DNA of 64,000 nt from Mangrovicoccus algicola (lineage in GTDB: Bacteria > Pseudomonadota > Alphaproteobacteria > Rhodobacterales > Rhodobacteraceae). Where the stretch lies: assembly GCF_014903745.1 (NCBI RefSeq), contig NZ_JACVXA010000001.1:62001-126000 (forward strand). Direction: 5' to 3'. Shown here piece by piece: positions 1 through 64,000 of the stretch. Position 1 is the stretch's first letter; each line of letters opens with the position of its first letter. The notes under the pieces are model-generated. The model did not search any database. It was given only the letters and a program-made list of their open reading frames with translations, and was not told the origin of the DNA. The position numbers and the translations under genes are program-made.

Positions 1-464
1 CCGGCCTGCGCCGCCAGCCGCTGGTTCAGCCGCCCCTGCGCCTCGCGGAACCGGCGCGCCAGGGCATTCTCGGGCACGACACCCTGGCCCAGCTCGTTGG
101 ACACCACGACCACCGGGCCCGGCGCGGTTTCCAGCGCCGCCATCAGCGCGTCTTCCGCCGCCGCCGGATCCGCCCCCGACAGCATCACGTTCGACAGCCA
201 CATCGTGGCGCAATCCAGCAGGATCGCCGCCCCCGCCGGGCATCGGTGCAGGGCCTCCGCCACCCCCAGCGGCGCCTCGATCGTGGTCCAGCCCGCACCC
301 CGCTGCTGCCGGTGTGCCGCGATTTTAAGCGACATCTCCTCGTCCCGGATTTCCGCCGTCGCCAGGTAGACCCTGTCCAAACCGCTGTTAACTATCAGAC
401 TTTCCGCGAATTTCGATTTCCCCGATGCCGCGCCGCCTAGCACGAGAGTAAGGTTTGGCAACAT
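1..464 (-). CDS. cobP: Bifunctional adenosylcobinamide kinase / adenosylcobinamide-phosphate guanylyltransferase (partial, C-terminus off the window)
   Basis: Phosphorylates adenosylcobinamide and attaches GMP in the nucleotide-loop branch of cobalamin synthesis, in the cytoplasm. The start is ATG at 464, preceded by a strong GGAGG. The N-terminus reads MLPNLTLVLGGAASGKSKFA, with the P-loop GGAASGKS typical of CobP/CobU. Further on come a conserved RVYLATAE segment, an ILLDCATMWLSN segment (the D-x-x-T-x-W-L-x-N motif) and VVVVSNELGQGVVP, all hallmarks of the family. The reading frame stays open to base 1, so only about 154 residues are seen. It is divergent from rpoH2. Cobalamin supply fits the B12-dependent ethylmalonyl-CoA mutase at 36.5 kb, although the two are not linked. 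Confidence 0.93.
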   Translation of the reverse strand, partial: MLPNLTLVLGGAASGKSKFAESLIVNSGLDRVYLATAEIRDEEMSLKIAAHRQQRGAGWTTIEAPLGVAEALHRCPAGAAILLDCATMWLSNVMLSGADPAAAEDALMAALETAPGPVVVVSNELGQGVVPENALARRFREAQGRLNQRLAAQA

Positions 465-480
465 TTTTTCCTCCGGGGCT

Positions 481-506
481 GAACTTTTCGCCGGTCTCGC
501 GCGTAT
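481..506 (+). promoter_or_regulatory. Possible ECF-sigma promoter of rpoH2
   Basis: GAACTT at 481-486 is followed after 15 bases by CGTAT at 502-506, about 28 bases before the rpoH2 start. The AAC and CGT cores are typical of ECF sigma promoters. In Rhodobacter sphaeroides rpoHII is known to depend on RpoE. The exact R. sphaeroides RpoE consensus is not matched, so this is a weak inference. Confidence 0.28.
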
Positions 507-533
507 CCCCTAGGACAAGAGGAGACCGAGCCC

Positions 534-1412
534 ATGGCCCTTGACGCTATCCCCGCCGACCAGAGCTTTTCGCGCCGCGCGATGAAAGCCGAACTACTCG
601 ATGCAGAGACGGAATTGAAGCTGGCCTATGCCTGGCGCGACATGCGCGACGAACAGGCGCTGCACCGGCTCATCACCGCGTATATGCGGCTTGCCATCTC
701 CATGGCCTCGAAATTCCGCCGCTACGGCGCGCCGATGAGCGACCTGATCCAGGAGGCCAGCCTGGGTCTGATGAAGGCCGCCGACAAGTTCGATCCCGAC
801 CGCGGCGTGCGCTTCTCCACCTACGCGGTGTGGTGGATCAAGGCGTCGATTCAGGATTACGTGATGCGCAACTGGTCGATGGTGCGCACCGGCTCGACCT
901 CCTCGCAGAAATCGCTGTTCTTCAACCTGCGGCGGGTGCAGGCCAGGCTGGAACGCGAGGCGGAGGCGCGCGGCGAGACGCTGGACAGCCACCAGCTGCG
1001 CCATATGATCGCCACCGAGGTGGGCGTCCCGCTGCATGACGTCGAAATGATGGAAGGGCGGCTCTCGGGATCGGATTTCTCGCTGAACGCCACCCAGTCC
1101 AGCGACGAGGACGGGCGCGAATGGATCGACACGCTGGAGGACGAGACGGGGCAGTCCTCGGCCATGGTGGAACGCGACCGCGACGCGGAGCATCTGCGCG
1201 GCTTCCTGGCGGGGGCGATGGACGCGCTCAACGACCGCGAGAAATTCATCATCCACGAACGCAAGCTGCGCGAGGATGTCCGCACGCTGGAGAGCCTGGG
1301 TCAGGAACTCGGCCTGTCCAAGGAACGGGTGCGCCAGCTCGAAGCGGCCGCCTTCACCAAGATGCGCCGCTCGCTGGAGGCCCGCAACGTCGCGCTCAGC
1401 GATTTCGTCTGA
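534..1412 (+). CDS. rpoH2: RNA polymerase sigma-32 family factor, RpoHII type
   Basis: A 292-residue alternative sigma factor directing transcription of heat-shock and (in R. sphaeroides) singlet-oxygen stress genes. Region 2 (about residues 50-120) contains FDPDRGVRFSTYAVWWIKA. It is followed by the diagnostic RpoH box QKSLFFNLRR (residues 125-134) and a C-terminal region 4 helix-turn-helix with LGLSKERVRQLE. The variant box and the lysine/arginine-rich N-terminus resemble RpoHII rather than the housekeeping RpoHI. AAGAGGAG at 517-524 is the ribosome binding site for ATG 534. It is divergent from cobP and abuts the ChaN-like gene, an arrangement I associate with rpoHII in Rhodobacter. A second rpoH would be expected elsewhere in the genome. 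Confidence 0.93.
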   Translation: MALDAIPADQSFSRRAMKAELLDAETELKLAYAWRDMRDEQALHRLITAYMRLAISMASKFRRYGAPMSDLIQEASLGLMKAADKFDPDRGVRFSTYAVWWIKASIQDYVMRNWSMVRTGSTSSQKSLFFNLRRVQARLEREAEARGETLDSHQLRHMIATEVGVPLHDVEMMEGRLSGSDFSLNATQSSDEDGREWIDTLEDETGQSSAMVERDRDAEHLRGFLAGAMDALNDREKFIIHERKLREDVRTLESLGQELGLSKERVRQLEAAAFTKMRRSLEARNVALSDFV

Positions 1413-2224
1413 CGGCCGCGCTTCTGCTGGCACTCGCCCCGGCTGCACCGGCCGGGGCGGAGGGCCCCCCGCCTGCCGCGCCCGCCGCGGCGCTCGAGGC
1501 CGCGCGCGGATCGCAGATCGTGCTGCTGGGGGAAACCCATGACAATCCGCATCATCACGCATTGCAGGCGGCCATCGTCGGCGCGCTTCGCCCCGCCGCG
1601 ATCGTCTTCGAGATGCTGTCCCCGGCCCAGGCGGCCCGGCTGGAAGGGCTGACCGGGCGCACCGAACCCGCCCTGCGCGAGGCGCTTGGCTGGGATGGAT
1701 CGGGATGGCCCGATTTCGCGATGTACTACCCGATCTTCGCCGCCGCACCGGGGGCCGCCGTGCTTGGCGCCGGGGTCCCGGCCGAGGCGCTTCGACGGGC
1801 GATTGCCGACGGAGCCGCCGCGGCCTTCGGCCCCGCCGCCGGGCGCTACGGCCTCGAGGATGCGCTCCCGCCGCCGGAGCTGGCCGCGCGAACGGACCTG
1901 CAGAACGAGGCTCATTGCGGCGCCCTGCCCGCCGAGATACTGCCCGGGATGGTGGAGGCGCAGCGGCTGCGCGACGCCGCCTTCGCCCGCACCGCCCTGG
2001 AGGCGCTGGATCGCCACGGCCCGCCGGTGGTGGTGATCGCCGGGCGCGGCCATGTGCGCCGCGACTGGGGCATTCCCGCTGCCCTTGCCGCCGCCGCGCC
2101 GCAGATCCCGGTCGCCGCCATCGCGTTGTCCGAAACCGTGCCGGAGGACCCCGGGGGCCGCTTCGATGCCGAGATCGTCACGCCGGCCCCCCCGCGCGAG
2201 GATCCCTGCGCCGCCTTCGACTGA
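1409..2224 (+). CDS. ChaN-like haem-binding/uptake family protein (secreted)
   Basis: Reads as a secreted Tiki/ChaN-superfamily protein of about 271 residues. A hydrophobic leader ending APAGA is followed by IVLLGETHDNPHHH, the family's characteristic G-E-x-H-D-N-x-x-H-H motif, then VFEMLSPAQ, DFAMYYPIF and a late VVVIAGRGHVRRDWG segment. Members bind haem or act as surface lipoproteins; the activity here is not known. No ATG, GTG or TTG lies in frame near the leader. The only reasonable start is CTG at 1409, overlapping the rpoH2 stop as CTGA, or translation is coupled in another way. The position directly behind rpoH2 suggests stress-coupled expression. The fold call is firm; the start is uncertain. 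Confidence 0.75.
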   Translation: MTAALLLALAPAAPAGAEGPPPAAPAAALEAARGSQIVLLGETHDNPHHHALQAAIVGALRPAAIVFEMLSPAQAARLEGLTGRTEPALREALGWDGSGWPDFAMYYPIFAAAPGAAVLGAGVPAEALRRAIADGAAAAFGPAAGRYGLEDALPPPELAARTDLQNEAHCGALPAEILPGMVEAQRLRDAAFARTALEALDRHGPPVVVIAGRGHVRRDWGIPAALAAAAPQIPVAAIALSETVPEDPGGRFDAEIVTPAPPREDPCAAFD

Positions 2225-2236
2225 ACGCTGGTACAC

Positions 2237-2260
2237 ATATGATATTCACGTATATCATAT
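2237..2260. promoter_or_regulatory. AT-rich palindrome, operator-like
   Basis: A perfect 9-bp inverted repeat ATATGATAT ... ATATCATAT separated by TCACGT, followed by the palindrome TATGCATA at 2265-2272. It stands out in a GC-rich genome and lies between the ChaN-like gene and coaBC. It looks like a protein-binding site for an unknown regulator or part of a promoter. Confidence 0.4.
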
Positions 2261-2325
2261 CCGGTATGCATATTAAATGGATGACACCGGCGCCCCATCG
2301 TGTAGTTTACGCGGAGTAACGAGTA

Positions 2326-2349
2326 CGGAGCGTCTTTTCGGACGCTCCG
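2326..2349 (+). other. 9-bp hairpin in coaBC leader
   Basis: CGGAGCGTC and GACGCTCCG form a perfect 9-bp stem around the loop TTTTCG. No U-tract follows, so it is probably not a simple terminator. It could be the 3' end of the ChaN-like transcript, part of a small RNA, or a structured leader of coaBC. Confidence 0.45.
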
Positions 2350-2412
2350 GGCGGTAACTCCGGCGGGTCCCGGAGCCGCGGCCATTGTTTCCGGCCGCAA
2401 CCTGACCTTAGA

Positions 2413-2435
2413 TGCCCCCGGAGTTTCCGGGGGCA
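2413..2435 (+). promoter_or_regulatory. Hairpin covering the likely coaBC ribosome binding site
   Basis: TGCCCCCGGA and TCCGGGGGCA form a perfect 10-bp stem with a 3-base loop, ending 8 bases before the coaBC ATG. The only Shine-Dalgarno-like G-run (GGGGG, 2429-2433) lies in the right arm, so the stem would hide it. This suggests translational control; a thermosensor is possible but unproven. Confidence 0.45.
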
Positions 2436-2443
2436 ACACTACC

Positions 2444-3646
2444 ATGCTGGCAGGCAAGCGCATCCTTCTGATCATCGGCGGCGGCATCGCCGCCTACAAG
2501 GCGCTGGACCTGATCCGGCTGTGCCGCAAGGCGGGCGCGGCGGTGACGCCGGTGATGACCCCGGCCGCCGCGGAATTCGTCACGCCGCTTTCCGTTGCCG
2601 CGCTGGCCGGGGAGAAGGTCCATTCCCACCTGTTCGACCTGACTGCCGAGGCCGAGATGGGCCATATCCAGCTCAGCCGCGTCGCCGACCTGGTGGTGGT
2701 CGCCCCCGCCACGGCCAGCCTGATGGCGCGCATGGCCCAGGGTATCTGCGACGATCTGGCGACGACGCTGCTGCTGGCCACGGACACGCCGGTGCTGATC
2801 GCGCCGGCGATGAATGTCCGCATGTGGCAGCACCCCGCGACGCAAAGGAACCTGGCGCAGCTGCGCGCCGACGGCATCACCGTGACCGGCCCGGACGAGG
2901 GCGACATGGCCTGCGGCGAATACGGTCCCGGACGGCTTGCCGAACCCGCCGCGATCCTGCAGGCCATCGCCGCGCGGCTCGGTCCCCGGCCGCTGGCGGG
3001 GCGCAGCGTGCTGGTCACCTCGGGGCCGACGCATGAACCGATCGACCCGGTCCGCTACATCGCCAACCGCTCCTCCGGGGCGCAGGGCACGGCGATTGCC
3101 GCCGCGCTGGCGGCGCTGGGGGCGCGGGTCCGCTTCGTCACCGGCCCCGCCGAGGTTGCGCCCCCCGCCGGGGTGGAGGTGATCCGGGTGCAGACCGCGC
3201 GCGAGATGCTGGAGGCCGCCCGCGCCGCCCTGCCTGCCGATGCCGCGGTGATGGCCGCCGCCGTGGCCGACTGGCGCGTCGCGAATGCCAGCGGATCGAA
3301 GATGAAGAAGGATGGCAGCGGCCGCGCCCCGGCGCTGGACTTCGCCGAGAACCCCGACATCCTGCGCGAGATCTCCGCCCCCGGCCCGGCCCGGCCGGGG
3401 CTGGTCATCGGCTTTGCCGCCGAGACGGACGAGGTGGTCGCCCATGCCACGGCCAAGCGGCTGCGCAAGGGCTGCGACTGGATCCTGGCCAATGACGTCT
3501 CGCCCGCCACCGGCATCATGGGCGGGACCGAGAATGCCGTGACCCTGATCACCGCCGACGGCGCCGAGACCTGGCCGCGCCTGGCCAAGGACGAGGTCGC
3601 CCGCCGCCTGGCGCAGCGCATCGCCGAGGCGATCGCCGCGGGCTGA
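2444..3646 (+). CDS. coaBC: Bifunctional phosphopantothenoylcysteine decarboxylase / phosphopantothenate-cysteine ligase
   Basis: Two consecutive cytosolic steps of coenzyme A synthesis: CTP-dependent joining of cysteine to 4'-phosphopantothenate, then FMN-dependent decarboxylation. The N-terminal CoaC flavoprotein half (about 1-185) has the active-site His74, the PAMN motif with Asn124 and Cys157 in ACGEYGPGR. The C-terminal CoaB half starts at VTSGPTHEPIDPVRYIANRS and includes AAVADWRV and the lysine-rich SGSKMKKDG segment. At 400 residues it is full length. The start ATG 2444 agrees with the CoaC N-terminus MLAGKRILLIIGGGIAAYK. It has its own leader of about 220 bases with a palindrome and two hairpins. 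Confidence 0.96.
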   Translation: MLAGKRILLIIGGGIAAYKALDLIRLCRKAGAAVTPVMTPAAAEFVTPLSVAALAGEKVHSHLFDLTAEAEMGHIQLSRVADLVVVAPATASLMARMAQGICDDLATTLLLATDTPVLIAPAMNVRMWQHPATQRNLAQLRADGITVTGPDEGDMACGEYGPGRLAEPAAILQAIAARLGPRPLAGRSVLVTSGPTHEPIDPVRYIANRSSGAQGTAIAAALAALGARVRFVTGPAEVAPPAGVEVIRVQTAREMLEAARAALPADAAVMAAAVADWRVANASGSKMKKDGSGRAPALDFAENPDILREISAPGPARPGLVIGFAAETDEVVAHATAKRLRKGCDWILANDVSPATGIMGGTENAVTLITADGAETWPRLAKDEVARRLAQRIAEAIAAG

Positions 3647-3683
3647 CCTCCCCCCGCGGCCGGACCGGCTGATAGGGAAATCC

Positions 3684-3712
3684 GATCAATTGACGGAAAG
3701 CCGATATTGATC
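3684..3712. promoter_or_regulatory. Inverted repeat upstream of the fds operon
   Basis: GATCAAT (3684-3690) and ATTGATC (3706-3712) form a perfect 7-bp inverted repeat with a 15-base spacer, ending 54 bases before fdsG. It may be the operator of the formate dehydrogenase operon. No LysR-type fdsR gene, often found next to fds operons, is present here, so the regulator would be encoded elsewhere. Confidence 0.4.
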
Positions 3713-3766
3713 CGGCAAATTCCTTCCCCCCAAGATGGCGGCATCGCGAGCGATTGGGAGGACTGC

Positions 3767-4243
3767 ATGCCACGGGATTTCCCGCAGCCAACGGCAGAAG
3801 AGATTGACGCGCTGATCCACGAGTCCCTGCATCTGGAAGGTCCGCTTCTGCCGATCTTCCACGCGCTGCAGGACGTGTTCGGGCATGTGCCCGAGATGGC
3901 GATCCAGCCGATCGCCGAGGCCCTGAACATCACCCGCGCCGAGGTGCATGGCGTGATGTCCTTCTACCATGATTTCCGCAAGGCCCCGGCCGGGCGTCAC
4001 GTGCTGAAGATCTGCCGCGCAGAGGCCTGCCAGTCGATGGGCGCCAATGCGCTGGCCGAGGCGACGCTGGCCAGGCTGGGCCTCGACTGGCACGGCACCA
4101 CAGCCAATGGCAATGTCACGGTGGAGCCGGTCTATTGCCTCGGGCTCTGCGCCTGCGCGCCCGCCGTGATGATCGGCGACAGGCTGCATGGCCGGGTCGA
4201 CGGCGACCGGATGGACGCGATCCTGAAGGAGGCGGGCGCATGA
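3767..4243 (+). CDS. fdsG: NAD-dependent formate dehydrogenase, gamma subunit
   Basis: The small electron-transfer subunit of the cytosolic FdsABG complex, homologous to NuoE/24-kDa of complex I and carrying one [2Fe-2S] cluster. The four ligands are visible as C83-x4-C88 (CRAEAC) and C124-x3-C128 (CLGLC). At 158 residues it has normal length. ATG 3767 is chosen because GGGAGG precedes it at 3756-3761; an upstream in-frame ATG at 3707 would add a non-conserved tail. It is the first gene of an operon in which each next gene overlaps or abuts. Confidence 0.95.
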   Translation: MPRDFPQPTAEEIDALIHESLHLEGPLLPIFHALQDVFGHVPEMAIQPIAEALNITRAEVHGVMSFYHDFRKAPAGRHVLKICRAEACQSMGANALAEATLARLGLDWHGTTANGNVTVEPVYCLGLCACAPAVMIGDRLHGRVDGDRMDAILKEAGA

Positions 4244-5763
4244 GGATCTATGTCCCCCTCGACAGCGCCGCCCGCGCGCTCGGCGCCGATCAGGTCGCCG
4301 AGGCCATCGCCGCCGAGGCCGCATCGCGCGGCGTCGCGGCCGAGATCATCCGCAACGGCAGCCGCGGCATGGTCTGGCTGGAACCGCTGGTGGAGGTGGA
4401 GACGCCGGAGGGCCGCATGGGCTTCGGCCCGCTCCTGCCCTCCGAGGCGGCGCAGGTCTTCGACCGCGGCGGTCCGAAGGCGCTGGGGCCGGTCGAGGCG
4501 CTGCCCTGGATGGCGCGGCAGACCCGCCTGACCTTCGCGCGCTGCGGCATCACCGATCCGCTGAGCCTTGCCGATTACGAGGCGCATGGCGGGCTGGCCG
4601 GGCTGCGCCGCGCGCTTGGCATGTCCGGCGAAACAATCGTCGACGAGGTCAAGACCTCCGGCCTGCGCGGCCGCGGCGGCGCGGGCTTCCCCACCGGGAT
4701 CAAGTGGGACACGGTGCGGCTGGCGAAGGCCGACCGGAAATACATCATCTGCAATGCCGACGAGGGCGATAGCGGCACCTTCGCCGACCGCATGATCATG
4801 GAAGGCGACCCCTTCACCCTGATCGAGGGCATGGTGATCGCCGGGCTCGCGACCGGGGCGACCCGCGGCTACATCTATTCGCGCTCGGAATACCCCCAGG
4901 CCAACGCGATCATGCGCCGGGCCATCGCGGCGGCGCAGAAGGCGGGGATTCTCGGGCCGCGCGTGCTGGGCACCGGTCCCGCCTTCGACATGGAGCTGCG
5001 CATTGGCGCCGGGGCCTATGTCTGCGGCGAGGAGACGTCGCTCCTGAATTCGCTGGAGGGCAAGCGCGGCGTGGTCCGCGCCAAGCCGCCGCTTCCGGCG
5101 CTCGAAGGCTTCATGGGCAAGCCCACCGTGGTCAACAACGTGCTGTCGCTGGCAACCGTGCCGGTGATCTTCGAGAAGGGCGCGCAGTTCTACGCCGATT
5201 TCGGGCTCGGCCGCTCCAAGGGCACGATGCCGATCCAGATCGCGGGCAATGTCAGGCGCGGCGGCCTGTTCGAGACCGCCTTCGGCATGGAGCTGGGCAC
5301 GCTGGTCAATGACATCGCCGGCGGCACCGCGTCGGGCCGCCCGGTCAAGGCGGTGCAGGTCGGCGGTCCGCTCGGCGCCTATCTGGCGCCCGCGAAATTC
5401 GACACGCCCTTCGGCTACGAGGAATTCGACCGCAAGGAGGCGCTGATCGGCCATGCCGGGATCGTGGTATTCGACGACACGACCGACATGCTGGGCATGG
5501 CACGTTTCGCGATGGAGTTCTGCGCCGTGGAAAGCTGCGGGAAATGCACGCCCTGCCGCATCGGCGCCGTGCGCGGCGTCGAGACCATCGACCGGATCGC
5601 CCGCGGCGACGCCGCCGCCATCCCGCTCCTGACCGATCTGTGCGAGACCATGAAGGACGGATCGCTCTGCGCGCTCGGGGGCTTCACCCCCTTCCCCGTC
5701 ATGTCCGCGCTGAAGCAATTCCCCGAAGATTTCGTCCCCGCCGCCAGGGAGGCCGCCGAATGA
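4240..5763 (+). CDS. fdsB: NAD-dependent formate dehydrogenase, beta subunit (FMN/NADH module)
   Basis: The diaphorase subunit, homologous to NuoF, where electrons from formate reduce NAD+. It has 507 residues: an N-terminal thioredoxin-like domain (about 1-100), the FMN/NAD motif GRGGAGFPTGIKW (about 145-157), the GAGAYVCGEETSLLNSLEG loop, and the C-terminal [4Fe-4S] site CGKCTPCRIG with a distal cysteine in SLCALGG. ATG 4240 overlaps the fdsG stop in an ATGA junction, implying translational coupling. Confidence 0.95.
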   Translation: MRIYVPLDSAARALGADQVAEAIAAEAASRGVAAEIIRNGSRGMVWLEPLVEVETPEGRMGFGPLLPSEAAQVFDRGGPKALGPVEALPWMARQTRLTFARCGITDPLSLADYEAHGGLAGLRRALGMSGETIVDEVKTSGLRGRGGAGFPTGIKWDTVRLAKADRKYIICNADEGDSGTFADRMIMEGDPFTLIEGMVIAGLATGATRGYIYSRSEYPQANAIMRRAIAAAQKAGILGPRVLGTGPAFDMELRIGAGAYVCGEETSLLNSLEGKRGVVRAKPPLPALEGFMGKPTVVNNVLSLATVPVIFEKGAQFYADFGLGRSKGTMPIQIAGNVRRGGLFETAFGMELGTLVNDIAGGTASGRPVKAVQVGGPLGAYLAPAKFDTPFGYEEFDRKEALIGHAGIVVFDDTTDMLGMARFAMEFCAVESCGKCTPCRIGAVRGVETIDRIARGDAAAIPLLTDLCETMKDGSLCALGGFTPFPVMSALKQFPEDFVPAAREAAE

Positions 5764-8678
5764 AGGATTTCATCATCCCGTGGGACACCGATGCCGATCT
5801 GGGCACACCCGCCCGCGACGGCAAGCCGGTCACGCTGAGCATCGACGGGGTCGAGGTCACGGTGCCGGAACATACCTCGGTGATGCGCGCCGCGATGCTG
5901 GCGGGGCTGAAGATCCCCAAGCTCTGCGCGACCGACAGCGTCGAGGCCTTCGGGTCCTGCCGTCTCTGCGTCGTGGAAATCGAGGGCCGCCGCGGCACGC
6001 CCGCCTCCTGCACCACCCCGGTCGCGCCGGGGATGAAGGTCCACACCCAGAGCGCCAAGGTGAAGAAGATCCGCAAGGGGGTGATGGAGCTCTATATCTC
6101 CGATCACCCGCTGGACTGCCTCACCTGTTCGGCGAATGGCGATTGCGAATTGCAGGACATGGCCGGCATGGTCGGGCTGCGCGACGTCCGCTATGACAGC
6201 GGGGCAAACCATTTCGACCCCACGGGGACCGGCGCGCTGTCGAAGGCCGAGGCCGACCGCCGCGCGGGGCCGGGCAACTTCCGCTACATCGCGAAGGACA
6301 CATCGAACCCGTATTTCACCTATGACCCGTCCAAATGCATCGTCTGCTCGCGCTGCGTGCGCGCCTGCGAGGAGGTGCAGGGGACATTCGCCCTGACGAT
6401 CGAGGGGCGCGGCTTCGACAGCCGGGTCTCGGCCGGGGCGGCGACGGACAATTTCCTGTCCTCGGATTGCGTCAGCTGCGGCGCCTGCGTGCAGGCCTGT
6501 CCGACCGCGACGCTTCAGGAAAATTCCGTGCGCGACCTGGGCACGCCGGACCGCTCGGTCGTGACGACCTGCGCCTATTGCGGCGTCGGCTGTTCCTTCA
6601 AGGCGGAGCTGAACGGCGACGACCTGGTGCGCATGGTGCCGTGGAAACACGGCAAGGCCAATCGCGGCCATAGCTGCGTCAAGGGCCGGTTCGCCTATGG
6701 CTACGCCGCGCATGCCGACCGCATCCTCAACCCGATGATCCGCGAGCGCATCGAGGATCCCTGGCGCGAGGTCGGCTGGGACGAGGCGATGCGCTTTGCC
6801 GCGGACCGCCTGAAGGGCATCCAGGAACGGCACGGCCGCCGCTCCATCGGCGTCATCACCTCCAGCCGCTGCACCAACGAGGAAACCTATCTGGTGCAGA
6901 AACTGGCCCGCGGCGTGTTCCTCAACAACAACACCGATACCTGCGCGCGGGTCTGCCATTCGCCCACCGGCTACGGGCTGGGCCAGACCTTCGGCACCTC
7001 GGCGGGCACGCAGGATTTCGACTCGGTCGAGCATACGGACGTGGTCATCGTCATCGGCGCCAACCCCACGGACGGCCACCCGGTCTTTGCCTCGCGGCTG
7101 AAGAAACGGCTGCGCCAGGGCGCCCGGCTGATCGTCATCGATCCGCGCCGCATCGACCTGGTGAAATCGGCCCATATCCGCGCCGCGCATCACCTGCCCC
7201 TGCGCCCCGGCACCAATGTCGCCGTCGTCACCAGCCTGGCCCATGTCATCGTCACCGAGGGGCTGCAGGACGCGGCCTTCATCCGCGAGCGCTGCGACGC
7301 GGAGGAGTTCCGGGATTACGCGGAATTCGTCTCGGACCCGCGCCATTCCCCCGAAGCCACCGAGATGCTGACCGGCGTCCCGGCGGCAGAGCTGCGCGCG
7401 GCGGCCCGGCTGTTCGCCACGGGCGGCAATGGCGCGATCTATTACGGGCTGGGCGTGACCGAGCACAGCCAGGGCTCCACCACCGTGATGGGCATCGCCA
7501 ACCTCGCCATGCTGACCGGCAATATCGGGCGGCCGGGCGTGGGGGTGAACCCGCTGCGGGGCCAGAACAACGTCCAGGGCTCCTGCGACATGGGCAGCTT
7601 CCCGCATGAACTGCCGGGCTACCGCCATGTGAAACTGCCCGAGGTCCGCAAGATCTTCGAGGAGGCCTGGGGCGTCACCATCGACCCCGAGCCGGGGCTG
7701 CGCATTCCCAACATGCTGGATGCCGCCGTCAACGGCACGTTCCGGGGGCTCTATTGCCAGGGCGAGGACATCCTGCAATCCGACCCGGACACGAAACACG
7801 TGGCCGCGGGGCTGGCGGCGATGGACTGCGTCATCGTCCATGACCTGTTCCTGAACGAGACCGCGAATTACGCCCATGTCTTCCTGCCGGGTTCGTCCTT
7901 CCTGGAGAAGAACGGCACCTTCACCAACGCGGAACGCCGCATCAACATGGTGCGCAAGGTGATGGCGCCCCGCAACGGCCATGAGGACTGGGAGGTCACC
8001 CAGATGCTGGCCCGCGCGATGGGGGCCGACTGGAATTACCGCCATCCCTCCGAGATCATGGCGGAAATCGCGGCGACCACGCCCAGCTTCGCCAATGTCA
8101 CCTACGAGATGCTGGACGAGAAGGGATCCGTCCAGTGGCCCTGCAACGAGGCCAGCCCCGAGGGCACGCCCCTGATGCATGTGGACGGGTTCGTGCGCGG
8201 CAAGGGACGGTTCATCATCACAGAATACGTGGCGACCGAGGAACGCACCGGGCCGCGCTTCCCGCTCCTGCTGACCACGGGGCGGATCCTCAGCCAGTAC
8301 AATGTCGGGGCCCAGACGCGGCGCACCGGCAATACCGTCTGGCACGGGGAAGACGTGCTGGAAATCCACGCCTCGGATGCGGAAAACCGCGGGGTGAAGG
8401 ATGGCGACTGGATCAGGCTGGCCTCGCGCTCGGGCGAAACCACGTTGCGCGCGCGGATCAGCGACCGCATGATGCCGGGCGTCGTCTATACCACCTTCCA
8501 CCATCCCGACACGCAGGCCAACGTGATCACGACCGATTTTTCCGACTGGGCGACGAACTGCCCCGAATACAAGGTGACCGCCGTGCAGGTCCTGCCCTCC
8601 AACGGGCCCAGCGACTGGCAGGAGGAATACAGCGCCCAGGCCGCGAAATCGCGGCGCATCCTCCCGGCGGCGGAGTGA
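5760..8678 (+). CDS. fdsA: NAD-dependent formate dehydrogenase, alpha subunit (molybdenum catalytic subunit)
   Basis: Oxidises formate to CO2 at a bis-MGD molybdenum centre. The 972 residues run in order: plant-type [2Fe-2S] domain (about 20-110, with GSCRLC), a His-Cys cluster (HPLDCLTC), a two-[4Fe-4S] ferredoxin domain (CIVCSRCVRAC and CVSCGACVQAC), a further cluster CAYCGVGC, then the molybdopterin domains. The Mo ligand is cysteine, not selenocysteine: Cys399 in CARVCHSPT, followed by His400. LRGQNNVQGSCDMG is also typical of the family. The start overlaps the fdsB stop (ATGA). The architecture is that of oxygen-tolerant soluble FDHs such as those of R. capsulatus and Cupriavidus. Confidence 0.96.
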   Translation: MKDFIIPWDTDADLGTPARDGKPVTLSIDGVEVTVPEHTSVMRAAMLAGLKIPKLCATDSVEAFGSCRLCVVEIEGRRGTPASCTTPVAPGMKVHTQSAKVKKIRKGVMELYISDHPLDCLTCSANGDCELQDMAGMVGLRDVRYDSGANHFDPTGTGALSKAEADRRAGPGNFRYIAKDTSNPYFTYDPSKCIVCSRCVRACEEVQGTFALTIEGRGFDSRVSAGAATDNFLSSDCVSCGACVQACPTATLQENSVRDLGTPDRSVVTTCAYCGVGCSFKAELNGDDLVRMVPWKHGKANRGHSCVKGRFAYGYAAHADRILNPMIRERIEDPWREVGWDEAMRFAADRLKGIQERHGRRSIGVITSSRCTNEETYLVQKLARGVFLNNNTDTCARVCHSPTGYGLGQTFGTSAGTQDFDSVEHTDVVIVIGANPTDGHPVFASRLKKRLRQGARLIVIDPRRIDLVKSAHIRAAHHLPLRPGTNVAVVTSLAHVIVTEGLQDAAFIRERCDAEEFRDYAEFVSDPRHSPEATEMLTGVPAAELRAAARLFATGGNGAIYYGLGVTEHSQGSTTVMGIANLAMLTGNIGRPGVGVNPLRGQNNVQGSCDMGSFPHELPGYRHVKLPEVRKIFEEAWGVTIDPEPGLRIPNMLDAAVNGTFRGLYCQGEDILQSDPDTKHVAAGLAAMDCVIVHDLFLNETANYAHVFLPGSSFLEKNGTFTNAERRINMVRKVMAPRNGHEDWEVTQMLARAMGADWNYRHPSEIMAEIAATTPSFANVTYEMLDEKGSVQWPCNEASPEGTPLMHVDGFVRGKGRFIITEYVATEERTGPRFPLLLTTGRILSQYNVGAQTRRTGNTVWHGEDVLEIHASDAENRGVKDGDWIRLASRSGETTLRARISDRMMPGVVYTTFHHPDTQANVITTDFSDWATNCPEYKVTAVQVLPSNGPSDWQEEYSAQAAKSRRILPAAE

Positions 8679-9484
8679 TGGCCAAACCGGTCCGCAGCCT
8701 GCCCGGCTCCGCCCGTCGCGGCGGGACAAGGGCGGATATCTCCCGGTCCCTGCCCGAGGAGACGCCGGTCGCGATCACCTTCGACGGCGCCACCCAGGCG
8801 GTGATGATGGCCACCCCCGCCGATATCGAGGATTTCGCCCTGGGTTTCGCGCTCAGCGAAGGCATCCTGGGCGGGCCGCAGGATATCGCCGGGTTCGAGG
8901 TGGTGGAGCACGGGGCCGGGATCGAGGCGCGGTTCTGGCTGGCCGCCGACCGCTCCGCCGAGGTAAAGGCCCGGCGCCGCGCGATGCTGGGCCCGGTGGG
9001 CTGCGGCCTGTGCGGGATCGACAGCCTGGACCAGGCGCTGCGGCCGCTGCCGGTCCTGCGCGACCCGGCCTGGCAGGTGACGGCGGCCGAGGTGGCGGGC
9101 GCGACCGAGGCGCTGCGCCGCCACCAGCCGCTGCATGACCAGACCCGGGCGGTCCATGCCGCCGGGTTCCTGGAACCCGGGCGCGGCATCACCTGCGCGC
9201 GCGAGGATGTCGGGCGCCACAACGCGCTGGACAAGCTGATCGGCGCGCTGGTCCGGCAGGGCACCGACCCGGCCGCGGGCGCGGTGGTGCTGACCAGCCG
9301 CGTCTCGGTCGAGATGGTGCAGAAGACGGTGATGGCCGGATCGCCGGTGCTGATCGCCGTCTCGGCGCCCACGGCCACCGCGCTCGGCCTGGCGCGCGAG
9401 GCCGGGCTGAGCGTCGCCGCCTTTGCCCGCGGCGACGGCTACGACATCTACAGCCACCCCGGACGGATCGCAGGCGAGGACTGA
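8678..9484 (+). CDS. fdsC: Formate dehydrogenase accessory sulfurtransferase (FdhD family)
   Basis: Transfers sulfur to the molybdenum cofactor so that the FdsA active site becomes competent; it also binds and protects bis-MGD. The 268 residues include the redox pair C109-x-x-C112 in GPVGCGLCGID, where the persulfide is carried in FdhD. A C-terminal CAREDVGRHNALDKLIG segment and LTSRVSVEMVQK are family signatures. ATG 8678 overlaps the fdsA TGA by one base (TGATG). It corresponds to FdsC of R. capsulatus. Confidence 0.94.
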   Translation: MAKPVRSLPGSARRGGTRADISRSLPEETPVAITFDGATQAVMMATPADIEDFALGFALSEGILGGPQDIAGFEVVEHGAGIEARFWLAADRSAEVKARRRAMLGPVGCGLCGIDSLDQALRPLPVLRDPAWQVTAAEVAGATEALRRHQPLHDQTRAVHAAGFLEPGRGITCAREDVGRHNALDKLIGALVRQGTDPAAGAVVLTSRVSVEMVQKTVMAGSPVLIAVSAPTATALGLAREAGLSVAAFARGDGYDIYSHPGRIAGED

Positions 9485-9485
9485 C

Positions 9486-9704
9486 ATGACACCGGAAAAG
9501 ATGGTCATGATGGCCAACCAGATCGCCGCCTTCTTCGCCACGCAGAAGGGAAACGACCAGGCGCAGCGCGTCGCCGACCATATCAGCGATTTCTGGGAAC
9601 CGCGCATGCGGCTGCAGCTGGCGCGCCATGCCGAGGCCGGGGGGGCCGGGCTGGTGCCGCTGGCCCGCGAGGCGGCCGGGCTGATGCGGATTCCGGCCGG
9701 ATGA
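9486..9704 (+). CDS. fdsD: Formate dehydrogenase delta subunit
   Basis: A 72-residue cytosolic protein found at the end of fds operons. It is needed for assembly or stability of FdsABG but is not an electron carrier. MTPEKMVMMANQIAAFF and HISDFWEPRMR are the conserved segments. It starts one base after the fdsC stop and closes the operon. Confidence 0.9.
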   Translation: MTPEKMVMMANQIAAFFATQKGNDQAQRVADHISDFWEPRMRLQLARHAEAGGAGLVPLAREAAGLMRIPAG

Positions 9705-9865
9705 GGGCGCGCTAGCGGGGCCGTGAGGGGGCCGGGCGCAATCACCCATTGAATGCGCCGCCTGCCGGGTCCAGACAGGGAACCGTCCCCGTCCCCGGTC
9801 CGGAAAGGCCCGCCCGATGACCCCGACCCGATGCCCCTGAGACGCCCCGCGCCGGAGCTGGCGCC

Positions 9866-10981
9866 ATGATCCCCTTTGCGCTCGGCGCCGCCGCGATCTG
9901 GCTGGCCGGACGGGCCGCGGGCCTGCCGGGCAATGCCCGCTGGCTGATGATCGGGCTGCTCTACCTGCTTTGCGTCGCGCTGCTGATCCTGCTGCCGCCG
10001 GGGACCGCGCTGCGCCGGATGCTGGGCGGGCCGCCCGAAGCCTGGCTGTTCCTCGGCGCCTGCGCGCTGCTCGTGGCGGGCTATGCGAAAGGGCTGGCCC
10101 TGCTGCGCGCGCGCCATCGCCGCGACGCCGGACCGGTCCCCCGGCCGCAATCCGCCCCCATTCCCGCCCCCGCCCCGCAATCCGCCCCGGAACCGGAACC
10201 GGACAGCTTCGACCCCGAGGCGCCGATGTCGGATGCGGAACTGGACCGCTACATGCGCCATATCCTGCTGCGCGAGATCGGCGGGCCGGGGCAGACCGCC
10301 TTCCGCCGGGCCAGGGTGCTGGTGATCGGCGCGGGCGGGCTGGGGGCGCCGGCGCTGCAGTATCTCGCCGCCGCGGGCATCGGCACGATCGGGGTGATCG
10401 ATGATGACGTGGTCGATGTCTCGAACCTGCACCGCCAGATCATCCATGCGACCGACCGCACCGGCATGCCCAAGGTCTTCTCGGCGCAGGCCGCGCTGCG
10501 CGCGCTCAACCCGCATATCCGCATCCGCCCCTATCACCGCCGTCTGGACACGCAGACCGCGCGGGAAGTTTTCGCGCAATACGACCTGGTGCTGGACGGG
10601 ACCGACAATTTCGCCACGCGCTACCTGGTCAACCGGACCTGCACCGAACTGGCCGTGCCGCTGATCTCGGGCGCCATTACCCAGTGGGAAGGCCAGCTGA
10701 GCCTGTTCGACCCCGCCCGCGGCGGCCCCTGCTATGAATGCGTCTTCCCCGAGGCCCCCGCGCCGGGACTGGTGCCGTCCTGTGCCGAGGCCGGGGTGAT
10801 CGGCCCCCTGCCCGGCGTGATCGGCACGATGATGGCGGTGGAGGCGCTGAAACACGTCGCCGGGGCGGGCCGGACCCTGCGCGGCGAGATGATCCTCTAT
10901 GACGGGCTCTGGGGCGAGACCCGCACGCTGCGCCTGTCCCCCCGGCCCGACTGCCCCTGCTGCGACGGCCGGGGCGCATGA
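9866..10981 (+). CDS. MoeB/ThiF/HesA-type E1 adenylyltransferase with N-terminal membrane segment
   Basis: Adenylates the C-terminal glycine of a small sulfur carrier such as MoaD or ThiS. Residues about 1-82 hold two or three hydrophobic segments, then a charged and proline/alanine-rich linker (about 85-115), then a complete E1 domain. This begins SDAELDRYMRHILLREIGG and has the nucleotide motif GAGGLGAPALQYLAAAG, DDDVVDVSNLHRQ, the zinc pairs CYEC and CPCC, and the Cys in VPSCAEAGVIG. The family's E1 domain is about 250 residues, so the membrane-linked N-terminus is an addition. It sits 161 bases behind the formate dehydrogenase operon, which suggests but does not prove a molybdopterin role; a ThiF role in thiamine synthesis is the alternative. 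Confidence 0.85.
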   Translation: MIPFALGAAAIWLAGRAAGLPGNARWLMIGLLYLLCVALLILLPPGTALRRMLGGPPEAWLFLGACALLVAGYAKGLALLRARHRRDAGPVPRPQSAPIPAPAPQSAPEPEPDSFDPEAPMSDAELDRYMRHILLREIGGPGQTAFRRARVLVIGAGGLGAPALQYLAAAGIGTIGVIDDDVVDVSNLHRQIIHATDRTGMPKVFSAQAALRALNPHIRIRPYHRRLDTQTAREVFAQYDLVLDGTDNFATRYLVNRTCTELAVPLISGAITQWEGQLSLFDPARGGPCYECVFPEAPAPGLVPSCAEAGVIGPLPGVIGTMMAVEALKHVAGAGRTLRGEMILYDGLWGETRTLRLSPRPDCPCCDGRGA

Positions 10982-11054
10982 GACCGGAAATTTTCCGCCC
11001 CCCCTCGCCACCGGCGCGCGGCGGGCATAGCCTTGCCGCGAAAGGAGCCCTCCC

Positions 11055-13085
11055 ATGACCAATGCGCTGACCGAGGACTGGACCACCGAATTCGGGCTGC
11101 CGCCCTTCGCGCGGATCACGGATGACCAGTTCCGCCCCGCCTTCGACGCGGCGCTGGCACAGTCGCGTGCGGCCATCGCCCGGATCGCGGAGAACCCCGA
11201 ACCGGCCAGCTTCGCCAACACGATCGAGGCGCTGGAGCGGGCCGACCGGCTGCTGAACCGGGTGCTGGGCGTGTTCTTCAACCTCTCGGGCGCCGACAGC
11301 AACCCCGCGCGCGAGGCGCTGATGCGCGACTTCTCCCCCGAACTGGCGGCCTATTCGTCGGAAGTGTCGATGAATGCCGCGCTGTTCGCCCGGGTCGATG
11401 CGCTGTGGCAGACGCGCGGCACGCTGGATCTGGATGCCGAACAGGCGCGGCTGCTGATGCTGACGCGGCGCAGCTTCGTGCGCTCCGGCGCGCTTCTGGA
11501 AGGCGCCGACCGCGAGCGGCTGGCGGCGATCACCGCGCGGCTGGCGGTACTGGGCACGCAATTCACCCAGAACCTCCTGGCGGACGAACGCGACTGGTTC
11601 ATGCCCCTGGCCGAGGCCGATCTGGAGGGGCTGCCCGATTTCGTGCAGGCCGCGGCCCGCGCGGCCGGAGAGGAAAAGGGCCGGGACGGGCCGGTCATCA
11701 CGCTGTCGCGCTCGCTGATCACGCCCTTCCTGCAATTCAGCCCGCGCCGCGACCTGCGCGAAACCGCCTTCCGCGCCTGGGCCGGCCGCGGCGAGACCGG
11801 GGGGGACACCGACAACCGCGCCATTGCCGCCGAGATCCTGGCGCTGCGCGAGGAACGGGCCCGCCTGCTGGGCCATGACAGCTTTGCCGCCTTCAAGCTG
11901 GAGACCCAGATGGCCGGCACGCCGGAGGCGGTCCGCGACCTGCTGATGCAGGTCTGGGCCCCGGCCCGGGCCCAGGCCGAGGCCGATGCCGAGGTCCTGG
12001 CGCGGATGATGCGGGAGGACGGGGTGAATGGCGCGCTGGAACCCTGGGACTGGCGCTACTATGCCGAGAAGCGCCGCGCCGCCGAACATGACCTCGACGA
12101 GGCCGCGCTGAAACCCTACCTGCAGCTCGACCGGATGATCGAGGCCGCCTTTGCCTGTGCCGGCCGGCTGTTCGGGCTGGCGTTCCGCAGGCTGGACGTC
12201 CCGCTCTACCACCCCGATTGCCGCGCCTGGGAGGTGACCCGCGACGGACGCCACATGGGGGTGTTCATCGGCGACTACTTCGCCCGCGGCTCGAAACGCT
12301 CCGGCGCCTGGTGTTCGACCATCCGCGACCAGCAGAAGCTGGAGGCCGAGATCCGCCCCATCGTCGTCAATGTCTGCAACTTCGCCAAGCCGCAGGCCGG
12401 GCGCCCCGCGCTGCTGAGCTATGACGATGCGCGCACGCTGTTCCACGAATTCGGCCACGCGCTGCACCAGATCCTGTCGGACGTGACCTATCCCTCGGTC
12501 TCGGGAACCTCGGTGGCGCGCGATTTCGTGGAACTGCCCAGCCAGCTTTACGAACACTGGCTGGAAGTCCCCGAGGTGCTAACCGAATTCGCCACCCATG
12601 CCGAAACCGGCATGCCGATGCCGGCCGAGATGCTCGACCGGCTGCTGGCGGCGAAGAATTTCGACCAGGGCTTTGCCACCGTGGAATACCTCGCCTCGGC
12701 GCTCGTGGACCTGGAGTTCCATTCCGGCCCGGCCCCCGCCGACATCATGGCCCGGCAGAGGGAGATCCTCGACGGGCTGGGCCTGCCGCGGGCGATCACC
12801 ATGCGTCACGCGACGCCGCATTTCGCCCATGTCTTCTCGGGCGACGGCTATTCCGCGGGCTATTACAGCTACATGTGGTCCGAGGTCATGGATGCCGATG
12901 CCTTCGACGCCTTCCTGGAAACCGGCAATGCCTTCGATCCGGAGCGGGCCCGCAGCCTGGAACGCCATATCCTCTCCGTCGGCGGAACGGCGGAGGCGGC
13001 CGATCTCTACGCCGCCTTCCGCGGCCGGATGCCCGGCCCCGAGCCGCTGCTGCGCGGGCGCGGGCTGATGGCGGAACCCGCCTGA
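11055..13085 (+). CDS. dcp: M3-family peptidyl-dipeptidase / oligopeptidase
   Basis: A zinc metallopeptidase of 676 residues that trims short peptides, probably in the cytoplasm because no signal peptide is seen. The thimet-type zinc motif H464-E-F-G-H468 (FHEFGHALHQ) is intact, preceded by the conserved LLSYDDARTLFHEF and followed by GYSAGYYSYMWSEVMDADAF near the end. Length and motifs fit Dcp; oligopeptidase A is the close alternative. AAAGGAG precedes ATG 11055. It is a single-gene unit. Confidence 0.93.
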   Translation: MTNALTEDWTTEFGLPPFARITDDQFRPAFDAALAQSRAAIARIAENPEPASFANTIEALERADRLLNRVLGVFFNLSGADSNPAREALMRDFSPELAAYSSEVSMNAALFARVDALWQTRGTLDLDAEQARLLMLTRRSFVRSGALLEGADRERLAAITARLAVLGTQFTQNLLADERDWFMPLAEADLEGLPDFVQAAARAAGEEKGRDGPVITLSRSLITPFLQFSPRRDLRETAFRAWAGRGETGGDTDNRAIAAEILALREERARLLGHDSFAAFKLETQMAGTPEAVRDLLMQVWAPARAQAEADAEVLARMMREDGVNGALEPWDWRYYAEKRRAAEHDLDEAALKPYLQLDRMIEAAFACAGRLFGLAFRRLDVPLYHPDCRAWEVTRDGRHMGVFIGDYFARGSKRSGAWCSTIRDQQKLEAEIRPIVVNVCNFAKPQAGRPALLSYDDARTLFHEFGHALHQILSDVTYPSVSGTSVARDFVELPSQLYEHWLEVPEVLTEFATHAETGMPMPAEMLDRLLAAKNFDQGFATVEYLASALVDLEFHSGPAPADIMARQREILDGLGLPRAITMRHATPHFAHVFSGDGYSAGYYSYMWSEVMDADAFDAFLETGNAFDPERARSLERHILSVGGTAEAADLYAAFRGRMPGPEPLLRGRGLMAEPA

Positions 13086-13165
13086 GCGCGCCGGGGGACA
13101 CGGGGGCGGCATCGCCCCCGGCCAGGCCGGGACCGACAAAATTTCGGTTCCGGCGTCATCGGCCG

Positions 13166-13190
13166 GGAACGCAGGACGGGGGAACGCGTT
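13166..13190 (+). promoter_or_regulatory. EcfG-type general stress promoter of the GlsB-like gene
   Basis: GGAAC (13166-13170), 16 bases, then CGTT (13187-13190) exactly match the alphaproteobacterial EcfG consensus GGAAC-N16/17-CGTT. It lies 51 bases before the start of a stress-family membrane protein. Confidence 0.55.
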
Positions 13191-13240
13191 AACCCTGCGC
13201 AACCTGCCATGCGCAGGACAAACTCACCGGAGGTATCCCC

Positions 13241-13492
13241 ATGGCCGGAATCGGCTGGCTTCTCGCTATCATCATCGGCGCCATCGCAGGCTGGATCGCC
13301 GAACAGATCATGGACGCATCCCACGGGCTGCTGACCAACATCATTCTCGGCATTCTCGGCGCGGTGATCCTGAACGCGATCTTGGGCATGATCGTCGGCT
13401 GGCAGGCCTATGGCATCATCGCCAACCTGATCGTCGGGGTGATCGGCGCCTGCATCCTGATCGCCGGCGCGCGCTTCCTGCGCCGCGCCTGA
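13241..13492 (+). CDS. GlsB/YeaQ/YmgE family stress-response membrane protein
   Basis: An 83-residue, glycine-rich inner-membrane protein with three predicted helices (about 3-20, 30-50, 56-78). The pattern GIGWLLAIIIGAIAGWIAEQIM and the internal repeat ILGILGAVILNAILGMI are typical of the transglycosylase-associated/GlsB family, whose members are often induced by stress. CCGGAGG is a clear ribosome binding site. An EcfG-consensus promoter lies just upstream. The molecular function is unknown. Confidence 0.88.
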   Translation: MAGIGWLLAIIIGAIAGWIAEQIMDASHGLLTNIILGILGAVILNAILGMIVGWQAYGIIANLIVGVIGACILIAGARFLRRA

Positions 13493-13500
13493 CCCGCGAT

Positions 13501-14430
13501 TCAGTCCGCAGGGGCGTGGTTGCGGCGGAAACGCCGAGCTTCCTCGCGGATCCAGCGGGCAAATCGATGAGGCGCGGGCGCATCTGCCCGCGCCTCCGGC
13601 TGTACCAGCCAATAGCTTTCGCCGGTCGGCACCGGTTCGCCCAGCGGCGTCACCAGTTCGCCGCGGGCCAGCTCCCCCTCCACCAGGGGCAGGGGCACCA
13701 CCGCGACGCCGAGCCCGCCCCGCGCGGCGGCGATCAGCATTTCGCTCTGGGCAAAGCGCGGCCCGCGGATCGCGCCGCGATGGCGCCGCCCCGCCCCGCG
13801 CAGCCAGGCCAGCCACAGATCCGGGCGGCTGGCATTCTGCAGGCTCGGCAGCGCCTCGAAATCCAGGACACCCGCGCCCTGCGGCGGGATCACGCCGGCG
13901 GCGGCCACCGCGACCAGCCATTCCGGAAACAGCGCCTGCGACCGGCACCCGGCCCAGGACCCCCGGCCGCGCAGCACGGCTGCATCGATCCGTCCCGCGG
14001 ACAGATCCGGTTCCGAAGTGATCGCGGCCAGTTCGATCAGCACCCCCGGATTTCCGGACAGGAACCCGCCCAGCCGCGGTGTCAGCCAGCGGGCGCCCAG
14101 CGTGGGATGGATGCCGATGGTCAGCGCCTCCTGCAGGCTCCGCCCGCGCACGCAGCTGACCGAGGCCTGTTCGATGCGGTCCAGCGCGGCGGTGATCTCG
14201 GGCAGATAGCCGCGCGCCGCGTCGGTCAGGACCAGCCGCGACCCGACCCTCTCGAACAGCTTCACCCCCAGAAGGCCCTCCAGGTTGGCGATCTGGCGGC
14301 TGACCCCGCTCTGGGTGATCGACAGATCCTCCGCCGCCTTGGTGAAGCTCATGTAGCGGGCGGCGGATTCGAAGGCCTGAAGGGCGGTATGGGAGGGCAG
14401 GAATCGGCGCATCGTCTTGGTCCCCGGCAT
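13501..14430 (-). CDS. LysR-type transcriptional regulator (GcvA-like)
   Basis: A 309-residue DNA-binding regulator. The winged helix-turn-helix is at about residues 12-70 (ALQAFESAARYMSFTKAAEDL, TQSGVSRQIANLE) and the periplasmic-binding-like effector domain follows from about 100. The GcvA-like features are the HTAL-AFESAAR start and the FTKAAEDL-x-x-TQ-S-VSRQI helix. It is transcribed away from the D-amino-acid dehydrogenase across a 141-bp gap, the usual arrangement for a LysR protein controlling its neighbour, so its inducer may be an amino acid. ATG 14412 is an alternative start. Confidence 0.92.
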   Translation of the reverse strand: MPGTKTMRRFLPSHTALQAFESAARYMSFTKAAEDLSITQSGVSRQIANLEGLLGVKLFERVGSRLVLTDAARGYLPEITAALDRIEQASVSCVRGRSLQEALTIGIHPTLGARWLTPRLGGFLSGNPGVLIELAAITSEPDLSAGRIDAAVLRGRGSWAGCRSQALFPEWLVAVAAAGVIPPQGAGVLDFEALPSLQNASRPDLWLAWLRGAGRRHRGAIRGPRFAQSEMLIAAARGGLGVAVVPLPLVEGELARGELVTPLGEPVPTGESYWLVQPEARADAPAPHRFARWIREEARRFRRNHAPAD

Positions 14431-14571
14431 GAGCGGATGTCATTCTGCGCTGAGATTTTCTCCAGTTCGCGGCAAAAGGCAATTCTGGCAGACTCCTTGC
14501 AGGACGGGACCGTCCCGGCCCCCGCCGCCCGAATGGCCATGCGCGGGCGTCATCGCATCGGAGAGGCGGCA

Positions 14572-15837
14572 ATGACAGGACAGCATGTCGCGGTGATCGG
14601 CGGCGGCATCGTCGGCACCGCCACGGCGGAGGCGCTGCTGCGCGACGGGCACCGCGTGACGCTGGTGGAGCCGGGTCCGTTCGGCGGGGAACAGGCGGCC
14701 AGCTTCGGCAATGGCGCCTTCATCAGCCCGGCCTCGATCCTGCCGATGTCGATGCCGGGGCTCTGGCGCCGGGTGCCGGGATTCCTCGCCGACCCCTCCG
14801 GGCCGCTGACCGTGCGCGCGCGGCACCTGCCGCGGCTGGCGCCCTGGCTGCTGCGGTTTCTCGCCGCCGGGGCCACGCAGGCCCGCGTCACCCGCACCGC
14901 CGCCGCGCTGGCCGCGCTGCTCGGGGACGCGCCGGGACGGCATGTGGCGCTGGCCGCGCGGATCGGCCGGGCAGAGCTGGTGCGCCATGCCGGGCTGCTT
15001 TATCTCTACCCCTCCCGCGCCGACTGGCTGGCCGAGGGCTTCGGCTGGGAGCTGCGGCGCCGGCACGGGCTGGAGACCCGCGAGATCGCGGGCGATGCGC
15101 TGGCGCAGGCGGTGCCGGGGCTGGCGCCGCGCTACGGGTTCGGCGTGATCCTGCCCGGCGGCCATCACAGCACCGATCCCGGCGCCTATGTCGCCGCCAT
15201 CGCCGCCGCCTGCCGCGCGCAGGGCATGATCCACATGACGGCAAGGGCCACGGGATTCGTCACCGAGGCCGGGCGGCTGGCGGCGATCCGCACCAGCGCG
15301 GGCGATCTGGCCTGCGACCGCGCGGTGATCGCCGCGGGGATCGGGGCGGCGGCGCTGGCGCGGCAGGCCGGGGACCGGGTGCCGCTGGAGGCCGAGCGCG
15401 GCTATCACGTGGCCTTCCCCGGGGCGCTGCCCGATCTGCCGATGCCCCTGATGCCGCAGGATCTGAAGGTCGCGGTGGTGCGCACTGCCGGGGCGCTGCG
15501 CGTCGCGGGACAGGTGGAATTCGCCACCGCCCGCGCCGCGCCCGACTGGCGCCGCGCCGAGATCCTGCGCCGCGCGGCGCTCTCGATGTTTCCCGCGCTC
15601 GCCGGGGATCCGGGCGGTGCGGCGATGACCCGCTGGCAGGGCAACCGCCCCTCCACCCCCGACGGGCTGCCGGTGATCGGCGCGGCAAGCCGCATCGAGG
15701 GCGTGCATCACGCTTTCGGCCACGGCCATGTCGGGCTGAATGCCGCGCCGATGACGGCCGAGCTGACCGCGGCGGGCATTGCCGGGCGCGCACCGCCGGT
15801 CGATCCCGCGCCCTTCCGCCCCGGCCGCTTCGCCTGA
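14572..15837 (+). CDS. FAD-dependent D-amino-acid dehydrogenase (DadA-like)
   Basis: A DAO-superfamily flavoprotein of 421 residues that should oxidise amino acids to 2-oxo acids and ammonia, passing electrons to the membrane. The N-terminal FAD motif is VAVIGGGIVGTATAEALLRDG followed by an acidic strand end (TLVEPG). ERGYHVAF and the C-terminal RPSTPDGLPVIGAAS and HHAFGHGHVGLN motifs are those of DadA. ATG 14572 is chosen because GGAGAGG stands at 14560-14566. It is paired with a divergent LysR gene and with the tryptophan monooxygenase-like gene 81 bases downstream. Confidence 0.88.
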   Translation: MTGQHVAVIGGGIVGTATAEALLRDGHRVTLVEPGPFGGEQAASFGNGAFISPASILPMSMPGLWRRVPGFLADPSGPLTVRARHLPRLAPWLLRFLAAGATQARVTRTAAALAALLGDAPGRHVALAARIGRAELVRHAGLLYLYPSRADWLAEGFGWELRRRHGLETREIAGDALAQAVPGLAPRYGFGVILPGGHHSTDPGAYVAAIAAACRAQGMIHMTARATGFVTEAGRLAAIRTSAGDLACDRAVIAAGIGAAALARQAGDRVPLEAERGYHVAFPGALPDLPMPLMPQDLKVAVVRTAGALRVAGQVEFATARAAPDWRRAEILRRAALSMFPALAGDPGGAAMTRWQGNRPSTPDGLPVIGAASRIEGVHHAFGHGHVGLNAAPMTAELTAAGIAGRAPPVDPAPFRPGRFA

Positions 15838-15918
15838 GCCCTGCGGCAGGCGGCGGGCTGGACGCCGCCGCCCCGCCCCGCCGATACTTGCCCCGTCCCG
15901 CAGACAGCAGGAGTCCCG

Positions 15919-17562
15919 ATGTCCCGCCTGACCGCCTTCGGCCCCGATTTCCCCTTCGACCATACCGCCTGGGTCACGCATCCCGCGGGCACCGGCACCA
16001 TCCCGCGCGACATGCTGGGCACCGAGGTGGCGGTGATCGGCGCGGGGGCGGCGGGGATCATCGCGGGGATCGAGCTGATGCGGCTGGGCCTGCGCCCGGT
16101 GATCCACGAATCCGCCGAATTCGGCGGGCGGCTGCGCAGCCGGGTCTTCGAGGGCACGGACGGGATCGTCGCCGAACTGGGCGGGATGCGCTTCCCGGTC
16201 TCCTCCAGCGGGTTCTACCACTATCTCGACCTCGCGGGCTGCCGCACGCGGCCCTTCCCCAACCCGCTGAGCGCCGCCGCCGGCTCGACCGTCATCGACC
16301 TGGAGGGCGAGACCCATTTCGCCCGGAGCCTCGCCGACCTCCCGCCGCTTTATGCCGAGATCGCCCGTGCCTATGACGCGGCGCTGGCCGGGCAGGCGCA
16401 TTTCCCGGAATTGCAGGCGGCGATCCGCGCCAGGGACCGGGCGCGGATCAAGGACCTGTGGGACCCGCTGGTATCGGCCTGGGACGAGCGCACCTTCTAT
16501 GATTTCGTCGCCCATTCCGAGGCCTTCCAGAGGCTGGGTTTCCGCCATCGCGAGGTGTTCGGGCAGGTGGGCTTCGGCACCGGCGGCTGGGACAGCGACT
16601 TCCCCAACTCGATGCTGGAGATCCTGCGGGTCAACCTCCTTGGCCTCGACGACGACCAGCGCTTCGTCGAGGGCGGGGTGCAGCAGATGCTGCGGCGGCT
16701 GTGGCAGGCGCCGATCCCCTCTGCCCACTGGCCCGAGGGCACGAGCCTGGCCTCGCTCAATGGCGGGGCCACCCGCAGCCGGGTGACGCGGCTGGCACGG
16801 GCCGGCGAGGCGATCCGGCTGACCGATCAATGGGGCAACGAGACCGACTATGCCGCGGTGCTGGCCACCTGCCAGACGCATCTGCTGACCACCGCGATCG
16901 AGGTCGAGGAGGCGCTGTTCGGGCAGAAGCTGTGGATGGCGCTGGACCGCACGCGCTACATGCAGGCGGCCAAGACCTTCGTGCTGGTCGACCGCCCCTT
17001 CTGGAAGGATATCGACCCGGCGACCGGGCGGCCGGTGATGTCGATGACCCTGACCGACCGGCTGACCCGCGGCACCTATTTCTTCGATAACGGTCCCGGC
17101 CGGCCGGCGGTGATCTGCCTGAGCTATTCGTGGATGACGGACGCGCTGAAGGTGCTGCCGCTGTCGGATGAACGGCGGGTCGAACTGGCGCTGCAGGCGC
17201 TGTCAAAGATCTATCCCGGCGTCGATATCGCCTCGCATATCCGCGGCCGCCCGGTCTGCGTCAGCTGGGAGGCGGACGAGAATTTCCTGGGCGCCTTCAA
17301 GGGCGCGCTGCCGGGGCATTACCGCTACAACCACCGCATCTACGGCCATTTCATGCAAGCCGGGCTGCCCGCGGCGGAACGCGGGCTGTTCCTGGCCGGG
17401 GACGGCGTCAGCTGGACCCCCGCCTGGGTGGAAGGCGCGGTGCAGACCGCGCTGAACGCCGTCTGGGGGATCATGACGCATCTGGGCGGAGCCGCCCCGG
17501 CCGCCAATCCGGGGCCGGGCGATCTCTATCCCGAATGGGGACCGCTGCGGCTGCCGGATTAG
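15919..17562 (+). CDS. Flavin amine oxidase, tryptophan 2-monooxygenase (IaaM)-like
   Basis: A 547-residue FAD enzyme that resembles bacterial tryptophan 2-monooxygenase and L-amino-acid oxidases along its full length. Seen in order: FAD motif VAVIGAGAAGIIAGIELMRLG (about 37-57), EFGGRLRS, AELGGMRFPVSSSGFYHYL with Arg91, GFGTGGWDSDF and LEILRVNLLGLDDDQRFVEGG, a lysine in QAAKTFVLV (Lys352), VSWEADENFLGAFK (Trp450) and the C-terminal AWVEGAVQTALNAV FAD motif. In the Pseudomonas enzyme the equivalent Arg, Lys and Trp line the substrate pocket. The product would be an amide (as in the indole-3-acetamide route to auxin) or an oxo acid. No amidase gene (iaaH) is nearby. Confidence 0.78.
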   Translation: MSRLTAFGPDFPFDHTAWVTHPAGTGTIPRDMLGTEVAVIGAGAAGIIAGIELMRLGLRPVIHESAEFGGRLRSRVFEGTDGIVAELGGMRFPVSSSGFYHYLDLAGCRTRPFPNPLSAAAGSTVIDLEGETHFARSLADLPPLYAEIARAYDAALAGQAHFPELQAAIRARDRARIKDLWDPLVSAWDERTFYDFVAHSEAFQRLGFRHREVFGQVGFGTGGWDSDFPNSMLEILRVNLLGLDDDQRFVEGGVQQMLRRLWQAPIPSAHWPEGTSLASLNGGATRSRVTRLARAGEAIRLTDQWGNETDYAAVLATCQTHLLTTAIEVEEALFGQKLWMALDRTRYMQAAKTFVLVDRPFWKDIDPATGRPVMSMTLTDRLTRGTYFFDNGPGRPAVICLSYSWMTDALKVLPLSDERRVELALQALSKIYPGVDIASHIRGRPVCVSWEADENFLGAFKGALPGHYRYNHRIYGHFMQAGLPAAERGLFLAGDGVSWTPAWVEGAVQTALNAVWGIMTHLGGAAPAANPGPGDLYPEWGPLRLPD

Positions 17563-17812
17563 GCGCGCCCGCTGTCGAAGGCCGCGCGAAGGCGGGACGA
17601 GGATACGGGTCCCCAGGTTGCGACAGCGTGCCGTCGCAAGCAATCCCGACCCAACCGCCGAGCATGTCCGACCCAGACCGGAGCTTGGACGCGGGACAGG
17701 CGAAGGTCCGCTATGCGGACAAGGCACCAATTCGCTGTCTGCGCACGCACATCCGCTTTTGATTGTGGTGCGAGACATATACTCGTCGAGCATGCAGGGC
17801 TAGGGTCATGCG
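17563..17812. other. Gene-free patch of mixed composition
   Basis: A 250-bp stretch between the flavin oxidase and the orphan membrane protein. It contains a short hairpin GTCCGC-TAT-GCGGAC near 17706-17720 and no convincing open frame. It may be a decayed gene or an insertion scar at the edge of the low-GC patch that follows. Confidence 0.35.
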
Positions 17813-18244
17813 ATGGAACTATGGCAACCACTCTCCATCGCGTTCTTCTACCTTGCAGCAGGCAATACAGTGATCGCGCGTGTTGCTGGCACCCGTACGC
17901 AAGGTGACGCCGATCGATTGTATGGCGTAGTTCTTTCGCTAGCGCTCTACAGCATAGCATTACTCGGTTTGTGGTTGTCGTCGAGAGCCCGCTATATCGT
18001 TTTATTCTGCCTTCCGGTTTTTCCCTTCATTTTTTGGCAGGTTTGGTTTTCTTTACACCTGACTTTTGAAATTCTTGCACGGGGTCACTCCGCATGTACC
18101 GTGCTGGAGGGACCCTTGCCTGCTTATCCCAACAGTGGCTCTGAGCTCTTCTTTGCTCTGTCATGGCCACTTATGTCATTCAGTGTCTTGTTGGGAGTGC
18201 TAGCAATTCTACGCGGCAAATACATCGAAGCTCGGGCTCTTTGA
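17813..18244 (+). CDS. Hypothetical membrane protein in a low-GC patch
   Basis: A 143-residue protein with about four hydrophobic segments (near 5-18, 37-57, 62-84 and 112-134) and short polar links, so an inner-membrane protein. I recognise no family. Base use differs sharply from the surroundings: runs such as TTTTATTCTGCC, many A/T third positions and rare codons for this genome, pointing to recent acquisition. The ribosome binding site is weak. It stands alone between two catabolic gene groups. Confidence 0.55.
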   Translation: MELWQPLSIAFFYLAAGNTVIARVAGTRTQGDADRLYGVVLSLALYSIALLGLWLSSRARYIVLFCLPVFPFIFWQVWFSLHLTFEILARGHSACTVLEGPLPAYPNSGSELFFALSWPLMSFSVLLGVLAILRGKYIEARAL

Positions 18245-18582
18245 GCTGTCAGGAAAGCAGCCACTCGTGCGTTCCGCAGCATCCGGCAACATCGGGCTCC
18301 CTGCCGACCTCCGCCGCACCGGGCGCGAATGACGGCCTCCCGGTAGAAGCGATCTGGGTCAGCGGCCTGACAGGAACGTCGCTTTAGCCTGACACCCCAT
18401 GCCCGCCTTCCCATGCGGCAAAGCGGCACCGCCATGACAATTGATCATGGCGAACCCATCATTGGGCCGTTCCCAAACCCGGCCGCATCTGCCAGTTTCG
18501 CCGCACCGCCGCCGCCGGGCCAGGGCCCGGGCCCGGGCCCGCGGCGAGAATGGCAAAAGCAGATGCGACAGAGAGGGAAAAG
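18245..18582. other. Long leader upstream of the TRAP operon
   Basis: A 338-bp non-coding stretch. GC rises again from about 18260. A short tandem run of GGGCCC units lies at 18517-18540, self-complementary in every register, ending 42 bases before the dctP start. No clear promoter motif was found. Confidence 0.4.
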
Positions 18583-19551
18583 ATGAAGCTCCACGCAACC
18601 GCGATCCTCGCCGCCACCGCCCTGACCGCAACGGGCGCCGCGGCCGAGACCTGGGACATGCCGGTCGCCTACCCGGCCTCCAACTACCATACCGAGAATG
18701 CGCAGGCCTTTGCCGATGCGGTCAAGGACTGCACAGGCGGCGAGCTGGAGATCGTGATCCATGCCGGCGGCTCGCTGTTCAAGGGCGACGAGATCAAGCG
18801 CGCCGTCCAGCTGGGCGAGGCGCAGATCGGCGAGCGGCTGCTGTCGGCCCATGCCAACGAGAACCCGGTCTTCGCCTATGATTCCATTCCCTTCCTCGCC
18901 ACCTCCTTCGAGGCCTCCGAGGCGCTGCGCGTCGCCGCCGCGCCCACGCTGTCGAAGGTGCTGGCCGAACAGAACCTGACGCTCCTGTATTCCGTGCCAT
19001 GGCCGCCGCAGGGGCTGTATTTCTCCAAGCCCGTCGCCAGCCCCGCCGACATGGAGGGCGTGAAGTTCCGCGCCTACAACTCCATCACCGCGCGGGTCGC
19101 CGAACTGGCGGGCATGGTGCCCACCCAGATCGAGGCGGCGGACCTGAAACAGGCGCTGGCCACCGGGCTGGTCTCCTCGATGATCTCCTCGGGCTCCACC
19201 GGCGTGGATGAAAGCGTCTGGGAGGACATGACCAATTTCTACGACGTGAAGGCCTGGCTGCCGCGCAACACCGTCTTCGTCAATACCGAGGCATTCGAGG
19301 CGCTGGAGGGCTCCGCCCAGGCCTGCGTCACCGAGGAGGCGGCCAAGGCCGAGGCCCGCGGCGCCCAGAAGGCCGCCGAGCTGTCCGGCGGCTTCGTCGC
19401 CACCCTGGCGGAACATGGCATGGACGTGAATCCCCCGGCCGAACCGGTCATGGGCAAGCTGGGCGAGATCGGCGAGACCATGACCGCCGAATGGCAGGAA
19501 AGCACCGGCGAGGACGGCACGGCCATCATCGAGGCCTACAAGGCGCAGTAA
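18583..19551 (+). CDS. dctP: TRAP transporter substrate-binding protein (DctP family)
   Basis: A periplasmic receptor of 322 residues delivering an organic acid, or a related carboxylate, to the TRAP permease encoded next. The signal peptide is residues 1-21, ending TGAAA before ETWDMP. The body shows the DctP pattern with GELEIVIHAGGSLFKGDEIKRAVQLGEAQIGE and the substrate-carboxylate arginine region GVKFRAYN. ATG 18583 is chosen because GAGAGGG precedes it; an upstream in-frame ATG at 18550 would spoil the signal peptide. A 130-base gap separates it from the permease gene. Confidence 0.92.
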   Translation: MKLHATAILAATALTATGAAAETWDMPVAYPASNYHTENAQAFADAVKDCTGGELEIVIHAGGSLFKGDEIKRAVQLGEAQIGERLLSAHANENPVFAYDSIPFLATSFEASEALRVAAAPTLSKVLAEQNLTLLYSVPWPPQGLYFSKPVASPADMEGVKFRAYNSITARVAELAGMVPTQIEAADLKQALATGLVSSMISSGSTGVDESVWEDMTNFYDVKAWLPRNTVFVNTEAFEALEGSAQACVTEEAAKAEARGAQKAAELSGGFVATLAEHGMDVNPPAEPVMGKLGEIGETMTAEWQESTGEDGTAIIEAYKAQ

Positions 19552-19699
19552 CCGCCGGGACACCGGCCGCAGGGCGCGTCCCGGCCCCGGCCGGGGCGCG
19601 CATCCGCGTCCGTCCCTGCACGGCCTCCTGCCCGCCGCGGGCAGGGCCGCAACCAAGACAGGCCCGGCAAGGGCCGCGAAAGTGAAGGTGGGTCTCTCC

Positions 19700-21607
19700 A
19701 TGCGTCGCCTCCTCGACGGGCTCTATGCCCTTTCCGGCATCGGCGCCGCCCTGGCGCTTCTGGCGATCCTGGGCCTGGTGGTCGCGCAGATGGTCACCCG
19801 CTGGCTGGGCGTGCTGCTGCCCGGCGGCGCCAATTACGCGGGCTACGCGATGGCGACCGCCTCCTTCCTGGCGCTGGCCGACACGTTCCGGCGCAACGAG
19901 CATATCCGCGTCGGCATGCTGGTCGAACGCGCCGGGCCCCTGCGCCGCGCGCTGGAGATCTGGTGCTATACCGTCGCCGCCGCCGTGGCGGTGTTCTTCG
20001 CCTGGTACGCGGTGAAGGCGCCGCTGCTCAGCCACCGGATCAACGATGTCAGCCAGGGCCAGGACGGCACGCCGCTGTGGATCCCGCAGCTGGCCATGGC
20101 GGCGGGCGCGGTCCTTCTGGCCATCGCCGTGATCGACGCGCTGGTCGCGCTTCTCGCCGGGCCGGGCTGGGGCGTGGATGCCCCGCGCCGCCCGGTGACG
20201 CGCGATCTGCTGGCAGGGCGCCCCGCGCGCATCGCCATGGTCGCGGGATCGGCGCTGGCGCTCTATGCCGCGATCCACCTGATGACCGGCTTCGACCGCG
20301 ACGCGACGGGGCTGAAGATCGGCGTCTTCCTCTTCGTGATGTTCTTCCTGCTGGGATCGGGGCTGTGGGTCGGGCTGGCGCTGATGGGCGTGGCCTATAT
20401 GGGGATGATCGGCTTCACCCCGCGCAATCCCGGCAGTTCCATGTCGATCACCGTCTGGACCTCGGCCTCGAGCTGGACGCTGACCTCGCTGCCGCTGTTC
20501 ATCTGGATGGGCGAGATCCTGTACCGCACCCGCCTGTCGGAGGACATGTTCAAGGGGCTGGCCCCCTGGCTGGCGCGGTTTCCCGGCGGGCTCCTGCATT
20601 CCAACGTGGTGGGCTGCACCGTCTTCGCCGCCGTCTCGGGATCCTCGGCCGCGACGCTGACCACGGTGGGCAAGATGTCGATCCCGGAACTGCGGCGCCG
20701 CGGCTATCCGGAATTCATGATCGTGGGCACGCTGGCGGGCGCCGCGACGCTGGGGCTGATGATCCCGCCCTCGCTGACGCTGATCGTCTACGGGGTGACG
20801 GTCAAGGAATCCATCACCGGCCTGTTCATGGCAGGCGTGCTGCCGGGCCTGGTGCTGGCGGGGATGTTCATGGCCTATATCGCCGCCTGGTCGGTGATCC
20901 GCCGCGACCAGGCCCCCGAGCCCGAGCCGCGGATGGGCCTGCGCGAGAAGCTGCGCGCCTCCACCCTGCTGATCCCGGTCGTGGTGCTGATCCTGGTGGT
21001 GATCGGCTCGATGTATGCGGGCATCGCCACCGCGACCGAGGCCGCCGCCTTCGGCGTGATCGGCGCGCTGGTGCTGGCCGCGCTGCAGGGCTCGCTGAGC
21101 CGCGCCGCCTTCGTCGAAAGCCTGATGGGCGCCACGCGCACCTCCGCGATGATCGCGCTGATCCTGATGGGGGCGTCCTTCCTGACGCTGGCCATGGGCT
21201 TCACCGGGCTGCCGCGCAGCCTGGCGGCGATGATCGCGGCGATGGAGCTGTCGCCGGTGGCGCTGATCGCCGCGCTGACGGTGTTCTACATCATCATCGG
21301 CATGTTCCTCGACGGCATCTCGGCCGTCGTGCTGACCATGGCGATCATCGAGCCGATGATCCGCGCCGCCGGGATCGACCTGCTGTGGTTCGGCATCTTC
21401 ATCGTCGTGGTCGTCGAGATGGCGCAGATCACGCCGCCGGTGGGGTTCAACCTCTTCGTGCTGCAGGGCATGACCCGCCATGACATCACTTATATCGCCA
21501 GGACCGCGGCGCCGATGTTCCTGATCATGGTGGCGATGGTCGGCATCCTCGTGGCCTTCCCCGGCCTCGCCACATGGCTGCCCGAGACGGTGCAGGCCGC
21601 GCCATGA
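19700..21607 (+). CDS. dctQM: TRAP transporter fused permease, small and large subunits (DctQM)
   Basis: An inner-membrane permease of about 635 residues in which the four-helix DctQ domain (about 1-165) is fused to the 12-helix DctM domain (about 190-630). DctQ is marked by RRNEHIRVGMLVER. DctM is marked by FAAVSGSSAATLTTVGKMSIPELRRRGY, GAATLGLMIPPSLTLIVYGV and GMFLDGISAVVLTMAIIEP. ATG 19700 is favoured; a GTG at 19682 would add six residues. The ion-coupled carrier works with the DctP receptor upstream. ATGA overlap with the next gene shows a shared operon. Confidence 0.92.
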   Translation: MRRLLDGLYALSGIGAALALLAILGLVVAQMVTRWLGVLLPGGANYAGYAMATASFLALADTFRRNEHIRVGMLVERAGPLRRALEIWCYTVAAAVAVFFAWYAVKAPLLSHRINDVSQGQDGTPLWIPQLAMAAGAVLLAIAVIDALVALLAGPGWGVDAPRRPVTRDLLAGRPARIAMVAGSALALYAAIHLMTGFDRDATGLKIGVFLFVMFFLLGSGLWVGLALMGVAYMGMIGFTPRNPGSSMSITVWTSASSWTLTSLPLFIWMGEILYRTRLSEDMFKGLAPWLARFPGGLLHSNVVGCTVFAAVSGSSAATLTTVGKMSIPELRRRGYPEFMIVGTLAGAATLGLMIPPSLTLIVYGVTVKESITGLFMAGVLPGLVLAGMFMAYIAAWSVIRRDQAPEPEPRMGLREKLRASTLLIPVVVLILVVIGSMYAGIATATEAAAFGVIGALVLAALQGSLSRAAFVESLMGATRTSAMIALILMGASFLTLAMGFTGLPRSLAAMIAAMELSPVALIAALTVFYIIIGMFLDGISAVVLTMAIIEPMIRAAGIDLLWFGIFIVVVVEMAQITPPVGFNLFVLQGMTRHDITYIARTAAPMFLIMVAMVGILVAFPGLATWLPETVQAAP

Positions 21608-22551
21608 GTCCCGTCGCCCTGGCGGGGCGGCATGCCGCGCTGCTGCTGCCGGCGGGATTCGCGATCGTGCCCTTCCTGCCGGTCGAGGCCGGGCTGCTGC
21701 GCCCTGCCCTGCCGGTGCTGGTGGCGCTGGCCACCGCGCTGGCCGTGGCACGCCAGCCCCTGGATCCGGCGACGCTGCTGCGGCTGCTGGCGCCTGCCGC
21801 GGCGGCGCGGCTGGCGCTGTGGCTCGCCGCCTGCCAGGTGCTGCTGGCCGGGGCGGCGGTCGCGGCGGGGCGCGCCGCCGGGCTCGACCCGCAGATCCTC
21901 ATGCTGGTCGCGGTCTTCTGCGCCGCGCCGCCGCTGAGTTCCTCGCCCAACCTGTGCCTGATGCTGGGTTACGACCTGACGCTGGCGCTGCGGCTGAGCC
22001 TTCTGGGCACGCTTCTCGCCCCGCTCCTGCTGCCCGCCGCGCTGGCCGCCACGGGGCTGCCCTTCGAGATGCCCGCGGCCGGGCTGGCGCTGCGGGTGCT
22101 GGCGATCCTCGCCGCCGGGATCGCGGGCGGGCTGGCGCTGCAGCGCCTCCTGGGCCGCGCCCGGATCGAGGGGCAGGCCGACCTGTTCAACGGGCTCGCC
22201 GCGATCCTGATGATCATCTTCCTCTTCCCGCTGATGGGCGGCATGCGCGCCGCCGTCGCCGCCGATCCCGGGCGCGCCGTCCAGCTGGCGGGGCTGGCGC
22301 TGCTGGTGAACCTCGGCGGGCATCTGGCGGTGCGGGTGCTGGCGCGGCCCGTCCTGCCCGCCGCCTCGGCCCGCGCCGCCGGGCTGGTCTTCGGCAACCG
22401 CAACACGGTGCTGGTGCTGGCCTCGCTGCCGGCCGATCCGCTCCTGAGCCTCTTCGTGGCGCTGATGCAGCTGCCCATCTATGCCACGCCCTTCCTCTTT
22501 TCCCGCCTCGACCGCCGGACCGCGCCATGCCCCCGTTCATCGGAATCCTGA
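21604..22551 (+). CDS. SBF/BASS-like membrane carrier
   Basis: A 315-residue protein with about nine or ten hydrophobic helices, rich in Ala and Leu. Segments such as APPLSSSPNLCLMLGYDLTLALRLSLLGTLL and a late FGNRNTVLVLASLP resemble the bile acid:sodium symporter superfamily, where the discontinuous helices carry polar residues. It is not a close match to any subgroup I know. ATG 21604 overlaps the dctQM stop. It may export or import a compound related to the TRAP substrate. Confidence 0.6.
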   Translation: MSPVALAGRHAALLLPAGFAIVPFLPVEAGLLRPALPVLVALATALAVARQPLDPATLLRLLAPAAAARLALWLAACQVLLAGAAVAAGRAAGLDPQILMLVAVFCAAPPLSSSPNLCLMLGYDLTLALRLSLLGTLLAPLLLPAALAATGLPFEMPAAGLALRVLAILAAGIAGGLALQRLLGRARIEGQADLFNGLAAILMIIFLFPLMGGMRAAVAADPGRAVQLAGLALLVNLGGHLAVRVLARPVLPAASARAAGLVFGNRNTVLVLASLPADPLLSLFVALMQLPIYATPFLFSRLDRRTAPCPRSSES

Positions 22552-23210
22552 GCCTCGACACCCGGTTCCCGCGCATCCCCGGCGATGCCGGGCACCCGGA
22601 CAGCTATCACCTGCCCGCGCGGCTGCGCGTCGTGCCGGGGGCGGGCAGCCCCGAGATCGTGCGCGACGGCCGCCCCGCCCCGGAACTGGTCGCGGCCTTC
22701 CGCACGGCCGCGCAGGCGCTGGCGGCCGACGGCGCCTGCCTGATCACCTCCACCTGCGGGTTTCTCGTCACGGTGCAGGAGGAGATCGCGCGCGCCGTGC
22801 CCGTGCCGGTGCTGCTGTCGGGGCTGAGCCTGCTGCCGGTGGTGGCCCGGATGACCGGCGCCCGGCCGGTCGGCATCCTGACCGCCTCGGCACCTGCGCT
22901 GGGGCCTGCGGCAATCGCCGCGGCAGGCGGGCGGATGGAGGATGTGCGCATCGCCGGGCTGGAGCAGGACCCGGTCTTTGCCGCCACTTTCCTTGCCCCT
23001 AAGGAACGGCAGGCAGAACAGCTGGATCCGGCGCGGATGGCCGCGGCGGCGGCGGGCGCGGCGCGGGACCTGGTCGCGCGCGCCGCCGAATGCGGGGCGA
23101 TCCTGATCGAATGCGGGAACCTTCCGCCCTATGCCGGGGCCATTGCCGCCGCAGCCGGGCGGCCGGTCTTTTCCATCCTGGACGGCGCGCGCCTGGTCGC
23201 GCCGGCCTGA
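22527..23210 (+). CDS. Aspartate/glutamate racemase family protein
   Basis: A cofactor-independent racemase or decarboxylase-fold protein of 227 residues. The two catalytic cysteines are seen as Cys77 in TSTCGF and Cys196 in IECGNLPP. ILSLDTRFPRIPGD and PVGILTASAP are common in the subgroup found beside transporters. It overlaps the SBF-like gene by 25 bases, so it is the last gene of the TRAP operon. Substrate unknown; hydantoin, aspartate or a related acid are possible. Confidence 0.82.
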   Translation: MPPFIGILSLDTRFPRIPGDAGHPDSYHLPARLRVVPGAGSPEIVRDGRPAPELVAAFRTAAQALAADGACLITSTCGFLVTVQEEIARAVPVPVLLSGLSLLPVVARMTGARPVGILTASAPALGPAAIAAAGGRMEDVRIAGLEQDPVFAATFLAPKERQAEQLDPARMAAAAAGAARDLVARAAECGAILIECGNLPPYAGAIAAAAGRPVFSILDGARLVAPA

Positions 23211-23226
23211 TCCCGTCGCGGAGCCG

Positions 23227-23529
23227 TCAGCTGCAGATGATGCGGCCCACGGTCTCGCCGTCGGTGCTGGTCACGGTCAGGCGGTGCGGATCGAAATCCT
23301 TGGTGACGGATTGGTCGGGGCCGAGATAGCGGCGGGGCCCGGGATGGGGCAGCTGCAGCGCCGGTTCCAGCGGTCCGCCCACCAGATCCTGATAGGCCGC
23401 AGCGCCGCAATCCTCAGCATTGATCGCCGCGGCGGAGGCGGAGCTCCCGGCAGGCGAGCTGGGTCCGGCCGGGTCGCAGGCGGCGAGGGCAAGGCAGGCG
23501 GCGGGCAGAAGGATGAGGCAGGGGCGCAT
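23227..23529 (-). CDS. I78-family peptidase inhibitor-like lipoprotein
   Basis: A 100-residue exported protein. The start MRPCLILLPAACLALAACDP carries a lipobox (LAAC, Cys18), so it should be lipid-anchored. After a Ser/Ala linker comes a full I78 inhibitor domain: DCGAAAYQDLVGGPL, then PRRYLGPDQSVTKDFDPHRL and a terminal GRIICS, the two cysteines probably forming a disulfide. Members inhibit serine peptidases. ATG 23529 follows GGAG and is preferred to an in-frame ATG at 23583. It converges with the racemase gene. Confidence 0.85.
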   Translation of the reverse strand: MRPCLILLPAACLALAACDPAGPSSPAGSSASAAAINAEDCGAAAYQDLVGGPLEPALQLPHPGPRRYLGPDQSVTKDFDPHRLTVTSTDGETVGRIICS

Positions 23530-23717
23530 GTGAAACTCCGGATCGACCGGGTCGAAAATGCCGCCCCTCCGGCAGAACCGCAAGCGGCCGCGGCGCGCCC
23601 CCGCCCCGCTGTGGCCGCGCCGCAGCAGCGCGGGGCGACGCTGCGGGTGGTCAGCGCCCCTGCAAGGGGCTAGCTAGGGGCGAAGACGCCCGTCACGCGC
23701 CCGGAAGGATGACCAGG

Positions 23718-24452
23718 ATGCCCGAAGACCGACCCAAGCTGCTTGCCGTTCTGATCGATGCCGACAATGTGCCCGCCGGCTATGCCGAGGCGATCTTCGA
23801 GGAGATCGCCTCGCTGGGCGAGGCATCGGTGCGGCGCATCTACGGCGATTTCGCCCGCGAGGGGCTGAAGACCTGGGCCAAGAAGCTGGCGCGGCTGGCC
23901 ATCGTGCCGATCCATTCGCCCTCCAACACCCGCGGCAAGAACTCCTCGGACATCTCGCTGGTGATCGACGCGATGGACATCCTGCACCAGGGCCGGTTCG
24001 ACGGCTTCGTCCTGGTCTCGTCGGACAGCGATTTCACCCGCCTGGCCAGCCGCGTGCGCGAACAGGGGCTCGATGTCTACGGCATGGGCGAACAGAAGAC
24101 CCCCGAAGCCTTCCGGATGGCCTGCAAGCGATTCATCTACGTGGAGAACCTGGGCGACGAGGGGGCCGAGACCCAGCTGCCGGCAGAACCGGGCGAATCC
24201 GCGCCGGAACCCAAGCGCAAGCTGGCGCCGGTGGATGCGCGCGCGCTGGTGCTGCGGGCGATGGAGGCGATCGACCAGGATGACGAATGGTATTCGCTGG
24301 GCCAGATCGGGCAGCACATCACCGCCGCCAATCCCGATTTCGACCCGCGCACCTATGGCAAGAAGAAGCTGACCGAACTGATCGCGGAGATGCCGATCCT
24401 GGAACTGCGCCGCGGCGCGGGCAACCAGTGGGAGGCGCGGCGGCTGGACTGA
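23718..24452 (+). CDS. NYN-domain ribonuclease-like protein with C-terminal LOTUS/OST-HTH domain
   Basis: A 244-residue protein. The N-terminal NYN (PIN-like) domain (about 8-140) carries the acidic set: D in LIDADNV, D in YGDFAREG, NSSDISLVIDAMD and SSDSDFTRLA, so a metal-dependent RNase is likely. A linker of Glu/Pro is followed by a LOTUS/OST-HTH domain (about 170-240, with EWYSLGQIGQHI and YGKKKLTELI), which binds RNA structures in other systems. ATG 23718 is chosen because GGAAGG lies 9 bases upstream, whereas ATG 23709 directly abuts it. RNA targets unknown. Confidence 0.88.
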   Translation: MPEDRPKLLAVLIDADNVPAGYAEAIFEEIASLGEASVRRIYGDFAREGLKTWAKKLARLAIVPIHSPSNTRGKNSSDISLVIDAMDILHQGRFDGFVLVSSDSDFTRLASRVREQGLDVYGMGEQKTPEAFRMACKRFIYVENLGDEGAETQLPAEPGESAPEPKRKLAPVDARALVLRAMEAIDQDDEWYSLGQIGQHITAANPDFDPRTYGKKKLTELIAEMPILELRRGAGNQWEARRLD

Positions 24453-24529
24453 GCCGCCGCCCGCGCTGGCCACCCGCGCCCGCGCCGCTATCTCTGCGAA
24501 GACCGCAACAGCAACGGATCGCCGCCGTC

Positions 24530-25003
24530 ATGGACTGGACGCTTCTCGCCGCCTATCTCGCCCCCGCCGCAGCCGCCGCCGCGACCGGCATCCTGTTCAA
24601 GCCGGGCAACTGGTACGCCCATCTGGCCAAGCCGCGCTGGACGCCGCCGAACTGGATGTTCCCGACGGTCTGGACGCTGCTCTACGTGCTGATGGCGGTG
24701 GCGGCGGCGCGGGTGGCAAGCCTTGGCGGCGCGCCGCTGGCGCTGGCCCTGTGGTCGCTGCAGATCACGCTCAACGCGATCTGGTCGCCGGTCTTCTTCG
24801 GCCTGCACCACATGCGCGCGGGGCTGGTCATCATCGCGCTGCTGTGGCTCGCCGTGGCGGCCACGCTGATCGGGTTCTGGCAGGCCGATCCGCTGGCCGG
24901 GGCGCTGATGGTCCCCTATCTCGCCTGGGTCAGCGTCGCCGCCGCGCTGAACCGCGCGGTGATCGCGCTCAATCCCGGGCAATCGGCCTGGCGGCTGGGC
25001 TGA
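24530..25003 (+). CDS. tspO: TspO/MBR family tryptophan-rich sensory protein
   Basis: A five-helix outer-membrane or envelope protein of 157 residues that binds and degrades porphyrins. In R. sphaeroides it modulates photosynthesis gene expression. Family motifs are KPGNWYAHLAKPRWTPPNW, FPTVWTLLYVLMA and LWSLQITLNAIWSPVFFGLH; the tryptophan-rich pattern is clear. ATG 24530 gives the standard N-terminus. It converges with the LOG gene. Confidence 0.94.
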   Translation: MDWTLLAAYLAPAAAAAATGILFKPGNWYAHLAKPRWTPPNWMFPTVWTLLYVLMAVAAARVASLGGAPLALALWSLQITLNAIWSPVFFGLHHMRAGLVIIALLWLAVAATLIGFWQADPLAGALMVPYLAWVSVAAALNRAVIALNPGQSAWRLG

Positions 25004-25012
25004 GCGCGCGGC

Positions 25013-25834
25013 TCAGCCCTCCAGCACGATCCGCGCCGCCTCCTCGCCGGTCTCGACGAAACGGAACAGGTCGAGGTCGTCGGCGCCGATCGTGCCCGCG
25101 GCCTCCAGCGCCTCCCAGTTGATGATCGAGCGCCAGAATTCCTCGCCGAACAGCAGGATCGGCACCGGCGCCATGCGCTGGGTCTGGATCAGCGTCATCG
25201 CCTCGAACAGCTCGTCCAGCGTGCCGAACCCGCCCGGAAAGACGGTGATCGCCTTGGCGCGCATCAGGAAATGCATCTTGCGGATGGCGAAGTAATGGAA
25301 ATTGAAGGACAGCTCCGGCGTCACATAGGCGTTGGGCGTGGCCTCGAAGGGCAGCACGATGTTCAGCCCGATCGACTTGCCGCCCGCCTCGTGGGCGCCC
25401 AGGTTGCCCGCCTCCATCACGCCGGGCCCGCCGCCGGTGACGATCACGTTCTCCGTGCCGCCGGATTTCATGCTTTCCAGCGTCATGCGCCGGGCGAAAT
25501 CGCGTGCCTCGTCGTAGAAATGGCTGAGCGCGCCAAGCGCCGGAGTGCGCGCCCTGTCCCGGTCCGCGGGCGCAGGGATGCGGGCGCCGCCGAACATCAC
25601 CACGGTCGAGGTGATCCCCGCCTCGTCCATCAGCATCTGCGGCTTCAGCAGCTCCAGCTGCAGCCGCACCGGGCGCAGCTCCTCGCGCATCAGGAAATCG
25701 GAATCGTCGAAGGCCAGCCGGTAGGTCGGAGACAGCGTCTGCGGCGTCTCCTCCTCGATCATGCTGCGGCGCAGATCCTCGCGGGCGTCGGGGAAGGGAT
25801 GAGCCTTGGGACCTGTCATCTTGGCGTCTTTCAT
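25013..25834 (-). CDS. LOG-family protein (putative nucleoside-monophosphate phosphoribohydrolase)
   Basis: A 273-residue cytosolic protein of the LOG/lysine decarboxylase-like fold. The diagnostic motifs are [13 protein letters not shown] and [12 protein letters not shown]. The family includes cytokinin-activating and nucleotide 5'-monophosphate glycosidases. The long N-terminus of about 70 residues before [10 protein letters not shown] marks the larger LOG subgroup. ATG 25834 follows GGAGGG, while the longer frame up to 25918 lacks such a site. It is divergent from dapD across a short gap. Substrate is not predictable. Confidence 0.85.
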
Positions 25835-25911
25835 ATGGATTGCACCCTCCGACCCATAGCCGTATAGCCCGGGGAACCGCGATGCCAGAAGAAACCGCTC
25901 GGAGAGGCCCC

Positions 25912-26739
<828 letters not shown>

Positions 26740-27062
26740 TCCGCGCCGCCTTTCGCGCCGGGACACCGGCGGCACGGGCTTCCCTGCGGGGAGGCCCGTT
26801 TTCGCTTGCGCCCCCGCCGCGGAGGCGCCGGATCGGCGGCATCCCCTCCCTGCAGGGCGCGCACCCGGCGACGGGCCATCCGCACCGCCGCCCCCGCGCC
26901 CGTCATGCCCGGGGCCGCGAACGGCATGCTCCGGCCGATGCCGGCCCGGACCCGCAAGGCAGGCCGGCGAAGGCGATGCCGATCCTGCGCCGCGCGGAAA
27001 CCCGCTGCGCATCGCGCGACCGCCGATCGGCCGGTCTTCTCTTCTTAGCGAAAAAAGGAAAG
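26740..27062. other. Intergenic between dapD and tRNA-Gln
   Basis: A 323-bp gene-free stretch. It holds the dapD terminator (see 26774-26802) and, next to the tRNA, the run of A on the plus strand (27051-27060) that would give a U-rich end to the tRNA transcript. Nothing else is recognisable. Confidence 0.5.
26774..26802 (+). terminator. Intrinsic terminator of dapD
   Basis: The arms ACGGGCTTCCC and GGGGAGGCCCGT pair with one G-U, followed by TTTT. It lies 34 bases after the dapD stop. Confidence 0.75.
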
Positions 27063-27137
27063 TGGCTGGGGTGGTAGGATTCGAACCTACGGTACACGGT
27101 ACCAAAAACCGCTGCCTTACCGCTTGGCTACACCCCA
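27063..27137 (-). tRNA. tRNA-Gln (anticodon UUG)
   Basis: Reading on the minus strand gives a 75-base cloverleaf with encoded CCA. The acceptor is TGGGGTG/CACCCCA, the D-arm includes AGCCAAGCGGTAAGGC, the anticodon loop is TTTTGGT with anticodon TTG between stems GCGGT and ACCGT, and the T-arm has GGTTCGAATCC. The discriminator G, the U1 start and the UUG anticodon are those of bacterial glutamine tRNA. Confidence 0.96.
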
Positions 27138-27240
27138 ACAGTGGAGGCGGATTTACTGGGTCGGGCCGGGGGGCGCAAGGGGCGAAACGCATTTTTTTCG
27201 CGGAAACCGCCCCCGTCGCCCCCTGCCCTCGCGTCAGCGG

Positions 27241-28074
27241 TCAGACCCGCAGCGGATCGGCCTTGGCGAGGTCGTCGAAGGCCTTGAGCGACGCGACCAG
27301 CGCCGCCATCCGGTCCAGCGGGATCATGTTCGGACCATCCGAGGGCGCGGTATCGGGCGCCTCGTGGGTCTCGATGAAGACCGCCGCGATGCCCAGGCTG
27401 ACAGCCGCGCGCGCCATCACCGGGGCGAATTCGCGCTGCCCGCCGGAGGAGCCGCCCTGCCCGCCGGGCTGCTGCACCGAATGGGTGGCATCCATCACCA
27501 CCGGATAGCCGGTCTTCATCATGGTCGGCAGGCTGCGCATGTCGGCGACCAGGGTGTTGTACCCGAAGGAGGCGCCGCGTTCGGTCAGCAGGATCCGCTC
27601 ATTGCCGGTGCTCTCCACCTTGGAGATGACGTTGGGCATGTCCCAGGGCGCCAGGAACTGGCCCTTCTTGATGTTGACCACCGCGCCGGTCTCGCCCGCG
27701 GCCAGCAGCAGGTCGGTCTGGCGGCACAGGAAGGCGGGGATCTGGATGATGTCGACCTGCTTGGCCGCCTGCTCGCACTGTTCCTCGTTGTGGATGTCGG
27801 TCAGGGTCGGACAGCCGATGCGCTCGCGCACTTCCGACATGATGTCCAGGCCGGCCTCCAGCCCCAGGCCGCGGCGGCCCTTCAGAGAGGTGCGGTTGGC
27901 CTTGTCGTAGGAGGCCTTGAAGACATAGCCCACGCCCGCCTCGGCGCAGGCCGCGGCCATGGACTCGGCGATCATCAGCGCGTGATCGAGGGATTCCAGC
28001 TGGCAGGGCCCGGCGATGACGGTCAGCGGCGCGTCATTGCCGATGGCCAGGTTTCCGACGGATATGGTTTTCAT
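27241..28074 (-). CDS. kdsA: 3-deoxy-D-manno-octulosonate 8-phosphate synthase
   Basis: Condenses phosphoenolpyruvate with arabinose 5-phosphate to give KDO-8-phosphate for the LPS inner core. The 277 residues are typical. Family motifs are VIAGPCQLES, FKASYDKANRTS, IQIPAFLCRQTDLL, ERGASFGYNTLV, VMDATHSVQQPGG and FIETHEAPDTAPSDGPNM. It is a single gene on the minus strand, upstream of the nhaA tail. The protein shows this is a Gram-negative with KDO-containing LPS. Confidence 0.97.
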   Translation of the reverse strand: MKTISVGNLAIGNDAPLTVIAGPCQLESLDHALMIAESMAAACAEAGVGYVFKASYDKANRTSLKGRRGLGLEAGLDIMSEVRERIGCPTLTDIHNEEQCEQAAKQVDIIQIPAFLCRQTDLLLAAGETGAVVNIKKGQFLAPWDMPNVISKVESTGNERILLTERGASFGYNTLVADMRSLPTMMKTGYPVVMDATHSVQQPGGQGGSSGGQREFAPVMARAAVSLGIAAVFIETHEAPDTAPSDGPNMIPLDRMAALVASLKAFDDLAKADPLRV

Positions 28075-28173
28075 CAGCTTCTTACCTGTTCCTTCAGGGC
28101 GGGGACGGAATGTGAGTGCCCCCGCTAGATACCAGCAATTGCCGCGAAGGCCACGGCTGTCCTTGCCCGTGGC

Positions 28174-29433
28174 TCAATCGCGGCGGCGCACCCGCGTCAC
28201 CCGCCCCGCGACGATGGCGAGGATCGCGGCGGCAAAGCTCAGCAGCGCCCCCATCTTGGCGGCATCCTGCACCTCGCCGCCCTCGAAGGCGACCGTGGCG
28301 ATGAACAGCGACACGGTGAAGCCGATCGCCGAGACGCAGCCGATCACCGCCAGGTCGACGATGCGCATCCCCTCGGGCAGGCCCAGCCCCAGCGGCCGCG
28401 CCGCCAGCCAGCCGAAAAGCGTGACCCCCAGCGGCTTGCCGATCACCAGCCCCAGGAAGACCAGCAGCGTCGCCGGGCCGACGGCGTTGAACTCCACCCC
28501 GGCATTGACCAGTCCGAAGAAGAACAGCACGACCTCGACCGGGTATTTCAGCGCGTGTTCCAGCGCGTTGAGCTGGTCGTGCAGGTGGCACTCGGCATCC
28601 GCGAAGAACCCGAAGGCGCGGTCGGCATGCGGGATCGCGGGGATCACCGGCAGAAGTCCCAGCGCCGGATGCAGCCCGGCCTGCTGGAACCCGTACCAGC
28701 TCAGGCAGCCGGCCACCGCATAGGGCCAGAAGCCCAGCTTCAGCCGCACCCAGGTCGAATGCACCCGCAGCTGGTCGCCGCGATCCATCCGCCGGGGCAA
28801 TTCGTTGAACAGGAGGAAAACCGCGGCAGCCGCGGCGATCGACAGCAGCAGCCATTCCGGCGCCAGCTCGCCCGAGGGGTAGAACACCGCCAGGATGATC
28901 AGCCCCGCCGCGTCATCGGCGATGGCCAGGAGCAGCAGGAAGCGTACCGCAGGGTGTCCCGCGCCGAAGACGATGCGTCCGACCAGGTAGGAAAAGGCGA
29001 TGTCGGTGGCGGTGGGAATGGCCCAGCCGTGCGCGACCGCGTCATAGGTTTCCGATCCCATCACGGCGGCCAGGCCCAGATAGACCATGACAGGCCCCGC
29101 CATGCCGCCGGCGGTGGCGAAAAGCGGCGTCGCCGCCTTCTTGCCGCGCAGCGATCCGTCCTTGAGGATCACCGCCTCCCAGACCTCCTTGGCGGCGATG
29201 GCGAAGAACAGCGCCATCAGCACGTCATTGACGAGATAATGCAGCGTCAGCGTGCGGTGGACATGCCCCTCGGCATCCTCATGCGGATGGCCGATGAAGA
29301 AATCCCCGGCGATGACGTATTCGACGAAGTCGTGATAGCTGTGCGGATGGATGTTCACCCAGACCAGCGCGATCAGCGCGCCGCCGATCAGTAGCAGCGA
29401 ATACTCGCTGATGAAGTCCCAGACCCGGTACAT
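28174..29433 (-). CDS. nhaA: Na+/H+ antiporter NhaA
   Basis: An inner-membrane exchanger of 419 residues with about 12 helices that extrudes Na+ in exchange for H+. AIADDAAGLIILAVFY carries the paired aspartates of the ion site (IADDA), and WAIPTATDIAFSY is the conserved unwound helix IV region. The N-terminal about 100 residues (with HDFVEYVIAGDFFIGHPHEDAEGH) are a variant of the larger NhaA subgroup with an acidic, histidine-rich insert. Start ATG 29433. Confidence 0.93.
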   Translation of the reverse strand: MYRVWDFISEYSLLLIGGALIALVWVNIHPHSYHDFVEYVIAGDFFIGHPHEDAEGHVHRTLTLHYLVNDVLMALFFAIAAKEVWEAVILKDGSLRGKKAATPLFATAGGMAGPVMVYLGLAAVMGSETYDAVAHGWAIPTATDIAFSYLVGRIVFGAGHPAVRFLLLLAIADDAAGLIILAVFYPSGELAPEWLLLSIAAAAAVFLLFNELPRRMDRGDQLRVHSTWVRLKLGFWPYAVAGCLSWYGFQQAGLHPALGLLPVIPAIPHADRAFGFFADAECHLHDQLNALEHALKYPVEVVLFFFGLVNAGVEFNAVGPATLLVFLGLVIGKPLGVTLFGWLAARPLGLGLPEGMRIVDLAVIGCVSAIGFTVSLFIATVAFEGGEVQDAAKMGALLSFAAAILAIVAGRVTRVRRRD

Positions 29434-29516
29434 TGTGGTCTCCCGCCTGTGCGCGGATGAATCCTAGGGGGCGGAGGCGGGGTCGGCAAGCGGCGAGCAT
29501 GCCGCCCCCTGCCCGC

Positions 29517-30875
29517 TCACGGGTCGAGGATCTTGCCGGGATTGAGGATGCCCTGCGGGTCCAGCGCGGCCTTGATGCGGCGCATCACGCCGAGGGCCGG
29601 GCCGTGCTCGGCCTGCATATAGGCCTTCTTTCCCAGGCCGACCCCATGTTCGCCGGTGGCGGTGCCGCCGGCCTCCAGCGCCATGGCGATCAGCCGGGCA
29701 TGCAGCCCGCTCACGACCTGCTGTTCCTGCGGTCCGTCGAACAGCATCACCAGGTGGAAGTTGCCGTCGCCCACATGGCCGTGCAGCGGCGCGACGATCC
29801 CCGCGGCGGCGATCTCCGCCTGGATGGCGGCAATCACCCGCGGCAGCGCCGAGACCGGCACGCAGACATCCGTGGACAGGCTGAGCGCCCCGGGACGCAG
29901 CGCCCGCGCGGCATAAAGCGCGGAATGGCGCAGCTTCCACAGGGCGGTGGCCGCCTCGGGCGTTGCGCAGGGCACGGCCGCGGCGCCATGGCCCTCGGCC
30001 AGATCCCCGAAGATCTCCAGATCGCTTGCGACCTGGTCCGGGCTGCCGGCCATCTCGATCATCAGCGTCGCGGTCTCGGGATGGGCGGTGCCGTTATAGG
30101 CGTTGATCGCCTGCATCTGCAGCCCGTCGAGCAGCTCGATCCGGTTCAGGGCCAGCCCGCATTGCAGGGCCTCGACCACGGTTTCGGTGGCCGCGCCGAT
30201 ATCGGCGAAACTGTAGAGCCCGGCGGCCGTCTGCTCGGGAATGCCCGCCAGGCGCAGCGTGACCTCGGTGATGATCCCCAGCGTGCCCTCGGCCCCGGTG
30301 AACAGCCCCGTCAGGTCGTAGCCCGAGGAGGATTTGCGCGCCCGCCCGCCGGTGCGGATCACCTCGCCATCGGCGAGGACCACCGTCAGGCCCAGGATGC
30401 GGTCGCGCATCGTGCCATGGCGGACGGTCATCGTGCCCGAGGCCCGCGTCGAGGCCAGCCCTCCCATCGTGGCATGCGTGCCCACGTCGATCGGCAGGAA
30501 CAGCCCCGTGTCGCGCAGATGCGCGTTGAGCTGCTGGCGGGTGCAGCCGGCCTCGACCGTGGCATCCATGTCGGGGGCCGAGACGCGCAGGATGCCGGTC
30601 ATCCGCGTCAGATCCAGCGACAGCCCGCCCGCCACCGCCTGGGTCTGGCCCTCGATCGACGATCCGTGGCCGAAGGCGGTAACCGGGAAGCGATGCGCAT
30701 GGCAGACCGCCAGGGCGGCCGAGACCTCTGCGGTGCTCTCGGCGAAGAACACCGCCTCGGGCGGGGCGGCGGGATGCCAGCTGTCGCCGGCCCCGTGCTG
30801 GTCGCGGATCGCGCGTCCGGTCTCGATCCGGCCGGGAAAGCGGGCGGCAAGGGCGGCGATCGCGGGATGGGACAT
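29517..30875 (-). CDS. FAD-binding D-lactate/glycolate dehydrogenase (DLD/GlcD type)
   Basis: A 452-residue flavoenzyme of the VAO superfamily that oxidises a 2-hydroxy acid, probably D-lactate, with cytochrome c or quinone as acceptor. The FAD domain has VTAFGHGSSIEGQTQAVAGGLSLDL, DVGTHATMGGLASTRASGTMTVRHGTM and GRARKSSSGYDLTGLFTGAEGTLGIITEV. The C-terminal substrate domain has HGHVGDGNFH and GEHGVGLGKK, which supply the catalytic histidines. No signal peptide is visible. It lies 74 bases after the LLM monooxygenase gene, so the two may be cotranscribed. Confidence 0.92.
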   Translation of the reverse strand: MSHPAIAALAARFPGRIETGRAIRDQHGAGDSWHPAAPPEAVFFAESTAEVSAALAVCHAHRFPVTAFGHGSSIEGQTQAVAGGLSLDLTRMTGILRVSAPDMDATVEAGCTRQQLNAHLRDTGLFLPIDVGTHATMGGLASTRASGTMTVRHGTMRDRILGLTVVLADGEVIRTGGRARKSSSGYDLTGLFTGAEGTLGIITEVTLRLAGIPEQTAAGLYSFADIGAATETVVEALQCGLALNRIELLDGLQMQAINAYNGTAHPETATLMIEMAGSPDQVASDLEIFGDLAEGHGAAAVPCATPEAATALWKLRHSALYAARALRPGALSLSTDVCVPVSALPRVIAAIQAEIAAAGIVAPLHGHVGDGNFHLVMLFDGPQEQQVVSGLHARLIAMALEAGGTATGEHGVGLGKKAYMQAEHGPALGVMRRIKAALDPQGILNPGKILDP

Positions 30876-30949
30876 CGGCAGGCTCCGGCAGCAGGAGGCG
30901 CCGGGTCAGGCCCGGCGCGGGACGGTGTACAGCGGCAGCGGCGGAAAGG

Positions 30950-32305
30950 CTACTCCGCCGCCCGGCGGGCCGCGGCGTAGCGGTTGACCGGCCAGGACAG
31001 CCCCAGATTGCCGCGCAACGTATCCGCCTCGTATTCGGTCCGGAAGAGCCCGCGGCGCTGCAGCTCGGGCACCACCAGGCGGGTGAAGTCCCGCAGCGAG
31101 GCCGGGAGCGTCGGGCACATCAGGATGAAGCCGTCCGCGGCCTCCGCCTCGAACCATTCCTGCATGAAATCGGCAACCTCCAGATAGCTGCCGGTCAGCC
31201 CGTTGCCGGTATGCTGGCGCGCGTAATGCGTCACCAGCTCGCGCAGCGTATGGCCCTGTTCGACGAATTCCTTCACCTCCTGGAACATCGCGACCGAGCC
31301 CTTGGCCTTCCGGGGCATGCGCTCCATCGGGAAGGGGGCGTCCAGATCGGCCCCGTGCAGGTCGGTTTCCAGGAATTCCTGCAGCATCAGCAGCCCCACC
31401 TCGGGATGCATCAGATCGACCATCTCCTGCGCGCGGGCCTCGGCCTCGGCGCGGGTCTCGCCGGTATTGATGACGATGCCCGGCATGATCTTCAGGTCGT
31501 TCGGATCGCGGCCGTATCTGGCCATCCGCCCCTTCACGTCCTTGTAGAAGGCGGCGTTCTTGTCGATGTTCGAGGCCAGCGAGAACACGATCTCGGCGGT
31601 GCGCGCGGCCAGTTCGCGGCCCCTCTCGGATCCGCCGGCCTGGGCGATGACCGGGCGGCCCTGCGGCGTGCGGGCGATGTTCAGGGGGCCGCGCACCTGG
31701 AAATGGTCGCCCGCATGATCCAGCTGATGCAGCTTCCCGGGGTCGTGATACATGCCGCTGGCCCGGTCGAGCAGCAGCGCGTCATCCTCCCAGCTGTCCC
31801 ACAGGCCGAAGACCACGTCGAGGAATTCCTCGCCGCGCGCATAGCGGTCCGCATGCGGGTCCAGACCCTGGCGGTTGTAGTTGTAGCCGGTCTCGTCATG
31901 ATCCGAGGTGACGACGTTCCAGCAGATCCGCCCCTTCGAGATATGGTCGGCCGAGGCATAGAGCCGGGCGATGTTGTAGGGTTCGTAATAGCTGGTGGAG
32001 GCGGTGGCGACGAAGCCCAGCTTCTGGGTCACCATCGAGAGCGCGGTGATCGCGGTGATCGGCTCGAAACGGTTCATCTTGGTGGGCTGCCGGGCCAGCG
32101 CCTCGGGATGGCCCACCGCCGCGGCGGGACTGTCGGCGAAGAACATGAAATCGAGCTTGGCCGCCTCGGAGATCCGCGCCACCTCGGCCAGATGCGAGAT
32201 GTCGTTGGCGCCGTTGACATCCGAGTCGGGGTGCAGCCAGGCCGCCGGATGGAAGCCGAAGGTATAGACGAAAGTGCCGAGGTGAAGCCTGTCGCTGCGT
32301 GCCAT
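30950..32305 (-). CDS. LLM-class FMN monooxygenase (NtaA/SnaA/DszA family)
   Basis: A 451-residue flavin-dependent monooxygenase component of the nitrilotriacetate / sulfur-compound oxygenase family, using FMNH2 from a partner reductase. It opens LGTFVYTFGFHPAAWLHP. Later signatures are FMFFADSP, FVATASTSYYEPYNIARLYASADHISKGRICWNVVTS, and AQAGGSERGRELAARTAE, typical of NtaA. GGAG precedes ATG 32305; the frame continues upstream without support. No reductase gene is beside it, so the substrate (an organosulfur compound or aminocarboxylate) cannot be told. Confidence 0.9.
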   Translation of the reverse strand: MARSDRLHLGTFVYTFGFHPAAWLHPDSDVNGANDISHLAEVARISEAAKLDFMFFADSPAAAVGHPEALARQPTKMNRFEPITAITALSMVTQKLGFVATASTSYYEPYNIARLYASADHISKGRICWNVVTSDHDETGYNYNRQGLDPHADRYARGEEFLDVVFGLWDSWEDDALLLDRASGMYHDPGKLHQLDHAGDHFQVRGPLNIARTPQGRPVIAQAGGSERGRELAARTAEIVFSLASNIDKNAAFYKDVKGRMARYGRDPNDLKIMPGIVINTGETRAEAEARAQEMVDLMHPEVGLLMLQEFLETDLHGADLDAPFPMERMPRKAKGSVAMFQEVKEFVEQGHTLRELVTHYARQHTGNGLTGSYLEVADFMQEWFEAEAADGFILMCPTLPASLRDFTRLVVPELQRRGLFRTEYEADTLRGNLGLSWPVNRYAAARRAAE

Positions 32306-32404
32306 CGGGGATCTCCTGCGCGGCCGGGGAAGCAATCGGCACCGAGTATGCCGCGCCGGGCCGCGCGGACAAGCCGTGCCGCGCTGCAATCCGGTTCAGT
32401 TTTT

Positions 32405-33967
32405 CTAAAGCATGCTCTGCTGGGCGGGCTCTTCCTCGGCGGCGGTGGCCGGGGACAGCGCCATCGGCGGCGGCGGCGCCTTCAGGTCGGCGATGGACAG
32501 CCCGTCCTTCGGCTTGGCCAGCCGGTAGCGCGTGACCCAATGAAGCCGGTCCTCGGCGCGGGTGATGGCAACATAGGCCAGGCGTTTCCACAGGGGCAGC
32601 CCCGCCTCGCTGCGCCCGGCCCGCGCCGCGGCATAGATATCGGGCGAGAAGACCTGCACCTCGGGCCATTGCGAGCCCTGCGCCTTGTGGATCGTCACCG
32701 CCGCCCCGTGCAGGAAACTGGCCCCCATCCGCGCGGCGGAGGCGATCAGCGGCTCGTCTTCCTCGGGCTGTTCGATCTTGATGATCGAGGCGGCCGAGAC
32801 CTGCGGATCGGGCGCACCCAGGACATGCAGCCGGGCAAAGCCGGGCTTCTGCCCCTGCCCCAGGAAGATCACCTGCGCCCCCTTGATCAGGCCCCGCGCC
32901 TCGAGGTCCAGGCGCTTCTTGCGGTGCTTCAGCGGCAATTCGATCCCGTCGCAGATCAGCGGTTCGCCGGGCAAAAGCCCCGCCTCGGGCACGCCATGGG
33001 CGCCGCGGAAGGCGGTGATCAGCCGGACGCGGGTATTGTTGCGCCAGCACAGCACCGGCGAACGGGCCATCAGGTCGCAATCGACGCGCTCGGCCACCAC
33101 GACGCGGTCGTCGCGCCGCGCCGCCTGTTCGATCATCCGCTCGAATTCGTCGAATCCCAGATCGGGCTCGCCCAGCGCATGCGCGAGATCGAGGATCGGG
33201 CTGTCGCCCTCCTGGCGGTGGATGCGGCTGAGCGTGACGCGGGCAGGCGCGGGCAGCCGGTCGAAGACCATCTCGCCCGACAGGCCCACCGGGGCCAGCT
33301 GCGCGGGATCGCCGAACAGAACCAGGGTCGGGAAGATTTCCTTGAGATCCTCGAACTGGCGTTCATCCAGCATGGAGCTTTCGTCGACGAAACCGATATC
33401 CAGCGGGTCCTCGCGGCGTTTCCAGCCCGAGATGAAGTCCGAACCGCGCAATCCCACCGCCGCCATCGCCCCGGGGATGGACTGATGCAGGTCGAAGAAG
33501 GCCTTGGCCCGGTCCAGCGCCTCGGGCGTGATGCCTTCCAGCTCGGGCTTGGTCCGGCTCTGCCCGGCCAGCCATTCGGCGATCTGTTCGTATTCGGGGT
33601 TGTAGACCGGGGTATACAGGATGCGGTGGATCGTGGTGGCGGGCACGCCGCGCAGCCGCAGGACCGAAGCCGCCTTGTTCGTCGGGGCCAGGATCGCCAG
33701 GGTGCGGCGGTCCTTGCTGCGCTTGGGCTCGTAATCGCCGCTGACGATATCGACGCCGCTTTCCTTGAGCTTCCGGTAGATCTGCGACAGCAGCAGGGTC
33801 TTGCCCGACCCGGCCTTGCCCAGCACCGCGATGGCGGTGGTTTCATCGGTCGGCAGGCCCGCCTGCCCGGCCTCCAGGTCGATGCCCGCGCCGTCGAGCG
33901 CGGCGGCGACATGGGCAAGGGCGGCTTCCTGATCGGAAGAGAGCGTCGGGGAGGGGGTCGGCTGCAT
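32405..33967 (-). CDS. RecD/UvrD_C_2-type ATP-dependent DNA helicase
   Basis: A 520-residue superfamily 1 helicase of the RecD-like type found alone in alphaproteobacteria. Walker A is G50-K-A-G-S-G-K-T57. Walker B-like GFVDESSML, LFGDPAQLAPVG, and the C-terminal UvrD_C_2 motif AAVTIHKAQGSQW and LAYVAITRAEDRLHWV are all intact. No nuclease domain is visible. Its role in repair or recombination is inferred from the family only. Confidence 0.92.
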   Translation of the reverse strand: MQPTPSPTLSSDQEAALAHVAAALDGAGIDLEAGQAGLPTDETTAIAVLGKAGSGKTLLLSQIYRKLKESGVDIVSGDYEPKRSKDRRTLAILAPTNKAASVLRLRGVPATTIHRILYTPVYNPEYEQIAEWLAGQSRTKPELEGITPEALDRAKAFFDLHQSIPGAMAAVGLRGSDFISGWKRREDPLDIGFVDESSMLDERQFEDLKEIFPTLVLFGDPAQLAPVGLSGEMVFDRLPAPARVTLSRIHRQEGDSPILDLAHALGEPDLGFDEFERMIEQAARRDDRVVVAERVDCDLMARSPVLCWRNNTRVRLITAFRGAHGVPEAGLLPGEPLICDGIELPLKHRKKRLDLEARGLIKGAQVIFLGQGQKPGFARLHVLGAPDPQVSAASIIKIEQPEEDEPLIASAARMGASFLHGAAVTIHKAQGSQWPEVQVFSPDIYAAARAGRSEAGLPLWKRLAYVAITRAEDRLHWVTRYRLAKPKDGLSIADLKAPPPPMALSPATAAEEEPAQQSML

Positions 33968-34444
33968 GGCCGGACCCTATCCGCGGCGTCGCGGATTTTC
34001 CAGCAGCTTCGAAGCGCGGCCCGCGCGGGAGGGTCCGCCGGAAGGGCCCGGCGGGCGGGCTGCCGGGATCGGGAGGAAACCAGCCGCCCCTGCGCATCGG
34101 CTTGCGGCCGGATCCCGCCCCGGCACCTGCGCATCCGTGCGGGGGAGGAGGGCAGGAAAGCCGCCGGCAGGGGTTGCCGACATAGCGGCGTGCGGCACAG
34201 GCGCGGCATCGCCCCGGGAACCGGACGGCGCCTCCCGGGGCACCGCGCCCCGTCGGCCGCCCGCGTCATCCCGCAGCCCGGATGGCGTCCGAAACAGAAG
34301 GGCGCAGGGGACGCGCCGCAGCACGCCCGGCCCCGCCCTCCGGTCCTGCCCGTCCTGCGCAGCCGCGGCGCAGGACGCCCGGAGCCGGGCGGTTCCGGCG
34401 AACCGCCGCCATCGGCGGGACGGGTCGCGAGGGATCGCCGCGGT
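33968..34444. other. 477-bp intergenic region
   Basis: Gene-free, very GC-rich stretch between the helicase start and the small minus-strand gene. A perfect hairpin ATCCGCG-GCGT-CGCGGAT followed by TTT lies at 33979-33999, in the helicase leader on the other strand. No coding frame or promoter stands out. Confidence 0.45.
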
Positions 34445-34657
34445 TCAGCCGGGCGATCTTCCGCCCGCGACCTGGCGATCGGATGCGCAGCCGCGGCGTC
34501 GCGACCCGGATCCGGCATCGCGCCCCCAATGCGCCGCGAGTTCCCCGGCGGCGACCATCAGGCTGTCATCCAGATGCTCGGCCAGCGCGAACATGCCGTT
34601 CTGCTGGGCAAAGCTTTTCAGGTCCGCCAGGACGTCCAGCATCCAGTCTTGCTGCAT
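34445..34657 (-). CDS. Small conserved Rhodobacteraceae protein
   Basis: A 70-residue soluble protein beginning MQQDWMLDVLADLKSFAQQN, with a helical, acidic N-terminal 45 residues and a basic, low-complexity tail from about residue 46. I recall short proteins of this type (DW-x-x-DVL-x-DL, then A-x-x-LDD) as frequent in the family, but no function is known. ATG 34657 is weakly preceded by GGGAA. It lies downstream of ccr on the same strand, 242 bases away. Confidence 0.65.
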   Translation of the reverse strand: MQQDWMLDVLADLKSFAQQNGMFALAEHLDDSLMVAAGELAAHWGRDAGSGSRRRGCASDRQVAGGRSPG

Positions 34658-34899
34658 TTGAGAATTCCCGTTGAGTGGTTGAGAGCCTACGAACACGATC
34701 CTGTCACGACACTGTCCCGGCCCCGGCATCGACGGAACCGCCCTGTCCGATCCGGCAGGGCGGTCCCCCGCCTGCCCCGGGGCGGCCGGGCCACCCGGGA
34801 CGATGACGGCCGGTCCGGCAGGCCATCGCCACCTCCGGTCTCGCATGGCCGGGTTAACAAGCCGCAAAGGCGGATCCGTCGGCAGGACCGGCCGGTTCC

Positions 34900-36192
34900 T
34901 CAGCCCTGGCGGCGCGCCTCCAGCGCATCCTCCAGCGTGCGCAGCCCGGTGCGGGGCGCCTGCACCAGCACCGACATGTTGCCCGGCTTGTGCTCGTTTC
35001 GGTACATCTTCATATGCGCGCCGGGGATCTCTTCCCAGGGGAAGACCTCGGACATGACCGGATCGAGGCGGCGCTCGATCATCAGCTTGTTCGCCGCTGC
35101 CGCCTGTTTCAGATGGGCGAAATGCGACCCCTGGAGGCGTTTCTGATGCATCCACATGTAGCGCACGTCGAAGGTGCAGTTGAACCCCGTCGTGCCCGCG
35201 CAGATCACCACCATGCCGCCCTTCTTGCACACGAATGTGGAGACCGGGAAGGTCTGCTCGCCGGGATGCTCGAAGACGATATCGACATTGTTGCCCTTGC
35301 CGGTGATGTCCCAGATCGCCTTGCCGAACTTGCGCACCTCGTTGAACCAGGTCTTGTATTCCGGCGTATTGACCACCGGAAGCTGCCCCCAGCAATCGAA
35401 GTCGCGCCGGTTCAGCACGCCCTTGGCCCCCAGCGCCATCACGAAATCGCGCTTGTCCTCGTCCGAGATCACCGCGATCGCATTCGCCCCGGCCGTGTTG
35501 ATCAGCTGGATCGCATAGGATCCCAGCCCCCCCGACGCGCCCCAGACCAGCACGTTCATCCCCGGCTTCAGTTCGTGCGGCTCGTGGCCGAACAGCATCC
35601 GGTAGGCCGTGGCGAGGGTCAGGGTGTAGCAGGCCGATTCCTCCCAGGTCAGGTGCCTGGGCCGGTGCATCAGCTGCTGGGCCTGCACGCGGGTGAATTG
35701 CGCGAAGGACCCGTCCGGCGTCTCGTAGCCCCAGATCCGCTGGGTCGGCGAGAACATGGGATCGCCGCCATTGCATTCCTCGTCATCGCCATCGTCCTGG
35801 TTGCAGTGGATCACGACCTCGTCGCCGACCTTCCAGCGGTTGACCTTGTCGCCCACCGCCCAGACGATGCCCGAAGCGTCGGACCCCGCGATGTGATAGG
35901 GCGCGCCATGCCCGTCGAAGGGCGAGATCGGGACGCCAAGTCCGGCCCAGATGCCGTTGTAATTCACCCCCGCGGCCATCACCAGCACCAGCACCTCGTG
36001 GCTGTCCAGCACCGGGACATCGACCACTTCCACCTGGAAGGACGTGTCGGGCGTGCCATGCCGCTCGCGACGGATCGCCCAGGCATACATCTGCCGGGGC
36101 ACGTAGCCCATCGGGGGCATCTCGCCGATCTCGTAGAGGTCCTTCTCGGGCGCTTCATACGCCGCAGTCGCCGTATTGGTGTCGAGAGCCAT
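34900..36192 (-). CDS. ccr: Crotonyl-CoA carboxylase/reductase
   Basis: Reductive carboxylation of crotonyl-CoA with CO2 and NADPH to (2S)-ethylmalonyl-CoA, the key step of the ethylmalonyl-CoA pathway for acetate and C1 assimilation. The 430 residues form an MDR fold with the NADPH motif VWGASGGLGSYAIQL. Signatures are YHIAGSDASGIVWAVG, GDEVVIHCNQDDGDDEECNGGDPMFSPTQRIWGYETPDGSFAQF and CKKGGMVVICAGTTGFNCTFDVRYMWMHQKRLQGSHFA. AAGGAGG stands 5 bases before ATG 36192; the longer frame to 36276 is not needed. It is divergent from ecm. Confidence 0.97.
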   Translation of the reverse strand: MALDTNTATAAYEAPEKDLYEIGEMPPMGYVPRQMYAWAIRRERHGTPDTSFQVEVVDVPVLDSHEVLVLVMAAGVNYNGIWAGLGVPISPFDGHGAPYHIAGSDASGIVWAVGDKVNRWKVGDEVVIHCNQDDGDDEECNGGDPMFSPTQRIWGYETPDGSFAQFTRVQAQQLMHRPRHLTWEESACYTLTLATAYRMLFGHEPHELKPGMNVLVWGASGGLGSYAIQLINTAGANAIAVISDEDKRDFVMALGAKGVLNRRDFDCWGQLPVVNTPEYKTWFNEVRKFGKAIWDITGKGNNVDIVFEHPGEQTFPVSTFVCKKGGMVVICAGTTGFNCTFDVRYMWMHQKRLQGSHFAHLKQAAAANKLMIERRLDPVMSEVFPWEEIPGAHMKMYRNEHKPGNMSVLVQAPRTGLRTLEDALEARRQG

Positions 36193-36508
36193 CAGAGCCT
36201 CCTTGATCGGACAGTCGCGCCGCGGTGCGGAAAACCGGGCTGATCGCTGTGTACCGACCGACGCGCAACTAAGCAATCATAATGTTATCTTTTTTGAAAT
36301 TTTATATCCCCGTCGCGGGCCGCACGGAAAGGATCGGGCCCCGCCGCGCACCATCCCTCAGGGAGACGCGTGCAGGGAAGATCGCCCCCGGAGGGCCGCA
36401 GCCCGCGACCCTCCCGGCACCGCCGCGACGCAGCAAGTTGACGGAGATATTTTATTCCGTATATGAATTTCCCAGCGCACGATTATTGCAAACCGATTGC
36501 GAGGCCCC
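36193..36508. promoter_or_regulatory. Divergent control region of ccr and ecm
   Basis: A 316-bp region with an AT-rich core (36268-36310) on the ccr side and a consensus-like promoter for ecm (36438-36465). It includes paired ATTGCAAA/ATTGCGAG motifs next to the ecm start (36485-36503), which recall the TTTGCAAA half-sites of ScfR/RamB-type regulators of acetate and propionate metabolism, though the spacing differs. Confidence 0.45.
36438..36465 (+). promoter_or_regulatory. Promoter of ecm
   Basis: TTGACG (36438-36443), 16 bases, TATATG (36460-36465), close to the housekeeping sigma consensus. The predicted start of transcription is near 36472, giving a leader of about 37 bases that contains the two TTGC-type motifs. 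Confidence 0.5.
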
Positions 36509-38485
36509 ATGACCGACGCGCAGAATGACCGGAAAGACCCGCCCTGGCTGTTCCGCACCTATGCCGGGCATTCGACGGCCCGGGCCTCGAACGCGCTCTA
36601 CCGCACCAACCTGGCCAAGGGACAGACCGGCCTGTCGGTGGCCTTCGACCTGCCCACCCAGACCGGCTATGACAGCGATCACGAACTGGCGCGCGGCGAG
36701 GTGGGCAAGGTGGGCGTGCCGGTGGCGCATCTGGGCGACATGCGCGCGCTGTTCGACGGCATCCCGCTGGACCGGATGAACACCTCGATGACGATCAATG
36801 CCACCGCGCCCTGGCTGCTCGCGCTCTATGTGGCGGTCGCCGGGGAACAGGGCGCGGATGTCGCGGCGCTTCAGGGCACGGTGCAGAACGACCTGATCAA
36901 GGAATACCTGTCGCGCGGCACCTATGTCTGTCCGCCGAAACCCTCGATCGGGATGATCACCGACGTGGCGGCCTATTGCTATCGCCACATCCCGAAATGG
37001 AACCCGATGAACGTGTGTTCCTATCACCTGCAGGAGGCGGGGGCGACGCCGGAACAGGAACTGGCCTTCGCGCTGGCCACGGCCTGCGCCGTGCTGGACG
37101 ACGTGCGCGCCAAGGTGCCCGAGGCGGATTTCCCGCAGGTGGTCGGGCGGATCAGCTTCTTCGTCAATGCGGGCATCCGCTTCGTGACCGAGATGTGCAA
37201 GATGCGCGCCTTCACCGAGCTGTGGGACGATCTGTGCGCGGAACGCTACGGCGTGACCGATCCGACCTATCGCCGGTTCCGCTACGGGGTGCAGGTCAAT
37301 TCGCTGGGCCTGACCGAACAGCAGCCCGAGAACAACATCCACCGCATCCTGATCGAGATGCTGGCCGTGACCCTGTCGAAACGCGCCCGCGCCCGCGCCG
37401 TGCAGCTGCCGGCCTGGAACGAGGCGCTCGGCCTGCCGCGGCCCTGGGACCAGCAATGGTCGCTGAGGATGCAGCAGATCATGGCCTACGAGACCGACCT
37501 GCTGGAATATGGCGACCTGTTCGACGGCAACCCGGCGGTGGAGGCGAAGGTCGGCGCGCTGAAGCACGGGGCGCGCGCGGAGCTGGCCAATATCGACGCG
37601 ATGGGCGGCGCCATCGCCGCGATCGACTACATGAAGGGGCGGCTGGTCGAATCCAACGCCGCGCGGATCGGCCGGATCGAGACCGGCGAAACCGTGGTGG
37701 TGGGCGTCAACCGCTGGACCGACGCGGCCGACTCGCCGCTGCTGGGAGAGGATGGCGGCATCATGACCGTCGATCCGGCCGTGGAGGCCGAGCAGATCGC
37801 CCGGCTGCAGGAGTGGCGGGCCGGGCGCGACCCCGGGGCGGTGCGCACCGCGCTGGAAGGACTGCGCCGCGCGGCGGAACGCGGCGACAACATCATGCCG
37901 CCCTCCATCGCCGCGGCGAAGGCGGGGGTGACCACCGGCGAATGGGCGGGGGTGATGCGGGCGGTGCACGGGCAGTATCGCGGCCCGACCGGGGTGGCGG
38001 CGGCCGTGTCGAACCGCACCGAGGGGCTGGAGGAGATCCGCGCCGCGGTCGATGCCGCCTCCGACCGGCTGGGACGGCGGCTGCGTTTCCTGATGGGCAA
38101 ACCGGGGCTGGACGGGCATTCCAACGGCGCCGAGCAGATCGTGTTCCGCGCGCGCGATTGCGGGATGGAGATCGACTATGCCGGGATCCGCCTGACCCCG
38201 GCAGAGATCGTCGCCGCCGCCCGGGCCGAGGCGCCGCATGTCATCGGCCTGTCGATCCTCTCGGGCAGCCACCTGCCGCTGGTGCGCGAGGTGATGGACC
38301 GCCTGCCCGACGCCGGGCTGGCGCATATCCCCGTGCTGGTCGGCGGGATCATTCCCGAGGAGGATGCCGCCCGGCTGCGCGCGATGGGCGTCGCGCGGGT
38401 CTATACGCCGAAGGATTTCGAGCTGAACCGCATCATGGCCGATATCGTGGCGCTGGCCCGGCCGGAACCGGCGCCGGCGCAATAG
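36509..38485 (+). CDS. ecm: (2R)-ethylmalonyl-CoA mutase
   Basis: A coenzyme B12-dependent mutase of 658 residues converting ethylmalonyl-CoA to methylsuccinyl-CoA. The large N-terminal TIM barrel has RTYAGHSTARASNALYRTNLAKGQTGLSVAFDLPTQTGYDSDH and DRMNTSMTINATAPW. The C-terminal cobalamin domain has the DxHxxG motif at Asp535, His537 and Gly540. The sequence is distinct from methylmalonyl-CoA mutase at the N-terminus. ATG 36509 follows GCGAGG; a TTG at 36497 is an alternative. It is transcribed divergently from ccr, whose product is converted next by an epimerase to its substrate. Confidence 0.97.
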   Translation: MTDAQNDRKDPPWLFRTYAGHSTARASNALYRTNLAKGQTGLSVAFDLPTQTGYDSDHELARGEVGKVGVPVAHLGDMRALFDGIPLDRMNTSMTINATAPWLLALYVAVAGEQGADVAALQGTVQNDLIKEYLSRGTYVCPPKPSIGMITDVAAYCYRHIPKWNPMNVCSYHLQEAGATPEQELAFALATACAVLDDVRAKVPEADFPQVVGRISFFVNAGIRFVTEMCKMRAFTELWDDLCAERYGVTDPTYRRFRYGVQVNSLGLTEQQPENNIHRILIEMLAVTLSKRARARAVQLPAWNEALGLPRPWDQQWSLRMQQIMAYETDLLEYGDLFDGNPAVEAKVGALKHGARAELANIDAMGGAIAAIDYMKGRLVESNAARIGRIETGETVVVGVNRWTDAADSPLLGEDGGIMTVDPAVEAEQIARLQEWRAGRDPGAVRTALEGLRRAAERGDNIMPPSIAAAKAGVTTGEWAGVMRAVHGQYRGPTGVAAAVSNRTEGLEEIRAAVDAASDRLGRRLRFLMGKPGLDGHSNGAEQIVFRARDCGMEIDYAGIRLTPAEIVAAARAEAPHVIGLSILSGSHLPLVREVMDRLPDAGLAHIPVLVGGIIPEEDAARLRAMGVARVYTPKDFELNRIMADIVALARPEPAPAQ

Positions 38486-38494
38486 CCCCCGGCG

Positions 38495-38878
38495 CTAGAG
38501 CTGCGCGGCGATGGCCGCCTTGTCGATCACCGACCAGACCTCGCGGATCAGCCCGTCGCGCGTCTCGTAGAACACGTTTTCGGCAAAGCGGACCCGCCGC
38601 CCGTCGACCGCAATCCCGAAAAGCCGGCCCGCGGGGTGGCAGTCGAATTCCAGCCGCGCGGCGATGACCGGCGGCTCGCAGACCAGCTGCACGACGGCGA
38701 AGCGCAGATCCGGGATGGCGCGGAAATCCGCCTCCAGCATCGCGCGATAGCCCGCCAGCCCCAGATCGCGGCCGTCATGGCGCACATCCGGGCCGACGAA
38801 CTGCCCCAGCCGCGCCCAGTCCTGACGGTTCAGGCAGTCGATATATCCACTGTAGAGGGCGCGCATCGCGTCCTGCAT
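38495..38878 (-). CDS. SnoaL-like / ketosteroid isomerase-type protein
   Basis: A 127-residue NTF2-fold protein, converging on ecm. The opening [44 protein letters not shown] and the middle [16 protein letters not shown] resemble polyketide-cyclase/SnoaL-like 'ester cyclase' proteins. ATG 38878 is preceded by GGCAGG; a longer frame to 38938 starts in low-complexity sequence. Function not known. Confidence 0.75.
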
Positions 38879-39027
38879 CCTGCCTGTCTCCCCGCCTCTG
38901 CCCCGCCGAGCCTGCACAGGCCGTCGCGGCGCGTCCACCCCCTGCGCGGTTGCGCCGCCGCGCGGCGGGGGGCAGTGTGGCGCCAGGACGGCCCGCCGCC
39001 GGGCCGGAACGAAGCAAGGAGCCCCCC

Positions 39028-39732
39028 ATGACCATCCATATCGGCGCCAAGCCCGGCGACATCGCCGAGACCGTCCTGATGCCCGGCGATCCGCTGCGGG
39101 CGAAATGGGCGGCCGAGACCTTCCTCGACGATCCGGTCTGCGTCAACGAGGTGCGCGGCATGCTGGGCTTCACCGGCACATGGCGCGGCAACCGCGTGAC
39201 CATCCAGGGATCGGGCATGGGCATGCCGTCGCTGTCGATCTATGCCAATGAACTGATCCGCGACTACGGGGCGAAGACGCTGATCCGCATCGGCTCCTGC
39301 GGCGCGATGCAGGAAAAGGTAGCGCTGCGCGACATCGTCATCGGCATGAGCTGCACCAGCATGTCCACCCCGTCCCGGGGCTTCTTCCGGGAACTGAACT
39401 TCGCCCCCTGCGCCGATTACGGCCTGCTGGCCGCCGCCGTCGCCGCGGCCGGGGCGAAGGGCACGCCGACCCATTGCGGCAACATCTACTCGGCCGATGT
39501 CTTCTATGACGAACGCCCCGACCTGAACGAGCAGATGACCCGCCACGGCGTCCTGGCCGTCGAGATGGAGGCGGCCGAGCTTTATACCGTCGCCGCGCGC
39601 TTCGGCTGTCGCGCGCTTGCCATCCTGACGGTCAGCGATCACCTGCTGCGCGGCGAGGCCCTGCCCTCCGCCGACCGGCAGTCGAGCTTTGGCGACATGG
39701 TCGAGATCGCGCTCGAATCCGCATTCACGTAA
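39028..39732 (+). CDS. deoD: Purine-nucleoside phosphorylase (DeoD type)
   Basis: Phosphorolysis of purine (deoxy)ribonucleosides in salvage. The 234 residues carry the DeoD signatures [37 protein letters not shown] and [14 protein letters not shown] with the catalytic [10 protein letters not shown] aspartate region. AAGGAG is well placed before ATG 39028. The aldo/keto reductase gene starts 13 bases on, so they may be cotranscribed. Confidence 0.96.
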
Positions 39733-39745
39733 GGGGTACCATCGC

Positions 39746-40729
39746 ATGAAGACACGCAAGCTGGGGGCCAACGGCCCCGAGGTCGGGGCGATCGGACTGG
39801 GCTGCATGAGCTTTGCCGGCTTTTTCGGCGCCGCCGATGACGAGGTGTCGCTGGCCTGTCTCGATGCCGCCGTCGAGGCCGGGATCGACTTCTGGGACAC
39901 GTCCAACATCTATGGCATGGGCCGGTCGGAACGGGTAATCGGGCGCTACCTGGCCGAGCGGAAGCCCAAGGTCGTGCTGGCCACCAAGGTCGGCATCGTC
40001 CCCGGCCCGCCGCGCCGGTTCGACAATGCCGAGGATCACATCCGCGCCGAGCTGGAGGGGTCGCTGACCCGGCTGGGCCGCTCGAAGGTGGAGCTGTACT
40101 ATATCCACCGCCGCGAGGCGGAGCGCCCTGTCGAGGAGGTCGCCGAGACCATGGGCAAGCTGATCCAGGAAGGGCTGATCGATGGCTGGGGCCTCAGCGA
40201 AATCGCCCCCGCCACGCTGCGCCGCGCCCATGCGACCGTGCCGGTGACGGCGGTGCAGAACGAGTATTCGCTGTGGAGCCGCCAGCCCGAACTGGGCATG
40301 ATCCGCGCCTGCCGCGACCTCGGCGTGGCCTTCGTGCCCTTCTCGCCGCTGGCGCGCGGGATGCTGGGCGAGACCTCGGTCGATCCCGCGAGGATGGAGG
40401 CGACTGACTGGCGCGCCACCAGTCCGCGTTTCGTGGCGCCCAATTACGGCTATAACCTCGCCGCGATCGACGGGTTCCGCGACTTCTGCCGCAGCCGCGG
40501 CTGGAGCGTGTCCGCGGCCGCGCTGGCCTGGGTGCTGGAGAAGGGCGACCACCTGATCCCGATCCCCGGCACGCGCACGGCCGCGCATCTGCAGGAATGG
40601 CTGGGGGCCGACGAGATCGTCTTCACCGATGCGGACCGGGCCGAGATCGACCGGCTGCTGCCGCCGGGCTTCGCCCATGGCGACCGCTATGGCGATGCGC
40701 AGACGATCGGGGTCGAACGCTATTGCTGA
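39746..40729 (+). CDS. Aldo/keto reductase
   Basis: An NADPH-dependent oxidoreductase of 327 residues. The AKR signatures are GLGCMSFAGFFG, FWDTSNIYGMGRSERVIGRYL (with the active-site Asp and Tyr), LATKVGI, and the NADP site IPIPGTRTAAHLQE. The subgroup of AKR11/13-like reductases acts on many aldehydes and the substrate is unknown. AAGGGG precedes ATG 39746. Confidence 0.92.
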   Translation: MKTRKLGANGPEVGAIGLGCMSFAGFFGAADDEVSLACLDAAVEAGIDFWDTSNIYGMGRSERVIGRYLAERKPKVVLATKVGIVPGPPRRFDNAEDHIRAELEGSLTRLGRSKVELYYIHRREAERPVEEVAETMGKLIQEGLIDGWGLSEIAPATLRRAHATVPVTAVQNEYSLWSRQPELGMIRACRDLGVAFVPFSPLARGMLGETSVDPARMEATDWRATSPRFVAPNYGYNLAAIDGFRDFCRSRGWSVSAAALAWVLEKGDHLIPIPGTRTAAHLQEWLGADEIVFTDADRAEIDRLLPPGFAHGDRYGDAQTIGVERYC

Positions 40730-40755
40730 GATCCCGTCAGGCGGGACGGAACGCG

Positions 40756-40775
40756 GCGGGCCGCATCAGGCCCGC
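40756..40775. terminator. Hairpin between convergent genes
   Basis: A perfect 7-bp stem GCGGGCC/GGCCCGC with loop GCATCA between the convergent aldo/keto reductase and small ORF. No strong U-run; it may be a two-way attenuating structure. Confidence 0.35.
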
Positions 40776-40793
40776 GCGCAGCCGCGGAACCGC

Positions 40794-40943
40794 TCAGGCG
40801 GCTTCGGAATACTCGACCAGCGCATCGTCCGCCTCGGCGGCGGCGGCGGCGGTGTCCTGCGGCACGAAATAGGACAGCGCATCCTCGTAGATGGCGACGG
40901 CTTCGTCTGCGTCGAACTGGCGGGTCTGGGCAATTGCGGTCAT
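40794..40943 (-). CDS. Small acidic protein, 49 residues
   Basis: Starts MTAIAQTRQFDADEAVAIYE and ends in Ala/Glu-rich sequence. The start ATG 40943 is preceded by GGAGAGG, and the stop is TGA at 40794. It is too short to assign a family but has the form of a real gene: good start, biased composition (acidic, no basic run), and clean stop. It lies in a gap between the aldo/keto reductase and the phytase-like gene. Confidence 0.5.
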   Translation of the reverse strand: MTAIAQTRQFDADEAVAIYEDALSYFVPQDTAAAAAEADDALVEYSEAA

Positions 40944-41125
40944 GGAACCTCTCCGGGGCTGGGATGGACAACCTCCCGTTGCCAGACATCTAGGCCCTCG
41001 GGGCGCCGATGACCTCCCCCAAGATTGCAAGATCGCCATGCATATGCCGCAGCGCAGCAGAAACCTGGTTTCGCTTGTGAAACAGGGCGAATGGGCGGCC
41101 CCCGGCGGGACCGCCCGGCGATGGC

Positions 41126-42451
41126 TCATTCCGTGCCGGCCTTCAGGAACTCGGCCACGTCCAGCAGCACCAGCTCGTTATCGTCGCGCGCGACCAGGTC
41201 GCGGCCCTTCGAGAAGGGGAAGTTGTTGTCATTGCCGACGATGATATGGCTGTCATCGACGATATCGACATTCTCGATGGTCACGAAGGGCATCGTATAG
41301 ACGCCGTCCTTGCCGCCCTGGCGCGCGACGCCCTCGGGATCGCGGATGTCCAGCAGGTCGATATGGCCCAGTTTCCTCACCGGCTGGCCATCCTCGATCC
41401 CCGCCATGTCGATCAGGTAGACGCGCTTGAACAGGGCGGGTTTCTCGAAGCAATCCGCGCTCTCGCCCTCGGCGCAGGCCAGAGCGGCATCGCCCTGGCC
41501 GTTGTCGCGCTCGATCACCAGGCCGCGGGTCTCGTCGATCATGTTGAAATCGCCGATCGCATGGCCGTCCGCCTCCAGCGGGTAGAGGAAGGACCGCCCC
41601 GTCCAGCCGCGCGCGGCCACGTCGAATTCGACGATGCGCAGCGCCTCGGTGCCGTCGACCGTCTCGTAGCTGCCGCTCTCGGCATCCCAGACCGGGCCTT
41701 CCAGCAGGCCGTAGATCATCGACCCGTCCGGCGCCGCGGCGAATCCCTCGAACCCCTTGGAGCGGTTCAGGTTGGCCCCCGCATCGGGCTTGTCGGGATT
41801 GCCCGCGACCAGCGCGGGATTGTCGGGCGAGCGGATGGTCACGCCATTGACGGTGGTCTCGAAGATCTCCTCGACCACGCCGGTTTCCGCATCCGCGACG
41901 ATCACGAAGGGGCCGAATTCCTCGCCGATGAAGATCTTGCCGTCGATCACCTGGAATCCCTCCAGGTCCAGGTCCGAGCCGGTCAGGTAACGGGTCTCGG
42001 TGCCTTCCATGGCGATCGGGTACCAGATCACCCGGTCGGGATCCGACAGGAAGGTGGTCTTCTCGACCGCGACCTCGCCGGTGTCCCAGTCGGGCCGGAC
42101 GACATGGAAGAACAGCATCGTGTCGGGCGAGGTCTTCTTCGAGCCGAAGCCATTGTCGGTCAGCACGTAGTAGCTGCCATCGCCGATCGCCTGGATGCCG
42201 GAGAAGCCCTGGACGGGCTGACCCGCGAAGGGCAGTTCCGCGCCATCGGTCGGCGCGGCGGTCAGGCGCGGCAGCGACGTGTATTTGCCCGAGACCTGCA
42301 GCGCGGCGGGCGCATCTTCGGGCGCCGGGATCAGCGTCTGCGCGGGCAGGATCGCATGGCCTTCGAGGATCGCCGGAAAGGCATCGTCATCGGCCAGGGC
42401 GGGAACGGCGAGAAACAGGGTCGCAAGCGCGGTGAGGGCGGTGCGGGTCAT
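41126..42451 (-). CDS. Secreted esterase-like/phytase-like protein
   Basis: A 441-residue exported protein with signal peptide residues 1-20 (TALATLFLAVPALA). The rest resembles the esterase-like activity of phytase family, a beta-propeller. Motifs are FSGIQAIGDGSYYVLTDNGFGSKKTSPDTMLFF, SDLDLEGFQVIDGKIFIGEEFGPFV, GFEGFAAAPDGSMIYGLLEG and the end IVGNDNNFPFSKGRD. It may hydrolyse phosphate or phosphoester compounds in the periplasm; direct evidence of activity is lacking. A GC-rich hairpin lies just past the stop. Confidence 0.85.
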   Translation of the reverse strand: MTRTALTALATLFLAVPALADDDAFPAILEGHAILPAQTLIPAPEDAPAALQVSGKYTSLPRLTAAPTDGAELPFAGQPVQGFSGIQAIGDGSYYVLTDNGFGSKKTSPDTMLFFHVVRPDWDTGEVAVEKTTFLSDPDRVIWYPIAMEGTETRYLTGSDLDLEGFQVIDGKIFIGEEFGPFVIVADAETGVVEEIFETTVNGVTIRSPDNPALVAGNPDKPDAGANLNRSKGFEGFAAAPDGSMIYGLLEGPVWDAESGSYETVDGTEALRIVEFDVAARGWTGRSFLYPLEADGHAIGDFNMIDETRGLVIERDNGQGDAALACAEGESADCFEKPALFKRVYLIDMAGIEDGQPVRKLGHIDLLDIRDPEGVARQGGKDGVYTMPFVTIENVDIVDDSHIIVGNDNNFPFSKGRDLVARDDNELVLLDVAEFLKAGTE

Positions 42452-42559
42452 CGTGAACTCCTTGGGACGCCGCGCGAACGGGCGCGGCCGGCGTCCGCCA
42501 GCTAGCGCCGCGATGCGACACTGCCCTGACAGGAGCTTGAAGCCTTTGCGACAGCGACC

Positions 42560-42775
42560 TCAGCCGCGCCCGCCCGGCATCAGGCAGTGCTCCGGCGCGG
42601 TGCCGTCGCGGCGGCGCGTCTCGGCCCCGCAATTCATGCAGATGAAATAGCGCCCCTCCGCGCTGTCGAGGGTGCGGTTCTCGCGCCAGCGGCAATCCTT
42701 CACCGCGCGGCGCGACCGGAAGGTCACGGCCATCCAGGCCAGCACGCCGATCAGAAGAAGAAGGAAGATGAACAT
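42560..42775 (-). CDS. Small membrane protein with CxxC/C residues
   Basis: A 71-residue protein: one N-terminal helix (about 2-18, FIFLLLLIGVLAWMAVTF), a basic stretch, then a soluble part with Cys pairs in FICMNCGAETRRRDG and HCLMPGG. It may bind a metal or form a disulfide. Gene sense is supported by its position in a gap and clean frame, but I know of no function. Confidence 0.55.
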   Translation of the reverse strand: MFIFLLLLIGVLAWMAVTFRSRRAVKDCRWRENRTLDSAEGRYFICMNCGAETRRRDGTAPEHCLMPGGRG

Positions 42776-42825
42776 CGCAAATCCGGCAAGTCAGCTCCGG
42801 CGCCCCCGGCACCGGGATGTCCCGC

Positions 42826-43518
42826 TCAGGTAAGGCGCTGGCGCAGCTCGTCAACGAAGTCCCGCGATGTCGGCCGTTCCGGTGCCGCCTCGGGGGCAGC
42901 TGCGGCGGGGGCCATCACGACGGGCGCCCGCGAGACCGCCTTTTCGGCGGTCTCGGCCGTGCGCCGGATGCTTTCCGATCCGAATTGCAGCATCGCCTGC
43001 TTGAACTCGGTGATCTGCGCATCCTTTTCCTTGGACCCGCGCGAACTGCCGAATTCGAAGGCGAAGGCATCGGACAGCATCTTCAGCAGCGCGCCCGCGA
43101 TCGTGGTGATCAGCGCCAGCGCCCCGGTTTCCGTGATCCGGCCGGTGGCCACGGCGACCAGGCAGGCCAGGAGACCCAGGGTCACCCCGCCCAGCATCCA
43201 GTTGCCGCGCGCCGATCCCCGCGCCTCCTGGCTGCGCCGCGCGCTGGCGCGGTCCTCGATCTCGGCCTTGTATTCCTCGTATTCGATCTGCGCGAGACTC
43301 AGCTGAAGCTGTTCGGCCGCCAGGCTGTCCCCGGCCAGCCGCTCCATGATCTCCTCGGTGCCGGCGGATTTCGGCAGGCCCAGAAGGCCGGTGGCCAGGT
43401 CGACGACCTTCTCGGCCGTCGCCTCGCCCTTTTCGCCGAAAAGCCGCCCGGTCAGCTGCGGTAGATAGCGCTTGGCGATGGAAAAGGCGGTCCAGATGAC
43501 CGGAGCGGGAAGCGCCAT
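42826..43518 (-). CDS. Holin, 3TM type (gene-transfer-agent holin-like)
   Basis: A 230-residue protein shaped like the GTA_holin_3TM family: hydrophobic N-terminal segment (about 1-25), a charged coiled middle (about 55-105), then two adjoining helices GNWMLGGVTLGLLACLVAVATG and TGALALITTIAGALLKML (about 107-150), and a soluble, alanine/proline tail. Such holins open the inner membrane so that the endolysin can reach the wall. It starts 3 bases after the endolysin stop, so they are cotranscribed. It could also be a phage remnant. Confidence 0.75.
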   Translation of the reverse strand: MALPAPVIWTAFSIAKRYLPQLTGRLFGEKGEATAEKVVDLATGLLGLPKSAGTEEIMERLAGDSLAAEQLQLSLAQIEYEEYKAEIEDRASARRSQEARGSARGNWMLGGVTLGLLACLVAVATGRITETGALALITTIAGALLKMLSDAFAFEFGSSRGSKEKDAQITEFKQAMLQFGSESIRRTAETAEKAVSRAPVVMAPAAAAPEAAPERPTSRDFVDELRQRLT

Positions 43519-43521
43519 GGC

Positions 43522-44361
43522 TCAGGCCTCCGTTGCGTGGGCGAGATAGGCATCGCAATCGATGCCCAGGAATTCCAGCGTGGCGCGGTCGGGCTTTCCG
43601 GTCGGCGTCAGCGACGCCTCCCTCTCCTGCAGCTGCAGGATCGCGTTGCGGGTATTCGGGCCCATCCAGCCGTCGATGGCCAGCGTCATCTGCAGGTGCC
43701 AGTTCAGCGCCGCCTGAAGCTCCACCACGTCGCCGCGTTCCAGCGACCAGCCCGCCTCCCCGGCATTGTCATGCTCCAGCGTGGCCTTGCGCACGGCGGT
43801 GGCCAGCTTCACGTCATACTTGTTGCTGCGGTAATCGGCGCCGTTATAGGCGGCGGCGAACTCGGCCCATTTCTCGCCGCGCAGCGCGTCGGCCAGCCCG
43901 CGCGCCTCGATATAGGCCAGGAAGGCGGCCAGCTGCCGGTCCTCGCCCAGGGCCATGTCGTTGACGAAGCCCTCGACCGTGTCGTGACCGGCTAGGGCAT
44001 GGTTGAACCCCATGATCTGGAACTTGCCCCAGGACGCGGAGGACAGCGCCGGCCCGACCTTGTTGCCATCGGCGCGGATCGCCTTGAGCAGCCGGTCATA
44101 CTCGCCGCGCCCGCCCTTGTAATGGCTGCGGGACTGCGCATAGGGATGCGAGATGTCGGGATGGCTGCGGTCGTATTTCTCGGCGGTGCGCCGACGGAAC
44201 TGATGGCCCTCGAACAGGATCACGGGCAGGTCGGTCCCGGCGATGAACCCCCCCCGCCCGCCCTCGATCCGGGCGATGGCGGTGATGACCGCGACCGGCA
44301 CCTTCAGCCGCTCCGCCCCGGCCAGGAGATGCTCGCGCTTGAGATAGGTCACCGGAAACAT
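43522..44361 (-). CDS. Endolysin: N-acetylmuramidase with peptidoglycan-binding domain
   Basis: A 279-residue cell-wall hydrolase. The N-acetylmuramidase domain (about 15-200) has the catalytic-region IARIEGGRGGF with Glu33, ILFEGHQFRR and GKFQIMGFNHALAG. The C-terminal peptidoglycan-binding helices (about 215-260) have LQAALNWHLQMTLAIDGWMGPNTRNAI. There is no signal peptide, so it should be released by the holin next door. It is the first gene of the pair and starts after its own CtrA-like box. Confidence 0.85.
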   Translation of the reverse strand: MFPVTYLKREHLLAGAERLKVPVAVITAIARIEGGRGGFIAGTDLPVILFEGHQFRRRTAEKYDRSHPDISHPYAQSRSHYKGGRGEYDRLLKAIRADGNKVGPALSSASWGKFQIMGFNHALAGHDTVEGFVNDMALGEDRQLAAFLAYIEARGLADALRGEKWAEFAAAYNGADYRSNKYDVKLATAVRKATLEHDNAGEAGWSLERGDVVELQAALNWHLQMTLAIDGWMGPNTRNAILQLQEREASLTPTGKPDRATLEFLGIDCDAYLAHATEA

Positions 44362-44385
44362 GGGCCGCCCCCCGCCTGATCGAAA

Positions 44386-44400
44386 TTACCACGATCTTAA
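44386..44400 (-). promoter_or_regulatory. CtrA-like binding box of the lysis genes
   Basis: Read on the minus strand the site is TTAA-N7-GTAA, one base off the CtrA consensus TTAA-N7-TTAA. It ends 25 bases upstream of the endolysin start. CtrA controls gene-transfer-agent genes in R. capsulatus, and the site is placed where a promoter should be. Confidence 0.5.
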
Positions 44401-44424
44401 CGCAAGGGAAGCTTTCCAGACAGG

Positions 44425-44452
44425 AAAAACCCCGCGCGCAGGCGCAGGGTTT
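44425..44452 (-). terminator. Intrinsic terminator of sdhB
   Basis: On the minus strand AAACCCTGCGC pairs with GCGCGGGGTTT (one U-G), then a run of five T. It lies 42 bases past the sdhB stop and separates the TCA genes from the lysis pair. Confidence 0.75.
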
Positions 44453-44493
44453 CCCATACTTCCGTTCCGGTCGCGGGCTGCGCCGCGGCAAGG

Positions 44494-45273
44494 TCAGACT
44501 TGGCGTTCGACCATCATCTGCTTGATCGACGCGATCGCCTTGGCCGGGTTCAGCCCCTTCGGGCAGGTCTGGGCGCAGTTCATGATCGTGTGGCAGCGGT
44601 ACAGCTTGAACGGGTCTTCCAGATCGTCCAGGCGCTCGCCCGTGGCCTCGTCGCGGCTGTCGATGATCCAGCGATAGGCATGCAGCAGCGCCGCCGGGCC
44701 GAGATAGCGGTCGCCGTTCCACCAGTAGCTGGGGCAGGAGGTGGAGCAGCTGGCGCACATCACGCATTCATAGAGGCCGTCGAGCTTCTTGCGGTCCTCG
44801 ATGGACTGCTTCCATTCCTGCGCGGGGCGGTTGGTCTTGGTTTCCAGCCAGGGCATGATCGAGGCATGCTGCGCGTAGAAATGGGTCAGGTCGGGGATCA
44901 GGTCCTTGACCACCGGCATGTGCGGCAGCGGATAGATGCGCACATCGCCCTTGATCTCGTCCAGCCCGTAGATGCAGGCCAGCGTGTTGATCCCGTCGAT
45001 ATTCATCGCGCAGGATCCGCAGATCCCCTCGCGGCAGGACCGGCGGAAGGTCAGGGTCGGGTCGACCTCGTTCTTGATCTTGATCAGCGCGTCCAGGACC
45101 ATCGGACCGCATTTGTCCATGTCGAGGAAATAGGTGTCGACCCGCGGATTCTGCCCGTCATCGGGGTTCCAGCGGTAGATCTGGAACTTGCGGACATTGG
45201 TCGCGCCCGCGGGCTTCGGCCACGTCTTGCCCGTGGTGATCTTGGAGTTCTTGGGCAGGGTGAACTGTACCAT
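44494..45273 (-). CDS. sdhB: Succinate dehydrogenase iron-sulfur subunit
   Basis: The electron-transfer subunit of complex II, carrying three Fe-S clusters between the FAD of SdhA and the quinone site. The 259 residues have the [2Fe-2S] site [15 protein letters not shown], the [4Fe-4S] site [13 protein letters not shown] and the [3Fe-4S] site [14 protein letters not shown]. It is the last gene of the sdh group but is separated from sdhA by about 1 kb holding another gene. AGGGG is the ribosome binding site. Confidence 0.97.
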
Positions 45274-45375
45274 CGTATTTCCCCTATCTGGCTAGGCTCT
45301 GGGCGCATTGGCGAAGTGGTCGGCGGGGCCGCCCGGCGGACCGGGCAGCATCAAAGTATGTCATTCCGGCGCTGA

Positions 45376-46155
45376 TCAACGGAAAACGTCCTGCTGACCG
45401 ATGACAAGGGCACGGACCGTCCTTAGGCTCTCGAGTGAGAGATCACTTCGATTGGCTTGAAGCATGAAGTCCAAGGCACCGGGCGACAGGCTCTCATTCT
45501 CCCGCTCGGGCAGTTCCATCGCCGACACGACATCCGACGGGACACCAGCATATCGAAGCAAGCCTGCGCCCGGAAACGGATCCGATTGTGCATCATCTTC
45601 AATCGCGTCGAAACGTATCGGAGCAGTAGTCGCTTCCCTGATCAGGGCAATGTTCACGTCCCAACCATGGTCAAAATTCTGCAGACGGCTCCATTCATCG
45701 AAACCGAAACGGCACCGCACCTGTTTCACTTCCTGGTTGTATGCGCTTAACAACCAGTTGTCGAAATTGCGGGTGAAAAAGGAAAATCTGCACTCCGCGT
45801 CATGAGAAACCCGCTCCAGCAAATGGATAAGCTCCGCAGTCCGAGTGAACAGATTACCCGTTTTCGGCGAAAGGCGAAAACCGATCAGATTCTCGTCCGA
45901 GACGAGCATCCGGCTCTGCCCCCGGCCCCGGGCCTCCCCAATCATCTGATCCACGGCCGTGGCCATGTCTGCCTCTGCCTGTCCGCGATCCTTCCCGGAC
46001 CAGTACCGATTGCAGGCATGTCGCAGCCGCCGTGTCGTCTTGCCCTTCGGGAAAACTCCCAGGAACGGCTCCAAGCGCTCGGAGTTCCGCGCGAGCAGCG
46101 TCTGGAAAGACGTGGTGCCGGTTTTCTGAAAACCGAGATGCCAATAGATAAGCAC
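45376..46155 (-). CDS. Sulfotransferase-like protein inserted in the sdh operon
   Basis: A 259-residue protein placed between sdhA and sdhB. The N-terminus MLIYWHLGFQKTGTTSFQTL has the 5'-phosphosulfate (P-loop like) motif K-T-G-T-T-S of sulfotransferases. The matching 3'-phosphate element is FFTRNFDNWLLSAYNQEVKQ. Base use is lower in GC than the neighbours, with many CGG/AGC and A/T-ending codons, so it looks acquired. The start is GTG 46155 after GAGGG. The acceptor (a sugar, lipid or peptide) is unknown. Confidence 0.72.
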   Translation of the reverse strand: MLIYWHLGFQKTGTTSFQTLLARNSERLEPFLGVFPKGKTTRRLRHACNRYWSGKDRGQAEADMATAVDQMIGEARGRGQSRMLVSDENLIGFRLSPKTGNLFTRTAELIHLLERVSHDAECRFSFFTRNFDNWLLSAYNQEVKQVRCRFGFDEWSRLQNFDHGWDVNIALIREATTAPIRFDAIEDDAQSDPFPGAGLLRYAGVPSDVVSAMELPERENESLSPGALDFMLQANRSDLSLESLRTVRALVIGQQDVFR

Positions 46156-46295
46156 GTGGTACCCTCAGCTTTCGAAGGCCGCCAGAGATGGCGACCCTGA
46201 TCGTGTCCCGTCCGGCCGAAGCGCAACGAGTGACTTGCAAGGCGCACAGACCTCGGCATCCACTCGTCCGCACAGGGCCATCGGACGTCGGCTCA

Positions 46296-48098
46296 TCAGA
46301 ACGTCCGGGCCTTCGGCGCGATGCGCTTGAGGCTGATGCCGCCCTCGGTCTCGGCGGTCAGCGGATCGGTGATGACCGGACGATAGGACAGGTCGACCGC
46401 GTTTCCGTCGACGCGCATGATCGAATGCACGCGCCAGTTCTCGTCGTCGCGCTCCGGGTAATCCTCATGCGCATGCGCGCCACGGCTTTCGTGGCGGGCC
46501 TCGGCGCCGATGATCGTCGCCAGGGCGTTCGGCATGAGGTTGGTCAGCTCCAGCGTCTCCATCAGGTCCGAATTCCAGACCAGCGAGGTGTCGGTCACCT
46601 TCAGGTCGCCGATCTTGGCGGCGATGGCGGTCATCTTCTCGACCCCGTCCTTCAGGCTCTCGGAGGCGCGGAACACGGCCGCATCCGCCTGCATCGTGCG
46701 CTGCATCTCCAGGCGCAGATCCGCGGTGGGGAGGCCGCCCTGCGCATGGCGCAGCCCGTCGAACCGGTCGAAGGCCTTGTCGATCTGCGACTTGGGCGCG
46801 AGCGGTATCGCGGCCTCGCGATCGACCACCTCGCCCGCGCGGATCGCGGCGGCGCGGCCGAAGACCACGAGGTCGATCAGCGAGTTGGACCCCAGACGGT
46901 TGGCCCCGTGCACGGAGGCGCAGCCGGCCTCGCCCACGGCCATCAGGCCCGGAACGATCGCGGTCGGATCATCGGCGGTCGGGTTCAGCACCTCGCCCCA
47001 GTAGTTCGTGGGGATGCCGCCCATGTTGTAATGGACCGTCGGCAGGACCGGGATCGGTTCCTTGTTCAGGTCCACGCCGGCGAAGATCTTGGCGCTTTCC
47101 GAGATGCCCGGCAGGCGTTCGGCCAGGGTTTCCGGCGGCAGGTGGTTGAGATGCAGGAAGATGTGGTCCTTGTGCTCGCCCACGCCGCGGCCCTCGCGGA
47201 TCTCCATGGTCATCGAGCGGCTGACATAGTCGCGCGGCGCCAGGTCCTTGTAGGTCGGCGCGTAGCGTTCCATGAACCGCTCGCCCTCGGAGTTCGTCAG
47301 ATAGCCGCCCTCGCCGCGGGCGCCCTCGGTGATCAGGCAGCCCGAGCCGTAGATGCCGGTCGGGTGGAACTGCACGAATTCCATGTCCTGCAGCGCCAGC
47401 CCGGCGCGCGCCACCATGCCGCCGCCATCGCCGGTGCAGGTATGGGCGGAGGTCGCCGAGAAATACGCGCGGCCATAGCCGCCGGTGGCCAGCACGACCA
47501 TCTTGGCGTTGAACACGTGCATCGTGCCGTCATCGAGCTTCCAGCACAGCACGCCCTTGCAGACGCCGTCCTCCATCAGCAGGTCGATGGCGAAATACTC
47601 GATGTAGAATTCCGCGTTGTTCTTCAGCGACTGGCCATAGAGCGTGTGCAGGATCGCGTGGCCGGTGCGGTCGGCCGCGGCGCAGGTGCGCTGCACGGGC
47701 GGGCCCTCGCCGAATTCGGTCGTGTGGCCGCCGAAGGGACGCTGGTAGATCTTGCCTTCCTCGGTCCGCGAGAAGGGCACGCCGTAATGCTCCAGCTCGT
47801 AGACCGCTGCCGGGGCCGAGCGCGCCAGGTATTCCATCGCGTCGGTATCGCCCAGCCAGTCCGACCCCTTGACGGTGTCGTACATGTGCCACTGCCAGTT
47901 GTCGGGGCCCATGTTCGACAGCGAGGCGGCGATCCCGCCCTGCGCCGCCACAGTGTGCGACCGGGTGGGGAAGACCTTGGTGACGCAGGCGGTCCTCAGA
48001 CCCTGCTCGGCCATGCCCAGCGTCGCGCGGAGCCCAGCCCCGCCCGCGCCGACCACCACCACGTCGTAATTGTGGGATTCGTATTCGTAGGAAGCCAT
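46296..48098 (-). CDS. sdhA: Succinate dehydrogenase flavoprotein subunit
   Basis: The catalytic subunit of complex II, 600 residues, oxidising succinate to fumarate with covalently bound FAD. FAD motif [18 protein letters not shown]; His48 in [10 protein letters not shown] is the covalent flavin site; [27 protein letters not shown] and the active-site HTCTGDG and RGQ-like RMDYHR region equivalents (in [14 protein letters not shown]) are typical. It starts 72 bases past sdhD and lies upstream of the sulfotransferase-like insertion. Confidence 0.97.
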
Positions 48099-48170
48099 TG
48101 GATCAGTCCCGTATGCAGGAGGCCGGGGGACGGGGCATGCACGCTGCCCCGCCCGCGCCCGGCAATGTCA

Positions 48171-48542
48171 TTAGAGCGCCAGACGGGCGACCGCGAACAG
48201 ACCGACGAGGATCAGCAGGTAGGCAAAGCAGCGCACCGCCACCAGCGCCAGCTTCTGCGCGGTGCCGTGCACGTAATCCTCGACTGCCTCGACGGCCTCG
48301 TTCATCGTGTGGTTCACGACCACCAGCAGCGTGATCGCCATCACCAGCGCCGGGAAGGGACGGCTGTAATAGGCCATGACCTCCTCGTGGCTTCCGCCGA
48401 GGCCGATGCCGAAGGTGATGATGAAGACCGGCAGGACGATGACCAGGGCGATGGAGCTGACCATCATGTGCCAGTGATGCTGCGTGCCGCCCCGGGCGGA
48501 CCCCAGTCCCTGCGCGCGCTTGCGATCGGTCATGTATTTCAT
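48171..48542 (-). CDS. sdhD: Succinate dehydrogenase membrane anchor subunit SdhD
   Basis: A 123-residue three-helix anchor protein (helices about 28-50, 63-80 and 96-118). SARGGTQHHWHMMVSSIALV carries the usual N-terminal helix, and HTMNEAVEAVEDYVHG has the charged loop and histidine that help bind haem b and quinone. It lies 10 bases after sdhC and before sdhA. Confidence 0.9.
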   Translation of the reverse strand: MKYMTDRKRAQGLGSARGGTQHHWHMMVSSIALVIVLPVFIITFGIGLGGSHEEVMAYYSRPFPALVMAITLLVVVNHTMNEAVEAVEDYVHGTAQKLALVAVRCFAYLLILVGLFAVARLAL

Positions 48543-48552
48543 GATGCGCCCC

Positions 48553-48951
48553 TCAGAAGATCAGAAAGCCGAGAACGACCAGGACCGTCAGGACCGTGGC
48601 GAGGACGAACATGCCCATCCCCATCTTCCTGGAGATCTCGAGGTCCAGACCGTAGCCGAGATCCCAGATCACGTGGCGCAGGCGGCCGAGCAGGTGATAG
48701 AACATCGCCCAGAGCGCGCCCAGCATGATCAGGTAGCCGAACCAGCTGCGCAGGAACCCGTCCCATCCGGCGAAGGCGGAGCCCGACCCCGAGGCGGCCA
48801 GCAGCCAGGCCACGGGCAGGATGCTCAGGCACAGCAGGGCGATCCCGGTGATGCGCACCATGATCGACGACACGGAAGTGATCTGCGGACGGTAGTACTG
48901 TCCTATCATGAATGGGGAAAGCGGCCGGTTTCCCCGGTTCACATCTGCCAT
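48553..48951 (-). CDS. sdhC: Succinate dehydrogenase cytochrome b556 subunit SdhC
   Basis: The other membrane anchor of complex II, 132 residues and three helices. The typical start RPLSPFMIGQYYRPQITSVSSIMVRITGIAL and the H-x-x-GR-x-R-H motif FYHLLGRLRHVIWDLGYGL (haem and quinone site) are present. It is the first gene of the operon and follows the twin-palindrome operator. Confidence 0.95.
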   Translation of the reverse strand: MADVNRGNRPLSPFMIGQYYRPQITSVSSIMVRITGIALLCLSILPVAWLLAASGSGSAFAGWDGFLRSWFGYLIMLGALWAMFYHLLGRLRHVIWDLGYGLDLEISRKMGMGMFVLATVLTVLVVLGFLIF

Positions 48952-49291
48952 GGGTTGCCCTCTCGGAAGTTCGCCTTTGGTCGTGGCATCGGTCTTAGCA
49001 CCTTTTGCTCCGATGTCATCCGCCCCACAATCGCAAAAGCGCGATCTTTTGGCGCAATTGGCGCTAACAGCGTGGATTTGTGATCACGCCCACCAATCGT
49101 GTGATCACAAACCAAATCCGACCAAAAGAGTCCCTCCCCTGCCGGCCCCGGGACGGCCCGAGATGAGTCGAAACGCCCCGCGGCGGCGGGGCGGAGGGGA
49201 GATCCCGCCCCGAACTGCCGGTACGGCGCAACGGCAGCCGCAATGCCTCCTCCCGCAGCGAAGCCGCCCCTTGCGGCCGCGCCGCGCCGCA
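48952..49291. other. Leader/control region of the sdh operon
   Basis: A 340-bp gene-free stretch between mch and sdhC. It holds the operator at 49077-49111 and, nearer to sdhC, AT-richer sequence expected for the promoter. I could not fix the -10/-35. Confidence 0.5.
49077..49111. promoter_or_regulatory. Twin TGTGATCACA operator upstream of sdhC
   Basis: TTTGTGATCACG and GTGTGATCACAAA form two palindromic units whose centres are 21 bp apart, i.e. two turns of the helix. The same arrangement occurs before sucC. It lies 126-160 bases upstream of sdhC. The regulator is not known from the sequence. Confidence 0.7.
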
Positions 49292-50329
49292 TCACGCCGG
49301 CATCAGCGCCCAGTAATCCAGGTCCAGCAAGATCCCGGGCAGGTAGCGCCCCCCTGCGTCGCGCAGCTCCCCCGGCGCCGCGGGGCCCGTCCCGGCCACC
49401 AGCCGAAGCCGGATGGCGCCGACCCCCGGCGCGGCGGTCGGCGCCTTGTCCAGCACCTGCGACCAGGCGCGGACGGTCATGCCGGCAAAGGCCGGATTCG
49501 CATGCGCCCCGGCATTCAGGCCGACGATCATCTGGGCATTCGCCAGCCCGTTGAAGCTGAGCGCGCGGGCCAGGCTGAGGATATGGCCGCCATAGATCAG
49601 CCTGCGGCCGTCCTCCCGGGCGGTGGCGTCGAAATGCACCCGCGCCGTGTTCTGCCACAGCCGGGTGGCCATCATGTGCTCGGCCTCCTCCAGCGTGACG
49701 CCGTCGACATGATCGATGATCTCGCCCAGCCGGTAGTCGGCCATGCGGTGCGGCTCGCCGGCCAGGGTGAAATCGTAGCGGGTGAAATCCAGCCCCGCGG
49801 GGACGGCCAGCGTCGCGGGATCGATCACGGCATCAAGCTCGGGGAGGACCGCCGCGGGGGCCGGCGCCCCGGGATCGCGCTTGCGCACCATCACCCAGCG
49901 GACATAGTCCAGCACCGGGTCGCCATGCTGGTTCAGCCCGCGGCTGCGCACATAGACCACGCCGGAGCGGCCATTGGAGGTCTCGCGCAGGCCGATCACC
50001 TCGGAGCTGGCCCGCAGCGTGTCGCCGGGGCGGACCGGGCGCAGCCAGCGGCCCTGTGCATAGCCCAGATTGGCGACCGCGTTCAGCGAGATGTCCGGCA
50101 CCGTCTTGCCGAAGACGACATGGAAGGCGATCAGGTCGTCGACCGGCGCAGAGGCCAGCCCGCAGGCCTGCGCGAAGACGTCCGAGGAGTGCAGCGCGTG
50201 CCGCGCCGGATAGAGCGCGTGATACAGGGCGCGCTCCCCTCCGGACACGGTGCGCGGCACGGCATGGTCGATCACCTGCCCCACCGCGTAATCCTCGAAG
50301 AACCGGCCGGAGCCGGTCTTGGCGGCCAT
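49292..50329 (-). CDS. mch: Mesaconyl-CoA hydratase
   Basis: Hydrates mesaconyl-CoA (C1-CoA) to beta-methylmalyl-CoA in the ethylmalonyl-CoA pathway. The protein of about 345 residues is a double hot-dog (MaoC-like) fold: N-terminal half with GRFFEDYAVGQVIDHAVPRTVSGGERALYHALYP, C-terminal half with RLGEIIDHVDGVTLEEAEHMMATRLWQNTARVHFDA and GGHILSLARALSFNGL. The ATG at 50329 overlaps the stop of the DUF1737 gene (TGATG); GTG 50332 is possible. It is next to the Mcl2 gene. Confidence 0.92.
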   Translation of the reverse strand: MAAKTGSGRFFEDYAVGQVIDHAVPRTVSGGERALYHALYPARHALHSSDVFAQACGLASAPVDDLIAFHVVFGKTVPDISLNAVANLGYAQGRWLRPVRPGDTLRASSEVIGLRETSNGRSGVVYVRSRGLNQHGDPVLDYVRWVMVRKRDPGAPAPAAVLPELDAVIDPATLAVPAGLDFTRYDFTLAGEPHRMADYRLGEIIDHVDGVTLEEAEHMMATRLWQNTARVHFDATAREDGRRLIYGGHILSLARALSFNGLANAQMIVGLNAGAHANPAFAGMTVRAWSQVLDKAPTAAPGVGAIRLRLVAGTGPAAPGELRDAGGRYLPGILLDLDYWALMPA

Positions 50330-50532
50330 CACTGCGCCCCCAGTTTCATCTCCGGCGTATAGGGCGTGTCGATCTCCTTGGTCACCGCCTGGCCGCAGCG
50401 CATCACGCCGTTGGAGGCGTCGAAGGCATATTGCGGATCGCCATGCAGCTCCCAGCCCTTCGACAGGGCCTCGCTGACCTTGTGGCAGAAGGCGGAGGTG
50501 TCATCCTCGGTGAGGAAGCGATAGATTTTCAT
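50329..50532 (-). CDS. DUF1737 family protein
   Basis: A 67-residue soluble protein: MKIYRFLTEDDTSAFCHKVSEALSKGWELHGDPQYAFDASNG and then CGQAVTKEI. This matches the DUF1737 pattern (Y-x-V...F-x-x-x-V...L-x-x-GW-x-x-x-GG) of small proteins of unknown role. It is translationally coupled to mch and lies 6 bases after the NnrU gene. Confidence 0.8.
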   Translation of the reverse strand: MKIYRFLTEDDTSAFCHKVSEALSKGWELHGDPQYAFDASNGVMRCGQAVTKEIDTPYTPEMKLGAQ

Positions 50533-50538
50533 GGTCTC

Positions 50539-51087
50539 TCATCCCATCGGGTAGTGGCCGGTCCAGACATGCACCGCGACCGCGGCGGCATAGAAGACGA
50601 TTCCGTAAAGAACCGCCTTGAGATCTCCGCGCCGGTCCTCGGCCGGTCTCTCCCAATGCGGCTCGGCGCGGTTGATGACGATGACCGACGCCACGGCCCA
50701 GCCCAGCATGCTGCCGAAAAGCAGGATCGAGGCGAGATCGCCATTCACCATCAGATGCGCCACCGCCCAGAGCTTGACCGCGCTCAGCATCGGGTGGCGG
50801 ATGCGCCGCGCCAGCCCGCCCTTGGTCTGGCCCAGCATGAACAGGAAGACGGCGCCCAGCATCAGCACGTTGTTCAGATGCGTCATCAGCGCGGGCGGCG
50901 TCCAGACGGCGACATAGGGCGTCGCGCGGAAACCCAGCACCATCAGCACCACCGACAGCCCGACCAGCGCGGCGACGATCCCGCGGCCGGAGCGGCCCAT
51001 CGCCTCGCGCCGCGCAGGGGCGAGCCTGCCGAGGAGATGCGCCCCGACCCACAGCGCGATCCCGGCGATGAGGGCAAGCCAGGCCAT
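50539..51087 (-). CDS. NnrU-family membrane protein
   Basis: A 182-residue inner-membrane protein of about six helices. MAWLALIAGIALWVGAHL, the GFRATPYVAVW segment and RIRHPMLSAVKLWAVAHLMVNGDLASILLFG are the NnrU signatures; NnrU was first linked to denitrification and nitrite respiration, and similar isomerase-like proteins occur elsewhere. ATG 51087 overlaps the Mcl2 stop by one base. The role in this carbon-assimilation operon is unclear. Confidence 0.88.
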   Translation of the reverse strand: MAWLALIAGIALWVGAHLLGRLAPARREAMGRSGRGIVAALVGLSVVLMVLGFRATPYVAVWTPPALMTHLNNVLMLGAVFLFMLGQTKGGLARRIRHPMLSAVKLWAVAHLMVNGDLASILLFGSMLGWAVASVIVINRAEPHWERPAEDRRGDLKAVLYGIVFYAAAVAVHVWTGHYPMG

Positions 51088-51968
51088 CAGGCGACCCCCT
51101 CTTCCAGCTTGGCGATGGCCGCGGCGCGCGCCAGGGTCTGTTTCGCGGTCACGATATGCAGGGTCTCGACGATGCGCCCGTCGACCACGGCGACCCCCTC
51201 GCCGCAGGCGGCGGCCTCCGCCTGCGCCGCAATCTGGCGCTGCGCCGTGGCGATTTCCTCGGTCGAGGGGGCGAAGGCGGCATTGGCGGCGGCGATCTGG
51301 TCGGGATGGATCAGGGTCTTGCCGTCGAAGCCCATGTCGCGGCCCTGCGCGCATTCCGCGGCCAGGCCCTCCGCATCGCGGAAGGCATTGTACACCCCGT
51401 CGAGAATCGTCAGCCCCGCCGCCCGCGCCGCCAGCAGGCACAGCTGCAGCGAGGTCAGCAGCGGTTCGCGGTCTGCCCGGTTTCTGATCATCAGTTCCTT
51501 GGCCAGGTCATTCGTGCCCATGACCAGCCCGCCCATGCGCGGCGCCGGCACGATCTCGCCGACATTGAGGATCCCGCGCGGGGTTTCCATCATCGCCCAT
51601 ATCTCTGTCGCTTCGCAGCCCGGCACGTCCTCCAGCATCGCGGCCGCCATGCGGATCGGCTCGGGGCTTTCGACCTTCGGGATCAGGATCGCATCGGGCG
51701 CGCAGGCCGCCATCGCGGCCAGGTCGTCGCGCCCCCATTCGGTGTCGAACCCGTTGATCCGGCAGATCTTTGCCCGCGCCCCATAGCCGCCTTCCTCCAG
51801 CACCTGCCGCAGCAGGTCGCGGGCGGCCTGCTTCTCGGTCAGGGCAACGGCATCCTCGAGGTCGAAGATGATCGCATCCGCCGGAAGGCGCCGCGCCTTG
51901 TCCAGCGCCCGGGCCTTCGAGCCGGGAATATAGAGTGTGGAACGATAGGGGCGCGCACGTTGGTCCAT
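51087..51968 (-). CDS. mcl2: HpcH/HpaI-type CoA ester lyase, probable (3S)-malyl-CoA thioesterase
   Basis: A 293-residue TIM-barrel enzyme of the CitE superfamily. YRSTLYIPGSKARALDKARRLPADAIIFDLEDAV, IPKVESPEPI, MMETPRGILNVGEI and GFDGKTLIHPDQI are present. Its length and N-terminus resemble Mcl2, the malyl-CoA thioesterase which with Mcl1 gives apparent malate synthase activity in R. sphaeroides; the longer Mcl1 sequence is different. CitE-like lyases are the alternative. It is first in an operon mcl2-nnrU-DUF1737-mch. Confidence 0.82.
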   Translation of the reverse strand: MDQRARPYRSTLYIPGSKARALDKARRLPADAIIFDLEDAVALTEKQAARDLLRQVLEEGGYGARAKICRINGFDTEWGRDDLAAMAACAPDAILIPKVESPEPIRMAAAMLEDVPGCEATEIWAMMETPRGILNVGEIVPAPRMGGLVMGTNDLAKELMIRNRADREPLLTSLQLCLLAARAAGLTILDGVYNAFRDAEGLAAECAQGRDMGFDGKTLIHPDQIAAANAAFAPSTEEIATAQRQIAAQAEAAACGEGVAVVDGRIVETLHIVTAKQTLARAAAIAKLEEGVA

Positions 51969-52309
51969 GATTCTTTCCTTCGGGGTGCCTGTTTTGTACT
52001 TATATTGCGCAGCCGGAAAACGCTCGCGGCCACTTGCCGCATCGCCGTCCCGGGGGGCGGACCATGACAGTTTTACGAAGCCATGCGGATCCCGGGCGCG
52101 CCGTGTTTACCTGATCTTCGAACCCCGGCGCCCAGGCTTCTGCCGCCGGCAGGGGCCGAAAGGAAGCCCGACATCCCGGCGCGACGAACCGGCCCGAGCA
52201 CCCGGAGTGACCTAGAACCGGGGCGGCGCCTTCGCAGTGCCCTTTCCAGCGCCCCTCTCCGGCGCCCGGCCTGCGCAAGGGCTGCGCCCCTTTGGGAAAG
52301 GACGTAGCA
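51969..52309. other. 341-bp intergenic region
   Basis: Between the divergent mcl2 and small secreted protein genes; should carry the promoter of both. I see no clear palindrome, terminator or ORF; it is GC-rich with several short hairpins. Confidence 0.4.
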
Positions 52310-52630
52310 ATGAGGATATCCCTGACAAGCCTGTGCCTCGCGGCCATCGTCGCGGGCATGGCCCCCGCCCGGGCCGCGGACCAGCCGGCACGCAACTGCG
52401 CCGATCGCGGCGACGTGCTGAAACGGCTGTCGGGCAATTACGGCGAGACCCGGCAGAGCGTCGGACTGGGCGCCAACAACTCGCTGGTCGAGGTCTTCGC
52501 CTCGGACAAGACCGGCACCTGGACGATCACCGTCACCATGCCCGACGGCATGACCTGCCTGATCGCCTCGGGCCAGGCCTACGAGAAACTGCTCGGCGAC
52601 AAGCTGCTGCGCCCGGGCGAGGACGCCTGA
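52310..52630 (+). CDS. Small secreted protein of unknown function
   Basis: A 106-residue periplasmic protein. The signal peptide covers about 22 residues (LCLAAIVAGMAPARAA). The mature part NCADRGDVLKRLSGNYGETRQSVGLGANNSLVEVFASDKTG and TVTMPDGMTCLIASGQAYE has two cysteines, perhaps a disulfide. ATG 52310 has AAAGGA upstream. No family recognised with certainty; many Rhodobacteraceae encode this type. Confidence 0.7.
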   Translation: MRISLTSLCLAAIVAGMAPARAADQPARNCADRGDVLKRLSGNYGETRQSVGLGANNSLVEVFASDKTGTWTITVTMPDGMTCLIASGQAYEKLLGDKLLRPGEDA

Positions 52631-52711
52631 ACCCGGTCCCCTCCCGCCGGTGCCGTTTTGCTTCGACTTGCCGCGCAGAGCCGTCTTGCACGGAAATGAC
52701 TTAGCGACTAG

Positions 52712-53713
<1,002 letters not shown>

Positions 53714-53750
53714 TCCGGGCTTGCGCTCCCGGCGGGGAGTTGCTTTCACG

Positions 53751-53779
53751 AAGGGGGTCGCATCTGCGGCCCCCTTTGC
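53751..53779 (+). terminator. Terminator or attenuator of mdh
   Basis: AAGGGGGTCGC pairs with GCGGCCCCCTT (one G-U) around ATCT; only a short TTT follows. The next gene's ribosome binding site starts just after, so it may allow read-through. Confidence 0.6.
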
Positions 53780-53792
53780 GTGAGGAGAGACC

Positions 53793-54647
53793 ATGCCCTG
53801 GGCCAGCCCCGAAAGCCTTGCCCCCGCCAGCTGCGGGTTCGTCCTTGCCGCATCGGGACGCAAATATGCCACCGCCGCCGAAGCCGCGGCGCGCAGCCTG
53901 CGCCGGTCGAACCCGGATTTCGAGGTCGACATCTTCACCGACGAGGAGGTGGACGCGTCGCTCTTCGGGCAGGTGCACCGGCTGGAGAAAAGCTGGTTCC
54001 GCCCCAAGTTCGAGGCGCTGATCAAGTCCCGCTTCGACCGCACGATCTACCTGGATGTCGATCTCGTCGTGCTGGGCGACATGTCGGACGTGTTCTTCGT
54101 CCTGGGCAAATACGACATCGCGGCGGTGCAGGCCACCAACCGCAACCAGGGCTTTGCCTGGAAACCCTGGCGCATGCCGCTGCCCAACGCCTTTCCGCAG
54201 ATCAATGGCGGCATGATCGCGATCCGCCGCAGCGCGCCGGTGCTGCAATTCCTGCGCGACTGCCAGCAGGCCATGATCGATCACGACATGAAGCGCGACC
54301 AGCCGGTCTTCCGCGAGATGCTGTGGCAGAGCGACCTGCGGCTGCATGTGCTTCCGCCCGAATACAATGTCCGCAACCGCACGCTGTGGCAGTATGGCGG
54401 TTCGAAATTCGCCGCGCCAAGGGTGCTGCACCATACCGGCTTCGTCGCGCGGATGAAGGATGACCGGACGCCGGTGCGCCCGGAGGAGATCTATGGCCGC
54501 GGCTTCGTGCGGCACGTGCAGCGCCTGATCGGCGCCGACCGGCAGCTGACCCCCGGCGCAAGGGGAAGCGTCCCCGCCCCGCAATATGACAATATCCTGT
54601 TCCGGGGCCGCGACTGGCTGGCCGCGCGGCTGGGCGGGCGCGGCTGA
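53793..54647 (+). CDS. Glycosyltransferase (GT8-like, nucleotide-sugar)
   Basis: A 284-residue cytosolic enzyme. CGFVLAASGRKYATAAEAAARSL and a GT-A fold pattern lead to the DxD-type motif IYLDVDLVVLGDMSD (about 87-101), which binds the metal and nucleotide sugar. NAFPQINGGMIAIRRSAP is the usual acceptor-side strand. It is placed between mdh and sucC, where such a gene is not usual. The target (LPS, capsule or glycolipid) is unknown. Confidence 0.8.
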   Translation: MPWASPESLAPASCGFVLAASGRKYATAAEAAARSLRRSNPDFEVDIFTDEEVDASLFGQVHRLEKSWFRPKFEALIKSRFDRTIYLDVDLVVLGDMSDVFFVLGKYDIAAVQATNRNQGFAWKPWRMPLPNAFPQINGGMIAIRRSAPVLQFLRDCQQAMIDHDMKRDQPVFREMLWQSDLRLHVLPPEYNVRNRTLWQYGGSKFAAPRVLHHTGFVARMKDDRTPVRPEEIYGRGFVRHVQRLIGADRQLTPGARGSVPAPQYDNILFRGRDWLAARLGGRG

Positions 54648-54749
54648 GCGGCCGGGGAACGAGGTGATTCGCAGGTCCCGGCAGGGGCGCAGCGGCGGCT
54701 TCGGCGCAATTTCGCCAGTACCGCTTGATGATCCTGCAAGCTGCGCCGA

Positions 54750-54784
54750 TTTGTGATCACACCATTCGGACGTGTGATCACAAA
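54750..54784. promoter_or_regulatory. Twin TGTGATCACA operator upstream of sucC
   Basis: TTTGTGATCACAC and GTGTGATCACAAA, centres 21 bp apart, an arrangement identical to the one before sdhC apart from one base in the left arm. It lies 109-143 bases upstream of sucC. It is strong evidence of a shared regulator for both TCA operons. Confidence 0.75.
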
Positions 54785-54892
54785 TACGGGTTTCTGCCCC
54801 CGACGCGTCAAATGCGACAGATTTTCGGTTCAAAGGTCGCGCCGCGTGGTGTTTAGACAGGGGCACAACTTGCACAGGACGGGACAGCTTTC

Positions 54893-56086
54893 ATGAACAT
54901 TCATGAATACCAGGCGAAAGCCCTTCTTCGCAGCTACGGCGCTCCGGTGTCCGATGGCCGCGTCGTACTGAAAGCGGAGGAGGCGAAGACCGCCGCAGGT
55001 GAACTCGAAGGCCCGCTCTGGGTCGTCAAGGCCCAGATCCATGCCGGCGGCCGCGGCAAGGGCAAATTCAAGGAGGCCGAGGCCGGCGAGAAGGGCGGCG
55101 TGCGCCTGGCGAAATCGGTCGAGGAGGCCGAGGAACTGACCAAGCAGATGCTGGGCCGCACCCTGGTCACGCATCAGACCGGCCCGGCCGGCAAGCAGGT
55201 CAACCGCATCTACATCGAAGACGGCTCCGACATCGAGACCGAGCTGTACCTTGCGCTGCTGGTCGACCGCGTGACGTCGCGCATCTCCTTCGTCTGCTCC
55301 ACCGAGGGCGGCATGGACATCGAGGAAGTCGCCGCGAACACCCCCGAGAAGATCCTGTCCTTCTCGGTCGATCCGGCCACCGGCTACCAGCCCTATCACG
55401 GCCGCCGCATCGCCTTCTCGCTGGGACTGACCGGCGCGCAGGTCAAGCAGTGCGTCAAGCTGATGGGCGATCTCTACCGGGCCTTCGTCGAGAAGGACAT
55501 GGAGATGCTGGAGATCAACCCGCTGATCGTCATGACCGACGGCAACCTGAAGGTCCTGGACGCCAAGCTGGGCTTCGACGGCAACGCCATCTACCGTCAT
55601 CCCGACATCGCCGCGCTGCGCGACGAGACCGAGGAAGACGCCAAGGAACTGGCCGCCTCGAAATTCGACCTCAACTACATCGCGCTGGACGGCGAGATCG
55701 GCTGCATGGTCAACGGCGCGGGCCTGGCGATGGCGACGATGGACATCATCAAGCTCTACGGTGCCGAGCCTGCCAACTTCCTCGACGTGGGCGGCGGCGC
55801 AACCAAGGAGAAGGTGACCGAGGCCTTCAAGATCATCACGTCCGACAAGAACGTGAAGGGCATCCTGGTCAACATCTTCGGCGGCATCATGCGCTGCGAC
55901 GTCATCGCCGAGGGCGTTCTGGCCGCGGTGAAGGAAGTCGGCCTGCAGGTCCCGCTGGTCGTCCGTCTCGAAGGCACGAATGTCGAGAAGGGCAAGGAAA
56001 TCATCGCGAATTCCGGCATGAACGTGATCGCGGCCGACAACCTGTCCGACGGCGCCGAGAAAATCGTGAAGGCCGTCAAAGGCTGA
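54893..56086 (+). CDS. sucC: Succinyl-CoA synthetase beta subunit (ADP-forming)
   Basis: Binds the nucleotide and joins with SucD to convert succinyl-CoA to succinate with substrate-level phosphorylation. The 397-residue protein has an ATP-grasp fold: [44 protein letters not shown] and [18 protein letters not shown], then [13 protein letters not shown] and [11 protein letters not shown]. It is preceded by the twin operator, and a small lipoprotein gene lies between it and sucD. Confidence 0.97.
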
Positions 56087-56529
56087 TGGGAATGCTCGGC
56101 AAAACGGCGATTGTCCTATCCATGCTCAGCCTGACCGCCTGTGCGGTCGGCGAGGTTGGCGCGGACGGTCAGGCGGCATCCGGCCCGATGGGGCAGAAGC
56201 CGCTGATGACCGACACCGTGCAGGCCTCCTTCTCGCAGGCCCTGTCGGCCTGCCAGAAGGGCACGGGGCTGGATAGCCTGGGAACGCGCGGGTTTTCCCC
56301 GGTTCGCAACGGCTATCAGGCCAAGATCGACAATCCCAACTTGCTTGGGCGCTCCGTCGTCTCGGCGAAGCAGACCCGCGAGGGCTGCATCGTCGGCGTG
56401 ACACCGATCTTCCCGGTCGAGGAAAGCACCGTCCGAAACCTGGTCGCCCGGATTTCGGCACCGGCGAACACATCGATGCGCAGCGGCACCCGCGGCGGCG
56501 TCGGTTTCGCCGAGGTGATCTTTCCGTAA
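56086..56529 (+). CDS. Small lipoprotein inserted between sucC and sucD
   Basis: A 147-residue exported protein. The signal peptide [20 protein letters not shown] ends in a lipobox LTAC, so it should be lipid-anchored in the envelope. The mature region has two further cysteines (SACQKG and EGCIVG) and [13 protein letters not shown]. The start ATG 56086 overlaps the sucC stop (TGATG), so it is translated with the operon. No known role; the insertion is odd because sucCD are usually adjacent. Confidence 0.75.
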
Positions 56530-56598
56530 GTGAGTTTGCAGGCGGAACCGCCTGCCCCGAATGAACGCGGTCAACCGCACGAATACAGGAGAAGCCAC

Positions 56599-57483
56599 AT
56601 GGCTGTCCTCGTTGACGAAAACACCAAGGTCATCTGCCAGGGCATCACCGGCTCGCAGGGCACCTTCCACTCCGAGCAGGCGATCGCCTACGGCACCAAG
56701 ATGGTCGGCGGCGTGACCCCCGGCAAGGGTGGCACCACCCATCTGGACCTGCCGGTCTTCAACTCCGTGCACGAAGCCAAGCACGTGACCGAAGCCAACG
56801 CGTCGGTCATCTACGTGCCGCCGCCCTTCGCGGCCGACTCGATCCTCGAGGCGATCGATGCCGAGATGGAGCTGATCATCTGCATCACCGAGGGCATCCC
56901 GGTGCTCGACATGATGAAGGTCAAGCGCGCGCTGGTGGATTCGAAGTCCCGCCTGATCGGGCCGAACTGCCCGGGCGTCATCACGCCGGATGCCTGCAAG
57001 ATCGGCATCATGCCGGGCCATATCCACCGCCGCGGCCGCGTCGGCGTCGTGTCGCGTTCCGGCACGCTGACCTACGAGGCCGTGAAGCAGACCACCGATC
57101 TGGGCCTGGGCCAGTCCTCGGCTGTGGGCATCGGCGGCGACCCGATCAAGGGCACCGAGCATATCGACGTGCTGGAGATGTTCCTGGCCGATGACGAGAC
57201 CGACGCGATCATCATGATCGGCGAAATCGGCGGCTCGGCCGAAGAGGACGCGGCGCAGTTCCTGGCCGACGAGAAGAAGCGCGGCCGCTGGAAACCGACC
57301 GCGGGCTTCATCGCCGGGCGCACCGCCCCTCCGGGCCGCCGCATGGGCCATGCCGGCGCCATCGTCGCCGGCGGCAAGGGCGGTGCCGAGGACAAGATCG
57401 CCGCGATGGAAGCGGCCGGCATCATCGTCGCAGACAGCCCCGCCACGCTGGGCGAGGCCGTTCTGAAGGCAATGGGCAAGTAA
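56599..57483 (+). CDS. sucD: Succinyl-CoA synthetase alpha subunit
   Basis: Carries the phosphohistidine and binds CoA in the succinyl-CoA synthetase reaction. The 294 residues begin [34 protein letters not shown] is the CoA site, and His251 in [13 protein letters not shown] is the phosphorylated histidine. AGGAGAAG precedes ATG 56599; an in-frame ATG at 56530 is too far upstream. A terminator follows. Confidence 0.97.
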
Positions 57484-57784
57484 ATTCCGCAGGCGCGCGG
57501 GAAACCGCGCGCCGCATTCCCGCCCGCAGACCGCCGGTCTGTCTTTCTTTACCACCCCGAGGCTACCTCTCCCCGATGGGACAAGGAAACGCGATCAGAG
57601 CCCGTGACATGCAGCCGGCCGCCCCCGTGGCGCGCCGGCCGCACGGGTTCCGCTGGCAGTTCCGCGATGTCCAGGTGCTGACATCCGGTCCCGCGACCTT
57701 ATCTGACAGCATATCGTCCGCAGAGGCCCTGCCGGGCGCCGCCGCACCGAATTCATTGGGATGCAACCCCCGAGAGGCACAGCC
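57484..57784. other. Terminator and promoter region between sucD and sucA
   Basis: 301 bp. After sucD comes GGCGCGCGG-GAAA-CCGCGCGCC (57492-57513, a perfect 9-bp stem with a GNRA loop) and then an intrinsic terminator at 57527-57550. Further on CTGACA (57678-57683), 16 bases, TATCTG (57700-57705) could be the sucA promoter. No TGTGATCACA operator is seen here. Confidence 0.5.
57527..57550 (+). terminator. Intrinsic terminator of sucCD
   Basis: CAGACC-GCC-GGTCTG stem, followed by the T-rich TCTTTCTTT. The preceding 9-bp GAAA-loop hairpin may add stability to the mRNA end. Confidence 0.7.
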
Positions 57785-60748
57785 ATGACCGAAATGAGCA
57801 AGAACGACATATTCCATGCCTCCAGCTTTCTGCAGGGCCAGAATGCGGAGTATATCGAACAGCTCTACGCGATATATGCAGCGGACCCGTCCAGCGTGGA
57901 CGCCGCCTGGGCGGAGTTCTTCGCCTCGCTCGGGGATGCCGGGACCGATGTGACCGCCGAGGCGAAAGGCCCCTCCTGGGGCCGCATGGACTGGCCGCCG
58001 ACCCCCAATGACGACCTGACCCAGGCCCTGGACGGCCAATGGGCCAGCCCCGCCGTCGAGATGAAAGCCGCGGGCGACAAGATCAAGTCCAAGGCCGCCG
58101 AGAAGGGCGTCTCCGTTTCGGATGACGCGGTGAAGCGCGCCGTCCTGGATTCCGTGCGCGCGCTGATGATCATCCGCGCCTACCGGATCCGCGGCCACCT
58201 GGTGGCCGACCTGGACCCGCTGAACATGCGCCAGGTCACGCCGCATCCGGAACTGGATCCGAAATCCTACGGCTTCACCGATGCCGACATGGACCGCCCG
58301 ATCTTCATCGACAACGTGCTGGGCCTGCCGCTGGCCTCGATGCGCCAGATCATGTCGATCATCAAGCGCACCTATTGCGGCACCTTCGCCCTGCAATACA
58401 TGCACATCTCGGATCCCGAGCAGGCCGGCTGGCTGAAGGAGCGGATCGAGGGCTTCGACAAGGAGATCACCTTCACCCGCGAAGGCCGCCGCGCCATCCT
58501 CAACAAGCTGGTGGAGGCCGAGGGCTTCGAGAAGTTCCTGCATGTCAAGTACATGGGGACCAAGCGCTTCGGCCTCGACGGCGGCGAGGCGCTGATCCCC
58601 GCGATGGAACAGATCATCAAGCGCGGCGGCAATCTGGGCGTCAAGGAAGTCGTGATCGGCATGCCGCATCGCGGCCGCCTGAACATCCTCGCCAACGTGA
58701 TGCAGAAACCCTATCGCGCGATCTTCAACGAATTCCAGGGCGGCAGCTTCAAGCCTGAATCCGTGGATGGCTCGGGCGACGTGAAATACCATCTCGGCGC
58801 CTCCTCGGACCGCGAATTCGACGGCAACTCGGTGCACCTGTCGCTGACCGCGAACCCCTCGCACCTGGAGGCGGTGAACCCGGTCGTCCTCGGCAAGGCG
58901 CGCGCCAAGCAGGACCAGCTGTCGGACAAGGAACGCCGCGCGGTCATCCCGATCCTGCTGCATGGCGATGCGGCCTTCGCGGGACAGGGCGTCGTGGCGG
59001 AATGCTTCGCGCTTTCGGGCCTGCGCGGCCACCGCACCGGCGGCACCATCCATATCGTGGTGAACAACCAGATCGGCTTCACCACCGCGCCGCATTTCTC
59101 GCGCTCCTCGCCCTATCCCACCGACAACGCGCTGGTGGTCGAGGCGCCGATCTTCCACGTCAATGGCGACGATCCCGAGGCGGTGGTCCATGCCGCCAAG
59201 GTGGCGACCGAGTTCCGCCAGAAATTCGGCAAGGACGTGGTCATCGACATCTTCTGCTATCGCCGCTTCGGTCACAACGAGGGCGATGAACCGATGTTCA
59301 CGCAGCCCGAGATGTACACCAAGATCAAGCGCCACAAGACCACGCTGCAGCTCTACACGGAGCGGCTGGTCCAGGACGGGCTGATCCCCGAGGGCGAGAT
59401 CGAGGACATGAAGGCGCAGTTCCAGGCGCTGATGAACGAGGAATTCGAGGCCGGGAAAGAATACAAGCCCAACAAGGCCGACTGGCTGGATGGCCGCTGG
59501 TCCTCGCTGGACCAGGAAGGTCAGGAATACCAGCGCGGCCAGACCGGCATCAAGGAAGAGACCTTCCGCGAGATCGGCCGCGCGCTGACCCAGATCCCCG
59601 ACTCCGTGCATACCCACAAGACGATCGGCCGCTTCGTCGGCGCCCGCGCCGAGATGTTCGAAAGCGGCAAGGGCTTCGACTGGGCGACCGCCGAGGCGCT
59701 GGCCTTCGGCTCGCTGCAGACCGAAGGGTTCCCCGTGCGCCTGTCGGGCCAGGACGTGACCCGCGGCACCTTCTCCCAGCGTCATTCCGGCCTCGTCGAC
59801 CAGAAGACCGAGGACCGCTATTACCCGCTGAACCATATCCGCGAGGGCCAGGCGCATTACGAGGTGATCGACTCGGCGCTTTCGGAATACGCCGTCCTGG
59901 GCTTCGAATACGGCTATTCGCTGGCCGAACCGAATGCGCTGGTGCTGTGGGAAGGCCAGTTCGGCGATTTCGCCAACGGCGCGCAGATCATGTTCGACCA
60001 GTTCATCTCCTCGGGCGAACGCAAGTGGCTGCGCATGTCGGGCCTGACCGTCCTGCTGCCGCACGGTTTCGAGGGCCAGGGCCCCGAGCACAGCTCGGCC
60101 CGGCTGGAACGGTTCCTGCAGATGTCGGCCGAGGATAACTGGATCGTCGCGAACTGCTCGACCCCGGCGAACTACTTCCACATCCTGCGCCGCCAGCTGC
60201 ACCGCAACTTCCGCAAGCCGCTGATCCTGATGACGCCGAAATCGCTGCTGCGCCACAAGCTGTGCGTGTCCGAGCTGAAGGATTTCGTCGAGGGCTCCAG
60301 TTTCCACCGGGTGCTGAAGGACCATGCGGATATCGGCGAACACCCCACCAAGCTGGTGTCGGACGACAAGATCAAGCGCGTCGTGCTGTGTTCGGGCAAG
60401 GTCTATTACGACCTGCTGGAAGAACGCGACGCCCGCGGGATCGACGATGTCTACCTGCTGCGCGTCGAGCAGTTCTATCCCTTCCCGGCGATGAGCCTGG
60501 TGGAGGAGCTGCAGCGGTTCAAGGGCGCCGAGATGGTCTGGTGCCAGGAAGAGCCCAAGAACCAGGGCGCCTGGAGCTTCATCGAACCCAATATCGAATG
60601 GGTGCTGGACAAGATCGGCGCCACCCACAAGCGGCCCGTCTATGCAGGGCGCGCCGCCTCGGCCTCGCCGGCGACCGGCCTGGCCAGCCAGCACAAGGCA
60701 CAGCAGAACGCGCTCGTGAACGCAGCGCTTACGACCGAAGGGAACTAA
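57785..60748 (+). CDS. sucA: 2-oxoglutarate dehydrogenase E1 component
   Basis: The thiamine-diphosphate decarboxylase of the 2-oxoglutarate dehydrogenase complex, 987 residues. The N-terminal SucB-docking sequence [32 protein letters not shown] is followed by LFIDNVLG-like region, [55 protein letters not shown] and the ThDP motif [11 protein letters not shown] ... [12 protein letters not shown]. The C-terminal [20 protein letters not shown] site is present. GAGAGG precedes ATG 57785. It has its own control region. Confidence 0.96.
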
Positions 60749-60752
60749 AGCA

Positions 60753-62249
<1,497 letters not shown>

Positions 62250-62719
62250 TCCGCCACTTTGCCGGATGACGGGGGCGCCCTTCGGGGCGCCCCTTTCTTT
62301 TTGGCCCCTCTCCGCCCCGCGATTCTGTGCCATGCCCCCCGCCTCCTGCGGCTCCGCCTCCCGCCGGAAACGGGCGCAGGCGAAATACCGCCGGTTCCCG
62401 CCCGTTTTTCGTCAAGGGGGCCCATCCGGGAGGCTGCGCGATCGTGAAGGATTGACAGGATGGCTATGGACCGGATCTCACCATATTTTCATTCTTAATC
62501 AGGTACTTATATTATGTTTCAGTCTTGGGCGGAAGATGGCGTATCGCGCCGATCTCAACTAAATGTGAAAGACTGATGGCATTCGAGCAACAGTCAGGCG
62601 GATAACGCGGCCCCTCCCGTTCCTTTCCCCCGCACCGGGTCTATCTCTCCTCTCGAGCCGCACGCGGACCGCTCAGGAAAACCGTCCGCCTCTTTTGAGA
62701 GAAACTTAGGAGTACTCAC
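62250..62719. other. 470-bp gene-free leader with sucAB terminator
   Basis: Holds the sucAB terminator (62272-62302). An AT-rich stretch (62480-62540) includes possible promoter elements for the OMP gene: TTGACA at 62452-62457 has no convincing -10 at normal spacing. A long leader before the outer-membrane protein gene is implied; no other gene is seen. Confidence 0.45.
62272..62302 (+). terminator. Intrinsic terminator of sucAB
   Basis: GGGGCGCCC-TTCG-GGGCGCCCC, a very stable stem with a UUCG tetraloop, then TTTCTTTTT. It begins 23 bases past the sucB stop and is a clear Rho-independent terminator. Confidence 0.9.
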
Positions 62720-63313
62720 ATGCGTGCAGTCTACGCTCTGGCCACCGCATCCGCCCTCGGCCTGGCCGCAACCCCGATCTTCGCCGGCGCTCTGGAAGAG
62801 CCGGTCATCACCCCGGCACCGGCACCCGTCGCCGCAGCGCCGATCGGCAGCCTCTGGGACGGCTTCTACGCCGGTGGCCAGTTCGGCGGCGCATGGCTCG
62901 ACGCCGATGGCGACGCGGCCAATGGCGATTCCGACGACTGGCTGGGCGGCGCCCATATCGGTTGGCAGGGTGTCTCCGCCAACGGCCTGGTCTACGGTGT
63001 CGAAGGCGACATGAACGGCACCGCGCTGGAACTCGACGGCCATGACGTCAACAGCCTGAGCCACCTGAAGGCGAAACTCGGCTACGACATGGGCCGTTCG
63101 ATGATCTACGCAACCGGTGGTGCCGCTTACACGGACATCAAGGGTCTCAGCGAATCCTGGGGCTGGACCGGCGGCGTCGGCTACGACTACATGGTCACCG
63201 ACGATCTGTCGGTCGGTGCTGAAGTCCAGTACCAGGCCTTCGACGATTTCGACGGCGGCGACACCGATGTCGACGGCACCAGCGCCGTGGTCAAGGTTTC
63301 CTACCACTTCTGA
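62720..63313 (+). CDS. Outer-membrane beta-barrel protein (Omp25/RopB-like)
   Basis: A 197-residue outer-membrane protein. The signal peptide is residues 1-22 (ending TPIFA). After an Ala/Pro linker, WDGFYAGGQFGGAW, GAHIGWQ, GVEGDMNG, KAKLGYDMGRSMIYATGGAAYTDIKG, GWTGGVGYDYMV and a C-terminal VVKVSYHF with the final Phe are the strands and end signature of small eight-stranded barrels. Length fits. TAGGAGT precedes ATG 62720. It is probably highly expressed. Confidence 0.88.
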   Translation: MRAVYALATASALGLAATPIFAGALEEPVITPAPAPVAAAPIGSLWDGFYAGGQFGGAWLDADGDAANGDSDDWLGGAHIGWQGVSANGLVYGVEGDMNGTALELDGHDVNSLSHLKAKLGYDMGRSMIYATGGAAYTDIKGLSESWGWTGGVGYDYMVTDDLSVGAEVQYQAFDDFDGGDTDVDGTSAVVKVSYHF

Positions 63314-63340
63314 TCTGCCTCCGCGCAGGATCACATGGAG

Positions 63341-63370
63341 AGGGCATCGCGCAAGCGGTGCCCTTTTCCT
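63341..63370 (+). terminator. Intrinsic terminator of the OMP gene
   Basis: AGGGCATCGC and GCGGTGCCCT pair (one G-U) around loop GCAA, then TTTTCCTTT. It starts 28 bases past the stop. Confidence 0.8.
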
Positions 63371-63529
63371 TTGCCCATTGCCCGCGCGACAGGCAGGACG
63401 CCGCGAAATCCGGCAAGGGCCCGCCGCGCCGCGCGTGTTGCGCTGCACCGCGGCATCGGCGGCGGCGCGCATCAAGGCTCTGGTGATACCTTCCATGGCA
63501 GGGAGGATGGCCAGCACAGGAGCCATGCC

Positions 63530-63799
63530 ATGCGATGCCGCGCCCTACTCCCCCTGCCCCTTGTCCTCAGCGCGGGCATGGCCGCCGCCGCCTGCAGCGA
63601 TGGCGGCGGTGCGGATGCCTATGCCCTGGGACAGCGCCTTGCCCTGCAGGGGCTGGAGACCCGCGCGCGCGAGGCTGTCGCCGCCCGCCATGCGACCTGC
63701 TATGTGCTGGGCCATCGCGAGGGGCGGTTGATGCGGATGCTGGCGGTGCAGCCCGTGCCGCCGCGCAAGGCAGCGCCCGTGCGGCCGCGCCGCGGCTGA
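63530..63799 (+). CDS. Small exported protein, unknown function
   Basis: An 89-residue protein whose N-terminus MRCRALLPLPLVLSAGMAAA is a signal sequence; the next residues ACSDGG could be a poor lipobox. The mature part YALGQRLALQGLETRAREAVAARHATC and a basic tail RKAAPVRPRRG show nothing known. ATG 63530 is chosen over upstream ones because AGGAG stands 7 bases before. Confidence 0.55.
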   Translation: MRCRALLPLPLVLSAGMAAAACSDGGGADAYALGQRLALQGLETRAREAVAARHATCYVLGHREGRLMRMLAVQPVPPRKAAPVRPRRG

Positions 63800-63878
63800 G
63801 GCATCCCGCCGCTGCGCCTTGCCTGAATCACCCCGGCGGATTAGGTCCTGCCCCGACCGTCCTTGCCGGAGCTGCCGC

Positions 63879-64000
63879 ATGACCGCCGAACTGACCGCGC
63901 TTGTCCTTGCCGCCCTGCTGCAATGCCTGCAGTTCCTTCTGGTCGCCATCCCGGCAAACCGCGAACTGGGCCCAGGCGTCACGATGGGACCGCGCGATGA
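63879..64000 (+). CDS. MAPEG-family membrane protein (partial, 3' end off the window)
   Basis: The first 40 residues MTAELTALVLAALLQCLQFL followed by LVAIPANRELGPGVTMGPRD match the opening of MAPEG (eicosanoid/glutathione metabolism-like) membrane proteins, in which the first helix is followed by a conserved N-R-x-x-x-x-x-GPRD. Only the first of four helices is in view. The frame is open to the end. Confidence 0.7.
   Translation, partial: MTAELTALVLAALLQCLQFLLVAIPANRELGPGVTMGPRD

Follow-up and report, generated by a model that had tools for sequence, protein, structure and literature searches.

In a stretch of 64,000 nucleotides from the genome of Mangrovicoccus algicola (contig NZ_JACVXA010000001.1, positions 62,001 to 126,000; called the window below), a preliminary description had noticed what looked like the same twin-palindrome operator upstream of both sdhC and sucC. 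This raises the question which protein binds at these two places and what it does to the two operons. The features concerned are given here, with gene names assigned by eye and from gene order.

44494-45273, sdh cluster: sdhB
46296-48098, sdh cluster: sdhA
48171-48542, sdh cluster: sdhD
48553..48951, minus strand: sdhC, first gene of the sdh cluster
48992..48997, minus strand: predicted -10 box of sdhC, TAAGAC, from a promoter scan
49014..49019, minus strand: ATGACA, predicted -35 box of sdhC, at a position conserved in relatives; distance to the centre of the promoter-proximal unit 64.5 bp
49079..49109, minus strand: twin GTGATCAC operator upstream of sdhC, N13 between the cores, centres 21 bp apart
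54752..54782, plus strand: twin GTGATCAC operator upstream of sucC, N13 between the cores, centres 21 bp apart
54829..54834, plus strand: tentative -35 box of sucC, TTCAAA, at a conserved T-rich position +62 from the operator centre
54852..54857, plus strand: very tentative -10 box of sucC, TTTAGA, read from the sequence
54893..56086, plus strand: sucC
56530-57483, after sucC: sucD
57761-60748, after sucD: sucA
60753-62249, after sucA: sucB
G000:C100:22771-23418, minus strand, outside the window: candidate AkgR orthologue, GntR/FCD family

The twin palindromes in the window and in the genome

Both twin palindromes could be read directly from the sequence. The preliminary description had placed paired units at 49077-49111 and 54750-54784; sites and the 21-bp distance between centres hold, but only three of the four units are exact copies of the 10-mer, namely those at 54752-54761 and 54773-54782 before sucC and the one at 49100-49109 before sdhC. 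The remaining unit, at 49079-49088 (TGTGATCACG), is one base off. With up to two mismatches the 10-mer has five matches in the window, the four operator units and one at 8522, and none before mdh (52751) or sucA (57761), in line with what had been claimed for these two genes. As a single loose 10-mer is common (shuffled versions of the window give a mean of 14), it is the pair and not the single unit that stands out. The presence of the twin palindrome at both places is thus confirmed as real and strongly non-random.

In the whole genome, the sdhC and sucC operators are the only two matches of TGTGATCACR-N11-TGTGATCACA. The exact 10-mer occurs at nine places, three of them within the two operators. 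The other six lie inside or at the end of long open frames and were for this reason set aside, although such frames say little about coding where the DNA is rich in GC. Two of these six places share one frame which by eye resembles hutI. The exact 10-mer also turned up in 12 papers, none of which, judged by title, deals with bacterial carbon regulators.

Conservation of the operator in relatives

The preliminary description had considered chance very unlikely and had proposed a search of the genome and of sister genomes. No further pair turned up in the genome itself, but of 149 genomes of the family, each from a different genus, 130 have GTGATCAC-N13-GTGATCAC with at most one mismatch, although some of these one-mismatch matches resemble chance matches in coding DNA. 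The same pattern written backwards was found in none of the 149, which bears out the judgement on chance. Among 385 Alphaproteobacteria, the exact N13 pair was found in six and its backwards control once. Four of the six carriers belong to Rhodobacteraceae, a family represented in this sample by five genomes; the two outside the family are G295, where the pair precedes a GntR-type gene, and G350.

In 19 of 20 fetched regions the twin site is located upstream of sdhC or sucC, also where the sdh and suc operons occupy different contigs, and in the remaining one it precedes a fumC-type fumarase gene. Named genomes were scanned as well and yielded at least 119 stretches with the twin site, and 80 of those listed were made into loci. 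Among the matches listed, these 80 loci contain 86 twin places: 84 precede sucC or sdhC, and two, both near the end of a locus, have no assigned gene. Going by genus name, nearly all carriers listed are presumably Rhodobacterales, the exceptions among them being two (Alpha)proteobacteria bins, a Robiginitomaculum bin and a Maritalea strain. The idea of an operator shared by sdhC and sucC is therefore well supported by its conservation in relatives. The term TCA regulon that had been deduced from it holds as well, yet the regulon is small and comprises two promoters in most genomes examined, one fumC case and the gene of the regulator itself.

When spacers of 3-33 between the two units were allowed, 37 genomes contained 57 exact pairs, of which 53 were N13, two N12 and two others. 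Among 110 sdhC pairs with at most one mismatch, from genomes with an AkgR orthologue (see below), 97 were N13, 12 N12 and one N11. The sdhC sample was drawn by the SdhA protein and was thereby independent of the motif. From the 149 genomes, eight without an sdhA match and G098 (contig begins 491 bp before sdhA) dropped out, and of the 140 examined four were unreadable (G058, G146, G056 and G021).

AkgR as the likely regulator

AkgR is presumably the product of RSP_0981. In print, the palindrome GTGATCAC is given as a motif of AkgR, which is a GntR-type protein of Rhodobacter sphaeroides and acts as an activator (PMC6365646). For the GntR protein RSP_0981, the targets RSP_0967-6, RSP_0974-6 and RSP_0965-62 were predicted, the enzymes under its predicted control being succinyl-CoA synthetase, succinate dehydrogenase and 2-oxoglutarate dehydrogenase; CceR (RSP_1663) and NtrC were also predicted at sdh genes (PMC4344238). 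CceR and AkgR had both been named as candidates in the preliminary description, neither being matched to the motif. The motif predicted for CceR, an inverted repeat [A/G/T]GTT-N6-8-AAC[A/C/T] (PMC4344238), is absent from both 31-bp twin sites, so that the motif gives CceR no support as their binder. AkgR appears to be the right candidate, as its published motif is GTGATCAC and as its orthologue co-occurs with the site; the earlier interpretation as a whole is partly supported.

The M. algicola genome contains 33 matches to FCD-type GntR genes. When compared with the GntR gene of locus L062, which is located behind the twin site of G295, the candidate gave the best score of all 33 (100 bits; next best 65). 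Its domain scores exceed the Pfam cut-offs (PF00392, 54.2 bits, cut-off 27; PF07729, 67.7 bits, cut-off 24.3) and place it in the FCD (FadR-like) subgroup of the GntR family. The closest solved structure by sequence is E. coli McbR (4p9f; E 6.3e-20), a similarity far below orthologue level, and McbR governs another regulon. The candidate is likely the counterpart of R. sphaeroides AkgR, judging from motif, targets and gene neighbourhood. Features by which the AkgR regulon can be recognised are found here: the GTGATCAC palindrome forms the operator core at both sites, the sites lie upstream of sdh and sucCD(AB), and the genome encodes an AkgR-like GntR/FCD protein which, with exceptions, co-occurs with the site in relatives.

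Orthologues were accepted up to an E value of about 5e-55, a threshold which includes G033 (49% identity), leaves out paralogues of ~41% and is narrow at its low end; in this sense 133 of the 149 family genomes have an AkgR orthologue. Of the readable genomes, 122 have the orthologue and 14 lack it; an sdhC pair with at most one mismatch was present in 110 of the former and in two of the latter (Fisher 4e-9). Genome-wide, the N13 pair was found in 125 and missed in eight of the orthologue-positive genomes, the corresponding numbers for orthologue-negative genomes being five and 11 (Fisher 2e-8). Shared descent makes all of these p values, and those for phasing given below, too small. A further table (130/0 vs 3/12) was set aside because it mixes genome-wide matches with read promoters.

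The 24 genomes in which site and orthologue did not match were read again at sucC and sdhC. Five of the eight orthologue-positive genomes without an N13 pair have an N12 pair at sucC, and the other three (G061, G122 and G147) are unreadable. Among the orthologue-negative ones, 12 have a pair neither at sucC nor at sdhC, three have one, and one is unreadable. Twin sites without an orthologue occur in G019, G096 and G114 among the 149 genomes, as well as in Allgaiera indica, the only one of 14 named genomes, chosen for carrying the site, in which no orthologue match was found. Some of these cases could be explained by assembly gaps. Conversely, 10 of the 122 readable orthologue-positive genomes have no recognisable sdhC pair (three or more mismatches).

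The promoter of the likely regulator gene

An exact GTGATCAC is also found within 400 bp upstream of 30 out of 43 orthologue genes (the 30 best-scoring from family genomes and 13 from named genomes), the next best 8-mer palindrome reaching 10 of 43. In 26 of the 30 it lies 11-22 bp before the presumed start codon. Nearly all of these copies are solitary: 29 of the 30 upstream regions have one and L309 has two which are 44 bp apart. Within 30 bp of a copy, any second unit would have at least two mismatches. The M. algicola orthologue gene has no GTGATCAC in its 400 bp upstream, so that any reading as autorepression is confined to relatives. This gene starts right behind a frame resembling a metallopeptidase.

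Among 55 genomes with known positions, 20 have the orthologue gene no more than 20 kb away from a twin site (20 of 53 without G000 and G027, in which the gene and the twin sites are on different contigs). The locus tags of R. sphaeroides, with RSP_0981 near RSP_0962-0976, match this linkage (PMC4344238).

Position of the operator relative to the promoter

In the sdhC loci a -35-like box, NTGAC[AT], was sought as a promoter mark predicted from sequence. In a discovery set of 53 loci, 37 carry it at 72-76 bp from the centre of the operator, 11 only elsewhere (at 63, 63, 83, 84, 84, 84, 85, 93, 95, 95 and 26 bp) and five not at all; 10 of the 11 displaced boxes are near whole helical turns. In a fresh set of 87 loci, 71 have the box at the same place, here counted from the proximal unit (63 +/- 2.5 bp from its centre), with nine displaced and seven absent. 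Eight of the nine displaced loci have a box within 2.0 bp of a shift by whole 10.5-bp turns, two turns at most; in G141, which is among these eight, another box is out of phase. In the displaced locus G032 the box is 218 bp away. A large share of all phases would fall within a tolerance of 2 bp, and it is therefore the mean cosine that counts as the test. By this measure, 11 of 100,000 random draws were as good as the discovery set and 117 of 100,000 as good as the fresh set, from which the already seen G009, G055, G066 and G133 are excluded; with them (91 loci) the number is 18 of 100,000.

For sucC, a T-rich position is conserved in the 76 loci, +62 from the centre of the operator and roughly in phase. 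A generic two-box promoter scan of the 76 upstream regions gave scattered best matches, so the predicted sucC promoter is placed by the T-rich position only. A better -35 box in genomes without AkgR was looked for by eye in 12 sucC and 12 sdhC upstream regions, with no clear pattern.

Operator placement thus appears to be tied to the helical turns of the DNA. The earlier suggestion that both units lie on one helix face agrees with the unit spacing of 21 or 20 bp and with the phasing of the predicted sdhC -35-like box. This spacing, together with a box at a fixed distance or displaced by whole turns, is possibly a new observation.

Discussion

Taken together, AkgR is likely the regulator of the twin sites. 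Sites, conservation, spacing, orthologue link and phasing to the predicted -35 box were computed here; the motif and the activator role of AkgR are taken from print. The best explanation as a whole, to which we assign a probability of about 0.86, is that dimers of the AkgR orthologue bind the twin palindromes and activate sdhC and sucC, with autorepression in relatives. One dimer would occupy each GTGATCAC palindrome, giving two dimers per operator which would sit about two helical turns apart on the same DNA face. From twin sites about 100 bp ahead of where transcription of sdhC and sucC is predicted to begin, bound AkgR may touch RNA polymerase in a class I-like manner and so activate both operons. 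In many relatives, AkgR bound at GTGATCAC near the akgR start codon would hold back its own synthesis. It is by position that the far-upstream pair is read as activating and the copy at the start codon as autorepressing.

The opposite assumption, that AkgR or another protein blocks sdhC and sucC from the twin sites, appears unlikely. GntR proteins are often repressors, and the copies before akgR itself are in a repressor-like position. The predicted sdhC -35 box, by contrast, is downstream of the twin site, in phase with it and at a distance of about 63 bp as counted from the proximal unit, an arrangement which fits activation. In addition, AkgR is termed an activator in print (PMC6365646).

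Slightly less probable still is that the twin site is bound by another transcription factor, either a GntR paralogue or an unrelated protein, and that the AkgR orthologue co-occurs with the site only by shared ancestry. Many genomes do encode a second GntR protein, which shares about 40% identity with the candidate, and four site-carrying genomes lack a detected orthologue. Yet GTGATCAC, identical to the motif published for AkgR, precedes the majority of orthologue genes and none of seven paralogues, and the 12 readable genomes lacking both orthologue and sdhC pair belong to 12 different genera. Binding by a CRP-like protein is most improbable: the units do hold TGTGA and TCACA half-sites with the letters of the CRP consensus, TGTGA-N6-TCACA, but the halves abut (spacer 0), and no pair of half-sites with the 6-bp spacer of a CRP/FNR site occurs in the two sites.

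The closest known system to the AkgR arrangement described here is the AkgR (RSP_0981) regulon of R. sphaeroides, which, as far as its published descriptions go, shares the GTGATCAC motif, the GntR family and the predicted control of succinyl-CoA synthetase and succinate dehydrogenase. It is from the present comparison that the helix-phased twin layout and the palindrome at the start of the regulator gene are known here, and both may already have been described for that species. The same palindrome was reported for PS417_07240, a GntR-like regulator of the deoxyribonate cluster of Pseudomonas simiae which is 32% identical to AkgR, at positions -47 to -40 relative to the start codon of its gene (PMC6365646). 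It differs in serving another pathway, and the passage concerned mentions one palindrome and no pair. The GntR/FCD-like gene of locus L062 in G295, a member of another alphaproteobacterial family, has the twin GTGATCAC-N13-GTGATCAC directly upstream. In contrast to the operators of M. algicola, it has no sdh or suc neighbour in the 2.5 kb covered, and its product is about 30% identical to the candidate.

A more general idea, offered tentatively and with somewhat less than even chances, is that AkgR works by geometry, two dimers on paired far-upstream palindromes 20-21 bp apart forming an activating complex and the same dimer on a lone palindrome at its own start codon repressing. The face of the activating complex would then have to match that of the promoter, and changes of length between the two, by insertion or deletion, would survive mainly in whole turns. 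If this were true, the sdhC promoters of the family would amount to a natural helix-phasing experiment. With the present results, an operator conserved throughout much of a large environmental family, before two operons of central energy metabolism, has a likely regulator. They also offer a simple rule, a pair versus a lone copy and whole-turn spacing, and allow AkgR regulons to be called from sequence.

The sdh gene cluster and sdhC promoters

Between sdhA and sdhB, the window contains a reading frame (45376-46155) which by eye resembles a sulfotransferase and which interrupts the usual sdhCDAB order. In several sdhC upstream regions, for example those of the loci L012, L023 and L048, the interval between the twin operator and the predicted -35-like box contains a further, similar stretch with the pattern GCGCCAAAA-CCGCG. 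This stretch may be the site of another factor.

Twin sites and GntR proteins in other genomes

Many genomes encode a second GntR protein, which is about 40% identical to the AkgR-like candidate from M. algicola. The palindrome core of the twin site, GTGATCAC, was absent from the 400 bp before the gene of this second protein in all seven cases looked at (L315-L321).

Among the matches listed, sucC loci with a twin site were also found in records titled Robiginitomaculum (L121) and Maritalea (L115), whose SucC proteins are 94% and 86% identical, respectively, to that of the window. It is possible that these two records are misbinned or misnamed.

In one genome (G042), a twin site lies upstream of a fumC-type fumarase gene:

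G042:C16:226800-229800 (locus L044), fumC-type locus, twin site at 1494

The fumarase would be a third TCA-cycle target besides sdhC and sucC.
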